In this document: positions 1 through 64,000 of the stretch, in pieces
How the letters are laid out: each line of letters opens with the position of its first letter
How positions within the stretch are numbered: the stretch's first letter is position 1
Notes under the pieces: generated by a model
What the model saw: the letters and a program-made list of their open reading frames with translations, nothing else
Databases searched by the model: none
Told to the model about the DNA's origin: nothing
NCBI GenBank assembly: GCA_003290165.1
Contig: QNQO01000594.1
Span: 248,001-312,000, forward strand
From: Berberis thunbergii
Taxonomy: Eukaryota > Streptophyta > Magnoliopsida > Ranunculales > Berberidaceae
Reading direction: 5' to 3'
DNA: 64,000 bases
Translations under genes and position numbers: made by a program

Positions 1-87
1 AGACGAGCCAATTTCTTTAGCGATTGAGAAACTCACGAGAACTTGGAAGTAAATAAATAAATAACTTGAAGTAAACCAAGTGTGGCA

Positions 88-340
88 GTAACCTCTTGCA
101 TTCAGATGGCTTATAATCAACATTCCAACCAACTTTTGAGTTCAAATTGACAACGTTGTTTCTTTCAAGTTCTTAGGTGTTTACTCTGAATTGCAAGAGG
201 AGCTCTAATGTTACAGTTTTGATATTTTGACGAGCCATTGTTATAATAAAGCCCCATGTAATCCTTGTATCGTTTTGTTTTTGCTGTGCAGGCAGAGTTT
301 TAAGTTTGGTAGAGCGCGCTCAACCTTGTACACGAGTGGT
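88..340. repeat. Dispersed repeat, copy 1 (matches 16,992-17,372)
   Basis: This segment shares long stretches, in the same order and orientation, with 16,992-17,372. Both have the cttgcattcag..ggcttataatcaacattcc block, then a tctaaattgcaag-like block, and both end in a caaccttg(t/c)acacgag motif. The second copy has about 100 extra bases before that last motif. The two copies lie on either side of the viral locus and the PPR-bearing element. I do not recognise the family. It may be an old transposon remnant or a segmental duplicate. Confidence 0.6.
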
Positions 341-392
341 ATAAGGCGCTAGACTGGAGTCTTGAAAGAGGGCATGGATTCAAACATTTTTG
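333..392 (+). pseudogene. tRNA-Leu-like relic
   Basis: The stretch starting at cgagtggtataaggcgctag resembles the D arm of plant tRNA-Leu (GAGTGGTCTAAGGCGCCAG in the family). It is followed by an anticodon-arm-like stretch, then agagggcatggattcaaac, which resembles the long variable arm, T arm and B box. The 5' acceptor half is missing and nothing folds as a 3' acceptor, so it is not a functional tRNA. It may be the head of a tRNA-derived SINE or a tRNA pseudogene. The identification is by eye. Confidence 0.45.
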
Positions 393-1324
393 TCTATTTC
401 TTTCATGCCTTTCATCTGACATTTTTTTCCTTCAAATTTTCATCTTTACATTCCTTTTATTTCATCAACCATTTTTACTTCTTCGTGTTTTTTTTACCAA
501 CATTTTTTCGTTACATTCCTTTTGTTTCATCAACCGTTTTTACCTCGTCGTGGTTTTTTTTACCAACATTTTTTTCATCATATTTTCATCTTTAAATTCC
601 TTTTGTTTCATCAGCATTTTTTTTTCATATTTTCAACAAAACATGTTTACTATGTATATGTTGTGTAAAAACTTATAGGATAAGATTTTTCTTCCTTTAT
701 GCCGACATTCCTTTTGTTTCATTAACATTTTTTTCATCAACATTTTGTACAATGTATATAAAAATGTCGCAAGCTGGGTTTGAACCATGTACCATCTGTT
801 GAGTACATATTAATTTCACCATTAACATCATATTTGATACATAGAACATACCAATTTCATTAATAAGAAAAAAGTGAACGATAAATTCACATGAAGGATA
901 AATTATGTTTGGCGTGTATATAAAAAGCGTTATAAATCTTTATTCTACATGGGTTTGAGATTTAAAAACCCCTTCTCATTTGAGGCTTGGGACAAAAAGG
1001 GCGTGTATATAAAACGCTATATAAATTTTATTTGCGAAAGAAGGAGATCGATCAATCTGCATTTTAGGGTTTTAGTATTTGATTTTCTCCTATATCTTAT
1101 TTGACAATAGGAAGATGATCAATCTGCATTTTAGGGTTTTAGTATTTGGTTTTCTCCTATATCTTATTTCACAGATTGTATACTACATGTCATTGTTGTT
1201 CATTGGAAAACAATGTTACTTGTTTTTTATACTACTAAAATCATTTCAAAACAATGAAATGGTTTGCCATAGGAATTGCATGAAGTTTATGTCATCAAAT
1301 TCATATCATTTATTAAAATAGAGT
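393..1324. other. Gene-free AT-rich stretch with short tandem duplications
   Basis: From about 400 to 740 a degenerate unit of the type ccttttgtttcatcaac followed by a T run is repeated several times. A 67-bp unit starting gatcaatctgcattttaggg is tandemly duplicated (1,050-1,116 and 1,117-1,183). A gcgtgtatataaaa motif occurs at about 918 and 1,001. No convincing coding sequence was seen. Confidence 0.6.
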
Positions 1325-1356
1325 AGTAATAATAATAATAATAATGATGATGATGA
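1325..1356. repeat. (TAA)n/(TGA)n microsatellite at left edge of viral locus
   Basis: TAA repeats run into TGA repeats immediately before the first viral-like sequence. A (TAA)n tract in the same strand orientation lies at the opposite edge of the compound viral locus (14,584-14,615). Confidence 0.9.
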
Positions 1357-1393
1357 CCAACGCTATTTAAATGTTCTTTCAGTAGATTTTATT

Positions 1394-3345
1394 TTGCATA
1401 AAACTTGGATTCAAAAAGAATTTATGCAAGAAAAGAATTTTGCCAAAAGAAAAGCTTTTTATGCCCAATATGATTCTAATCAGAGAAATGTTTTGGGAAA
1501 AAAGTTATATGTTTTTTGTAAAAAATTAGGGAAAATATACCATTTCTACAATGGTATGACTATATTTCTTCCAAGCATAAATGTTATCAAGATTTTTCCA
1601 AAACAACTTGGCAATTAAAAAATAATTCTGTTATAGAATCTATTTTGCCGCCATTCGAAGAAATCAAATTTCAAACTCAAGGTCAGACTACTATAGCCTT
1701 TCCTTTGAAAGATCCTTTTTCTCAAACTTATTCAAAAGTCATTTCCAAAATCAGACAACAAAATAATTATACAAATATTTTGTAACATAAATTAGGTGAA
1801 AAATTGATTGAAGATTCACAAATTTCAAAACAGTCTTTCAGTCAAACTCTAATTCACAAACCAGTTACATTTTTTACTCCCTCTTCTATAGAGCCAGATG
1901 TTCTTTCATCACCCACTCATCTCATCGATGAGATCAATAGAAAGCTTGCTGCATTAAAGTTGCAGGATACGTCTCCTTCTTCAAAACAAATCAACACTCT
2001 TTCCAATCCATCTCAATCTGATGAATCAGATTATTTTGACAATTCAGATCCTTTTTTTGAATTGGAAAAGCTTCAAGCTAATCCAATCAGATCATCTAGA
2101 TATCAAACCCTTCGTCAATCCAATCCTCTCCCCACAACTGGAAATTACTATCCTAGGCCGACTCTTCCTGATATGCAATATGAGGAAATGTCTCTTCAAA
2201 CTTTTGGTTCATTTTCTATAGGATGCATTTATACTTGGAATATAGATGGTCTCACTGAAGAAAATATTCTTGAAATTACTAAAGAAATGATCATGCTGGC
2301 ATCTGCTCATCGCAATGACCACAAGAGTGATCATCATATTGCCCAAATTATTATCGCTGGGTTTTCTGGACAATTAAAATGATGGCGGGATAATTATCTT
2401 ACACCAGTTGAACAACAACTCATTTTAACAACAGTTAAAGTTGATTTGGCTGGTCAACCTATTAAATCTAAGAATGGTGAAACTATTTTTGATGTTGTGT
2501 CAACTTTAGTATTCGCTATACTTAAGCATTTTATAGGTGATCCTTCTAAATTTCAAGATAAATCTCATGATCATTAGATTTCCCAAATTAAGCGATTTTC
2601 GCTGGTACAAATATGTGTTCTTAAAGAAAGTTATGCTCAAGCTAACAATCTTTTATGGAAAAGGAAATTTCTTTATGGACTTCCTCCTATATTTGCAGAA
2701 ACAGTTCGTGACAAACTGCAAGACATTCCATTTGAAAGGCTTACATTTGGTGATCTTATTGCTAAAATCAACGAAGTTACCCTGCAACTATGCAATGACC
2801 TTAGACTCAAAGCCCAACTCAAAAAACATAATATTTCAGACCCTAAAGAGTTTGGATCTTTTTGTCAGCAGTATGGCTATGAGCCCATTAAGGCCCCATC
2901 CAGCAAATCCTGACAAACATATAGGTCGCACCCTGCTCGTGCCTTCAAATTTAAATGCCCTTATGGCCCAAAACCATATAAGCCTCCTCCAAATTATTAT
3001 GATGAGCCCAAAAGGCATGGTACTCATAAGCCCAAACCTTTTCATGACAAACATAATAGCCCAGCTACTCAAAAGCCCATTTGTTACAAATGTGGTAAGC
3101 CTAGACATTATGCTAAAAACTGTCGACTTTCTCAAAAGATTCGGGAATTGCAAGGTCTTGAAGACATTAAAAATATGTTCACCAAACTATTAATTAATTA
3201 TGAATCTGATGATCCCCAGATATATCATATGAGATATAATTCTGAATCCTCTAGTGACACAGAAGATCATGACCAGGATCATGGTGCTAATGCTTGTCAT
3301 TGCAACACATTAACAATAGTCAGTATGCTATCAAAGTCTAAATAA
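1394..3345 (+). pseudogene. Caulimovirid coat-protein region with CCHC zinc knuckle (broken)
   Basis: Three or more frames together encode the gag/coat-like part of the viral polyprotein. The 1,804-2,382 segment is an open stretch of about 190 codons that is closely matched by the inverted copy at 9,671-10,087. A CCHC knuckle (C-x2-C-x4-H-x4-C, starting CYKCGK) is encoded at 3,082-3,123, followed by a short acidic tail, as is usual for caulimovirid coat proteins. Stops and frameshifts at about 1,616, 2,380 and 2,575 show that it is not functional. In a live virus this region would package the genome. Confidence 0.75.
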
Positions 3346-3551
3346 ACAAGTATTCATTTAGATTTTGTTGATCGATTGATAATCCGCAATTAAAACATGA
3401 GTATCTTACTCATATCAAACAATCAATTACAAAAATACCAATCCCTGAGATTATAAACCCGTTTTATAATCATAAGGAAATCATAAACAGATTTAAGGCA
3501 ACCCCTCAGCAATTTGTTTTTCTACAAGATTTACAAGCTGAAGTCAATATC

Positions 3552-4138
3552 ATGAAAAATGAGATTTATCATCTTAGGCAAGGTCATACTTGGTTTGAAA
3601 AAATGTTGATGAACCGACCAGTTCAAAGTAGTCAACTATCTCCTGATATTCCTTCATCGTCCAATCAAATTATTGTTGAACGTGAAGATAATGATCCTCA
3701 ATTTCTTCATGAAATAACAAAAATCAAATTTCATAAAGGTATATTAATATATCTCTTGTTATTAACAAGGAATATACTATTAATACTACTGCTTTAGTTG
3801 ATTCTGGAATAGATTTGAATTGTGTTTTTGAAGGTTTAATATCTTCGAAATACTACAAAAAGACAAAACAAAGATTATACACTACTAGTAGTGAATATTT
3901 GATTGTTGATTACAAACTTACAAATGCACACATCTGCAATGATAAAATCTGTATTAAGCAGCATTTTATCTTAGTTAAGAACATGGATCAACAGATAATT
4001 CTGGGTACTCCATTCTTAACTACCATATACTATTTTCAGGTCACTGAAAGTGGTATCCATACTCAGGTCCTTGGCGAAGACCGAACATTTCCTTCCCTCC
4101 TTAAAACCAAAATTGCTGATGTTAATTCTTTAAAATAA
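3552..4138 (+). pseudogene. Caulimovirid aspartic protease region (broken)
   Basis: At about 3,795-3,815 the reading frame encodes the catalytic DSG triad in the context LVDSG, and about 70 codons later an ILGTPF motif, both typical of retroviral-type pepsin-like proteases. In the polyprotein order it lies between the zinc knuckle and the reverse transcriptase, where the protease is expected. A frame change around 3,750 separates it from upstream coding sequence. It would have processed the viral polyprotein. It is inactive here because the whole frame is broken. Confidence 0.7.
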
Positions 4139-4180
4139 AAGATTTTTTTCATCAATTTCATCTCTAAGAAAATTCAACAT

Positions 4181-4568
4181 TTGAATTATCTTAAAGATGA
4201 AATTTCCTATCATCGCATTGATGAACAACTCAAAGATCCCTCTGTTCAAACTCGAATTGCCCACTTTCGTGAGCAACTCGTTTCCGAATTTTGTTCTGAT
4301 CTTTCCAATGCCTTTTGGCATAGGAAGAAGCATATGGTAAGATTACCATATGAACCAACTTTTCAAGAATCCAAAATTCCTACCATAGGCTTTCTAATTC
4401 AAATGAATTCTGAATTAATGGAATTTTGCAAATAAGAGATTAAGGGATTAATTTCAAAGAAATTAATTACTCCCTCCAAATCCTCGTGGAGTTGTTCTGC
4501 CTTTTATGTTTGCAAAACTACTGAACTTGAAAGAGGCACTCCTCGCCTTGTCATCAATTATAAGCCTC
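4181..4568 (+). pseudogene. Caulimovirid reverse transcriptase, N-terminal part (split by solo LTR)
   Basis: The sequence encodes the lead-in to the reverse transcriptase palm, ending with a TRLVINYKPL-type motif at about 4,535-4,568. It is cut at 4,568 by a solo LTR. The rest of the domain resumes at 6,454. A stop follows codon FCK at about 4,433. The five bases GCCTC are duplicated on either side of the LTR. Confidence 0.75.
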
Positions 4569-6453
4569 TGATGTGAGCTTAACTAACCTAAATTAATAGG
4601 TTAATTTAACCCACTTGTAATAACCGCAAGTGCACGGTGCCTAACTGGTAGACAACGGCAAGTACGGGTCGATCCCACGAAGAAGGTGGATGCAATTGAA
4701 TTTTAGAATTTAATTAAATTAATTTATAGGAAATGGGGTTACAGCATTTTTAAATCTAAACTAAAAATAAATTAAAATAAGAAAAATAAAAGACAGATGA
4801 GATGGATTTTTGTGGGCTTGGACTCACCAATGAATTAGCAAAATTATTTAAATCTAAATTATTGAATTTAAAAACGAGAAGCGTTAGGGATGAGAATCCC
4901 TTGCTTACACCGAATATGTGATTGTTAAAATCGATTTCAACTTATATCATGTTTCTATCAAACATTAACAAATTATTTTAAGCAAATACGCTCTTACCAA
5001 GTATTAAGTGTCTTTTTAGGGCACACTTAATCAAAGCTTAAGCTTAATATTTTTAGCACATGCTTTGAATATTGATAAAGGGTAATTCTAACTACCAAAC
5101 ATATCAAGTTTAATTTCTCGAACATACAAGGTGAAAACAAATTATCAAAAATTCAGAAATAATTTGTAATTAACAATTAAGCACACAATTCAGTAAAATA
5201 AATCAAAATAACTTATACAACCCATTTAGTTTATCACAAGCTCAATGTGGTGGCACTCAGCAGATCAGCAAGTGGTTGTGCACGAATCCCGAGGAAATGG
5301 TCCCAAAAAGCTCTGTGGTGGTACAGAGCAAAACTGGGGGTGTGAATAGCCAAATAACTGAATTTGACCAATTCCCGCCTCTGCTACAGTACTGTGCGCT
5401 GCTCCACCTTCTTCTCCAGCGCGACAGCGGCTTTCCTTCGCTCCTCGCAGCCTTCCTCGTCCTCAAATCATCTCCAGAACCTGAAAAAGAGAAATAGAGG
5501 GTGAGGAAACATCTAGATATCAATAAAAACGCAAAGGAGGGCGAGGAACAGGGCTCCCTGTTTCTGTGGCTGCGAGCTCTGTCTCGCGAGGTGGCGGTGA
5601 TGGTGCTTGGTCTGGTCGTGACGGTGGTCGCAAGAGAGGGAGTCAGGAAGAAGCTCGAGACGAAGAGAGGCCGAGAAATGAGGGGAAACAGGGCCTACGA
5701 GGCGGAACAGAGTCGCGGTGCGGCTCTGTTTCTCGGCGTGGTTGGTGGCTCTGTCGCTGCGATTCGTGCGGAGGTTGTGGTGGTGGGACTCGTGCGGAGG
5801 TGGTGGACAAAGGAGAGGAGCAGAGAGTGGTGGTGGGGTGAAAATTGGACGTGAAACAGGGTTGTCACACCCCTGTTTCACGGTGGTGATGGTGGCGGTT
5901 GTGCTGTCTGGCGGTGGAGGTGGTGCTAGGGTGATGGTGGTGGCGAGGTGGTGATTGCTGAGTGAGTGGAGTGAGTGAGAGATGGATGAGTGGTGAGGGT
6001 GACCTTGTGAGAATCACCTTTGAGAGAGGAGCTCCTTTGAGGAAATCTCCATTGAGGGAGAGGTTTTGATTTCTAATTCTCTTCTTTCCCCTTCTCTTCC
6101 TCCTCTCCCCCTTTATCACCCTATTATCTTCTATTTATATAAAATTATCAAGATGAATAGGGATGAAATGAGGGAATGATTCATCAATGAGGGTAGAAGA
6201 AGGATTGGGCTTGGCATTAGGTTTGGGTTTAGGTTATGGATTAGGTTTCGGGTTTAGGTTTGTGACTGCTTTATACCACCGTTGGAATCGACTAATTGTT
6301 GTTCCTTAACTTGTCGCTTTAATATGATTTCATCGTTTACGCTCAAATTCTTACAAAGACATGAAAACGAAATAATTACTATACAATATAATAATCAAAA
6401 CACTAACATGTATAAATTAAGGGATATATTATGTAATAATTATGTGAATATCA
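4569..6453. mobile_element. Solo LTR (1,885 bp) inserted in viral RT, TSD GCCTC
   Basis: The insert begins TGATGTGAGC and ends GTGAATATCA. It is flanked by GCCTC at 4,564-4,568 and 6,454-6,458. Removing it with one TSD copy rejoins the viral codons across the break. The TG...CA ends and the 5-bp TSD indicate a long terminal repeat left after LTR-LTR recombination. The aagtgcacgg and acgggtcgatcccacga motifs near its start recall LTRs of large Gypsy elements (recalled, not searched). Several overlapping frames of 60-120 codons at 5,250-6,120 are G/C-rich noise, not genes. A degenerate TTTAGGG-like run lies at about 6,220-6,262. Confidence 0.85.
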
Positions 6454-7245
6454 GCCTCTCAACACAGCCTTACAATGGATTATGTATCCCATACCTAACA
6501 AACGAGATCTTATTAAAAGATTATACTTAGCTAAAGTATTCTCTAAATTTGATCTTAAGTCTGGATTTTGGCAAATTCAGATCCATCCTCATGACCGTTT
6601 CAAAACGACCTTCAATGTTCCTTTTGGTCATTTTGAATGGACAATCATGTCATTCGGCCTAAAATGCGCCAAGTGAGTTTCAAAATATCATGAATGATAT
6701 TCTCACCCCTTACACCCATTTTTCAATTGTGTATATCGATGATATACTCATCTTTTTCCGAATCTCTAGCTGATCGTTGGAAACATTTGTATCAGTTTTA
6801 CAAAATTATCAAAACAAATGGTTTGGCTTTATCCCCAACCAAAATTGATTTATTCCAAACAAATGTTCGATTTTTAGGTCACAAAATTCATCATGGAACT
6901 ATCATTCCTATTTCTAGGGCAATTGATCTTGCAGACAAATTTCCTGATGAAATTAAAAACAAAACCCAGCTGCAACGGTTTTTAGGATTTTTAAACTATG
7001 TTGTAGACTTTTACAAAAATCTTAGAGTTTTGCTCAAGCCCTTGTTTGCAAAACTTAAGACCAATCCAAGCCCATGGACTTCAGCTCATACCCAAATTGA
7101 TCGTCAAGTCAAAGCCCAAGTCAAGAGTCTTCCTTGTCTAAGAATCTCCAATCATGTTGCTTTCAAGATCGTAGAAACAGATGCGTCCAATTTAGGATAC
7201 GGTGGTATTCTTAAATACCGTCTACCTGATTCTACTTTTACCTAA
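6454..7245 (+). pseudogene. Caulimovirid reverse transcriptase (C-terminal part) and RNase H start (broken)
   Basis: After the solo LTR the RT palm continues with a KFDLKSGFWQI motif at about 6,545-6,580 and the catalytic YIDD box at about 6,733-6,750. A connection region and the RNase H start (ETDASNLGYGG) follow at about 7,175-7,206. Frameshifts lie at about 6,535, 6,672 and 6,760, and a stop at about 7,243. In the family this enzyme copies pregenomic RNA into DNA. The inverted partner retains only the portion downstream of about 6,815. Confidence 0.8.
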
Positions 7246-9363
7246 TCAGTCTGATACCATTCTGGTATTTGAAACTCCACCCAAATCAATTACTCTACTG
7301 TAAAAAAAGAAGTTTTATCAATCATTTTGTGCATCATGAAATTTCAAGATGATTTGACAAATCAGAAATTTTTACTTTGAGTTGATTGTAAATCTGCAAA
7401 AGAGATTTTAACAAAAGATGTTTTAAATCTCGTTTCAAAACAGTTTTTTGCACGCTGGCAAGGTCTATTGTCAGCTTTTGATTTTGAATTGAGTTTATAA
7501 AAGAAGAATCTAACTCTCTAGCAGATTTCCTAACAAGAGAATTTCTTCAAAAATGAGCTCCCAATCTTCTTTCTCTTCCAAACCTTCTCCACAACTTCAA
7601 ACAAAGGCCCAATATGCTATGAAGCCTTCTGCTTCAAAGCTCAAAACCCCTCTTTCTTATGCCCTCTTTCTTACAAAGCCTTATCAGCCTTTATCAATCG
7701 CAGAGAAATCCAGCTTTGCAATGACAGGCTTTATGAAACCAAAATCATCCAAAACTCCAAACCCATACATTACAAAATCATCAATGGATCCAATCTCCTT
7801 GATAGAGCCATATCTGTATTCTATCTCCAAATAATCAAATCTTATAGCCAAATGACTATTTGATCAAACGACTCATTTTGAGGAAGCAGATATCTTCAAA
7901 ACTCGTGAGTTCTATGAGTTCATATTGGTCGAAACTGACTCAGTATTGGTTACTCACCACAAAGAACCTTCAAATTCCTCCAAAATCACCCATTCAAAAT
8001 GTCAAATCCTTCAAATCATCTCTGAAGCTTATTGGAAACAAAACCTTCGTTTCCACAAAAGATTTTCAGTTTCTTACAATCCTCAATCCTACAATTATCT
8101 TGATTACAAATTAGCTTGGTCTCGAGCCTTCTTGCTTGCTACCCCAAATTGTTCTCATTCCTACTTCTTGTTTTGCAAGAAGTTATCTTCAAAAACAGTT
8201 CCTCTTTGGTTTAAGCATATCTGGTGGAATCATTTTGGTCTAGTTCAAGACATTCTGCCTCCCCTCAGGTTTAAGAAGGCTAGCAAATCTTCAAATCAAA
8301 GTTTCAAGCTCCAATCCCTTCTTCAGAACAGGTCTTATCACTTTGGTTCTTCATCAAATTCAATCTCGCATGGATCTATTGTTGGGATTATGTAACGACC
8401 CAATCCGCATAGTAACAATATTGTTCGCTATGGGCCCAACCGGTCCGCACGGCTTTAAAACGCGTTGTTACTATGGGGATCCAACCTCGCACATAAGTAG
8501 CACATCCCCTTCCGCACTCAGGCGATGTGGGACTATCTCCCCTTTTTGTAGCTTGCCAACCATCTTTGGCCTGAGCCTATTGGGCTCCAACACTCACCCT
8601 CCCCCTAAGGTCCACTCACACAAGGGTCTCCACATATTACATATGCTTTCCCCTTCCAATTCCATGCCAATCATCTCAAGTGCCTTTCTGGTTTTGCCGT
8701 CGTTTCAAAGTTAAATGGTGGTCTCAGTTTGACCACTCCAGTGTTACAAAAGAAGCAGTTACAAAATTCTTCCAAATCTAGGGTTCCTCTCCAAAGATTC
8801 AAGTGAATCCTATCCAATCATCGTCTCCAGCAAAACTTCTCAAGCAACACATCACAAAGCAGCTTGAAGGCAAACCTACAAAAGCTAAACTATTGGAAAC
8901 TCTATCGCAGATAGATCAGACGATCCAATAGTCTCAAACAATGAGGATGACTACTTTGGCATCTTTTCGCCACTTGCATGATTTATGTCCCCTCCATCAA
9001 GCAAAGGCATCTATGAATCATCATGATTCTAGAAGCCATCATTACAACATTTACAAAGTCATCATCAAACATCTTCCACCTTTACAAAATGAAAAACAAT
9101 TTTTGGTGCCTACGGACAGTCTCAAAAGTCACGCAAGGCATCTGCCAACAGTTCCTGCACTCAACCACTACAATCATTTCAAATCCAAAGCATCTTCAAC
9201 AAACATTATGATTACAAAAGACAAGCTCCACCAACTCAAGAAGAATTTGCTTCTCAACAATTATTATATATTTTCTTATTTAAGCAAGTGTGCGTGTCCT
9301 CAGTTATTAGGACTTATCTATCGATGTAATCCTCTAGCCTCTGTAAACATCTATCTCCTGTAA
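7246..9363 (+). pseudogene. Caulimovirid RNase H remainder and C-terminal polyprotein region (broken)
   Basis: This covers the end of RNase H (to about 7,500), then a long C-terminal region recoverable only across several frames (7,553-7,834, 7,860-8,395, 8,644-8,714, 8,941-9,363). It matches the inverted copy at 12,248-14,065 throughout, which shows that the whole stretch belongs to the virus. The function of the C-terminal part is unknown to me. It is interrupted by a 241-bp insertion at 8,395-8,635 that the partner copy lacks. Confidence 0.65.
8395..8635. mobile_element. Short 241-bp insertion with degenerate 8-bp TSD
   Basis: The partner viral copy reads gggattacgtatgctc where this copy reads gggattatgta, then 241 bp, then attacatatgctt. 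The flanks ATTATGTA (8,387-8,394) and ATTACATA (8,636-8,643) both derive from ATTACGTA by a single CpG transition each, so they look like an aged TSD. The insert starts ACGACCCAATCC and contains gatgtgggact and caacactcaccctcccc, motifs of a short repeat I remember from several eudicot genomes. Its class is not clear. A TG...CA reading (8,391-8,641) is possible but gives no TSD. Confidence 0.6.
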
Positions 9364-9612
9364 GTAATATTTTCTTATCACTAACATTTTCTTTTCAAAT
9401 CATGAGTTACAAATTAAGTATTATTCAATCTGTCTGCGAGACCTACCTGTATAACGTCTAAGTACCCAATTGTGTTGGGATATACTCCTTAGATGCAGTA
9501 TCGGTCTAAAGAATAGATTGATTAAGAAATCAAATTTTGTTCAAATTCTTGCATTTTACATTCTCCTATCCTGTTAATCTCTGTATCTATGTCTAGGGTT
9601 ATATTCTGGGTA
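9364..9612 (+). other. Caulimovirid intergenic region (plus copy), ends near primer site
   Basis: This non-coding part matches 11,993-12,247 in inverse orientation. It ends at tctagggttatattctggg. In the partner the same sequence is followed about 20 nt later by the tRNA-Met primer site. At about 9,612 it switches directly into inverted coat-region sequence of the second copy. TATA-like sequences at about 9,265-9,285 could be a relic viral promoter. Confidence 0.65.
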
Positions 9613-9670
9613 ACTACTATTAAAATGAGTTGTTGTTCAACTGGTGTAAGATAATTATCCCACCATTCTT

Positions 9671-10700
9671 TTAATTGTTCAGAAAACCCAGCAATAATAA
9701 TTGGGCAATATGATAATCACTTTTGTGGTCATTGCGATGAGGAGATGCCAGCATGATCATTTCTTTAGTAATTTCAAGAATATTTTCTTCAGTGAGACCA
9801 TCTATATTCCAAGTATAGATGGATCCAGTAGAAAATGAACCAAAAGTTTGAAGAGACATTTCCTCATATTGCATATCAGGAAGAGTCGGCCTAGGATAGT
9901 AATTTCCAGTTGTGGGGAGAGGATTGGATTGACGAAGGGTTTGATATCTAGATGATCTGATTGGATTAGCTTGAAGCTTTTCCAATTCAAAAAGAGGATC
10001 TGAATTTTCAAAATAATCTGATTCATCAGATTGAGATGGATTGGAAAGAGTGTTGATTTGTTTTGAAAAAGAAGACGTATCCTGCAACTTTAATGCAACA
10101 AGCTTTCTATTGATCTCATCAGTGAGATGAGTGGGTGTTGAAAGAAAATCTGGCTCTATAGAAGAGGGAGTAAAAATGTAATTGGTTTGTGAATTAGAAT
10201 TTGACTGAAAGACTGTTTTGAAATTTGTGAATCTTCAATCAGTTTTTCACCTAATTCATGTAACAAAACATTTGTATAATTATTTTGTTCTATGATTTTG
10301 GAAATGCCTTTTGAATAAGTTTGAGAAAAGGATCTTTCAAGGGAGAGGCTAAAATAGTTTGACCTTGAGTTTGAAATTTGATTTCTTCGAATGGCGGCAA
10401 AATAGATTCTATAATAGAACTATTTTTTAATTGCGAGGTTGTTTTGGAAGAATCTTTGATAACATTTATGCTTGGAAGAAATATAGAGTCATACCATTGT
10501 AGAAATGATATATTTTCCCTAATTTCTTCACAAAAAACATTAAAAAAAATTCCCAAAACATTTCTCTGATTAGAATCATATTGGGCATAAAAAGCTTTTC
10601 TTTTGGCAGAATTATTTTGTTGCATAAATTCTTTTTTAATCCAGGTTGAACAAAATCTGTTGAAAGAACATTTAATTGAGAAGGGTCTCCCATCTCAGAT
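9671..10700 (-). pseudogene. Caulimovirid coat-protein region, minus copy (broken)
   Basis: Frames at 10,087-9,671 and 10,625-10,290 match the plus copy at about 1,960-2,382 and 1,420-1,760 with few differences. The region is truncated at the inverted junction before the zinc knuckle. Stops separate the frames. It continues upstream without a gap into sequence that the plus copy lacks. Confidence 0.7.
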
Positions 10701-11037
10701 TGAGTTGGAAATTTCTCATATTGAACATCATTTTGAAAATTGTAAACATGTTGAGGTATTTGAGGGTATTGGGGATGTTGTCTTAGATTGGCTAGATCTA
10801 AGTGTGGTAGAACTTCTGATGTACTAGTTCTAGGGATACGTGTTGGATCAGTTCTGAAGGATGATTCAGATCTACATCTAGATTGAAAATCTAAAGGCTT
10901 TAATCTAGTCGTTCTTGATTCAGAGAACTGTAATTCAACAATGTCATCTTCAAGAGTAAGGATTTGATTAATACGACTAGTGGAGGCTTTCTAGGTTGCG
11001 ATTGGACTTGCCAAGTTACTGGAAGAGTGACTTGGTT

Positions 11038-11750
11038 TTAGTGGATTGTCTTTGGGATAATAACACTAGTCTTATCCTTGTTGGCCTGAAATATGATTGT
11101 ATATCCTTTTTCAGATTCGAGCAAAGCACGAGGGCTCAGTTGAGTCTTCATTGCTTTGTATGTGATTTTGTAAATCAACGCCAAAGGCTCAGATGCTGGT
11201 AACATATCGAAACCATATGTCTGAATATTGAGCGAGAGTGTCTCAAGAACATTTAGATCCTTGAAAGACACAGAGAAATTGGGGTAGCAGTCAAAATAGA
11301 CTAGACCCATCGCTAAAGTAAACTTTGCTATTTCTAACAGAGAATCCTCAAATCGGTTGTGTCTGCAATCGCGAAGAGCGATGAGAGCACATGTATCTAA
11401 TCATGTCCTAGTGAGGGGTTTGATTCCTACTTGGATGAGACCGATATGGATGTATTTGTAATCTTGATTTTGTAAAAATTGAAGAGTTTTGTTTGAAAAC
11501 AAAACAGTTGTTTGGATTCTAAAGATCCATCAAGAGGTACTCTCTGTTCGACAATATCTATAAGATCTTCAAGTTTTTTTGAAAAAAATGATTTTAAAAT
11601 CTCATAAATGTTTTTGTATGGGACCTCAGGGATTGACCATTTTTGCAAATTTTGTTCTACTTCTAAAATTCTATATTCCATCCTATTTTGTAAATCAGGG
11701 TTTCTTTGTCTGGAGCTAGAAGCTTGATTAAATTTTGAAAACAAAAACAT
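11038..11750 (-). pseudogene. Caulimovirid movement protein region (broken)
   Basis: Two frames (11,750-11,427 and 11,310-11,038), joined by a frameshifted stretch containing an IGLIQVGIKPLTR-like motif, resemble the viral movement protein family (PF01107 type) of caulimovirids. In the family this protein carries virus through plasmodesmata. It lies just downstream of the primer site, as it does in petuviruses. A stop in the linking stretch and the frameshift mean it is not functional. Only this copy retains the domain. Confidence 0.65.
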
Positions 11751-11980
11751 GATTTTTTAAATTGGAGAAAGATAGGCTGACAGGAACACTATAACCGGAC
11801 CATCTACAATTGGACAACTAGAATGGGACCACCTAACCCAATAGTTTGCGCCTCACTGCGACTTACAAAGGGTATCCAACGGCTGACCAACATTCCCTAT
11901 GGCTGACCAACGCTATAAATGGCTGACCAATGCTACCTAGGAACTCACCGACACTATTCTTCCCAAAAAATAAAGACATG

Positions 11981-11992
11981 ACTCTGATACCA
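11981..11992 (-). promoter_or_regulatory. Viral primer-binding site (tRNA-Met)
   Basis: The minus strand reads TGGTATCAGAGT, matching the 3' end complement of initiator tRNA-Met used by caulimovirids (canonical TGGTATCAGAGC) except at the last base. Between it and the movement-protein region is a leader containing three ggctgaccaa repeats (about 11,880-11,935). Confidence 0.8.
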
Positions 11993-12247
11993 ATTTCTAC
12001 TCAGGATATAACCCTAGACATAGATACAGAGATTAATAGGATAGGAGAATGTAAAATGCAAGAATTTGAACACAATTTGATTTCTTAATCAATTTATTCT
12101 TTAGACCGTACTGCATCTAAGGAGTATATATCAACACAATTGGGTACTTAGATGTTATACAGGTAGGTCACGCAGACAGATTGAATAATACTTAATTTGT
12201 AACTCATGATTTGAAAAGAAAAAAAATTATTAATAAAAAAATATTAC
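11993..12247 (-). other. Caulimovirid intergenic region, minus copy
   Basis: This is the inverse match of 9,364-9,612. It links the C-terminal viral region to the primer site and carries no open reading frame of note. Confidence 0.65.
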
Positions 12248-14581
12248 TTACAGGAGATAGAGGTTTACAGAGGCTAGAGGATTACATCGATAGATAAGTC
12301 CTAATAACTGAGGACACACACACTTGCTTAAATAAGAACAGAAAGAAAATATATAATAATTGTTGAAAAGAAAAGTCTTATCGAGTTGGTGGAGCTTGTC
12401 CTTTGTAATCATAATGTTTGTTGAAGATGCTTTGGATTTGAAATGATTGTAGTGGTTGAGTATGGGCACTGCTGACAGATGCCTTGCGTGACTTTTGAGA
12501 CTGTCCATAGGCACCGAAAGTTGTTTGTCATTTTGTAAAGGTGGAAGATGCTTGATGATGACTTTGTAAATTTTGTAATGATGGCTTCTAGAATCATGAT
12601 GATTCATATATGCATTTGCTTGATGGAGGGGATAGGAATCATGCAAGTGGCGAAAAGATGCCAAAGCAGTCATCCTTATTGTCGGTGACTATTGGATTGT
12701 CTTCTTCATCTGATCCATCCATGGAGTAGATCTGCGATAGAGTTTCCAATAGTTTAGCTTTTGTTGGTTTGCCTTCAAGCTGTTTTTTGATGTGCTGCTT
12801 GAGAAGCTTTGCTGGAAATGATGATTGGATATGGTTCACTTGAATCTTTGGAGAGGAACCCTTGATTTGGAAAAAATTTGTAATTGCTTCTTTTGTAACA
12901 CTGGAGTAGTCAAACTAAGACCACCATTTAACTTTGAAATGACGGCAAAACCAGAGAGGCGCCTGAGATGATTGACATGGAACTAGAAGAGAAGAGCATA
13001 CGTAATCCCAGCAACAGATCCATGTGAGATTGAATTTGATGAAGAACCAAAGTGATAAGACATGTTCTGAAGAAGAGATTGGAGCTTGAAACTTTGATTT
13101 GAAGATTTGCCAGCCTTCTTGAACTTGAGGAGGCAGAATGTCTTGAACTGGACCAAAATGATTCCACCAGATATGCTGAAACCAAAGAGGAATTGTTTTT
13201 TAAGAAAACTTCTTGCAGAACAATAAGAACCAAGAATGAGAACAATTTGGGGGTAGCGAGCAAGAAGGCTCGAGACCAAGCTAATTTGTAATCAAGATAA
13301 TTGTAGGATTGAGGATTGAGGATTGTAAGAAACTAAAAATCTTTTGTGGAAACGAAGGTTGTGTTTCCAATCAGCTTAAGAGATGATTTGAAGGATTTGA
13401 CATTTTGAATGGGTGATTTTGGAGGGATTTGAAGGTTCTTTGTGGTGAGTAACCAATACTGAGTCAGTGTCGACCAGTATGAACTCATAGAACTCATGAG
13501 TTTTGAGGATATATGCTTCCTCAAAGTGAGTTGTTTGGCTATAAGATTTGATTCTTTGGCGATAGAGTACAGAGATGGCCCTATCAAGGAGATTGGATCC
13601 ATTGATGATTTTGTAATGTATGGGTTTGGAGTTTTGGATGATTTTGGTTTTGTAAAGCTTGTCATTGAAAAGCTGGATTCCTCTGCGATTGATAAAGGCT
13701 GATAAGGATTTGTAAGAGAGAGGGCTTAAGAAAAAGGGGTTTTGAGCTTTGAAGCAGAAGGTTTCATAACATATTGGGTCTTTGTTTGAGGTTGTGGAGA
13801 AAGATGAGGTTTGGAAGAGGAAGAAGATTGGGAGCTCATTTTTGAAGAAATTTTCTGTCAGGAAATCTGCCAGAGAGTTAGATTCTCCTTTTATATACTC
13901 AGTTTCAAAATCAAAGGCTGACAATAGACTTTGCCAGCGTGCAAAAAGTTGTTTTGAAACGAGATTTAAAACATCTTTTGTTAAAATCTCTTTTGCAGAT
14001 TTACAATCAACTCGAAGTAAAAGATTTTGATTTATCAAATCATCTTGAAATTTCATGATGCACAAAACGATTGATAAAACTTCTTTTTTTACAGTAGAGT
14101 AATCGATTTGGGTGGAGTTCCAAATACCAAAATGGTATCAGACCAATTGGGTAAGAGTAGAATCAGGTAGACGCTGTTTAAGAATACAACCGTATCCTAA
14201 ATTGGACGCATCTGTTTCTACGATCTTGAAATCAACAAGATTGAATATTCGTAGACCAGGAAGACTCTTGACCTGGGCTTTGACTTAACGGGCAATTTGG
14301 GTATGGATCGAAGTCCATGGGCTTGGATTGATCTTAAGTCTTGCAAACAAGGGTTTGAGCAAAACTCAAAGATTTTTGTAAAAGTCTGCAACATAGTTTA
14401 AAAGATCCTAAAAACCGTTGCAACTGGGTTTTGTCTTTAATTTCATCATAAAATTTGTCTGCAAAATCAATTGCCCTAGAAATAGGAATGATAGTTCCAT
14501 GATGAATTTTGTGACCTAAAAATCGAACATTTGTTTGGAATAAATCAATTTTGGTTAAGGATAAAACTAAACCATTTGTTT

Positions 14582-14583
<2 letters not shown>
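12248..14583 (-). pseudogene. Caulimovirid RT end, RNase H and C-terminal region, minus copy (broken)
   Basis: The longest piece is an open stretch at 14,065-13,376 (229 codons) covering the RNase H end and the C-terminal region. Further pieces lie at 13,279-12,928, 12,839-12,639 and 12,673-12,248. The RT connection segment at 14,583-14,340 parallels the plus copy from about 6,815. It is more open than the plus copy but still carries stops and frameshifts. Confidence 0.7.

Positions 14584-14615
<32 letters not shown>
14584..14615. repeat. (TAA)n microsatellite at right edge of viral locus
   Basis: About ten AAT/TAA units directly abut the truncated viral reverse-transcriptase sequence. They match the TAA tract at the left edge (1,325-1,345). 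Confidence 0.9.
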
Positions 14616-14617
<2 letters not shown>

Positions 14618-14734
14618 GAAAAGGAAAATATATACACAAAAAATGATAAAAATAAATTAAAAAAAAGTATATTTTGCTGAAGCCCACTCTCTCCCTTTTT
14701 ACATAAAAAAGGGAAAAGTGGTTCAAAGCCTTTC

Positions 14735-16299
14735 TGTAACACCCCTGAATTTCATAAAGATAATTTATTTTATTTTTAATTAAATAAAATAGGGTTACAT
14801 TTAATTGAAATAGAATTTCGAAATTTAGGGCTCTATTTGGTGAGTTTGGAAGGTGGGTGTTTTCAGAAGTTCAGTGGGGGCGAATAGCCACCCACCCTAT
14901 AAAGAGAAAACCCTATTTTCTTTTATTTCTCCTTCTTCTTTTCCCCCTTTACGTTTTTTTCTTCGATGGTGGCTGATTGTGAGACGAAACTGGTGAGAGG
15001 GGCTGCGATCTGGATGCGAGATGGCGGATAGAAGGGATGGCAGATTGGGGGCCGATAGTGATAGCGGTAGTGTTGTTCGTGCTGTTAACACCAGGCCTGC
15101 TGATACAGATGCCAGGAAGGAATCGAGTAGTGGAGTTTGGGAATTTCATTGGGCCAGACTCGAGTCAGATGCAGAGAGTGATGGCGAAGACGAAGCTGAA
15201 GATCTAGACAAGCCTGAGGAAGTCTATGGGGATGAATGGTAATTGTGATGCAGATTAGTGATGTAGATCAGTGTTGTTGTGTAGTGGGATCGGGTTCCAG
15301 AATTTGTTTTTGGGAGGATCCATGGAGTTGTAAATAGCCCGGGCAGCAGCGTGATGGGGGCGAATGATTCGAGGAAAGATCGGTCGGGGAGTAGTTGTGG
15401 AAGCAGCCGTAGCGGTTGCTATTCGGGAAATTTCAGTGAGGAAGATGAAGAAGATGGGTGCTTTCCTCATAAGGGTGTCTGGGATTCTCTAATTCAAGGC
15501 TTTTGTTTGAAAGGAGGAGACCCAAAGAGAGCTTGGACAGTGTTGCAACATTGCTTGAAGGTTCAGGGTAATTCGCTGCCTTCGCATTATACTTTTTCTT
15601 TGTTGGTTCTTTGTTTTAGCTCAATGGGTAATATGAGAAGAGCAATTGAAGTGTTGGAATTGATGACAAGTGAGAGTTTTAGATACCCTATTGGTAATTT
15701 TGTTTGTAGTTCACTGATTTCTGGGTTTTGTAAGATTGGTAAACCTGAGCTTGCTTTGGGGTTTTATGAAAGTGCTGCGAAAATTGGAGCTTTATGTCGC
15801 CCCAATGTTGTAACCTATACTGCTATTGTGAATGCTCTTTGTAAAGAAGGTAGAGTAAATGAAATTTGTGATTTGGTTCGTAGGATGGAGAAGGAAAGAG
15901 TTGTGTTAGATGTTGTGCTTTACAGTAGTTGAATTTCTGGGTATTTTAAGGAAGGGGTTGGCTGCAGGAGCACTACATGATTTATCAAGGTGGTTGTGTT
16001 TGATTGAGGTTCAGTGACATAGCATTTGGGGTATACTAATATGAGAATTGATTAACTTTTCAGGTTTATAGACTTTTGAGCAGCGTTACGGGAGTTCCAC
16101 TAGTGGGGCTAACGACGTTGGAATTCCCTGGTTAGAGTTTTATTAAAAAATTTAGTTTATTATATTTTTTAAACTATGCTTTAGTTGTTGCTGCTAAATG
16201 TTTCTGTTGTTATTGAATTTCACGTCCCGAGTTTTGGTTAAACGGATAATCCTACGTGAATTTTATGATTTCGTTTTTCTAAAAAATCGGGGCTTGACA
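14735..16299. mobile_element. Solo-LTR-like element (1,565 bp) carrying PPR fragment, TSD CTTTC
   Basis: The element begins TGTAACACCCC and ends GGGGCTTGACA. It is flanked by CTTTC at 14,730-14,734 and 16,300-16,304. The TG...CA ends, the 5-bp TSD, and end motifs such as aatcctacgtgaa with a run before cggggc recall long Gypsy LTRs. No second LTR or pol sequence is present. Its middle (about 15,465-15,962) is a host PPR gene fragment, so it is an LTR that acquired gene sequence. Confidence 0.75.
15465..15962 (+). pseudogene. PPR protein gene fragment inside LTR
   Basis: The frame encodes about four and a half pentatricopeptide repeats, with motifs such as VWDSLIQGFC, NFVCSSLISGFCKIGKPELA and NVVTYTAIVNALCKEGRVNE. 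PPR proteins bind organellar RNA. The wording resembles the Arabidopsis mitochondrial PPR At5g57250 (from memory). A TGA at 15,930-15,932 replaces an expected Trp codon. Homology continues briefly (GYFKEGV) and then stops. There is no start codon, targeting peptide or C-terminal part. The open frame upstream to 15,351 appears to be LTR sequence read through by chance. Confidence 0.75.
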
Positions 16300-16571
16300 C
16301 TTTCAGTTGTTCTCTCCCCTTCCCCCTCCCTAAATTCTCCACTCTCCTCTCTTCCCTTTGCAGATCCAGATAGCAGCACCGCAGAGAAGAAGGATTCTGA
16401 CTCATCTCATCATCCATGATAATTGGCTAGCTGGTGAATAGTTAAGAAGGAAATTCAAAATAAAAGACTATGGAAAGATAAAATAGTGTTTTAAGTCTGC
16501 AAATTCAACATAGCTTAAGCAAATTCTGGTTCATCAAAACTTATACTGAGATAACTTTGTAGTGTTTTTAT

Positions 16572-16735
16572 ATGAAAAAATTCACATCCCCTAAGTTCTC
16601 CGATGGTAGTGATGAGGCAATTCTCGATCCTGAAGTATCACATTTGAATGTTATAGGTGCTTTATTATATTTAGCACTTTGCACTAGACCTGACATTTTA
16701 TTTTCAGTGGGTTTGTTAGCCAAGGTTTGTTCCAT
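16572..16735 (+). pseudogene. Copia reverse transcriptase/RNase H scrap
   Basis: A frame of about 55 codons contains IGALLYLALCTRPDI, the conserved Copia motif just after the RT palm (family form IGALxYLxxxTRPDI). No neighbouring gag, integrase or LTR was found, so it is an isolated fragment. The homology ends near 16,735. Confidence 0.75.
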
Positions 16736-16756
16736 ATATCACTTGGTACCCTGTCT

Positions 16757-16960
16757 CATGAACTAGTCCCAGGCAAACAGATATAAAAACTTTCACCTTA
16801 CTCAAGTTAACTCATTTTAGTGTCGGTTTACTTGATTAAAAATTTTTATCCCTGAACAATGTTAATGTTTTGTTCAATCTTTTGCAAAGCTTTCTCTGGC
16901 CTTCAAGATCCAATTTTATAACAGAAAAAATACGTATTAGGTTTGGAGTCTTGAGTTGGA
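16757..16960. repeat. Repeat shared with 50,063-50,160 and 55,243-55,440
   Basis: The block (c)caggcaaacagat..aaaaactttcacctta, then tagtgtcggtttacttgatt, then aacaatgttaatgttttgttcaatc recurs at about 50,080-50,160 and, more completely, at 55,248-55,390. The family is unknown. It may be a fragment of a host gene or an old transposon. Confidence 0.65.
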
Positions 16961-16991
16961 GTAGTTGTTCCTTCCATCCTGTTATATACAT

Positions 16992-17372
16992 GACAATAAC
17001 CTCTTGCATTCAGAGGGCTTATAATCAACATTCCAAACCCAACGTCGGAGTTTCAATTGACAATGTCATTTCTTTTTAAGGTCTTTGTGTCTTACTCTAA
17101 ATTGCAAGTGCTTTAGTTAGAGTTTCATATTTTGACAAGCCATCGTACTAATAAATCCTCAGATAATCCTCAATACCTTTTTTCGCTCTGAACGCAAGAG
17201 TTCAACCGCGCGCTATATTTTTTATATTTGACAAGATTGTGAACCATTTCAATAAAGACCCAATGAGCTTATCACGATCTTAGAATATTGTCTACTGCCT
17301 CACATAACCCCCCTGAACCAACATTCCTATCTAAGTTCGGTAGAGTGTAGGGCATTCAACCTTGCACACGAG
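16992..17372. repeat. Dispersed repeat, copy 2 (matches 88-340)
   Basis: This is homologous to 88-340 in the same orientation, with an extra internal segment at roughly 17,210-17,335. It shows no coding potential. Confidence 0.6.
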
Positions 17373-18010
17373 AATATATAGTTCAACTTATATATCAATT
17401 TTATTTGAAATTAATATGTCACCTTGTTAAAAGAAGGTACATTGTTTTAGGATCTCCACGCCAGAGAACTACAACTTGATAGTAGTTTTTGTTTTCTTAG
17501 CCTTAGGTTCCTTAATATTTTTCTTAATACAAAAATTAAAAATTATAATATATATATATATATGATAGTATGTCGATTATAAATATAAAGTCAGTGAAAG
17601 AAGAAAATTGAAGTGCACAAAATCAATAACAATCATAAAAAAATAAAATAATATAAAAGAGAAAATTTACTACAACCCAAATAAATGAGAAAATTAATAG
17701 GCTTATTCAATTTTTTTCCCTTGTTCTTTTGTATATTTAAACAGATTCCGACAAAAATATATATTTGTTCTTGCATCAATTGGTTAGTCAATATCTGCTC
17801 CCCAAAACATGGGTGGGTTAATATTCAGCTTTCCAGGCCTAAAAATCTTACTTTGCTGTCTAAGATGGTGCTTAGAATTTTAGAGCATTCGTATGATATT
17901 TGGCCAGCAATCCTCAAGTCTATTTGCTTCAATAATTGTTGCATTTTCCAAGCTTGTTTCACCAGATTGAGATCTTCCTTCCTTTGGAAGAGTTTGGGAA
18001 AAATATAAAT
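17373..18010. other. Gene-free AT-rich stretch
   Basis: A short (TA)n tract lies at about 17,540-17,562. Otherwise I see no feature. The frame at 17,685-18,008 has no recognisable motif. Confidence 0.5.
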
Positions 18011-18614
18011 CAATGTTCTAAAAAGCGCTAGGCGGGCGGCGAGCAGGTGCCTAGCGCCCAGGTTCCTAGGCGACACCTAGGCGGTCTTAGGTTTTGTATT
18101 ATAACTTAATAATTTACAAAAGTTAAGCATAATACCTTATCAATTACATCCAATTTAATGTCAAGATACGTATGCAAAATTAAAAACATGAAAAAATTAA
18201 CAATCATGAACAAATTTATTAAAACTCAAATGATTGAAGTTGGTCATGATGGGTACTTTATCGAAAATTGAATTTGTGGACAAATATTCAAACCTACTCT
18301 TTTATTTTTCTTCAAATTGCATGAATAACCTCAGTCATGTTTGATAAAATCTACATTACTAAAATTGATACCGGCAGATCCTTTGAGAATTCCATTAAGT
18401 AATCATTATTTTTTACATTCAGACATATACTGAAGAAAAAACAATTAAATTGTTTATTTCCAAAAAAGAGGAAAGAAAAATAAAATAATAACACAATCAG
18501 CTGCCTCATTAAAAAAAAAAAAACCCTCGCCCAGACCTGCCTAGACTGCTTAGAACCCGTCCAGCCATTAATCTGGGCATTTTTCTAATGCCCAGGCCAA
18601 ATTTTAGAACACTG
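18011..18614 (+). mobile_element. hAT-type MITE copy A (604 bp)
   Basis: The ends are C(A/G)(A/G)TGTTCTAAAA on the left and TTTTAGAACACTG on the right. The flanks atataaat and ctataaac agree at six of eight bases, consistent with an 8-bp TSD. The ends contain repeated ctaggcg/cgcctag motifs that can pair. It has no coding capacity. An inverted copy lies at 22,268-22,883. Confidence 0.75.
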
Positions 18615-18629
18615 CTATAAACACCCTAA

Positions 18630-18655
18630 AAGTTTTTTTTTTTTTTTTTTTTTTT
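18630..18655. repeat. Poly-T tract
   Basis: A T homopolymer of about 25 nt immediately precedes the LINE remnant. It could be the tail of a separate, oppositely oriented retroposon. Confidence 0.7.
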
Positions 18656-20095
18656 TTGTGGATGGTTGCCAATGGGGAGTCTTTCAATATATGAGAGGAC
18701 CTATGGTTATCTGATTTCGTCCCTATGAGGGATTATGTGCCTCCATCTATCTTGTCTCTATTCAATTCCGAGAGCGGCCTAATTATTCAAGAAGATGGAG
18801 AACATGAATAATGGGAACAACCTGCTATCAAATAGTTCTTCCTTCAACAGGTTGCTATGGTCATTACCAATACCCCATCAGACATTCGGAGGAACAGGAT
18901 GTGCTTATTTGGAAGCATGAAACCACATGAGTTTTCACTGTGAAATCAACTTATAGATCATTCAGGAATGAGGCAGTGGTTTTGACTAATGCATCTTCAT
19001 CCAGAGGAGATGATAGAAGATTGTTGCAAGGTATTTGGAAAGTCAAGGTTTCTCATCGAGTTCAATTATTTATCTAAAAACTATGCAAAGGATTACTCTT
19101 TATTGGAGATGTCCTTAAACAACATCAAGTACCAGTGGCGATCAATGCCCACTTTGCAACACATTAAAGGAAACGTCAAGGCATTTTCTCTTTCAGTGTC
19201 CTCTTGTTGTTCAAGTTTGCAGTATTTCTAGCATTACTGGTTAGATGGGTCAGAGTGGATTTCTCTCATGAGAAGGATTTCCTTGAATTTTTATGGTTTA
19301 TGCACAACGGAGTATATGAAAGAGATATGAGTATGGTTAGAGCAGCTGCAGTCCTTGATCAAATTTGTCAAGCAAGAAATAAGTTGGTTTTTTAACACAA
19401 CAATTTAGAGCATAGGTGGTAGCAAGATTAACCAATTGCTCAACAAATCTTTGGTGGATTTCAAGTAATATGGAACAAGAACAAGTATATATAATTGGTG
19501 TTCGCATTAACATACTACAAGAAGATACAATTACAAATAATTATGTTGTTTCAAAGGTTGATAAGCAGACTAAAAAGTAGGCAGGTCATGATTGTATTAT
19601 GTTTGTCACTGGTGTTGTTTTTTGCAGGAACAAGTGTGATGGTTGTTTTGCGTGCTATGTAACTGATGCAGTTTGGTAAGATAGTCGGCATTAATAAATG
19701 ATGGTGTAGGAAATGCATGAGAACAAGCTTTGAAGTTGAACTAGAAGGGGTCAGGCTAGCAAGTGAATGTGCGATTGCGAAATGGTACAAAAAATGTAGT
19801 GATAATTGATAGTAAAGACATTGCGAAAGTGATCAATGGTAACAAGGAGAACTTATCATGACAGCAGAAAGTTACCTGGCAGCATCGTCTGGAACACAAA
19901 CTATATATTTTTTAATGTTTCAAATCTATTCACATTAGAAGAAATATGAACTTAACAACTCATCGGTTGGCTGCTTCAGTCTATGCTAATGATAGTAGTA
20001 TTGGTGGCTTTGAGATGGGATGTACTATGAACTTAAATGGTTTTTCCTTTTAAGTAATACAATTTCAGTTTTTTGATAAAAAAAATTAAAAAAAT
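18655..20095 (+). mobile_element. L1-type LINE, 3' part, degraded
   Basis: Across several frames the sequence encodes a WLSDFVP-type motif, then at about 18,985-19,215 a zf-RVT-like segment (GIWKVKVSHRVQLFI, then CPLCNTLKET). An RNase H-like segment (VRLASECAIAKWY, then DSKDIAKVINGN) follows at about 19,740-19,850. This is the C-terminal order of plant L1 LINE ORF2. The 3' end is an A-rich tail at about 20,078-20,095. Stops and frameshifts are frequent, and the RT core is missing, so it is a dead, 5'-truncated copy. Confidence 0.7.
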
Positions 20096-21050
20096 TGGTT
20101 AGTCACATGAATAGCAAGAAATAACATGATCGTATGATGAACACAAATGGTACAAAACAAAAAACTCAGTGAACCAAATAACCCTATAGTCCACCCATCA
20201 TAAGACACAATGTAACAAATAGTGAAGAGGAGGTTAAGAAGATGATGAACAAATAAATTTAGGTACATACCAAAAATGAATGTGGAAGGTTTGTCTTGAA
20301 GAGAAAAAGAAGATGGATGTAGATGAGTGGTTCATCGTTAACATATCGTAAAACACGTGCTCAGAAAAAATGTTCTACATATACACCCATCATTCATGGA
20401 ATAACTGAGTAAGAATTACGAAAGAAAAAATTGTATATGTGCATAAATATATTAATAAAATCTAGTTAAACTAGGAGATATATTCATAATCAAATTTCAT
20501 AAATATATTTATAATTTAGTAAATAATTTGTATAAGGAGACAATTGTATGTTTAGGCAAAACGTGCGGAAGTTTTATTTTCCTCAATTTTTCCTCTTTTA
20601 ATGAATTTTAAAGGATGCGACCTAGGCGAAAGAGGGTTGGGAGAGTGACATGTGTTTTTTTGTGTACTCCCCTTGTATATACATATAGACCCAGTTAGGA
20701 AACTATGACAAAAGTTTCCTAGCGAATTTGGACATTAGGTATTCTTTGCAAAATCCTAGCGAATTTGGACATTAGGTATTCTTTGCAAAATCTTCCTAGC
20801 GAATGTGCATCTCACATCTCATTAAAGTCTTTGTTTTTTAAAATATTGAAAATTTAAGAGATATAATCTAATTAAAATAAGGAGAGAATTTGTCTTTAAG
20901 CAAATCATGTGGAAATTTTTTTCTTCTCATTTTTCATGAATTTTAAAGGATGTCACCTAGGTGAAAGAGGGCTAGGAGAGTGACAATTTTTTTATTTTTT
21001 TGGTACTCTTATATGTGTGTGTGTGTATGTGTGTGGACTCAACGACATGG
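20096..21050. repeat. Imperfect direct repeats and a 37-bp tandem duplication
   Basis: Two imperfect copies about 340 bp apart (about 20,538-20,690 and 20,880-21,020) share ttttaaaggatg, then cacctaggtgaaagaggg-type sequence, then gagagtgaca. Between them a 37-bp unit starting cctagcgaatttggac is perfectly duplicated in tandem (20,718-20,754 and 20,755-20,791). A (TG)n tract lies at about 21,008-21,037. No gene was recognised. Confidence 0.65.
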
Positions 21051-21054
21051 ACTC

Positions 21055-23665
21055 GTCAAGACTAATTTGCATTTTTGCAAAGGACACTTTGAAATTGGTG
21101 CCCATTTGTTTTTATGCAATTCTGTTCGGCCCTCATTTTAAACTCTAATTCAGTATGCTATGAATCCCAAAATTGAATGAAACTGTGAAGTCAACCATTT
21201 TGACTTACCTTGACTCAATTCATGACCGAAACACCCTCACCCCAACTTCACTCCTAACAGTCAGTTAAGTTGAATGATTTCTCCACCACGTGTCACAATT
21301 TCCCCTTGAACCCGGAGGGTTGAGAACTCCTTTCAAAATAACCATTATATTTCTTCCCTTTTATATTATTGATCAAATCCAAGATGAAGAAGCAGAGAAG
21401 TACAGTAGTTGATTGTCCATGTTGGGTGATGGAACAAAAGGGAAAGGGACTACAAGGTAATCATTCATCTTTGTTCATCTTCTTCCTTCTTCAACCATTA
21501 TTGATATTATTTTGAGGAAGATGGTATCAAACTCCAATTAATATAGAAGCAGTGGGGGTCAAAAACTAATTAATCTGTGATTTTCAATAGGAGGTGAGCA
21601 AGATTTGTGATTTAGAAGGCCATGTTGCTGGTGATTGTCCATCGTGATTATGTTTAAATTAAGGTTATGTAGTGTTGTATTGCATATTGTATTGCAACTG
21701 TTGGGTATTGTCAGCATCAGTTATTGTCAGAGCACTGAATTGCCTATTAATTGCATTTAATTAAGTGTTGGGTTTTTTAATTGAACCGGGTGATTGTGCT
21801 CTTTGTATTGAATTATGTCATTAAGAGAGTTGGTTATGTTGTTTACGGCTAGGGTTGGTGCTTGAAAGTGTTGCAGTCAATTGCATTCAAACCATGATTG
21901 CATTCTAAACATACTTTCATTTTTATTGCATTCAAATACGCCACTGCAGCCACTAGGACCGCCATGTTAATCATGGTTAACCTTCTTTAGGAAGTCAACT
22001 AAAAGTTCACCAAAAGCTTACCTCAATCTTCACTTTCAAAAATTTGGAGTTCAGGTTACTCTTCTGGTTGTTGGCAACCATCAAAACCCATCACACGTGA
22101 AGAATTTGAAGTATTTTATTCCATTTAAATTATCAGCACTATAAACCATCACTATCCTAACACCATCATAATTATGAGTTGGACAACTCAATTCATTCTA
22201 ATCTTTCCAAAAACAACATTGTACTAGTGTCTTACCTCGTCACATGCTTTAAATACATATTTTTTTTAGTGTTCTAAAATCGGTTTAGGCGGCGTTAGAA
22301 GGTGGAAAATCGTTCAGATTAATGGCTGGACGGGCAATCTAGGTGGTCTGGGTGATTTTTATTTATTTGTTCTTAATTTTTTATTTTTTAATAAGGTCGA
22401 TTGTGTTTTTATTTTATTTTATTTTCCTCTTTTTTATAAATAAACTATTTAATTATTTTTATTCAGTATATGTCTAAATGTAGCAAAGAATGATTACTTA
22501 ATGGAATTTTCAAAGGATCTGCTGGTACCAATTTTATTAATGTAGATTTTATAAAACATTACTAAGGTTATTCATGCAATTTGAAGAAAAATAAAATAGT
22601 AGGTTTAGATATTTGTCCACAAATTCAATTTTATATAAAGTACCCATCATGACTAACTTCAGTCATTTGAGTTTTAATAAATTTTGTTCATGATTGTTAA
22701 TTTTTCATTTTTTAAAATTTTGCATATGTATATTGGAATTAAATTGGATGTAATTGATAAGGTATTATGCTTAACTTTTGTAAATTATTAAAGTTATAAT
22801 ACAAAATCTAAGACCGCCTAGGCCCCTTGGGGCTAGGCACCTGCTCGCTGCCAGCCCAACGCCTAGCGATTTTTAGAACACTGTTTTTTTACACCTACCA
22901 TACAAAAACATGAATTTTTTGCACCTCCAACACCAAAATTCGAATAAGAGGACTGGCGTGTTCAAGAGGTGTTGCTTTTTTGGACTTTTCAATTACCTAA
23001 GACACCCTTGTAACATTGACAATCCAAATACTATATTACAAATGTTGGTTTCTCTTTTGAAGTAGATAGAACCATCAGTCCAGTGCATGAAGCCTCAAGC
23101 ATAGAGTATAAACTCATGGAAATCACCAACAACATGGTCGTCTAGATCACACATCTTGCACATCTCCTGTTGAGAATCATAAAATAATTAGTTTTTTTAT
23201 CCAACTGTTTTTACATTAATTGGAGTTTGGAACACGTCTTCCTCAATGAACATTTAATGATTGAAGCAGGAAGAAGATGAACGAAGATGAGTGATTATAT
23301 TTGGTAAAAACTTGATTAAAGCATCAGCAATCCCTTTCGTTCCACCACACTTCATGGACAACCAACTACTATTCTTCTACTTATGCCTCTCCATCTTGGA
23401 TTTGGTCAAGAATAAAAATGAGAAAAAAAAATTTACAATGGCTATTTTGAAAGCATCTCCAAGCTGTCTGATTTTGAAAGAGGGATTGTTAAGGTGAGGG
23501 TATTTTGATCAGATATCGGGTCATGGGAAATCAACATGACTGACTTCACCGTTCTGTCCAATTTCGGGGTCAGACTGAATTAGAGTTTAAAGGGGGCAAA
23601 CAGAGTTTCATAGCAACAAATGAGGGCCAAATTCAAAATAACCTTTTTGCAATTAGAGGACTCGA
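21055..23665. mobile_element. Foldback element with long imperfect inverted arms
   Basis: The left arm (about 21,060-21,540) and the right arm (about 23,210-23,665) are reverse complements with scattered differences. Shared pieces include taaactctaattcag, gtgaagtca, accctcacc and cattcatctt..ttcatcttcttcc. Arm length is roughly 450-500 bp. The middle carries no recognisable transposase and holds MITE copy B. It resembles a non-autonomous Mutator-like or foldback transposon. The ends are approximate because no TSD was found. Confidence 0.6.
22268..22883 (-). mobile_element. hAT-type MITE copy B (616 bp), nested
   Basis: This is the inverse of copy A at 18,011-18,614 over its full length. It begins AGTGTTCTAAAA and ends TTTTAGAACACTG, with T8 on the left flank and T7 on the right, consistent with a duplicated T-run target. 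It sits inside the foldback element. Confidence 0.75.
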
Positions 23666-24273
23666 TTGAGAAGGCAAACCAAAGGAATTATCCAATTTGA
23701 TTGAATTGGGAAGATTAAATAGAAGTTATCTTCTTCGTTTTGGATTGAATGAAGATGTTCCTCAAAGTATCCATCTCTCTCTATTTTGATACTGATTTTT
23801 GAGGTATAGATGAAGAAGAAAGAAACCAACCCTCTCATTACATCGAGATCAAGGTGAAAGGCCATATCCATTTATTCATTTTGATGGGTATATAAACCTA
23901 TCTAGCACATGCCAAACACTTGAGGTTTATATTGGGGTATTCTAGCTAGGGGTGGGCACGGTTCGGTTCGGTTCCAAATTTTGAGGAACCTAACTCGAAC
24001 CATTTAAAATTTTATCCGTTTCGATTCGGTTCCTCTATTTTGAACGTTGGAACCGAACCTAACTCGAACCGTTTACAACGGTTCGGTTCCACGGTTCCAA
24101 ACGGTTCTTTGAAACAAAGAATCTCATTTCATTAACCACCTTTGGTAGTTTATTGTCACACCGTGAATGTCTACTTGAATTACAAAACTATATCCATGCA
24201 GTTTATATCTAATCATGTCGCTTTGCAACGTGACATTATAGATCTTTTATACATCTACTCTATGTCTTTGCAG

Positions 24274-24357
24274 GATGGACGAATTAATTATGACGAGTTT
24301 GCGGCAATGATGAGGAAAAGCAACCCTGACTTTGTAACAAACAGAAGGCGAAAATGA
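24274..24357 (+). pseudogene. CDPK last-exon fragment captured by hAT
   Basis: After a splice-acceptor-like tgtctttgcag, the frame encodes DGRINYDEFAAMMRKSNPD, ending in NRRRK and a stop. This is the second half of the fourth EF-hand calcium loop and the C-terminus of a plant calcium-dependent protein kinase. Sequence to about 24,600 may be its 3' UTR. Kinase, autoinhibitory and other EF-hand exons are absent. Preserved intron-exon structure shows capture at the DNA level rather than through mRNA. The family is clear; the exact paralogue is not. Confidence 0.75.
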
Positions 24358-25292
24358 GTTGCAGCACAGCTGTGACATACATTTTACTTAGGGTCGAGCT
24401 CATAGTCCCCTTTGTATTGCAAGCCCAAAGTTGCAGTTGCATTGGCACTTGCAATTTCTGCCTACCTGTTAGATTCTGTGTTCAACACTTGCTCGACATG
24501 GGTCTTTAGTTTAGTGCTTGTGGATGTCAAAGTTTGAGGATCCATGTCAAAAGTAGATGTTTTTATAGTATGTTGATCCCTTCTTCCATATGATCATATT
24601 TGTTCATAACAAATGTTGCAGGTTTCAATGCCAGACAGTGACACCTTAGGAACTTCACCCAAATGCATGAAAGAAAGTAAAATGCTAGAATCTGCCTGAA
24701 CCAACAGACTGCAAGTCCGCAACAGTTCCACAAACAGCCACTGTCATGCCATGACATACTTGAAAATTGACAATCCTAGAATGAAACATACACTGAAATT
24801 TTTGTCTGCAATCATATACATCTAAAATTTTCACAAACAGCCACCCTCATTCCACAAACACACTGAAATTTCTGCTTGTAATGTTCAAAATCAGATTCAA
24901 AATTATATTACATTGTTCAGCATACACATCAGATTCAACATACAAATCAGATTACATTGTTCAAAATCAGATTCAAAATTCTATTACATTGAAAACATAA
25001 AGCCCTATCCCCTGAAAATTCTGAAATCAAATTATCAACAATCCCTTTGCCTTTCCCTTTCCCTTTAATGTTGATTGAGAACTTGGATCACTTGAGCTTG
25101 CATCCTTTTCTTTGCCTTTAGATGTTGTGATCATCAACTTTGCATGGTCTTTGACAAACAACAAGACAATGAATAGAAACATAAATATGTTAATAAATAA
25201 TAACTATAACTCAAATTCAAACAACACAAAGCACAAATATTGTATTACCTTTTTCACATTCTGTATAAAACTCAATTTCTTCTGCATTTGCT

Positions 25293-26402
25293 TCATATAT
25301 AGTCTATGTTATTGATATTGTTGACGTAGTCGCTTTTTATCCAATTCTGGAGGCATATCAATGCCTCCACAAAATTCGGAGTGAGAGATGATCTAAAGGG
25401 ATCAATCACTCGGCCTCCGGTGCTAAAATCACTCTCACTAGCAACTGTTGACACTTGAATAGGCAATACATCTTTTGCTAGCAGTGCAAGTGTGGGGTAC
25501 TTGGTCCCATTCAGCTTCCACCATCTCAAAATGTCAAACATCTCAATCTTTTTAGCTTTCTCTAATGGATCCATGAGATACCTATCCACCTCATGTGAAA
25601 GCACAACATCTTCCATATCTTCTAGCTCCTTCTCTCAATCATCCATCATCTCATAAAGTATTGAAGGACTTTCGGTTGGTGCTAGTTCACATTTTGGACA
25701 CTTGTCCATGTATCGGTAGTTAAACTGACTCTGTGCTTCCTCAATTGCCCTTTTAAACCTTCTTTCATGTCATGATACATTTGTAAGAACTCCCTCACAA
25801 TAGTTCTTCGAGATGGAACATGAAGTCTTGGTTGTATTTCACTCATCATCCGCCTAAAACCCTCCTTCTCAATAGTATTAAAAGGCATTTCATCAAGTAC
25901 TAGAAACTCAACAATGGCTTTCACACTTGCATCTTGACTAAACCCCCTAGCAACTAGCATGCTGCTACCATCACTGGAAGTACCAAGAACCCTATGTTGT
26001 AAGTCCATATTTGGTTTATACTTTTTGCATACACTTCTGATGTGTTTAGCAAGAGTACTAGTGCCACCTCCACCACTATCACACTTGATCACAATATTTA
26101 CACTTTGCCTTATGTACATCTACCTCTATCACCTTTTTCTGATCACCCTCAACTAGAACTTCACGTGATTCTTTTACAGTAAATTTGGTGATATGATCCT
26201 AAACCCAATATCTAGATTGTATAATTTTTGGAGCATTTGGTGTTTTTCTTTTTCTTAATTGGGACTCGGGAGGGTTGAGAGGAGGCATGGATGTTTGTGG
26301 TGTAGATACTTGTGCAGGACAAGGTGATGTAGCAGTAGAAGATGTTGCTATTTTACTAGTTTGGTTGGGGGTAATACTTTTAGACATGGTCACTTTGAAC
26401 AC
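25293..26402 (-). pseudogene. hAT transposase remnant (BED finger, partial core, hATC domain)
   Basis: Read on the minus strand, 26,402-26,199 is a Ser/Pro/Thr-rich N-terminus. About 26,200-26,000 encodes BED-finger pieces (KCKYC, then TLAKHIRSVC) separated by a frameshift. The segment 26,119-25,682 continues to SLTTDTWTS, which holds the first catalytic Asp of hAT enzymes. 25,616-25,293 encodes the C-terminal dimerisation domain (DILRWWKLNGTKYPTLA, then ASESDFSTGGRV). The central part of the catalytic domain between the last two pieces is deleted at about 25,690. The protein belongs to the RICESLEEPER/DAYSLEEPER type and would be inactive. Confidence 0.8.
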
Positions 26403-28208
26403 AACTAGTTAATATTTTGCTTCTGCAATAAACAAAAATTGTATACTTAAGTATAAACAAACGTTACAAACCCATTCAATTCCAACATATGGTAGACAAT
26501 AGAATATTTCAAACTTCTCATGAATAGTCTCAAATGGTAAAACGAATCAAACAATTAGATTGCATTAAAATGGTGAACAATTAACCCAAATTACTCAAAT
26601 GTACTCTTGATAGACACACATCTCATCAACTTCTCAAATGTACTCTTGATACACTACTTTAGAAATAGTGAACAATTAACCCAAATTATAATTCAGTATC
26701 ACATGATTGGTTGATATGTACAACTCACTTTATCAGTATGTCACTCACTTATTCATAATTTACATGCAATTTTTGCAACCGCACTTGAAATATGTTATGT
26801 CCACATGGAATTTGCAAATGTGAGGAATGTATCTTATAACACTCTATGGTCCAAAATAGAAATGGAACTACCGCTGCTACACTTAAGGACACAAGGAAGT
26901 AGATATTTCTTTTATCATCACTAGAAGGTTGAGAAGGAACCAGGGTTATAAACCCAACTCCATAAATCAACAATCCCAGAATTCATCAATTTAACAAGAA
27001 AACAAGATAGTAAGGGAAAATAATAATTTACTCACACTTTTTTGTGCCACCAGAGGAAACAATCTGATTTGAAACTTGAAAGGAGAGATGGTGTTGAACA
27101 ATCCAGAAAAACATGCTCACCTGTGGAATCAAATGGAAATTAATGAAATAGTAAAACAAACAACAATTAGAATCATGCAAAGAAGAAAAACAGAGACAGA
27201 GTTATTTGTCTCTGTTTGTCAAAATTTATTTATCGAAACAGTTTTAGGAAATTTATCAAAACAGAAATAGAGACATGGTAAACTCAAGTTATTTGTCGAA
27301 ATTTTTTATGTCTACAGAAACTCAGTTTTAGGAGATGTTCGATTGAAGATTGAGAAAGGATGAAATCAGTGGAAGGAAATTTTATTTTACCATGTTTTTG
27401 AGAAACTAAGGTTAGAAATGAGAGAAACTAGGGACTAGGGTTAGAAAATTTACCATGTGTTTGAAGATTGCATCAGGAACGACAGGAACTCAGGAAGATT
27501 TTGCTCGCGAGTCGCTGCTGTGCTGCGGCTGCTGCTGCCTGCTCTTCGCCTCATCGTTGTGGAGAAATGAAATAAATCGAAATGAAAAAGGAGGAGAGGA
27601 CATAGGGTTAGAAATAGAATTAGAACTAAAGTAATTAGGGTTGGGTATATATATTCGGTTCGAAACGGATCGGAACCGAACCGTTTGAAAAAAATAATTA
27701 GGAACCGGAACCGAACCGTTTAAGAACGGTTTCGGAACCGAACCGAATTGTTTCACATTTTTAAAAATTAGAACCGAACCGTTTCGAGTAAAACGGTCCA
27801 GTTCGATTTGAATCCGCGGTTCCTCGACCCGTTTGCCCACCCCTAATTCTAGCCCTCAAATAATTTTTCACCAGTCCACGTCTTTGATTTAACAGATCCT
27901 TCAAAGTATGGGTGCTTGACTCTATTAGACGGGTCAAAATCAAAATAGCCCTTTTAAAATAAAAATAAAAATAAAAACTCTTTTGTGATTCAATTTTTTG
28001 GTGCTCAACCACTGAAGTCGTAGCATGTGTATCTTACAATTAAACATTGTCATATCTAATACATTGTCATCGGATAATACAAAATTTTTGTCACAGTAGA
28101 ATTAATCTTTTAGAATTCGCTAAATGTCACATTGGATCGGATCCAACCAATTTAAGGCCTAGCATAGATCCAAGGTCGGCTCCTTTAATCCCTGGGTTTT
28201 TCTTGGAA

Positions 28209-28418
28209 TGGGCTCAAGGCTCGCAACTGAGTATGGGCTCCAGGCTCAAATTAAAGCCTTCTTATGATGTTTTTAGGGTTTCGGGGGGACGGAGGTCTCG
28301 TCTCGTCTCGTTTGTATATAATCGACACAAACCTCTACATCTCACCTTCTTCTGCGAGAGGCGAAATTTGCCTTTTAGGGTTTAGACTTGTCACCTTCTC
28401 TCTCACAGCGTTCCAACA
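28209..28418 (+). promoter_or_regulatory. RPS5 promoter and 5' leader: site II, telo-box and TATA motifs
   Basis: Two TGGGCT site II elements lie at 28,209-28,214 and 28,234-28,239. A telo-box-like TTTAGGGTTT (reverse AAACCCTAAA) is at 28,272-28,281, and a second TTTTAGGGTTTAG at 28,373-28,385. A TATATAAT box is at 28,315-28,322, about 100 bp before the ATG. In plants, site II plus telo-box is a known signature of ribosomal protein promoters in dividing cells. The transcription start is not determined; if the TATA box is used, the second telo-box is in the 5' UTR. Confidence 0.7.
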
Positions 28419-31400
28419 ATGGCCCTTGCTGTCGCTGCTGAAGCTGCTGCCACCCCTATCCTGATCAAGGAACCCAGAGAGAACGAAGTCAGGCTGTTCA
28501 ACCGATGGACATTTGACGACATTCAGGTCTCTCTCCCTCTCTCTCAGTTCCTTCTCTTGTGGTAAAACTGTTCAACTTCTTATTGCTTTCAATCCATCTA
28601 TAAACTATAATGTTAACAGCCGCATCTTCAGCTATCTATTTGCGAAGATTTCATCTCTAAAGATAGCTGTAGAAGGTGATGAGTATTGTATGGTGTGTTA
28701 TACTGTAAATCTCAGTTAAAACATTGGTTCTACTTCGTTGTCAAATTCAACTATAAATTTTTGTGTTTTTTTAATACCCTTTAATCTAAATAAACTTTTG
28801 GTCCTCGTTTGGGGCGAGGATGATTGGTGCTATTATTTTTCTGACACCTCTTGTATGAGAGGAGTTCATGTTATTGATCTCTTCGTTGAGCACATTAGCA
28901 ACCCTCTGAGCCCATTTTGAGTTATCCATTTTTTTTTCTTTGGTTACTTGGCTTATTATACTAATCTATTGTGATCTAATATTGAGTGTTTTCTATTCAT
29001 TGTTTGCCTCAACTGAGTTTGTAGCCCAATGTTATTAACAATCTCTTTTTGCGAATGGGACTTTAGATTTCTATCATAATAATTGTATTTGTGTCACAAC
29101 ATGATTGTGTCAATCATGTATACCCAATATGATTATTTCAACTTTTGTCTTATAGACAACTATTGTGTTTATTTGTTGAAGTTGACCCCATCCCGTTCAT
29201 TCCCAATTGAACTAAGTAGATATTTCTTTAATTTGAGTCGAGAAACTAGAGTTTAATATCAATAAGTTTTCTGAATTTTCCGGTCTTTGATTTCGTGGCA
29301 AAGATGAATGAGTGCTATTTTTCTGACACCTCTTGTATGAGTGGAGTTCATTTTTTAATGTTCTCTTCGTTGAGCACATTAGCAACAATCTGAGCCCATT
29401 TATCTTTGTTGAATGCTATTTGATGTTTGTTGTATTTTGTTAAATTTTCATCGTTACCTTTAATCTGACTCAAGAAATTAGAGATTAATTTTCTAAAAAA
29501 AAATTTCTAAAATTTCCAGTCTTTAATATTGCTGCAAGGATGAATGAGTGCTATTTTTCTGACACCTCTTGTATGAGGGGAGTTCATCTTTGATGTTCTC
29601 TTCATTGAGCACATTAGCAACCCTCTGAGCGCATTTCTTTATTCCTTGTGTTTTCCTGTTTCTTTTCTGATGCATTTGCTCAAATTTTATTGGCTGATTT
29701 GCAAACTAGTATTTGTTCATTACATTTATCAGCTAGGTTTAGGATCTTTATATTTCTTTTTGATTTTTATATCTCTCTGCAAAAGTAACATTCGACGTGT
29801 GGTAAATGTGAGGTGCTATTATATACTAAGATCAATTAATTTTCTAAAATTTCCAGTCTTTGATATTGCTGCAAGGATGAATGAGTGCTATTTTTCTGAC
29901 ACATCTTGTATGAGAGGAGTTCATCTTTGATGTCCTCTTCGTTGAGCACATTAGCAACACTCTGAGCCCATTTCTTTATTCTGTTTTTTTTTCCTGTTGG
30001 TTCTTTTCTGATTCATTTGCTCAATTTTTTATTGGCCGATTCGCAAACTAGTATATGTTCATTACATTTATCGGATAGGTTTAGGATCTTTAGATTTTTT
30101 TTAGTTTTTTATATCTTTCTGCAAAAGTAACATTCAACGTGTGGTAAGCACTTAGAGAAAAGGTGCTACTATATGCTAAAATCAATTAATTTTCTAAAAT
30201 TTCCAGTCTTTGATATTGCTGCAAGGATGAATGAGTGCTATTTTTCTGACACCTCTTGTATGAGGGGAGTTCATCTTTGATGTTCTCTTCATTGAGCACA
30301 TTAGCAACACTCTGAGCCCATTTCTTTATTCTGTTTTTTTTTCCTGTTGGTTCTTTTCTGATGCATTTGCTCAATTTTTTATCGGCCAATTTACAAAATA
30401 GTATTTCTTCATTACATTTATGGGCTAGGTTAAGGAGCCTTAGATTTTTTTTAGTTTTTTTATCTCTTTGCAAAAATAACATTCAATGTGTAGTAAGCAT
30501 TTAGAGACAAGGTAAGAATTGTTCAAACTCTAGACCTTCTCATGTATGTGGTTTTCGCTGGACTGCTACTTTTTTGGTTAGTGTTTTTCATACTTCTTTG
30601 TCTGGGTGATGATCCCTGGTACTAAAGGTCAATAGATGTTTTAAACTTTTGTTTCGAGGTATATGATTGGTCCTGTCATTAACTTGTTTACTTGAGAAAC
30701 ATCCTTTTCACTACAAATAATTAACTTGTCTTTTGCTTTATTCTTGTTTTGTGTTCTTGTGCATGTCAGTTTTAATTGCTTAGAATAATGTTCATATTTG
30801 TTTATGCTATGTTCCAGATCTACTTGTATTTTTTGTTTCTTTGGTTCTAACGGTTTCTGCGACATTGGCCTTTGTTCCTCACACAGCTTTAACCTTTGCA
30901 GATCTCAGACATCTCTCTCAATGACTATATTGCTGTAGATGCTGGCAAGCATGCAACCTTTGTTCCTCACACAGCTGGTCGATACTCAGTTAAGAGGTTT
31001 AGAAAGGCACAATGCCCAATTATTGAGAGGCTGACAAACTCTCTGATGATGCACGGTCGGAACAATGGGAAGAAACTGATGGCCGTCCGCATCGTGAATC
31101 ACACCATGGAGATAATCCACCTTCTTACGGACTCGAATCCCATTCAAGTCATTGTTGATGCTGTTATCAACAGGTAGATAGATTGCTTTACTGACTCCCC
31201 CCCCCCCCCCCCCCCCTTGGTTTTACCTTGTAGCTCATATTTCAAATCCTTATTTGCAGTGGTCCAAGAGAAGATGCAACCCGAATCGGATCTGCTGGTG
31301 TTGTAAGGCGTCAGGCTGTTGATATATCTCCATTAAGGCGTGTGAACCAGGCACTTTATCTTCTAACAACTGGTGCTCGTGAAAGTGCATTCAGGAATAT

Positions 31401-31613
31401 CAAGACCATTGCTGAGTGCTTGGCAGATGAGCTTATTAATGCTGCTAAGGGTTCATCCAACAGGTATATATCGTTGATATTCATATTTTAGTTGCAAGTT
31501 CTGTGAAGTTTCTTACCTGTATTGTATTCTGATTTCCCCAGAACTTTTATATTTTCAGCTATGCGATCAAAAAGAAGGATGAAATCGAGCGAGTTGCCAA
31601 GGCCAATCGTTAG
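28419..31613 (+). CDS. RPS5: 40S ribosomal protein S5 (uS7), four exons, intact
   Basis: The exons are 28,419-28,526, 30,902-31,173, 31,260-31,463 and 31,559-31,613; every intron is GT...AG. They join in frame to 639 bp, encoding 212 residues plus a stop, against about 207 in Arabidopsis RPS5. The start is the first ATG after the leader and gives an Ala-rich N-terminus before LFNRWTFDD. Landmark uS7 motifs are [55 protein letters not shown] and the C-terminal [14 protein letters not shown]. The protein sits at the head of the 40S subunit by the mRNA exit channel and E site. Intron 1 (2,375 bp) is unusually long and filled with repeats of a snoRNA-like unit. Intron 2 has a 20-nt C run. No defects were seen, so this is likely an expressed gene. 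Confidence 0.95.
28812..28913 (+). ncRNA. Candidate box C/D snoRNA, copy 1 (RPS5 intron 1)
   Basis: A GGGC/GCCC terminal stem (28,812-28,815 with 28,910-28,913) encloses a box C-like ATGATTG (28,820-28,826) and a D'-like CTGA (28,841-28,844). Next come a CCTCT/AGAGG hairpin, a C'-like TTGATC (28,874-28,879), and box D CTGA (28,906-28,909). This is the layout of an intronic C/D snoRNA, and plant ribosomal protein introns often host them. The guide upstream of box D would be around cacattagcaaccct. I could not match it to an rRNA site. Box C is imperfect. Confidence 0.5.
29296..29396 (+). ncRNA. Candidate box C/D snoRNA, copy 2
   Basis: Same unit as copy 1, with gatgaatgagtg in the box C position, CTGA at 29,323-29,326, the hairpin, and box D CTGA at 29,390-29,393. 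The C' region is altered (ttttttaatg) and the terminal stem is reduced to GGC/GCC, so this copy may be decaying. Confidence 0.4.
29533..29632 (+). ncRNA. Candidate box C/D snoRNA, copy 3
   Basis: Same unit: ggatgaatgagtg, D' CTGA, hairpin, C' tttgatg at 29,589-29,595, and box D CTGA at 29,625-29,628. The distal stem base is changed (gagcgca instead of gagccca). It begins the better-conserved group of copies. Confidence 0.45.
29869..29970 (+). ncRNA. Candidate box C/D snoRNA, copy 4
   Basis: Same unit with an intact D' CTGA, hairpin, C' tttgatg and box D CTGA before gccca. Its flanks are duplicated together with it (see the tandem repeat at 29,636-30,515). Confidence 0.45.
30219..30320 (+). 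ncRNA. Candidate box C/D snoRNA, copy 5
   Basis: Nearly identical to copy 4 across the unit and in the preceding aatttccagtctttgatattg. The boxes are the same. It is the last full unit before the splice acceptor at 30,901. Confidence 0.45.
31197..31216 (+). repeat. 20-nt poly-C run in RPS5 intron 2
   Basis: Twenty consecutive C bases begin 24 nt into the 86-nt intron 2. The acceptor lies about 43 nt downstream after a T-rich stretch. The length is likely polymorphic, and it could instead be a sequencing or assembly artefact. Confidence 0.8.
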
Positions 31614-32199
31614 AGAGATTATAGGTGGATTTACTGTAGAACTAGAGAATTTTGTCCAGTCTTTTTTAGCTTTAAGGTTCCGAGAGACTATGTAAAGAGG
31701 ATATTGAGCAATTTACTGTTGGTACAACTGTTATTTAGAGTGATACCTTTTAATTTTATACTTTTTGTTGAGATCAACAATCTTGATGTTCATTTCATTA
31801 GCTGAGTAGTGGTAAAACACAGCAGTGTTGATAAACAAATGTCAATGGTTGATGGCCTTGCCCTGCCTGCTGCAATGCAAAACTTTCAATGTTTTTATTT
31901 TGTATGTATTTGTTGAGGGTTCATGCTGGAGATGGTGATAGAGAAGTCATTGTATGGGTGGCAGTGGGTCGTGTTGTGTCAAAATGAAGTGCTGTGTCCG
32001 ACTTGTCAAAACCAATCGGACTCCGTAAATTCTCGAGGGAGGGAGGGAGCTAGGGATGGTGTCCTCCAGATGAGTGACAGCATGCTTCTTCACAACAATG
32101 TTCATATCTCAAGGAGGATGGGCCCTCGCTAGCAAAGCTCATCCGACTCATTCAGTAAACAGTGTCTACTTGCATCTGGCATATTTGATCATTACTACC
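31614..32199. other. RPS5 3' flank
   Basis: This stretch holds the 3' UTR and downstream intergenic DNA. T-rich sequence with candidate polyadenylation context lies at about 31,735-31,770. No further gene was seen. The frames at 31,923-32,132 and 32,074-32,322 have no recognisable motif. Confidence 0.5.
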
Positions 32200-32610
32200 T
32201 TTAAGATTACGTTTTTTTTTACCTTGCCAAAGCTATTTTTTTTTAAGTTTATACATACTTTAAGTGCATGTTTGTACGGTTTTATTTTTATTACTGTTTA
32301 TAAATATGACAAATTTATATAGTTACCAAAAAACATATGTAAATAAAAAATGATTATGAAATAACAACCGAAACTATCATAAAGACCTCAGTCCAAATGG
32401 TAGTATAATACATTTAAGATTACATTTTTTAACCTTGCCAAAGCTATTTTTTTAAAGTTTATACATACATTTAAGTGCATGTTTGATACGGTTTTATTTT
32501 TATAACTGTTTATAATAAATATGACAAATTTATATAGTTACCAAAAAACATATCTAAGTAAAATGATTATAAAATAACAACCGAATGGTAGTATACTAGT
32601 ATAAAGACCT
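32200..32610. repeat. Tandem duplication, period about 213 bp
   Basis: Two adjacent copies (about 32,200-32,411 and 32,412-32,610) share ttaagattac, accttgccaaagctatttt, aagtttatacatac, gacaaatttatatagttacc and gtagtata in order, with small indels. The content is non-coding. Confidence 0.8.
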
Positions 32611-33370
32611 TAGTCCCATACCCTTGGTCACTCAGACTTCCAAAATTTGAATAATCTTTTAAATGTTTTTGTTTCATCAAAAAGTTTTTTAATGACCAAG
32701 ATTTATGTAGGTGAGAATTTTATAAGTGATCACAAGGCTCCTTAGTGGTTGGATCTAAGTTATTGAATGGTCTGGTCTAGATATTTTTTTTGTAAGGATT
32801 TAATTGTTTGGTTGCATGAAATCTTATGTCATGAGAGTTTATGATGGGACTTTTATATTTCATACTAAATTGATATATCAATCCACATCCACTAAATTGA
32901 TCCCTCAAGACGTGTGATTCTCATGTTTATGAGACTTCCACTCCCATCATTGATCACAAAGTCAAATGGTGGATATATGGGTCCCCTCATGAATTCTCAT
33001 GACATATGATTTCATCCAACCAAACACACCCTTAGATTCAACAATTAAAAAGCCTTATAAGTTCCCTTGTTAATTTGACTTGTACATCCTCCTCTTTTTT
33101 TTTTATTCTCATATTTTGATGTACTTTACGAAAAAAAATTTCATGTAAATAATAGTTTTCATGTTTCCATATATATATATGAATATTCTTAAATCTAACT
33201 ATTAATCTTAAATATCTATTAATTAGTAAATAATATTTTGATGTTATTAATCTTAAATAATTATTAATTAGTAATTAAGTTTTTGATTTGATATTACTAA
33301 AATAAAATTGATGGAACTCAACCTAATATTTTAAAATATTTAAGACTAAAATTAAAAAAGTATATTGAGT
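32611..33370. other. Gene-free AT-rich stretch
   Basis: No coding or element signature was recognised. A short (TA)n tract lies at about 33,170-33,180. Confidence 0.5.
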
Positions 33371-33954
33371 TAGGGGTGGGCACGTCCTATCCCATCACAT
33401 TCATTCGAGATCGGGACGGGACGGGATAGACTTCATCCCACCTCATCTCATCTCAAACAGGATCGGGACGGGACGGGTGAACACGTACTAAATAAAAAAA
33501 TAACAAAATTTTTTTTATCTCACATTACTCATATACCAATAATGTCAAATTTATATTCATATAACTTAAATCATAAATAATAATAGATATTAAATAAATA
33601 AATAAATAAATATTAAACTTTTTTTGGAAGGCAAATAAATATTAAATTTCATTTAGAATTGATGATTCAATTCATTTAGATTTCATATAGAATTTCATCT
33701 TACATTGATTTAATTTCAACACATCCTAAACTTTAATTTATAAGAGTATTTTGATTAAAATTAATAATAATAAATATTAATTAAATAAATACGGGACGGG
33801 ACAGGTGGGATTGAAAATCTCCATCCTGATCTCATCCCACTCTAGATCGGGACGGGACAGGATCAAGATGAGTTTGATCAATCCCAAAAGAACCCAAAAA
33901 AATCGGGATGGGACGGGACAAGTTTGGGATTGCGGGATGGGATGCCCACCCCTA
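33371..33954. mobile_element. Small non-autonomous hAT (584 bp), same end motif as 23,947 element
   Basis: The ends are TAGGGGTGGGCA and TGCCCACCCCTA. The flanks tattgagt and tatcgcgt agree at six of eight positions, consistent with an aged 8-bp TSD. The subterminal sequence is rich in cgggacgggacggga repeats. It has no coding capacity. The AT-rich interior (about 33,500-33,785) is featureless. Confidence 0.8.
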
Positions 33955-34819
33955 TATCGCGTATACAAACACTCTCAAACGCTTTAACTATTAACAAAAC
34001 TTGAAGTTAAGTGCTTTTACGCTCTTACATCTACTCACGCTTCAATCTCCGGTGACTAAGTCCATATCCAATCCACAAATTTGATGGGTTGTGTCATGTC
34101 AACCCGGTTATTAGTCATGTCATACTTTTGTGTCAGGTTATCATGTCAGGTCAGTAATTGACACTCCTAATTTTAGGGAATTGAGTTAGATTGCAAGTCT
34201 CACTCTACAAATAGTAAGAGAGATTTCAATGTAAAAGAACTGACTTTCTAGTCCTTAGCTTTTGGACGAGTCCCAAAATGCTTAGCACAAGCAGAGTTGG
34301 ATAGTAAGCAAAATAAACATGCATGCAACTTAGCCTAGTACCTATAGTGTTATGAGCTGACTTTTGAATATGCCTATCACCCATGCCAAAATGTGATCCT
34401 ACGACGAAAAGGTTTCTCTGTGTTAGGTATGATCGTGCATGTTAAATACAGAAAAGGTGCATGATACTAATTGTTGGCGGAAATATCAATAGAAAATCTA
34501 TGGTCTCCAAGTGGTAACCCCAAACAATATCCCAAATGTCTTCGGTTATGCTATGAAATCAATTTTATCTCCTACATATTACTTTTATGTGTTCTTTAAC
34601 AGTTTTTCTTTACTAGCAATTCCTACAATTCCCACCTCTGTGACTTGTTCACATGTTTGGTCTTATAAATGATAAAATTGCACCATCAAGATTTAGAGCA
34701 TCTACACTTATAGGGTAGAAAACAAGATGCAAAAGACAACTCACCCTAATTTGTTCATTTTCATTATAATGAACTTAGCTAAAAGATATTTGACGGCATA
34801 AAGAATGAGTTGTGACACT
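33955..34819. other. Gene-free stretch
   Basis: Nothing was recognised apart from a degenerate run of gtcatgtca-type repeats at about 34,090-34,160, which may be decayed transposon sequence. Confidence 0.4.
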
Positions 34820-35115
34820 TGATGATACATCAAATAGTCCTTCGATCACAGATGTAAACGTGGCAAAGATCATCCATCACGAGGAACAAACGCTTCACAC
34901 TATAAACATGGATAGCAAATCCAATCGCTAAATCCCAAAGAGACATTTAGCGACTGACCACGACTAAAGTTAAAGGCCCAATGAATTTCTCTTCTCAAAG
35001 GATAGAGAAGTTCCGAATGAGAGAAGTCATGGCGAAAATCTATTTTCTAAGGACATATTTGAATGAGGAGACCGTTGTAAAAAAATGACTCATTTCATTG
35101 CGCCATGTATGCTTA
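34820..35115 (+). repeat. 5' LTR (truncated) of the composite element
   Basis: It matches 45,408-45,700 from tgatgata to gcgccatgtatgctta, then diverges. The remaining 200 or so bases of the LTR are missing. Confidence 0.8.
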
Positions 35116-37195
35116 GAAAACATATTTTCTAAGGACATATTAAATTATTGTACTCTATTGATATATTATTGTGACATTTTTAGTTTGTTGTTTTTCTTTA
35201 ATTTTAAGCAATTAGAAAATTACTCTAAGGAAAATAAAGGAGAATGCCCATGTTTTTGCATTATGTTTTTAGAAAATAGATTTTGTTCTATTAAGTCAGT
35301 AATGCTTGGGGGTAACATTTTTGGAAACCCTCACGAGACTATAACTCATCCGCTAGATGTAATCTAGGGGTTTAAAGCCTTGTTGCACGTTAAATTAAGT
35401 GAAGTCGTGATTCCTACGAAAGTGAGTTGAGATTTTATTCTTAATTTTGTTTTGCTCGAGGACTAGCAAAATATAGGTTTGGGGGTATTTGATGTTCACA
35501 TAATTATTACATAATATACCTCCTAATTTATATTTGTTACTGTTTCAAATAATGTATTTTAGTTTAATTATTTTATTTTTGTATTTTTGTAGGCTTTGGA
35601 GTTTAAATGACAAAAGTGCGTTAGCGTGGCGAATTTGGAAATTCGTAGACAAATTGACGAAGTGGAGCGGGAGACACTCAAGCCAAAGATTAACAAAACC
35701 AAAGGAAAAAAAATAAAGAAAATTAGTTTTGAATTTTGGCGGAACAAAGAAATAATATGGATGAACATAGCCAAACCCACTTTTCAAGGGGTGGGACCCT
35801 TTTGTTTGCAATTTGGGTTTCCAATTGGGCTTCCAAATTCTATTGGGTTTCCAATAGGGTTCCAAATTCTATTGGTTTTCCAAAAGAGTTTGGTTTTCTT
35901 TTAACCACAAAGAGCAACTGCAGATAAAAGAGGACAGCAGCCAATTTGGAATGGGAGTTTTTGGGTTTTAACACAAATACGGCAGCAACAGCATAGGGAA
36001 AAAGAAGAGGAGAAGGCATGAGATGAGGCAAAGCATGACAGCAAAGGATACACAGCACAGAGCAGTCGAAACGCGGACGCTGTCTAGCAGTGGAGACGTT
36101 GTCCATGACAGCAGGAAACGCTTTTCCAACAACAACACGCATTGCTGATCCGCCACGCGCTGCCATGCCCATGAAGCTCCACATCGTTGTTGCTGTCATC
36201 ACCTTCACCATGTGTCACTAAACTCCACGCAAGCGAAGAGGTGAACTCCTAGATGTAACCCACTTAATTGGTTTGATTCGTTTTATGCTTTCACGATGAA
36301 TAATGGTGTTTATAATTTTCACTTTTATTTAATATAGGAGTTTATGTTATTTTAGTGACAAAGATTTCATCAACTTCTTCGTAGATTATTATTTCGGTGG
36401 TTGTCTTTTTCTTCTCCATATAATTTAGTCACGCTTTTCTTATGTGTGGAATTTTTAAGGATCAATTAATTCAATCAATTACTCTAAGGAAAATAAAGGA
36501 GAATGCCCATGTTTTTGCATTATGTTTTTAGAAAATAGATTTTGTTCTATTGAGTCAGTAATGTTTGGGGGTAACATTTCTGGAAACCCTCACGAGACTA
36601 TAACTCGTCTACTAGAGATAATCTAAGGGTTTAAAGCCTTACTGCACGTTAAGGTAAGTGCAACCGTGATTCCTACGAAAATGAGTTGGAATTTTATTCT
36701 TAATTTTGTTTTGCTGTTCACATAATATGTTTGGGGGTATTTGATCTTCACATAATTATTACATAATATACCTCCTAATTTATATTTGATAGTGTTTCAA
36801 ATAGTGTATTTTAGTGTGATTATTTTATTTTTGTAGGATTTGAAGTTTAAATAACAAAAGTGCGTTAGCGTGGCGAATTTGGAAATTCATAAACAAATTG
36901 ACAAAGTGGAGCGGGAGACACTCAAGCCAACGATTAAGAAAACCAAAGGAAAAAACTAAAGGAAATTAGTTTTGAATTTTTGTGGAACAAAGAAGTAATA
37001 TGGATGAACATAGCCAAACCCACTTTTCAAGGGGTGGGACCCCTTTGTTTGCAATTTACGTTTCCAATTGGGCTTCCAAATTTTATTGGGTTTCCAATGG
37101 GGTTCCAAATTCTATTGGGTTTCCAGTTGGGCTTCCAAAAGTGTTTGGTTTTCTTTTAACCACAAAGAGCAACAGCAGATAAAAGAGGACAACAA
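35116..37195 (+). mobile_element. Gypsy 3'-end/LTR fragments in direct tandem arrangement
   Basis: Two direct copies (about 35,218-35,940 and 36,478-37,195, spacing about 1.26 kb) each contain a 3' internal region, a polypurine-like gtttgggggtatt, and an LTR start TGAT(G/C)TTCACATAATTATT (35,489 and 36,752). The first copy continues to about 36,473 as a longer LTR; the second is cut short. The ggtttgggggtatt before TGATG is typical of Athila/Tat-type Gypsy elements. Both hold a repeated ttccaattgggcttccaaa block. There is no pol sequence. Confidence 0.65.
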
Positions 37196-37759
37196 CTAAT
37201 TTGTTCGATCGCCATATTGGACATCGAGGTATATTACGCTGGACAAGACAACTAAGTCAAACATTTAAATAGAAATCTTCTTATCCGATCACCAAGTCGA
37301 ACAAAGAATGCATAAAAATAGTCAGGACTACAAAGTCATACTAAATGTTTAAGTTAAAAATCTTCTTGCCTGACCACTAAGTCAAACAACGAAGTGTATT
37401 CGGCTTGTCAGGACCACAAAGTCAGATTAGATATTATTTTTCTACAGTTCGAGAACTATGTTGAATGACGACGGGTATTTCGCCAGGCGGGACAATCAAG
37501 TCCGCCATTGCAAAATTCTCTAAGTCTAAACTACCGAGTTGGACTACAATATCTATGAAGCCCGGACATCAAAATCATGCTACGTCTACTGTATCTTCTA
37601 AGTCTAAGCTACCAAGTTAAGACTAAAGTACATGTGAAAACAGACCTCCAAGTCGGACAATGCTTATTACAAGTAATGAAGACAAAACAGCAAGAGTCAT
37701 ACAAATACATAAAATAAAATTTTCATTGATAATTTAGTCAATTACATCGAGGGAATAGA
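37196..37759. other. Internal non-coding region of the composite element
   Basis: This stretch is rich in degenerate repeats around aagtcaaac and accaaagtcaga. It carries no coding signature. Confidence 0.5.
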
Positions 37760-40436
37760 TTACAAAATTAGCAGTAAGGGAAGAAACCTTATCAGCTTCT
37801 GTAGGATCAGCGGAGGAAACGAAGTTTCGTCTTCATTAGTAGGATCAACCAAAGGAGAAAAAGTTTTGTCTTCGTCAACAGGGTCACTCGGAGGAGTTGG
37901 AGCAAAATCTTTATCATCATCGGAAAGAGTGGAAACATCCTCAAAGACATTGTCGCCTATAGCACAATACTTAGACATGTCCCAACCCTCCCCTGCTTCA
38001 ATGTAGTCAATGATTTCAATTCGGTTAGCAACAATCTTACGAAACTCCACTGCATTTGTAGTGGACTTAGCATGTTCTGCAAGTACAAACAGTTCATGCT
38101 TGGCCCAAACAAGCTCTTCTTCAACTCCAGAAAGCTTCTGAGATGTTTGCTCCTTACCGCTTCTCTCCTCAACAAGTTGTTCCTTAACAGAAGCGAGTTC
38201 CGCAACAAGTTGTTCCACCTGTTCCTCAACAGTCTCACGGAGAGCAAACTACAAATCAACAACACTTAATGTCTGATCAAGAGTTGCCTTCTCCATGGAC
38301 AATTCACTCTCAGTGGCATGTAATCGCTCACGCAAGCAATACATCTCCTTCTCTGCAAAAGCCACCTCAGAAGCATACTAATCCTTGACAGCCTCAGCTT
38401 CTTTTAGAGTACTTCAAGAAGCGTTGATCACCTTCTCCTGATCAGCACACGCTTCCTTCAACTTATTCACCTGAGCTAGAGCATCAAAAAGTTGCAACAG
38501 CTGCCCTGCGTGTTTCATCTCCAAGTCATACACATAATCACGAGCAGCCTAATAATCGAACCCCATCATCCCAACATAAGTGAGATGGGACATTCCATGC
38601 TCGGACCAAAGAAAAAAGTTAAAAAAAAAAGGAATTGAACTCTTTACCTCCATTATTTGTTGTACACCTTTGTCAAGGTGTTCTCCAGCAAAACGAACAG
38701 ACATCGGGACTTTATCTATCAACCATTTATGCCATGAGTTGATGTGATTTTGTGCATTCTCCCGCACGTCAGCCTCCGAGTACCAGTTGAACTCACCATC
38801 CGTATTGATACGGATTGCCCCAGGAACAAGTTCCTTCCAACTAACCTATGGCTGGAGCATAAAGGGGTCCGGAATGACTAAAGCTCCACCCTTGGTCGCC
38901 TGTTTGACAACTAGAACACTGGTGATACATACACATTGCCCTTCCACTTATTTTTTGAAACAACATAAGAATACTTCGGACGGAAATGAAAAGAATCAAA
39001 TAACTCCTTCAAACTCGGATCGACAAAAGGACGAGAAGACTTAGAGCTCTGACCCCGAACAACAACAACCTCATCAAAAGTAGGATTTTAATCGAAGTCG
39101 TCCAAAGACAGCTCCGCATTTGGATTTTGAGACAGCTCTATCACAAACTGTGTCATCTTATTTAAAATGGCATGACCTTCCTCATCTGAAACTTTATTGA
39201 GGTTAGTCACGCTAGCAGTAGCAAAAAGGTCCTTCTCATACTCACTCAACGGAGCACAAGGACAAGAAACTTTCACTTTACTCCTCTCCATAGCCTATTC
39301 CAGTTCCTCAACTTCCTGAGCAGCAAGGCGAGAGTCGTTCTCATAACTCTTCCCAAAATTTGCAAGAAGAATAACATTCAGAATAGTCCTCGCAACATAA
39401 CCCAACCCAACAAGTCTTATTCGTTTGAAGGACGAGCATAATCAATCAAATTACTCACGACCTGCCTCTTGGAAAGGCTAGCAAGCCTCGGAGCTCTCAT
39501 CTTCTTCGTGGTAGGACCAACACCACCAATGCTAACATGAGTCTTCTTCTTGGTGGTAATATCAACATCACCAACGCTAACAGGAGCATCAAGATCTGTA
39601 ACTTTCTCGAAGGAGCTCACTTTCCCATTAACGTTAGCACCACCAATGCTAGTAGGAGCAATACTCTTCTTCGTACCACCAGAGCCAACAGGAGGAGCAG
39701 TTTGGGTAACAGTGACAAAAAAATCACGGTTATAAATAACCAATGATCTCTCTTGAGCATTAAGGTCGTAGAGACCACTCTGTTCAATTACATCCCACTT
39801 GAGCACTTCTTCGAGTGCCAACCAAGGAAGGGCAAGGAATCAACACTTTGTCTCCTCATCCTCTAAAGACGGTTGCAAGTTGTTCAGACTCCTAGGGGTC
39901 CTGAAGGACCTTAGAATCAGTTTTCGGTCAAGGTTGAAAACCCCAAACTCCATGAAAGCATAGAACCAGGTCCTCTGCTAGAATCGAAAATCATCTTTCG
40001 GCGCGCCCAAAGAACCAGGCGAAAGCAGATAGCAGACACCGTTCTTGTTGCACTTCAACGTTACTAGAGAATGCAAAACATTCTTGTTCAGGAAAATACC
40101 AGCCCACATACCCTTCACCAAAGTGCCAATTAAAACCCTCCAGCCGTTTGGACCCATTTGGCAAGGAGGAATACCGATCATATCTAAATAACCCCAGATG
40201 ACCTTCGAAATTGAAAAACAGAGACCAGCTCTGAACATTTCAAGGTAAATAGCTATGTAATCAGTTTTTGGCTAGATAAGGTTGTCACATTCTCTTGGCA
40301 ACACAAGTTCCAACTCAAACGGAATAGAAAATGTCTGACAAATGTAGTCCAAAGTGCCCTGGGTTGTTTGCATACAGTCAAAAAAGGACACATAGTGGGC
40401 AAAATGGTTGTCACCTAGAGATCTAGCGGAAGACAT
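37760..40436 (-). pseudogene. Antisense 'putative gypsy type transposon' (PF04195-like) protein, broken
   Basis: Read on the minus strand from an ATG at 40,436 (MSSARSL). The first part encodes TFSIPFELELVLPRE and, after a stop near 40,272, MFRAGLCF followed by MGPNGWRVLIGTLV. This order matches the plant 'transposase (putative) gypsy type' domain PF04195 (family form: FxxGLRFP..PNxWRxL). Later pieces (39,821-39,417, 39,291-39,088, 38,767-38,549) are low-complexity or unrecognised. 38,218-37,760 is a Glu/Lys/Leu-rich coiled coil with an acidic tail, typical of the C-terminus of these proteins. At least five breaks make it non-functional. Its biochemical role is unknown. Confidence 0.65.
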
Positions 40437-40789
40437 GACGATGAGTTTTGATAACTTAGAAAATAAAAACAAAAAACAAAAAAACAAGCTCTGAAAATGG
40501 AGATAGCGTAAATAAGAAAACACAAATCCCCAATGCCCTTTTATATGGTTGGGGCAATGAAAAGACAACCAATGGAAGATCGTGCAGTAAATTATGGTTG
40601 CACGAAACCCTAAAATCACGCCAAAATGAGCTGATTGATAGGGTAGTGGAATAGAAATCGAATAGTGGCTACTGAGTCGACAACTGTTAACGACCTTTAA
40701 TGATGCACGGAGAATCAATGATGAACCTAGAGAGCCAACCACCGAACAGTTAGTGTCCACGCAAGCGAGCCCACTAACTAGGGGGAGTA

Positions 40790-43700
40790 CACTACAAGAA
40801 AACAGGTATTTAGCGACGGTTTTCAAAAGTGTTTAGCGACGGTTTTAGGTTGGACAACCGCCGCTAATAAAGGCGTCACAAGAGCATTTGGCGACGGTTT
40901 TTTGCAACCGCTGGCATAACCGTCGCTGTATGTTATTTAGCGACGGTTAGTAGTAACCGTTAGTAAACCCGTCGCTAAATACCATATAGCGACGATTAAC
41001 AAACGTCGCTAAATACAGGGCAAGAATTGACGTTTTATAATATTCTGCGACGGTTATTAACCGCCGCTATAGTTCGTGGCGCTTACAACGGTTTATACCC
41101 GCCGCCAAATTCAAATTGGTAATTCTTTTAGTGACGGTTAAAACCGCCGCTAATGTCTGTCATTATTATCATGATAATTCTATTATGCGCACTAGAAATA
41201 TGTAAACAATCTGTAGTCACATTTTAACCTGTAATCATATTTTTCAACCTGTAAACAATCTGTAAACAACCCACAATTTTACACAACTATTTTATATCGA
41301 AATCATCAAAGAAAACTTGACTTCAACTATATTCTCATCAACTTTAACAAAAAAAACCTATATTATCATCAAAGTTAACAATATATCAAAGCTTGTACAT
41401 GTAGAATTTCTTGAAGTTTGATAGTTAAAATCAAATTTACTACAGCTGAAATTGTACCACTTTCTTGAAAGAAATTAGACAATGCTATGGAGAGTGGAGC
41501 CGATGAAGATCCTCATTAGTATTTTGACAAGGTGATGAGGGCCTTGCAGTTGCTGGCGAAGCTTGCCCACTTTCTTCATCTTGTGCCTGAAAATGATGAG
41601 TCAACAATATTACTCTAAACTTGAACAAAATTATAATAATTAATTGATTTATATTTACTAAGTAACCAATATCATTGTTAACTAATATATATTAAAATAA
41701 TGTAAAGGCAAAGAAACATACGGGTGTAGTGAATAATCTTGCAAATTCAGTAGGCACATTTTCATCCAACTTCTGAAAAATGTATGTAAATGCTCCCTCA
41801 TATCCCTTCCTCTTTAATTTCTCTATCTCTAACTGTGACTCCAGCTAGTGAATTTTCTGTTGCACTTGAAGATCAGTGTTTTGCATTGGTTGTGAGGACA
41901 TCATCCCACTAAACCTACTATTGGTATTGCCAAAGACTTGAGATGGACATGGCCTGAATCCCAAAGCTCGAACTCGGCCTGAATGTTCTTTTCCTAACAC
42001 CTTAGCAAGTGAATCTTGTTGTGATATAGATCGTGATGTGGAATCTTCTTTCTCAATCTCTAAATTTTTCTCCTACATTAACGAGGCAAGCCATCAAACT
42101 TTGAATTCAAGATTTATCTAAACATTAATTAATATAGTTCGATAAAAAATAGTTTAATTACTTACATTTATCTGTCTTGCTTCGTCAGTGACATAAGACC
42201 CGTCCTTTTTTGTGTGTGTTGCAATATACACCTCTCCCCTACTCACAGATCTCCCAAGTTCATATTCCTACACCGATATTATGAAGTCATATAACTTTAA
42301 ATAACATTGTTGAGAATGATAACTTAAAGTATGGTAGGATGTAAAATATTAATTACCATCTCAGCCTTTAACCTGGAATTGCTTTTTGATCCTCCTGTGT
42401 GTGGATCGGTTAGTTTCTTCCGAATTTCAATGTTTTTTTTGCATTTTTCCTATCAATGTATAGATAAAAACATATTGTTAGCATATTCCTAGTTATCTAA
42501 ATGAATAATGTAAATATTGTGTTACCTTTGTCCTTTCATCCAAGCGGTAGTCAATAAAATGTGGCCAATCATTACGATCAATGCCTTTGGGATTTTTGCA
42601 ATATTAGCATCTCTGGACAGTGTAGGATCATAAAATTCATGGAACAATTTATGCCTATTGTCCTTCCATTTCTTCCCAATATTTTGCAAGATATAATGGC
42701 CTGCCATTGGATCTTCCACATGTAGTTTATTCTTCAAAAATAATAGTCATTAGTATTCAAATCGTTATCAATAATCTTACAAACAAGGTAAGTGACAAGC
42801 ATAAATTAAGCCATACCTGTATAATAGTAGTATACACGCCATCCTTGTAAGTTTTTGGCACATCCTTCCAAGAGTTGTATCCAACTGGAAAAGCCTTAAA
42901 ATCGGATCCCAATTCTCCTAAAAAACTTCCTAAGAGACCAGCTGCATCTCCAATAGGTTGATGCTCAGTGTTAAATGGAATCATCACTTTTGTGCCTCTA
43001 GGAAGTGACCAAACATCATGTGCCATCATATGAGATTCTTTTATTAGCCCTTGCTCATCTAGGACAAGTTGATATTCGTTATACTTCATTCAAAATTAGC
43101 GACTAACATATTATTTTCTTGAATAAGTTTAAATAACATACCAATTGTATTCACTGTCCAATTGTGTATTTTATACTTGTGTTTATAATCTGAATATGTG
43201 CAACTGTTAAAGTGGATGAAACAAGATGCAAATGCAGATATGTGATCGACAGTAAGAATTGACAATGTTACAATAAAGTAACAACTAAGAATTGACTAAT
43301 ACATGTTGAACTTACTGCTCTTCTTCCACACTTGCAAACAATTCTTCATCTTCAACAAATTCTATACCAGCTCGCTACACCGCAATGAATGATTGACGAG
43401 TTGATTAATTTGCTTCAAAGTATAACCCAGACAGCTGGTAAACTGACCTCCAACAAGTTCCTTCGAAGATTACAAGATAGTACAGACACATTTGGTTTGC
43501 TTTGCTTCATTTGACCCTTTCTTTTTCTGTTCCATGATAAAAATAATTCTCTCTGTTAGAAAGTTCAAAATTTAAAAAATCACCAAGAACTATTTTCCCC
43601 TAAGAATTTTTTTTGTCTCAAGTCAAACACAAGTCGCTTTATTTTTGCTAAAAATTCTTTTCATGTTTTAAAACTAGGATTTTAGTATGAACATCTAACT

Positions 43701-45402
43701 AACCTCAACCATGAGATTTTGAGTGAGGTATATATATGCTATATAACTTGAGGTGAAAAGCCAAAGTCCTAAGGTTAGTTCTGTTTGCCACCTTCTTAGC
43801 TGGGGTTTGTTGGAATAGGTCATAGCACTAGTTAACTTTGACTAGGTATAGAAAAGAAAATGAATGATCTAAAACATCGACAAGTCAGATGTTTTGGCTA
43901 CACTTGAATTATCTGAATTAATTGTACCATATCCAACAGCTGGAATTCTAAGAGTGCAATAGTGGTTTCCTTATGTTTCACAGCATGGAAAATCAGCAAT
44001 GAAAGAATAATCTTTGAAGCTTACCAGATCCTTTTTTCTATTAAAGGGGCTTGAACTACGACATGCATGGTTGTGACACTGCCAGGAATATTGCAGATTG
44101 GGCTTCTGCACTCTCCTAGTGTTCTATTGTTCTCTAATATCTTTCCGGCACTTATTATCTTGACATCTTTCACTGTCCTTGGTCCGTTCTCCTTCTCTGT
44201 TCACAAGGCACTACATTTTCAATATCTAATGACAAATGAATTAGAAAATAAGAAAACAACAGAGAAAAGAATAGCTGAATCAATATGGAGAGAATCCTCG
44301 AGGACTTTAACTTTTGAAGCATTTCTAATGACTCTGCATGCAAACCCTCTCCTTTTTCTCTCCCTATTTAGCAACACATCAATTTCTCATGCTGGTAGCT
44401 AAGTATAGCTTTAGAGAAATCAATCTAACTTGTCAAACAGGGATAGTGCACTCAATCATCAAGATAGGCTTTAAATACTTTACAAGGAATTAAAGTACTA
44501 CTTCCAGCAGTTAATGAAGAATCAAAGCAAACAAACCTAAAAAATTATCACAAAAACTCGTATGTGTTGCATATAATTCAATCCCAACAGACATATTAAG
44601 ATACTTGTTGGAAAATTTAATCGGTCATGAAACAGTGCATAATTCTACACTTGACATAGCATGTGGTTTTTCTATCTAAACTAACATCCAATAAAAAGCA
44701 ATCAAATCTACAATAACCTCAACGTAATTATATGAAGCATTAATGCAGTGAAGATTTGAGTCGAATAATTATAATTAACCAACCTTTAGGCCATTGGGAA
44801 ATGACATTTTCAAACATAAAACTAAACAGTTTTAACAAAAAAAACAGAGCATGAGCAGTACAAGTTTGAAGAAACTACTTACAATGGGAGGAATCAAATG
44901 AGATTGGAAGAATAGGGATTGCTCGATAAGGGGAGGCGACACAAATTGATGATTACTTCGTTATCTTTCTTTTCAAAAAATCGTGGTGGATGAGCAGAGG
45001 AAGAGGCGAGGAGCTATAGGGGAGGTGGAGAGGTGGGGATGCTGGAGTAAAAGAAATATAAAATTAGGTATAGGGTTTTCGGTTTTAAAATCTAATTTTA
45101 CCTATAACGACAGTTGGTCGACCGTCGTGGATAATAGTTATAACGACAGTTAGTCATCATCGTTATATATAACGACAGTTTCCATGTAACGACAGTTGTC
45201 ATTTAACTTATAACGACAGTTGGGTGATCGTCGTTAAATATAGTATTTAGCGTCGGCTATGACCGTCGCCATTTAACAGAACCGCCATTAAATAGTATTA
45301 ATCCACGACGCTCAACCAACCGTCGTTATATATAGCATTCAGCGGCGGTTTCACTTAAACGTCGCTACAAAACCGCCGCTAAAATCCTGTTTTCTTGTAG
45401 TG
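40790..45402 (-). mobile_element. CACTA (En/Spm) transposon, 4,613 bp, TSD GTA
   Basis: It starts CACTACAAGAAAACAGG and ends with the reverse complement CCTGTTTTCTTGTAGTG. The TSD is GTA at 40,787-40,789 and 45,403-45,405. Subterminal arrays of tagcgacggtt and its complement (about 40,808-41,150 and 45,085-45,385) are typical transposase-binding repeats. It encodes a Ptta/En/Spm-type protein on the minus strand but I find no TNPD-type transposase, so it is probably non-autonomous. It sits just 2-3 bp outside the 3' LTR of the host retroelement. Confidence 0.95.
41480..43089 (-). pseudogene. Ptta/En/Spm-type transposase gene (Transposase_24-like), frameshifted
   Basis: The minus strand shows several exon-like blocks with GT donors. 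43,089-42,820 carries DVWSLPRGTKVMIPF and QPIGDAAGLLGSFLG. 42,737-42,525 carries KWKDNRHKLF and NDWPHFIDYRLDERTK. 42,450-42,360 carries KNIEIRKKLTDPHTGGSKS. 42,267-42,165 carries SRGEVYIATHTKKDGSYV. Glu-rich tail blocks reach about 41,480. These are hallmarks of the plant 'Ptta/En/Spm transposase' family (PF03004). A one-base frameshift lies in the second block near 42,590. Exon limits are approximate, and upstream exons may exist to about 43,400. Confidence 0.7.
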
Positions 45403-45407
45403 GTAGT

Positions 45408-45917
45408 TGATGATAAATCAAATAGTCCTTCGATCACGGTTGTACACGCGGCAAATCTCATCCATCACAAGGATCAGACACTTCACACTAAACATGGATA
45501 ACGAGTCCAGTCCCTAAGCCCAAAGAGGCATTTAGCGACGGACAACGACCAATGATAAAGGCACAATGAATCTCAAGGATAGAGACGTTACAAATGAGAC
45601 AAGTCATGGCGGGAATCTCTCCTCCAATGACGTATCTCAATGAAGGAAAAGACCGTTGTGAATAACGTCCCCCATCATTGCGCCATGTATGCTTAAGTCA
45701 CGTACAGAGTTAATTTACTCTCATTATATAATGTAAAGGAGATAGATCGAGGAAAAGTATGCAAACACAACACAACTATACTCTGTCTAAGCTCATTATC
45801 TCCTACAATTAACTGATTTAAGCATCAGAATGCCTTCGACCACCAAGCAGATGGTATTTGATAATCTAACCTTATTTTACAGGTTAGATATCGAGGAGAA
45901 AGAATTTAGAGGCATCA
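45408..45917 (+). repeat. 3' LTR (510 bp) of the composite element
   Basis: It runs from TGATGATAAATC to GGCATCA. It matches the 5' LTR at 34,820-35,115 and, in reverse, the solo LTR at 56,153-56,668 over its whole length. That solo LTR fixes the true end at 45,917. Confidence 0.8.
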
Positions 45918-45922
45918 ACACT

Positions 45923-47541
45923 TTGTGTGATAATAGTTGCTTTCGAAAGGGAAACCTAATAGTTGAGTCAAACACAACTCTTCTTCTGTTTTTGGTTGGG
46001 AAAGGAAACCACCTTATTTAGATGCGTTCAGGGTGGACATCAATTTTTGCGCTTAGACTTTGACACGCAAATATGTGTGGGAGCAAAAGAATTCATTTCC
46101 ATCCATGTACTTTCCACCCCATGTGGTGGAGATGTTCCTAGTAGATACAAAAGCTCGATAGGGTGCCTTACGGTATTAAATGATATGTATTACATTTAGT
46201 GTGGCCATTCTTTCCTCTCTTTGACAAGTCATTTGATCATTTTGCATTTTTAATTGGTCCATGCAAATTTCTCTATGAAAGTACAGTTTCAAGTTACAGT
46301 TCAAAAGACCCACAAAAGATCAGCAGTTAGATAGGAAAGGTTGGTCTCAACTACAATACTCACTTGATAGTCCCTTATTTTTCTGATTTTTATTAGAATG
46401 TTTGGTTTTCAATTCCCCAAAATTATGGACTCAGTCATCCTCCAAATCTCACATCCCCACCAAATCTACCAGTCAATCCAAATTTTTATATATTTTGAAC
46501 TCTCATTCATATAAGATGAACCATTCTCACTTTGAAACCATATGGCTATCTTTCTCTGAACTGAGTTCTTCAAGTGACTCCATAGCATGCTCAGGTGCTT
46601 AAATCCATGGCAGTTTTCAGGTAAGATTTACATTCATGGTTGTTCTGCTTTTCCTTTGTTAAATTTCACTGGTTTATATATGTTTTTCCCCATATTACAT
46701 TGAACACGTAAATGTATAATAGTATGTGAGTTTTTTGGGATGGTTATTGAATTTCATGAGCTTGAATTCCCTATACATTTATTTTTTGTCACGAGTACAT
46801 GATTGTTGCAAATTACTTAGGCTCGATCTCTTCTAATTCTAAAGTAGTTTTTTTTCACTAGGGTTATAAGCCTGTCCTGCATTACACAATTTTCATCACA
46901 AACCTAAATTTTTGAAGCCCTTAGATTAAATTTTCGAAAACTAGGATTAGGATGGACACAGGAATGGAAAATGAGTCAAGTTATTGAGCTTCATGGTTAC
47001 AGAGGAGAGGAGGAGAAATTGAGTTGACTTGTGGTTACAACACCAACAATACATTGGTTGGTAAGAAATAAGTGGAGGTTCACTGAAATTGGTTGCAAAA
47101 GGCCCCTTGAATTTATGTACAAATGGATTTCACTGACTTTCAATTAAAGGAAAAAAAAAAAAGTAGGGTATTATGGAAATTGAAATAATCAATGATACAG
47201 TAAAATAGGTCTGATATTTGAAATTTTATAGGGAAGATCCTTTTAATTTTCTTTTGTTTTGTATAATTTAATATAATAAAATCACTCCAGGTATAAAGAT
47301 GTTTGATTTATCGTACCTAGTATATGTTTCACTGAGTATGGAGTAGTGTTCTAAAGTATAAGGATGAAAAAGGCAAAAGAAAACAAACTGGAAAATAATT
47401 GAATGTCTCCTTTTTGAGATTATAGGGTTAACAATGACTCGCCTCTCCATCGGGTTAATGTTTTGAGACCATTAATGTAGACGTGGGGTGGGTCAATTTT
47501 GATCTAGGTCAAGTGTGACAATTTCTACCGTAGAGGCATAC
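45923..47541. other. Gene-free stretch
   Basis: No motif, long frame or element end was recognised. A short poly-A run lies at about 47,151-47,162. Confidence 0.45.
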
Positions 47542-50178
47542 ACGCGCTATCTTATAAGCCCCGTATACTAAAGTCGTAAACTTTTGCTCATCATGAACGC
47601 TAAATTGAAGCGCTCTCCCATATCTCCTCAGTCCTCAATATAGAACCCAGGTCACAACTCAACTTTTAAGTGTATATTGATACCACATAATAGGCAAAAT
47701 GCTTGAAAATACATGGTTGTGCAAATATTTACGAAAGTTTGTAAAGGAGTTATAAGTGAGTGGAGCATTATGTGAATCTTTAAGGTCGAATCACTCACCT
47801 TAGGTTACTAGGTGCATGGCAAGAGAATGCATGGGGGTGTGACGTCTAATGGACACCAAAGAGTAGAAATGAGTCTTAAGATATAGGTCATCTCCATCTA
47901 AAGTTGAAAGATGTTTGAACAATTCAAGAGATATTTGAAAAATTACTGGTGGAGACTGTCAACGCTATCCTATAATTTTACCAAACCATTTTTCCCCCTC
48001 TAATATGCTCTATCAAATTATTACTTAACAATTAAAATAAGTAGTAGAACCGTGACAATTAATGTTTGTATTTATAGGCGCACTGGAACTTACCATATCG
48101 ATTTATGCCTATATAGACTCCTTGGAAAGAATAAAGAAGGAAAATGCTCGTCGCAGGGACCAAGGGGTGGTATTTAATTATGAATTTTAATAGATTGTGT
48201 TGATTTTTAAAATTCATTAAAATTTAAGGGTATTCAATTAAGGATTTAAAATTATACATGTAAATTTAAGGGTATTCAAATTCAAATACCGATTTTAAAT
48301 GAATGTTTTAAAATCCTTCAAAATCAGGGGTATTCAATTCATGTTTTTTAAAAGTCCACCAAAATCAGGGGGTATTCAAGAAATAGTGGATTTTAATGAA
48401 TTTGTTAAAGTTGTAGATTTTGAAGGATTTGTGAGTGGAAAATATATATAACAAGAGTTGTTCCAAATCCAACATTCTCCCCTCATATTTCAACGGATTT
48501 GTATTAGTTATTGTTAAATAACACCATTATTTCCGTTAAAAGACGCCACCATCCCATTTTTTTGTGATCTGCTGAAGGACACCGCTACCTTCTCTTTTCT
48601 TCTCTCTTCACAGGAGTAGCACCACCTCGCCCCACAACTTCCGGCCACACCATTATGCCCTACCATCGTTGGCTGCACAATCACCGCACTTCCTCTTCTC
48701 TTTTGTTCTTCTTCTTCTTCTTTTTTGTTATTATTATTATTCTTCTTCTCATTATCTTTATCTTGTTTTCTCTTCTTCTTGTCCTCTATTCATCTTTGTT
48801 TTTTGTACTTTTTTTTTCCTTCTGATTTCTTCTTCTACTTTTCTCTTTGTTTTTCTTCTTCTTCTATTTTTTTTTCTGTTCTCTTCTTCTTTTTCCATTT
48901 TTTCTTCTTCGCTCTTACGGAAGTTCCCCACTTGCCAAAACCTCCGTGAGTAAAAAAAGAAGAAGAAAAACAAAAGATAAGAGAAAAAGGGAAAAAACAA
49001 AAAAAACAAACAAACAAACAAAGAGATAAAAAAAGTGGAGGAAGAGAAGAAAAAAAAACAGAGAAGAAAAAGAAGAATAGGTGAAGGGGACGAGGTTGAG
49101 AATAAGAAGATGAAAATAGGTGGAGGTGGGATGAGAAGTGGCGGTGGTGATTGATGGAGAATAAGAAAAAAAAAAAAAGGATGAGAGGTGGCAATGGTGA
49201 TTGAAAAAGAAGAAGGAAATAGAGGTGGCGGTAGCGGAGATAACAACTTGAAGTAAAATAGTTATTTGTATTACTTTTGGACAATCTTCAATGTATTTGA
49301 TTTTTTTTTTAATTTGAAGTAAAATTCTCGTAACATACAAATAATTGTTTAATTGATGTTTTGAGATATGTTTTATGATTTGTGTTGCATTAATAACAAT
49401 GTAGGTGATGTTCTTTTATTGTTTTCTATGACTAATAACACATTTATAAAAATTCATTGAATTTATTAGAATCCATATAAATCCATAACAAACCTTTATA
49501 AATCTACAAAATTCAATCATTTAAAATTTATAAGTGGATTTTGTAAAATCATTTGAAACCTTTTAAAATTCACGAGATTTAAAATTCTTCAGAGTCCATT
49601 CAAATCCCGAATTGAATACTCCGCCTTATAAAATTTACAAAATCCAATCATTCAAAATTCATCCAAATCCAGTGAATTTATAAAATCATTTGAAATATTT
49701 TAAAATTCACCAGATTCAAAATCCCTCATAGTCCATTCAAGTACCGAATTGAAAACCCCTATATAACTTCACAACTCCGCAACTACAAGACGGGATCCTC
49801 TCCAGAACATATAGCACCCCCTTGGATTCATCTGAAATCGACTCCTATTCACTCCAACTAAGCAGGGACCCCGGAAACTTCCTCTTCCTTGCACTGAACG
49901 GCAAGATCTTTAAATACACCCCGTGATATGGATGGGGATGCGGCAGTGGAATCAGGCTGAGGAGAGACAATTTCTCATGCATTGAAAGGAGATGAAATGA
50001 CGTTCTACTTTTTGATGAATCACTGCAGCCCACAAATCACTTGCACCCTGTTCCATGGATTAATTCATAGTGCCTATGTCCAGGTAAACAGATCTAAAAA
50101 CTTTCACCTTATGGAAATTTACTCATTTTAGTGTCGATTTACTTGATTAAAAAGTTTTTAAGTGAGCGTGACTCCCTC
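47542..50178. repeat. Segmental duplication, unit A (2,637 bp)
   Basis: It is nearly identical, in direct orientation, to unit B at 52,673-55,346. It begins ACGCGCTATCTTATAAGCC and ends gtgactccctc. It contains a palindromic non-autonomous transposon (48,163-49,760). It also has a short conserved frame at 49,801-49,922 (..SRDPGNFLFLALNGK..) that I cannot assign and that ends in a TGA. Differences from unit B are scattered substitutions and small indels, including a 40-bp segment missing from A near 47,905. Confidence 0.85.
48163..49760. mobile_element. Non-autonomous TIR element with palindromic centre (in unit A)
   Basis: The left end AGGGGTGGTATTTAATT and the right end AATTGAAAACCCCT are inverted. 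Repeated gggtattcaatt motifs at the left and attgaatac or attcaa..accgaattg motifs at the right form subterminal inverted repeats. The centre (about 48,660-49,240) is a T/C-rich half followed by an A/G-rich half around an aagttcccca...cctccgtgag turn. The many Phe/Ser or Lys/Glu frames here are low-complexity artefacts. It is possibly Mutator-like. No clear TSD was found. Confidence 0.6.
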
Positions 50179-52132
50179 GACTTGCTGAAGAAGAAGGTGC
50201 AGTGGCATTGAAATGAGAAATGCCAAGAAGCATTCGATGATTTGAAGAAGGCAGTCACCGAGGAACCTGTCTTGGCCTTGCCCGATTATGCTAAGTCATT
50301 CGAACTTTACACCGATGCATCAGACTTTGCAATCGGAGGGGTGCTTATGCAAGAGGGGCATCCCATAGCCTATGAGTCTCGCAAGCTCAATGATACCGAG
50401 AGACGGTATCCAGTGCATTACAAGGAGATGACAGCCATCATTCACTGCTTGCGAACCTGGAGGCACTATTTGCTTGGGAGTCGGTTTACCATCATGACCG
50501 ACAATGTGGCTACGAGTTATTTTCAAAATCAGAAGAAGATCAGCCCTAAGCAAGCTCGGGTGGCAAGATTTCTTAGCGGAGTTCGATTATGTCATGGAGT
50601 ACAAGCCGGGCAAAGTTAATGTTGTTGCTGATGCTCTCAGCCGAAAGGCCATGCTTGCTAGCGCAAGCAGCGCCGCTAGCAACCTTCTTGATCGGATCAA
50701 GGAGGGGACTTCTCAAGACCCCTTGGCCAAGGGACTCATGGAGATGGCCAAGGAGGGGAAGACTCGACGGTTTTGGGTAGAGAATGGGGTGCTCTACACC
50801 GTCGGTCATCGCATTTATGTGCCTAAGTGGGATAACCTTAGGCGAGACATCATGAAGGAGTGCCACGACTCAATGTGGGCTGGCCATCCGGGGATGCAGC
50901 GGACATTGGCACTCTTGGAGGTAGACTACTATTGGCCTCATATGCGGGATGATATAGAGGCCTATGTGAAGACTTGTCTTGTGTGCCAACAAGACAAGAT
51001 AGAGCAGCGTGTACCGGCAGGACTATTGCAGCCTTTGCCAATTCCGGAAAGGCCATGGGAAAGTGTATCAATGGACTTCATATCGGCCTTGCCCAAGTCT
51101 GATGGGTATGGCTCTATTATGGTCGTGGTCGATCGCTTTTCCAAGTATGGGACTTTCATACCTGCCCCACGCGATTGCACGGCCGAGCAAGCAGCCAAGT
51201 TGTTCTTTCAGCATGTGGTGAAGTATTGGGGCTTGCCTCGGAGCATCATAAGTGATCGGGACCCAAGGTTCACAGCAAAGTTCTGGACGGAGTTATTCAA
51301 GCTCTTGGGTTCGGGTCTACACTTCTCAACAAGCTTTCACCCGCAAAGCGATGGGCAAACAGAGAGGGTGAATGCCTTGTTGGAGCTATAGTTGAGGCAC
51401 TTTGTGGGTGCCAACCAGAAGGATTGGGCCAAGTTGATGGATGTGGCTCAATTCTCATTCAACTTGCAGCGGTCCGAATCGACGCAACAAAGTCCGTTCG
51501 AGATTGTCATGGGCCAGCAGCCCTTGACTCCACAAGCCGTTGCGTCGGGCTACACGGGTAGCAGCCCCGCTGCGTACAATCTAGCACGAGGGTGGCATGA
51601 GCAGCTTGATATAACGAAGGCATACTTAGACAAGGCGTCTAAGAAGATGAAGAAGTGGGCAGACAAGCATAGACGGCCTCTCGAGTTCCAAGTGGGCGAG
51701 ATGGTCATGGTCAAGTTGCTGCCACAACAGTTCAAGGTCTTCCGCTCGGTGCACAAGGGACTAGTGCGGAAGTACGAGGGGTCATTTTCCGTCCTACGGA
51801 AGGTCGGGAGAGTTTCTTACAAGCTTGAGTTGCCGCCCAAACTCAAGATTCATCCGGTGTTCCATGTGAGCATGCTCAAGCCCTACCATGGTGATAAAGA
51901 AGATCCAACGAGGGGCGAGTCACATCGGGCACCAACCGCGGTCGTGACTTCCTTTGATCGAAAGATCGAGAGCATCGAGGCAAAGAGGCTCATCCGACGG
52001 AGAGGTGTGCCAAGCTATAATGAGTATCTCATTCGGTGGAAGGGACTACCGAATAGTGAGGCCTCATGTGAGAAAGAAGGTGACCTATGGCAATTCCCGG
52101 GCAAGATCGCAGAGTTCGAGGCACGGTCTTGA
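50164..52132 (+). pseudogene. Chromovirus pol: RNase H, integrase, chromodomain (broken)
   Basis: RNase H begins FELYTDASDFAIGGVL (about 50,300) and ends near DALSRK (about 50,645). The integrase zinc finger has HPGMQRTLALL and CLVCQQDK. The catalytic core shows MDFISALP, then SDRDPRF and HPQSDGQTERVN, giving the D,D,E triad. The C-terminal part has HPVFHVSMLKPY and a chromodomain (YNEYLIRWKGLP, about 52,017-52,052). Breaks are a frameshift at about 50,560 and a TAG at 51,389-51,391. In the family, integrase inserts the cDNA and the chromodomain guides it to heterochromatin. Confidence 0.9.
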
Positions 52133-52163
52133 CGAGGTCGTCAAGGACTTGGGTGGGGGAGAA

Positions 52164-52672
52164 TGTCACGAGCCATCTAGCATAGCTTTCTCTAGATGCT
52201 TCCGGAAGGTTCTAGAGTGCTCTTGGACATTCTAGGTTAGCTTTCTCTAGAGTGTTCTAGCATGGATGAGTCTAGAACACCCTTGTACAAATTGGTGTAG
52301 TATTTTCTAGAAGCCTCCTTGTAATTTCTAGTTCATTTGGAGGTGGAAACTTTCTAGATGCATAGAGAATACTCCTTTGATGGAGGATTGCGGAAGGTTT
52401 TAGGCTAGAAGCCTCTAGGACTCTAAGGGCCTATAAATAGGCATTGGCATTCATTTGTACATATCATCAAACACTTGTACAACTCTCTCAAGCAATACAA
52501 AACATTCTTTCAAAAAGCCTATACACCTGTGCCTTAGCATTTTCCTCACTTAAGCTTCCGTAGCAACACTTAGCATTAGCCAAGCATCGAAGTGCGTTGA
52601 CTAGTTAGTCCGACGAGAGTGTGACGCTAGTAAGTAGCGTGTTAGCCAAGGGAAAAAAGTCAGCACGTGACA
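52164..52672 (+). repeat. 3' LTR of the chromovirus (509 bp)
   Basis: It starts TGTCACGAGCC and ends GCACGTGACA, giving a TGTCACG/CGTGACA inverted terminus. The next bases ACGCG (52,673-52,677) equal the start of unit A (47,542-47,546), as expected for the right TSD of the original insertion. A TATAAATA box lies at about 52,432-52,439. Confidence 0.9.
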
Positions 52673-55346
52673 ACGCGCTATCTTATAAGCCCCGCATACT
52701 AAAGTCGTAAACTTTTGCTCATCATGAACGCTAAATGGAAGCGCTCTCCCATATCTCCTCAGTCCTCAATATAGAACCCAGGTCACAACTCAACTTTTAA
52801 GTGTATATTGATACCACATGATAGGCAAAATGATACATGGTTGTGCAAATATTTACGAAAGTTTGTAAAGGAGTTATAAGTGAGTGGAGCATTATGTGAA
52901 TCTTTAGGATCTTTTTCTTAAGGTCGAATCACTCACCTTAGGTTACTAGGTGCATGGCAAGAGAATGCATGGGGGTGTGACGTCTAATGGACACCAAAGA
53001 GTAAAAATGAGTCTTAAGATATGGGTCATTTCCATCTAAAGTGGCCAATATGTAATTTCCTAATACATACAAAGTTGAAAGATGTTTGAACAATTCAAGA
53101 GAAATTTGAAAAATAACTGGTGGAGACTGTCAATGCTATCCTATAATTTTACCAAACCATTTTCCCCCTCTAATATGTTCTATCAAATTATTACTTAACA
53201 ATTAAAATAAGTAGTAGAACCGTGACAATTAATGTTTGTATTTATAGGCGCACTGGAACTTACCATATCGATTTATGCCTATATAGACTCCTTGGAAAGA
53301 ATAAAGAAGGAAAATGCTCATCACAGGACCAAGGGGTGGTATTCAATTATGAATTTTAATAGATTGTGTTGATTTTTAAAAATTCATTAAAATTTAAGGA
53401 TATTCAATTAAAGATTTAAAATTATACATGTAAATTTAAGGGTATTCAAATTCAAATACCGATTTTAAATAAATGTTTTAAAATCCTTCAAAATCAGGGG
53501 GTATTCAATTCATGTTTTTTAAAAGTCCACCAAAATCAGGGGGTGTTTAAGAAATAGTGGATTTTAATGAATTTGTTAAAGTTGTAGATTTTGAAGGATT
53601 TGTGAGTAGAAAATATATATAACAAGAGTTGTTCCAAATCCAACATTCTCCCCTCATATTTCAACGGATTTGTATTGGTTATTGTTAAATAACACCATCA
53701 ATTCCGTTAAAAGACGCCACCATCCCATTTTTTTGTGATCTGCTGAAGGACACAGCTACCTTCTCTTCTCTTCTCTCTTCATAGGAGTAGCACCACCTCG
53801 CCCACAACTTCCGGCCACACCATTATGCCCTACCACCGTTGGCTGCACAATCACCGCACTTCCTCTTCTCTTTTTGTTCTTGTTCTTATTCTTTTTTGTT
53901 ATTATTATTATTTTTCTTCCTTTCATTCTCTTTATCTTGTTTTCTCTTCTTCTTGTCCTCTATATATTCATCTTTGTTTTTTGTACTTTTTTTCCTTCTG
54001 ATTTATTCTTCTACTTTTCTCTTTGTTTTTCTTCTTCTTCTATTTTTTTTTTTCTGTTCTCTTCTTCTTTTTCTATTTTTTCTTCTTCGCTCTTGCGGAG
54101 GTTCCCCACTTGCAAAAACCTCCGCGAGGAAAAAAAAAGAAGAAAAACAAAAGATAAGAGAAAAAGGGAAAAAAACAAACAAACAAAGAGATTAAAAAAA
54201 AAAGTGGAGGAAGAGAAGAAAAAAAACAGAGAAGAAAAAGAAGAATAGGTGAAGGGGACGAGGTTGAGAATAAGAAGATGAAAATAGGTGGAGGTGGGAT
54301 GAGAGGTGGCGGTGGTGATTGATGGAGAAGAAGAAAAAAAAAGGAAGAGAGGTGGCAATGGTGATTGAAAAAGAAGAAGAAGGAAAGAGAGGTGGCAGTA
54401 GCGGAGATAACAACTTGAAGTAAAATAGTTATTTGTATTACTTTTGGACAATCTTCAATGTATTTGATTTTTTTTTAATTTGAAGTAAATTTCTCGTAAC
54501 ATACAAATAATTGTTTAATTGATACTTTGAGATATGTTTTATGATTTGTGTTGGCATGAATAACAATGTAGGTGATGTTCTTTTATTGTTTCCTATGACT
54601 AATAACACATTTATAAAAATTCATTGAATTTATTAGAATCCATAGAAATCCATAACAAACCTTTATAAAATCTACAAAATTCAATCATTTAAAATTTATA
54701 AGAGGATTTTGTAAAATCATTTGAAACCTTTTAAAATTCACGAGATTTAAAATTCTTCAAAGTCCATTCAAATCCCGAATTGAATACCCCGCCTTATAAA
54801 TTTACAAAATCCAATCATTCAAAATTCATCCAAATCCAGTGAATTTTGTAAAATCCTTTGAAATATTTTAAAATTCACCAGATTCAAAATCCCTCATAGT
54901 CCATTCAAGTACCGAATTGAAAACCCCTATATAACTTCACAACTCCGCAACTACAAGACGGGATCCTCTCCAGAACATATAGCACCCCCTTGGATTCATC
55001 TGAAATCGACTCCTATTCACTCCAACTAAGCAGGGACCCCGGAAACTTCCTCTTCCTTGCACTGAACGGCAAGATCTTTAAATACACCCCGTGATATGGA
55101 TGGGGATGCGGCAGTGGAATCAGGCTGAGGAGAGACAATTTCTCATGCATTGAAAGGAGATGAAATGACGTTCTACTTTTTGATGAATCACTGCAGCCCA
55201 CAAATCACTTGCACCCTGTTCCATGGATTAATTCATAGTGCCTATGTCCAGGTAAACAGATCTAAAAACTTTCACCTTATGGAAATTTACTCATTTTAGT
55301 GTCGATTTACTTGATTAAAAAGTTTTTAAGTGAGCGTGACTCCCTC
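52673..55346. repeat. Segmental duplication, unit B (2,674 bp)
   Basis: This is the direct copy of unit A. Beyond its end (tccctc), sequence continues into aacaatgttaatgttttg, which also follows the related block at 16,860. Unit B therefore appears to retain the ancestral downstream flank. Confidence 0.85.
53332..54928. mobile_element. Non-autonomous TIR element with palindromic centre (in unit B)
   Basis: This is the duplicate of 48,163-49,760. The left end reads AGGGGTGGTATTCAATT, one base closer to the subterminal motif. The central turn GGAGGTT...AACCTCC pairs perfectly here, so this copy has the better-preserved hairpin. Confidence 0.6.
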
Positions 55347-56152
55347 AACAATGTTAATGTTTTGTTCAATCTTTGCAAAACTTTTTCTGTCGTCTAGGAT
55401 TCAATCTTTTGACTGGAAAAAGTAGGAGGTTTGGAGTCTTGTTGCTCCCTGAACCTCCAAATCCTCCCAAAAACATTGGGTGTGGCATCTCCCACACTGT
55501 CCCTACTTTGTCAACAATAAGAGGGTACAGTGTATGTTTCTATCCTGGTTTATATGTATCGTGTGCCAATATGGGTCGTCTTAAGATCTAAGAATCTGGT
55601 CCTTGGATTATCTAGGCCCAAATCATATATGACAACAAACAAATATCATTTCATATTAATCATTTCTCGGAGATTTTTTAAGGTTATATAAATGTTGAAA
55701 TTGTGAGATCCATGGAGAGTCGAGTAGCTTCAGATTAGGTTTTATTAAGCTGGAATCTCAGGTCCATATCCAAATTACCCGTTCTGTAGAGTCTAAGGGG
55801 CGCAATTTGAGCAGGTCAACCTAACATTTTAGCTCATGTGATGACTTGATGAGGCTCTAATTTTAAGTTTGCTGGGTTCGCCGAACTCTTCAACAATTTG
55901 AGTTGGGCTTGGCCTAACTCAGTTACGGGCTGCAAAAGTATCTATGGCCCGAAGGTAATAAGCTTAAGAGGTTCGACATAATGATTTTGGACTGGATCTA
56001 GCTATGACCCCTAGGCCCATATTTTGGGCTTTTGTTTGTACAGAACAAGCCGATGGTCCCAATCCCACTATTTTTTTATTTTTTTTGTTTATATGCTAAA
56101 TAAAATCGGTGTTCTTAACTTACCTTCTGTTCTTGGGCAAATTTGTGCTTCT
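55347..56152. other. Gene-free stretch
   Basis: The first 100 bp match 16,860-16,975. The frame at 55,373-55,591 has no recognisable motif. Nothing else was seen. Confidence 0.45.
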
Positions 56153-56668
56153 TGATGCGTCCAAATCTAGTCTTTTAGAGATTCGATCTGTAAGACAAGG
56201 TTAGATTGCCAAAGATCACTTTTTGGTGGCCTAATGAACTCCGATGCTTAATTCAGTAAGTAAATCTGTGAGAGAAGACTAAATCTGGAAGAGTTCAGTT
56301 AAAATTGTATACCTTCGTCGAATGTTCCTTTTACCTTATATAAAGTCCGTTATTAATTCTTTACATCACTTAAGCACATGGGGGGTGATGAGGGGAGACG
56401 TTGTTTGTAACAGTCTCATTCTTCATTGAGATACGTCCTTGAGGGAGTGATTTACACTATGACTCGTCTCTTTCGTAACATCCCTCATTGGGCCTGGATT
56501 CAGGCCTCTGATGGTGTTTTGTTCTAAAGACCCCTTTTGAACTTTGATGGTTGGAATTGCCTTTCCGGACTTCGCGGATCAAGCCTGAACTGAACATCCG
56601 GTCCTCGTGATAGATGATATTTGTCACATGTACAATCTGTGATTCAAGTCTTATTTGATGTATCATCA
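56153..56668 (-). mobile_element. Solo LTR (516 bp) of the 34,820-45,917 family
   Basis: On the minus strand it runs from TGATGATACATCAAATA to GCATCA and aligns along its length with the 3' LTR at 45,408-45,917. The flanks cttct and cttat match at four of five bases, consistent with a TSD. Confidence 0.75.
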
Positions 56669-56733
56669 CTTATCATACATTATACTGGAAATATATTCTT
56701 AATTAATGCTTTTCAGATCTCAAATGCTTCCTC

Positions 56734-57459
56734 TGTGAGACAAAAACATAGGACTCATATTCCTTGTGTAATTGTGGCTCCCAATTTTAAGAGAGGAATT
56801 TAAGAGGGAGTTAAAGTCCATTATTCACAAGGACTTAAACTCGTGTTCTTTATTTTGTTTATATAGCAAGCAACACAATATGTAAAGGGAAGCAAAAAAA
56901 ATACAACGCGAGCAGCAAGCACACAAGGATCAGCAGCAGCACAACGCAACAGGCAACACATACACAACGCAACAATGCAGTGTCATATTGGCAACAAATA
57001 CAACACTAAAACATAGCAGCAATGTGGCGTGAGTGCAGCGTGAAATGGGCTGCGATAAGGGCGTGAAACAGGGTGCAAGTTTGGCGTGATTCGGTATGTA
57101 TGCAACGTGAAACAATAGCCAAGTAGAAGGATTGGAATCGAGTGATTTCGGGTGTTATTTGTTTGCGAGTTTCGTCAAACTTTTGGAGGTATTGTTGGCT
57201 TGAGATTGGGTAATCTCAAGGATTGCTGCTTGACAACGTTGTAATCTTCAAGTAAGTGTTTTCATATCAATAAGATAATTATAGAGTCGTCGTCCGTGGA
57301 GTAGGCAAAGTCAAACCACATAAATCTCGGTGTCATCTTTATTTTCTACATATTGCTTGTTATTTGCTATTACTTGCATAGTGTTTTAGCCATTCACTAT
57401 CACCAACTAGGTCTAGGACTTGTGTTGGGATTATTTGCATTAGCAGGTATTTCCTTACA
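56734..57459 (+). repeat. Copia 5' LTR (726 bp)
   Basis: It starts TGTGAGACAAA and ends CCTTACA. It matches 63,271-64,000. The next bases are ag, then the primer-binding site. Confidence 0.9.
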
Positions 57460-57461
57460 AG

Positions 57462-57474
57462 TGGTATCAGAACG
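57462..57474 (+). promoter_or_regulatory. Copia primer-binding site (tRNA-Met)
   Basis: TGGTATCAGAACG lies two bases after the 5' LTR and is complementary to the initiator tRNA-Met 3' end, the usual Copia primer. Confidence 0.85.
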
Positions 57475-57514
57475 TCAATTACTTGGTGTTTGTGTTTTGA
57501 AGGTGTCAATTAAA

Positions 57515-58396
57515 ATGGCTGAAAGGTCTTCCTCATCGCATGATGACGGCTATGTGAAAGTTCATGGGTTCGATTTTGTTCGATTCAATGGTAAGAACAA
57601 TTTTAAAGCTTGGCAGATGGATTGTAAAGATATTCTAGTTAGTTTGGATCAGATTGATGCACTAGATGAAAAAAAGAAATCATTATCAGATAAGGTGACG
57701 GTTGAGGTTATCGAGAAGTGGAGTAAAATGGGTCAGAAGGCATGTAATATGATTTGTTTGTGTCTTTCTCGCAATGTGGCTTACAACTTCGCTGATGAGA
57801 GGACAGCTCAGGGTATTTGGGATAAGCTTCAGGCTATGTATCTTCAGAATTATCAGATGAATGTGATATACCTACAGAAAAAGCTCTTCACTTTCAGATT
57901 GTAGCCAGGTAAACTCATGATTGACCACATAAATGAATTTGAATATTTATATTTAGATTGTGTTAGCTTGGGAGCTAAATTTGAAGATAGTCAGAAAACA
58001 TTATTCTTGTTAATTTCTTTGTTACCGGAATGGGAACCATTTGTTGATCAGATGACAACATTGAAGAAAGAGAAATTTGTGTATTGTGATATTGTTCAAG
58101 CTGTACTTGCAAAGGCTTCCAAAAAGAGTGTTTCGAATGAGGAGGTTAAAACACATGGTCTTTCAGTGACAAGGGAAAGAAATTACAAAAGGAACAACTA
58201 CAGAATGAACCGGTCTAAATCAAAAGGCAGAGATACGTCTAAGGTTGAACGTCACAAATGTAAGTGCAAAGGCCATTACATAAGGAATTGTCCAGACTTG
58301 AAGGATAATCACAATAAACAAGAGAATGAGAGTAAGGGCGTAGTGAATGTTGTTGAGACATCGGATGTGGTAAAGGATATTCTAATCGGGGGGTGA
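57515..58396 (+). pseudogene. Copia gag (nonsense mutation)
   Basis: It starts MAERSSSSHDDG. The capsid-like part has FDFVRFNGKNNFKAWQ and GIWDKLQAMYL, typical of Copia gag (UBN2/DUF4219 families). An in-frame TAG at 57,902-57,904 splits it. A zinc knuckle is degraded to CKCKGHYIRNC, with the first spacing shortened (about 58,258-58,292). A stop at 58,394 and a frame change separate it from pol. It would form the virus-like particle. Confidence 0.85.
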
Positions 58397-60767
58397 TTTA
58401 GCACATGCACTGATGGCAAAATCTTATGACCATTTGTATGACGGTTGGATGTTGGATCGAAGTTTCGTATCATATGTGTCCTGTAAGGGAATGGTTCAGC
58501 ACTTACCGCGAGGTTAAGGGCAATTCAGTTAAAATGGATGATTCTCGGCCTTGCAAGACAATGGGTGTTGGTACCATCAAATTCCAGTTGGTAAATGGGT
58601 CATGTGGACAGCTTACCGAGGTACGTCATGTTTCAACTCTTTCAAAGGGGCTGATTTCTCTTGGGGTGCTTGAAGCTCGGGGCTACAAGTATATTGGTGA
58701 GAATGGGTATTGCAATGTTTATTTTGGTGACAGGTTGCTTATGACAGCGGTTAGGCATGCAAATTTGTATTTTCTTCAAGGCAGTATAGTTGAAGGTGGA
58801 GTTATGGTTTCTACAGTTGCTGATGAGAAAAGCTTGACGCGTACACAATTATGGCACATGCGATTAAGGCATGTAGGTGAGAATGGATTAAGAACTTTAA
58901 GCAAGCGGGGTTTGCTTGGCTGTGATAAAATGGCAAAACTAAATTTCTGTGAACATTGCATCTATGGAAAGCAGTGCAAAGTCAGTTTTAGTGATGCTAC
59001 TCATAGCACCGTAGGGATTGTGGATTACATCCACACTGATGTTTGGGGACCCTCTAGAGTTGCATCCAAAGGGGGTTCCAGGTATTTTGTGTCTTTGATC
59101 GATGACTTCAGCCGAAAAGTATGGGTGTATACCATGAAACATAAAAATGAAGTCACTGATATCTTCAAGAAGTGAAAGCTATGATTGAAAAACAAACAGG
59201 AAGGGTGATCAAAGTAGTGAGACCTGACAATGGCGGTGAGTATACCGAAGATCCCTTGAAGCAGTTTTGTTTGAAACATGGCATTAGAAGACACTTCACA
59301 GTGAAGTCGACACCATAGCAGAACGGGGGTAGCAGAGCGGATGAACTGTACCCTGTTGGAGAGAGCACGGTGCATGTTGTCCAATGCATGTTTGGGCAGA
59401 ATATGGTGGGCTGAAGCAGTAAACACGGCGTGCTATCTCACTAACCGCTATCCTTCATCAGCTATTGAGTCTCAGATTCCTATGGAGGTATGGTCTGGTA
59501 TTTTTTCAGATTATTCTAACTTGAAAGTATTTGGTTGTCCAACATATTTTCATGTTAGGGAAGATAAAATTGGAGTAAGGGCCAGGAAAGTTATTTTTCT
59601 CGGTTATCCAGATAATGTGAAAAGGTATAGATCATGGTGCCCTGACTTGCAGAAGTTTGTGATCAATCGAGATGTGAAGTTCCATGAGGAGGCTTTGTTA
59701 CAGGCAAAGTGTGAGATATGCAAAAATGGTTCCCCTATATTTTGGAAGAGTGATAGCTATGATGAAGATGATGATGCTGAAGATTCTCTGCAGGTGGAGC
59801 TTGGAGCTCCTAGATCTCATACAGAGCATGATGTTCCTTCTACTGAGGGAATGGGCGATACAGATATGATGTCTGATGAGACAGTGGCAGAAGATATGGT
59901 TCCTACTGATGGGGACATGGATCCTACACAACATGTTCAACAGTTACAAACATCGTCTTTAGCAGCAGGCAGAGAACCTAGAGTCAGACATGCACTACTT
60001 AGATTTGGTTATGAGAATGGCGCAGCTTGCACATTCTCAGTTCTTGATGGGTATGATGATGTTCCTACCACATATACGCATGTTTTGCGAAGTGTTTAGA
60101 AAAAGGAGTGGAAGGAAGCTTTGGATGAGGAAATGTTATCTCTTCAAAAGAATCATACATGGGAGCTTGTGTCACTCCCTAAAAGGAAGAGACCAATTGA
60201 GTGTAAGTGGGTTTTCACAGTGAAAGACGGGATTCCATATTCCATGGGTACTTGTACAGGTATATGATACAAGGCAAGATTGGTGGCTAAAGGATATTCA
60301 CAACAAGAAGGTGTGGACTACAATGAAGTATTTTCTCTGGTGGTAAAACACACTTCTATCCGAGTCCTTTAGGCCTTAGCAGCACAGATTGACTTAGTGC
60401 TCGAGCAACTTGATGTCAAGACTGTTTTCTTGCATGGAGATTTGGAGGAGGACACATACATGTCTCAGCCCGACGGATATGTTGTTGTTGGTAAGGAAGA
60501 AAATGTATGCAAACTGAAGAAGTCACTGTATGGATTGAAGCAATCTTCGAGGCAGTGGTATAAGAGGTTTGATACTTTTATGATTGAGAAGGGATATGCG
60601 AGGAGCCAGTATGATCCTTGTGTATTCACACAGAAGCTCAAGGATGGGTCTTTCGTGTTTCTCTTACTTTATGTTGATGACATGCTCATTGCTGCGAAGA
60701 GCATGAAAGAAATTGATAAATTGAAGTTGAGTTTGATATGAAAGATCTTAGTTCAGTGAAGAAGATA
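58397..60767 (+). pseudogene. Copia pol part 1: protease, integrase, RT (broken)
   Basis: Protease remnants lie at 58,400-58,500 around a changed DGWMLD-type motif. A GAG-pre-integrase region contains LWHMRLRHVGENG and FCEHCIYGK. The integrase core has HTDVWGPSRV, then RPDNGGEY, with the third acidic residue region starting at about 59,325. RT shows VKTVFLHGDLEE, PDGYVV and the catalytic YVDDM at about 60,671-60,685. Breaks are stops at 59,173, 59,317, 60,097, 60,266, 60,369 and 60,739, plus frameshifts. It is interrupted by a solo LTR at 60,773. Confidence 0.85.
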
Positions 60768-60772
60768 CTTGG

Positions 60773-61240
60773 TGTCACGGACTAGTAATCCGTGCAGCAC
60801 TAGCTATCCAATTCACTAGTAAGCCTATGAGTAGTTAACAAATATTAACTTGATAATGCACAATATCAATCTGTAGACAATGTAACAATGCACAATAGTC
60901 AGTAAAAGCTCTCATTCACATTCAATAGATTACCATGGGGAGGAACGTTCGGAAGGACGTTGCTCAAGACTAATTCGATGCTATCGATCGATGGAAATAC
61001 AAGTTTGAAGTTGGAAAGCAATGCAAAGAAAACAATAAAAATGCTAGCGGTACAGTCTGGCTCGACTATGCAATGGAAGCAACACGTCCTCACAGTCAAG
61101 AGCTCAAACCTTCCCCCTATATTATAGATGTTAAGCATTTGGGCATTTTTCAAAAGGGAACATTGAGTTTTGAGACCTTTAGGAAAGTCTTGAAAGGCCT
61201 CTGACCTTGGTTTCCCTAACCAACGGTACTAGTCCTGACA
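60773..61240. mobile_element. Solo LTR (468 bp) nested in Copia, TSD CTTGG
   Basis: It begins TGTCACGGACTAGTA and ends TACTAGTCCTGACA, giving inverted termini. CTTGG is duplicated at 60,768-60,772 and 61,241-61,245, and the Copia RT frame (KKILG, then MEI) rejoins across it. It has no coding capacity and is unrelated to the chromovirus LTR beyond the first few bases. Confidence 0.9.
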
Positions 61241-61465
61241 CTTGGGATGGAAATAGTGAGAGGTGGGAAGAAGGGCTGACTGACATTGTCATAGAGACAA
61301 TACTTAGAGAAGGTTATTCACCATTTTGACATGGATACGTCTAAGCCGGTAAGTACTCCTTTGGCTGCTCACTTTAAGCTCTCGGGTAAGTTGTCTCCCA
61401 ACACAGAGGATGAAAGGGAATACATGTCACAAGTTCCCTATGCTAGTGCAGTTGGTAGTCTTATG

Positions 61466-62497
61466 TAGGGGTGGGCACGGTCCGGATTGGTTCCAAATTT
61501 GGAGGAACCTAACTCAAACCGTTTAAAATTAACGGATCCGGTCCGGTCCGGATCCCCTCATTTTGAACATTGGAACCGAACCTAACTCGAACCGTTTTGA
61601 ACGGTCCGGTTCCAAACAGTTCCAAATCTAAATTGAATCCAATATTTCAAAAAAGCAACCAAACTATTATCAACAAAAATAAAAAATACTAACAAACATT
61701 TGCACTACTCTATTGTATACTTGATATATCAAATCAAAGTGCAAACAACGGCGAAACACTCGAATTCGTATCGATTAAACTAATCTGAACAAATTCAATA
61801 AAAAGAAATCAATTAAGAAGATGGGAAATTGAAGGAACGAACCAGCATTAGCGAAGAGGAGAGTGGGGTCATTGACGGGAACAACAGGGCTTGATTTCCA
61901 GAAGACGTGTTCTTTAGCCTCGAAGAACTTGATGAAGGTGTCTCTCGCTCTGCTGGCATGCCACTTACTCGTCTGTGGTTCGACGCCCGGCATCGTTGCA
62001 GTAGAAGAAAAGGGTCTGGAGGGGAAGATCTGGTGGTGGTAGTGGTGGGAGGCTAAAACCCTAGAAAGGAGAGTGGGAGAAACCCTAGCGGGTGCGAGTG
62101 GAATTAAAGTGAAAAGAAATGAAAGTGAAGAAGAAGAAGAAAAAGAAGAAAAAGAAGCTCTTCTTCGACACAAAAGATTCATCCACTCTGCGGAGGAGGC
62201 GGTCTGCGAGTTGCGGCTGCTCCTTTCTCTTCTCCTCTGCGGCTGCGGGTGCGGCTAAAAAGTCTTCAGTTTAGTTCCATATTTAGGTTTTTACTTTTTA
62301 GTAAATGTGATTTGAAACGGGTCCAACCTGGACCGTTTCTTTTTTTAAAATAGGAACCGGGACCAAACCGTTTTATAACGGACCCGGACCGATCCGAACC
62401 GTATCTAAAAACACAAAATTATAATCCGGACAGTTTAGAGCAAAACGGTTCGGTTCGATTTGAACCCGCGGATCCTCGACCCGTTTGCCCACCCCTA
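61466..62497 (-). mobile_element. hAT Pack-type element (1,032 bp) carrying AlaRS exon, TSD GTCTTATG
   Basis: The ends are TAGGGGTGGGCA and TGCCCACCCCTA (one base degenerate). The perfect 8-bp TSD GTCTTATG is at 61,458-61,465 and 62,498-62,505. Subterminal ggttcc/ggaacc motifs resemble those of the 23,947 element, so it is the same family. It holds no transposase; the interior is a host gene fragment. Confidence 0.95.
61843..62182 (-). pseudogene. Alanyl-tRNA synthetase first-exon fragment captured by hAT
   Basis: On the minus strand an ATG at 62,182 opens a Ser/Arg/Leu-rich organelle-targeting-like leader. A second ATG at 61,993 starts MPGVEPQ. It continues RDTFIKFFEAKEHVFWKSS and ends PTLLFANAG at an exact GT splice donor (61,842-61,841). 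This is the N-terminus of plant AlaRS, including the two start codons that in Arabidopsis give organellar and cytosolic forms. Sequence to about 62,260 may be its 5' UTR. The catalytic core beyond motif 1 is absent, so no enzyme can be made. Confidence 0.85.
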
Positions 62498-63270
62498 GTC
62501 TTATGTATGCCATGATTTGCACACATCCGGATATTGCTCATGCAGTTGGTTTGGTTAGTAGGTTTATGTCAAACTCGAAAAAACAACATTGGCCGCCAGT
62601 GAAGTGGATATTGAGATATCTTCGGGGTACGCTAGATTTTGGTGTAGTATATGAGAGAGGATATGTGTCAAATATGATCCGAGGTTATGTAGATTCCGAT
62701 TATGCTGGTGATCTTGATAGGCGTCAATCGACTACAGGTTATTGTTTTACATTGGCGATGGGTCCAGTGAGTTGGAAGTCTCAGTTACAGTCTACAATTG
62801 CTTTGTCTACTACTGAAGCAAAGTACATGGCTCTATCAGAGGCGGTGAAGGAAGCCATCTGGTTTCGAGGCTTGGTTAGTGATTTGGGTGTTACTCAGGA
62901 TGATGTGACAGTCAGAGTGCTATCCATTTGGCGAATAACCAGGTTAATCATGCCCGAACGAAGTACATTGATATGCGGTATCATTTTCTAAGGGATGCCA
63001 TCGAGGATGGTGAGGTTCTCTTGGAGAAGATGAGTACTAAAGACAACCCAGCTGATATGTTGACAAAAGCGGTTTCAGGAATCAAGTTTGATCATTATCT
63101 CAACTTGATCAGGCTCTCTCAGTGTTGACGCCCAAAGATGGGTAGGGCATGACTACAATTCTCTAACCAAGAAATGGGTCTTAGCGGTTTTTCATGCCAA
63201 GGTGGGGATGCTTATGTGATTGTTTGTGATACTTGTGTGATGGCCTGAAATTGTTAGCCAAGGTGCAGAT

Positions 63271-64000
63271 TGTGAGACAAAGACATAGGACTCATAGTCC
63301 TTGTGTAATTGTGGCTCCCAATTTTAAGGGAGGAATTTACGAGAGAGTTAAAGTCCTTTATTCACAAGGACTTAAACTCATGTTCTCTTTTTTGTTTATA
63401 TAACAAGCAACACAACATGTAAATGGAAGCAAAAAAAATACAACGTGAGCAGCAAGCACACAACGATCAGCAGGCAGCACATACACAACGCAACAAAACA
63501 GCAGCAACAACACATCAGCAACGCAATGTCAGATTGGCAGCAAATACAACGCTGAAACAGAGCAGCAGTGTGGCGTGAAACGGGCTGCGATAAGGGCGTG
63601 AAACAGGCTGCGAGTTTGGCGTGATTCGGTCTGTATGCAACGTGAAACAATAGCCAAGTAGAAGGATTGGGATCGAGCGATTTCGGGTGTTCTTCGTCTG
63701 CGTGTTTCATCAAACTTTTGGGCCTTTGACGGTATTGTTGGCTTGAGATTGGGTAATCTCAAGGATTGTTGTTTAACAACGTTGTGATCTTCAAGTAAGT
63801 GTTTTTATATCAATAAGATAGTTATAGAGTCGTCGTCGTCTGTGGAGTAGGCAAAGCCGAACTACGTAAATCTCAGTATCATCTTTATTTTCTGCATATT
63901 GCTTGTTGTTTGCTATTATTTGCATAGCGTTTTAACCATTCACTATCACCAACTAGGTTTAGGACTTGTGTTGAAATTATTTGCATTAACATGTATTTCC
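63271..64000 (+). repeat. Copia 3' LTR (incomplete at window edge)
   Basis: It starts TGTGAGACAAAG right after ccaaggtgcagat (a polypurine-like tract). It matches the 5' LTR; the last five or so bases (ttaca) should lie beyond the window. Confidence 0.9.

What the first reader, a model, noticed from the sequence alone, without database searches (positions are those of the whole stretch)
28812..30320. Five-copy snoRNA-like repeat expanding intron 1 of RPS5
A unit of about 100 nt recurs five times in one intron and is better conserved than the surrounding intron. The conserved blocks are a C-like box, CTGA, a CCTCT/AGAGG hairpin, a C'-like tttgatg, a cacattagcaac block, CTGA and gccca. Copy 1 has a GGGC/GCCC closing stem. 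This is the layout of a box C/D snoRNA, and ribosomal protein introns are known hosts. A homogeneous five-copy cluster in RPS5 is unusual, and I could not assign the guide to any known target. It may be an orphan or lineage-specific family.
Basis: partly seen in the sequence, partly recalled or inferred. Interest (0 to 1): 0.78.

Follow-up and report, generated by a model that had tools for sequence, protein, structure and literature searches.

The report
Five tandem snoR1 genes in RPS5
Five copies of a known guide RNA, snoR1, which directs a chemical mark onto the large ribosomal RNA, sit in the first intron of a ribosomal protein gene; this is an ordinary kind of arrangement in plants.

Summary
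In detail: five ~100-nt units lie in intron 1 (28527-30901) of RPS5 (uS7). The 'orphan or lineage-specific' reading is wrong. All five match Rfam RF00345, the box C/D snoRNA snoR1, at 69-80 bits (cut-off 49; E 1e-12 to 1e-15). The target can be assigned: ATTTTTCTGACACCTCT pairs over 17 nt (16 Watson-Crick, one G-U) with LSU rRNA AGAGGTGTCAGAAAAGT in four of five copies, using rRNA of other eukaryotes. 0 of 500 shuffles per rRNA set reach 15 uninterrupted Watson-Crick pairs. A published Arabidopsis methylation map assigns SnoR1 to 25S G2792, suggests G2794, and calls it the apparent orthologue of yeast snR48. The promoter has the site II plus telo-box layout described for plant ribosomal-protein and snoRNA genes. 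Copy 4 carries a guide mismatch opposite the second target G. I had no RNA data, no rRNA of this organism and no related RPS5 introns. Verdict: known family, known mechanism, local tandem duplication. Low interest.

The parts
28813..28912 (+). snoR1 copy 1
   Evidence: RF00345, 80.0 bits, E 1.2e-15
29297..29396 (+). snoR1 copy 2
   Evidence: RF00345, 75.2 bits, E 2.3e-14
29533..29631 (+). snoR1 copy 3
   Evidence: RF00345, 71.5 bits, E 2.1e-13
29870..29968 (+). snoR1 copy 4, with A where the other four have C in the guide at 29903, opposite the second target G
   Evidence: RF00345, 69.0 bits, E 1e-12; duplex with the L002 target -20.2 against -26.8 kcal/mol for the other four
30220..30318 (+). 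snoR1 copy 5
   Evidence: RF00345, 69.9 bits, E 5.9e-13
28817..28823 (+). box C of copy 1 (AGGATGA; 6 of 7 of RUGAUGA). Others begin at 29301, 29537, 29874, 30224
   Evidence: consensus RUGAUGA as quoted in PMC5389607
28835..28851 (+). guide of copy 1, ATTTTTCTGACACCTCT, to LSU rRNA. Same in copies 2 (29317-29333), 3 (29553-29569), 5 (30240-30256); copy 4 pairs 13 nt (29890-29902) before its mismatch
   Evidence: the 14-nt core occurs at exactly these four places in the window, 0 expected from shuffles
28853..28858 (+). D' region GTATGA of copy 1, identical in the five (29335, 29571, 29908, 30258)
   Evidence: the first target G pairs five nt upstream of ATGA and the second five nt upstream of GTAT (my count; inference)
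28906..28909 (+). box D (CTGA) of copy 1. Others begin at 29390, 29625, 29962, 30312
28527..30901 (+). intron 1 of the host gene, carrying the five copies
   Evidence: GT..AG, exons join in frame
28419..31613 (+). RPS5 (uS7) coding region, exons 28419-28526, 30902-31173, 31260-31463, 31559-31613 (stop included)
   Evidence: 212-aa product; best PDB match named 40S ribosomal protein uS7, E 5.4e-114; Pfam Ribosomal_S7 on part of exon 2
28209..28383 (+). upstream elements: site II TGGGCT at 28209 and 28234, telo boxes TAGGGTTT at 28274 and 28376
   Evidence: definitions from PMC3022908 and PMC4660826. Whole window, both orientations: 52 site II and 9 telo boxes

Best explanation
An intronic tandem cluster of five snoR1 genes. 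RNA polymerase II transcribes RPS5 from a telo-box/site II promoter; intron 1 is released by splicing and each ~100-nt unit is trimmed to a box C/D snoRNA. The guide upstream of the D' region pairs with large-subunit rRNA at AGAGGUGUCAGAAAAGU, and fibrillarin methylates the 2'-O of the first G (Arabidopsis 25S G2792). As in yeast snR48, a six-nt D' region with two overlapping boxes probably lets the same guide also reach the G two bases on (G2794). The copies arose by tandem duplication, copies 3-5 most recently. Shown here: family membership, host, boxes, guide pairing with rRNA of other eukaryotes, duplication. From papers: the methylated sites and the assignment in Arabidopsis. Inferred: that the organism is a plant, transcription, processing, two-site use and the activity of each copy.
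For: Five of five copies above the Rfam cut-off for snoR1. Guide pairing of 17 nt in 4 of 5 copies with LSU rRNA of L002 and L003 and 16 nt with L001; copy 4 pairs 13 nt in the three. In 500 shuffles of copy 1 against each of three rRNA sets, 0 reached 15 uninterrupted Watson-Crick pairs, the observed value for L002 and L003. The guide lies at the right distance from the D' region. PMC8053127 assigns SnoR1 to G2792 and likens it to yeast snR48. PMC5389607 shows that snR48 methylates two Gs one base apart through an unusual six-nt D' box, AUGUUA. Host and upstream elements fit.
Against: No RNA data. The rRNAs are not this organism's, and the four records were found by a pattern that holds most of the target, so their agreement is partly by selection. 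The yeast LSU text in PMC8527467 has C where they have T, which would give one internal mismatch. Counting G-U pairs, run length alone is not special: the longest run in shuffles averages 14 and reaches 20-22. For L001 the observed 14 strict pairs equal the shuffle maximum. Copy 4 alone (11 strict pairs) is within the shuffle range. Box C is one base off in 5 of 5. No clear C' box; PMC8053127 also leaves it unassigned. The terminal stem is 2-3 pairs in copies 2-5. The stretch before box D finds no rRNA partner above shuffles. A second Arabidopsis modification survey, PMC8351944, has no mention of snoR1, 2792, 2794 or snR48 in its main text. That RF00345 is the SnoR1 of PMC8053127 rests on the shared name and on the fit of the guide.
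Confidence: 0.94

Rival explanations
1. An orphan or lineage-specific snoRNA family without an rRNA target.
For: The conserved stretch before box D has no rRNA match above shuffles.
Against: Match to a curated family in 5 of 5 copies; 17-nt rRNA pairing next to D' in 4 of 5; published site.
Confidence: 0.02
2. A variant of the best explanation, not exclusive with it: only some copies are working snoRNA genes, and others, copy 4 first, are decaying duplicates.
For: Copy 4 has a guide mismatch opposite the second target G and a weaker duplex, -20.2 against -26.8 kcal/mol; copy 3 has GCGC instead of GCCC at its 3' end.
Against: All five keep C, D' and D boxes and score at least 20 bits above the Rfam cut-off. 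Copy 4 can still pair with the first G.
Confidence: 0.35
3. A dispersed transposon-like repeat that happens to resemble a snoRNA.
For: Repeated unit with duplicated flanks in copies 3-5.
Against: The snoRNA part is shared by the five while the flanks of copy 1 are not; no further snoR1 match at the cut-off in the 64-kb window; the family model explains the unit end to end. The rest of the genome could not be searched, and no transposon library was at hand.
Confidence: 0.01

Closest known systems
snoR1 (Rfam RF00345; Arabidopsis SnoR1)
   Same: Full-length match of the five copies; the Rfam consensus shows the same guide core, the same GUAUGA and nearly the same block before box D.
   Different: Five copies in one RPS5 intron; PMC8053127 speaks of two SnoR1 variants in Arabidopsis. 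Longer linker before CUCUUC than the Rfam consensus.
Yeast snR48
   Same: Target region with two Gs one base apart; unusual six-nt D' region.
   Different: D' is AUGUUA in yeast, GTATGA here. Two-site activity was tested in yeast; in Arabidopsis it is a suggestion.
Rice intronic snoRNA loci in ribosomal-protein genes
   Same: snoRNA loci in introns of ribosomal-protein genes with telo box and site II promoters (PMC3022908, passages).
   Different: I did not see their composition, so a five-copy array of one family was not compared.

Membership tests
snoR1, RF00345 | Covariance model score at or above the curators' cut-off of 49 bits | tested here: met
   69.0-80.0 bits in 5 of 5, model positions 1-93 of 93
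snoR1, RF00345 | Guide to 25S G2792 | tested here: met
   17-nt pairing in 4 of 5 copies on L002 and L003 LSU rRNA, 13 nt in copy 4. That this G is Arabidopsis G2792 rests on PMC8053127 and on recalled numbering; this organism's own rRNA was not available.
Box C/D snoRNA | Box C RUGAUGA and box D CUGA near the ends, short terminal stem | tested here: met
   D exact in 5 of 5; C 6 of 7 in 5 of 5; stem 4, 3, 3, 2 and 2 pairs in copies 1-5, read from the sequence
Box C/D snoRNA | Internal C' box | tested here: inconclusive
   TTTGATG in copies 3-5 only; unassigned in Arabidopsis SnoR1 too
Box C/D snoRNA | Stable RNA bound by fibrillarin, Nop56, Nop58 and 15.5K | not testable with these tools
   needs RNA or protein data
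snR48-type two-site guide | Both Gs methylated by the one guide | not testable with these tools
   predicted from spacing to GTATGA; needs methylation mapping

The most novel reading that the evidence does not exclude
The array is a natural test of two-site guiding: four copies can pair across both Gs, while copy 4 has a mismatch exactly opposite the second G and may methylate only the first. The expansion would then tune the ratio of two neighbouring marks in helix 88 of domain V of the large ribosomal RNA.
Probability: 0.1. Interest if true: 0.45.

Novelty: new member of a known kind. Interest (0 to 1): 0.17.

Why it matters
It gives an annotation: five snoR1 genes, their host and their target. 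The modest new points are a single-family five-copy array in RPS5 and a natural guide variant in copy 4 that could help test how snR48-type guides reach two sites.

Tried and rejected
Orphan family: rejected on the Rfam match and the guide pairing. Box D' at the internal CTGA: rejected, because that CTGA pairs with rRNA as part of the guide. CCTCT/AGAGG hairpin: rejected as a conserved element. Target for the 18 nt before box D: best strict run 7-9 nt in the three rRNA sets; 300 shuffled 18-mers against L002 average 7.8 with maximum 11; nothing found, and snRNAs and mRNAs were not tested. Sixth, degenerate copy in the intron: none at E up to 5. DNA similar to copy 1 in the plasmid collection: none, uninformative for a nuclear gene. 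A paper on snoR1 in RPS5 introns: searches gave capped lists of which I saw titles and starts of abstracts; of the 15 listed (42 papers held at least four of the terms), 0 held both RPS5 and snoR1. Most subscription journals are not in the library, so this is no proof of absence. PMC5122169, PMC7464842 and PMC8351944 were searched for snoR1 terms and gave nothing on it (in one search the matches shown were to longer names). The own-genome search did not complete.

Full report
What is there. An Rfam scan of the whole window gives five matches at the curators' cut-offs, all to RF00345 snoR1, all on + strand, at 28813-28912, 29297-29396, 29533-29631, 29870-29968 and 30220-30318, with 80.0, 75.2, 71.5, 69.0 and 69.9 bits against a cut-off of 49. 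All five cover the model from end to end. A permissive scan of the intron adds no sixth copy; its two further rows (Ocean-VII at 17.6 bits, Afu_264 at 16.6 bits) lie far below their cut-offs.

Host. Joining 28419-28526, 30902-31173, 31260-31463 and 31559 onward gives a 212-aa protein, whose best match among solved structures is named 40S ribosomal protein uS7, E 5.4e-114; part of exon 2 alone matches Pfam Ribosomal_S7. Intron 1 is 28527-30901, 2375 nt, GT...AG. Upstream lie two site II elements (28209, 28234) and two telo boxes (28274, 28376); the whole window holds 52 site II and 9 telo-box matches in both orientations. PMC3022908 (abstract and passages seen) reports this combination in promoters of ribosomal-protein genes and of genes with intronic snoRNA clusters. 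It counts 31 intronic loci among 109 rice snoRNA loci, 15 of them in ribosomal-protein genes, and calls intronic loci the exception in Arabidopsis. PMC4660826 (passages seen) says that most plant hosts of intronic snoRNAs encode ribosomal proteins or ribosome-biogenesis proteins, and that intronic snoRNAs are released from spliced introns. That the window is from a plant is my inference from the promoter elements and the snoRNA family.

Conservation. The ten pairwise identities among the units are 85-98%; for the 100 nt upstream of each they are 50-81%, for the 100 nt downstream 57-92%, with shuffled backgrounds of 50-57%. The eight flank comparisons with copy 1 give 50-61%. Copies 3-5 belong to a longer duplicated segment with spacing 337 and 350, so conservation is less telling there: copy 4 against 5, 95 of 99 columns inside and 220 of 245 outside; copy 3 against 4, 93 of 99 and 206 of 249.

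Target. The rRNA of this organism was not at hand. A pattern scan of genome contigs, with one base of the target left open, found four records titled as bacterial bins that hold eukaryotic rDNA; Rfam finds eukaryotic LSU rRNA on 4 of 4. At the open base each has T; the rest of the agreement is by selection. The earlier pattern with C there found nothing, while a primer for yeast LSU in PMC8527467 has C. The complement of the guide has T. I scanned the five copies against LSU, SSU and, where present, 5.8S of L001-L003; L004 holds only LSU fragments and was left out. The run with most Watson-Crick pairs in copies 1, 2, 3 and 5 is ATTTTTCTGACACCTCT against AGAGGTGTCAGAAAAGT, 17 nt with 16 Watson-Crick pairs, in L002 and L003, and 16 nt with 15 in L001; copy 4 has 13 nt with 12.

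Control. Copy 1 was shuffled 500 times per rRNA set. Uninterrupted Watson-Crick pairs: observed 15, 15 and 14 for L002, L003 and L001; shuffle maxima 13, 14 and 14; 0 of 500 reached 15 in each. Watson-Crick pairs in a run that may hold G-U: observed 16, 16 and 15; shuffle maxima 16, 15 and 15; 2, 4 and 1 of 500 reached 15. Length of run with G-U: observed 17, 17 and 16; shuffle mean about 14, maxima 21, 22 and 20, so length alone says nothing. Copy 4 has 11 strict pairs, and 17, 11 and 9 of 500 shuffles reached 12, so copy 4 alone would not stand. The family match and the position next to the D' region add weight that the shuffles do not count.

The internal CTGA was read as a box. It is the middle of the guide. 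The D' region is GTATGA, the same in the five. Counting from ATGA, the fifth base upstream pairs with the first G of AGAGG; counting from GTAT, the fifth pairs with the second G. This is my count.

Published function. PMC8053127 (two passages seen) states that Arabidopsis G2792 and G2794 are both methylated, that G2792 is targeted by SnoR1, that G2794 may be reached by the D' guide of SnoR1, that SnoR1 appears to be the orthologue of yeast snR48, that box C' is not assigned, and that the prediction was not validated for want of a mutant. In its discussion the yeast RNA is printed snR45, which I take to be a slip. PMC5389607 (abstract, outline and passages seen) shows that yeast snR48 methylates G2791 and G2793 in helix 88 through an unusual D' region AUGUUA that offers two overlapping boxes. 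That the yeast Gs are the two in AGAGG agrees with recalled numbering (yeast A2820 = E. coli A2451), which comes from no call. PMC8351944, another Arabidopsis survey, does not mention snoR1, 2792, 2794 or snR48 in its main text.

Results against. Box C reads AGGATGA or AAGATGA, one base off RUGAUGA in 5 of 5. The terminal stem is weak in copies 2-5. C' is unclear. The invariant TTGAGCACATTAGCAAC block before box D has no rRNA partner above shuffles. Copy 4 has a guide mismatch and a duplex of -20.2 against -26.8 kcal/mol. There is no RNA evidence here, and the own-genome search did not complete.

Verdict. A new set of members of a known family in a usual kind of host, with a known target. Whether five copies is unusual was not tested. 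I did not find snoR1 in RPS5 introns in the lists, but those lists are capped and the library lacks most subscription journals.

The shuffle results are now given in full, the selection of the rRNA records is stated, the end of the coding region is 31613, and 'plant-type', 'unrelated' and 'unusual number' were taken out.

Noticed in passing
30869-30888 and 30957-30976: A 20-nt direct repeat, CCTTTGTTCCTCACACAGCT, lies once near the end of intron 1 and once inside exon 2 of RPS5; both hold a CACAG that could serve as a splice acceptor.
   Followed up: no
31197-31216: A run of 20 C in intron 2 of RPS5, the only + strand C run of 12 or more in the window.
   Followed up: no
25682-26119, - strand: A 145-aa open frame that looks, from memory, like a piece of a hAT-type transposase; no Pfam match at E 0.001.
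   Followed up: partly
28886-28902 and the same place in the other four copies: The block TTGAGCACATTAGCAAC before box D is invariant in the five copies and nearly so in the Rfam consensus, but has no rRNA partner above shuffles; its role is open.
   Followed up: partly
29903: Copy 4 alone has A for C in the guide, opposite the second target G.
   Followed up: yes
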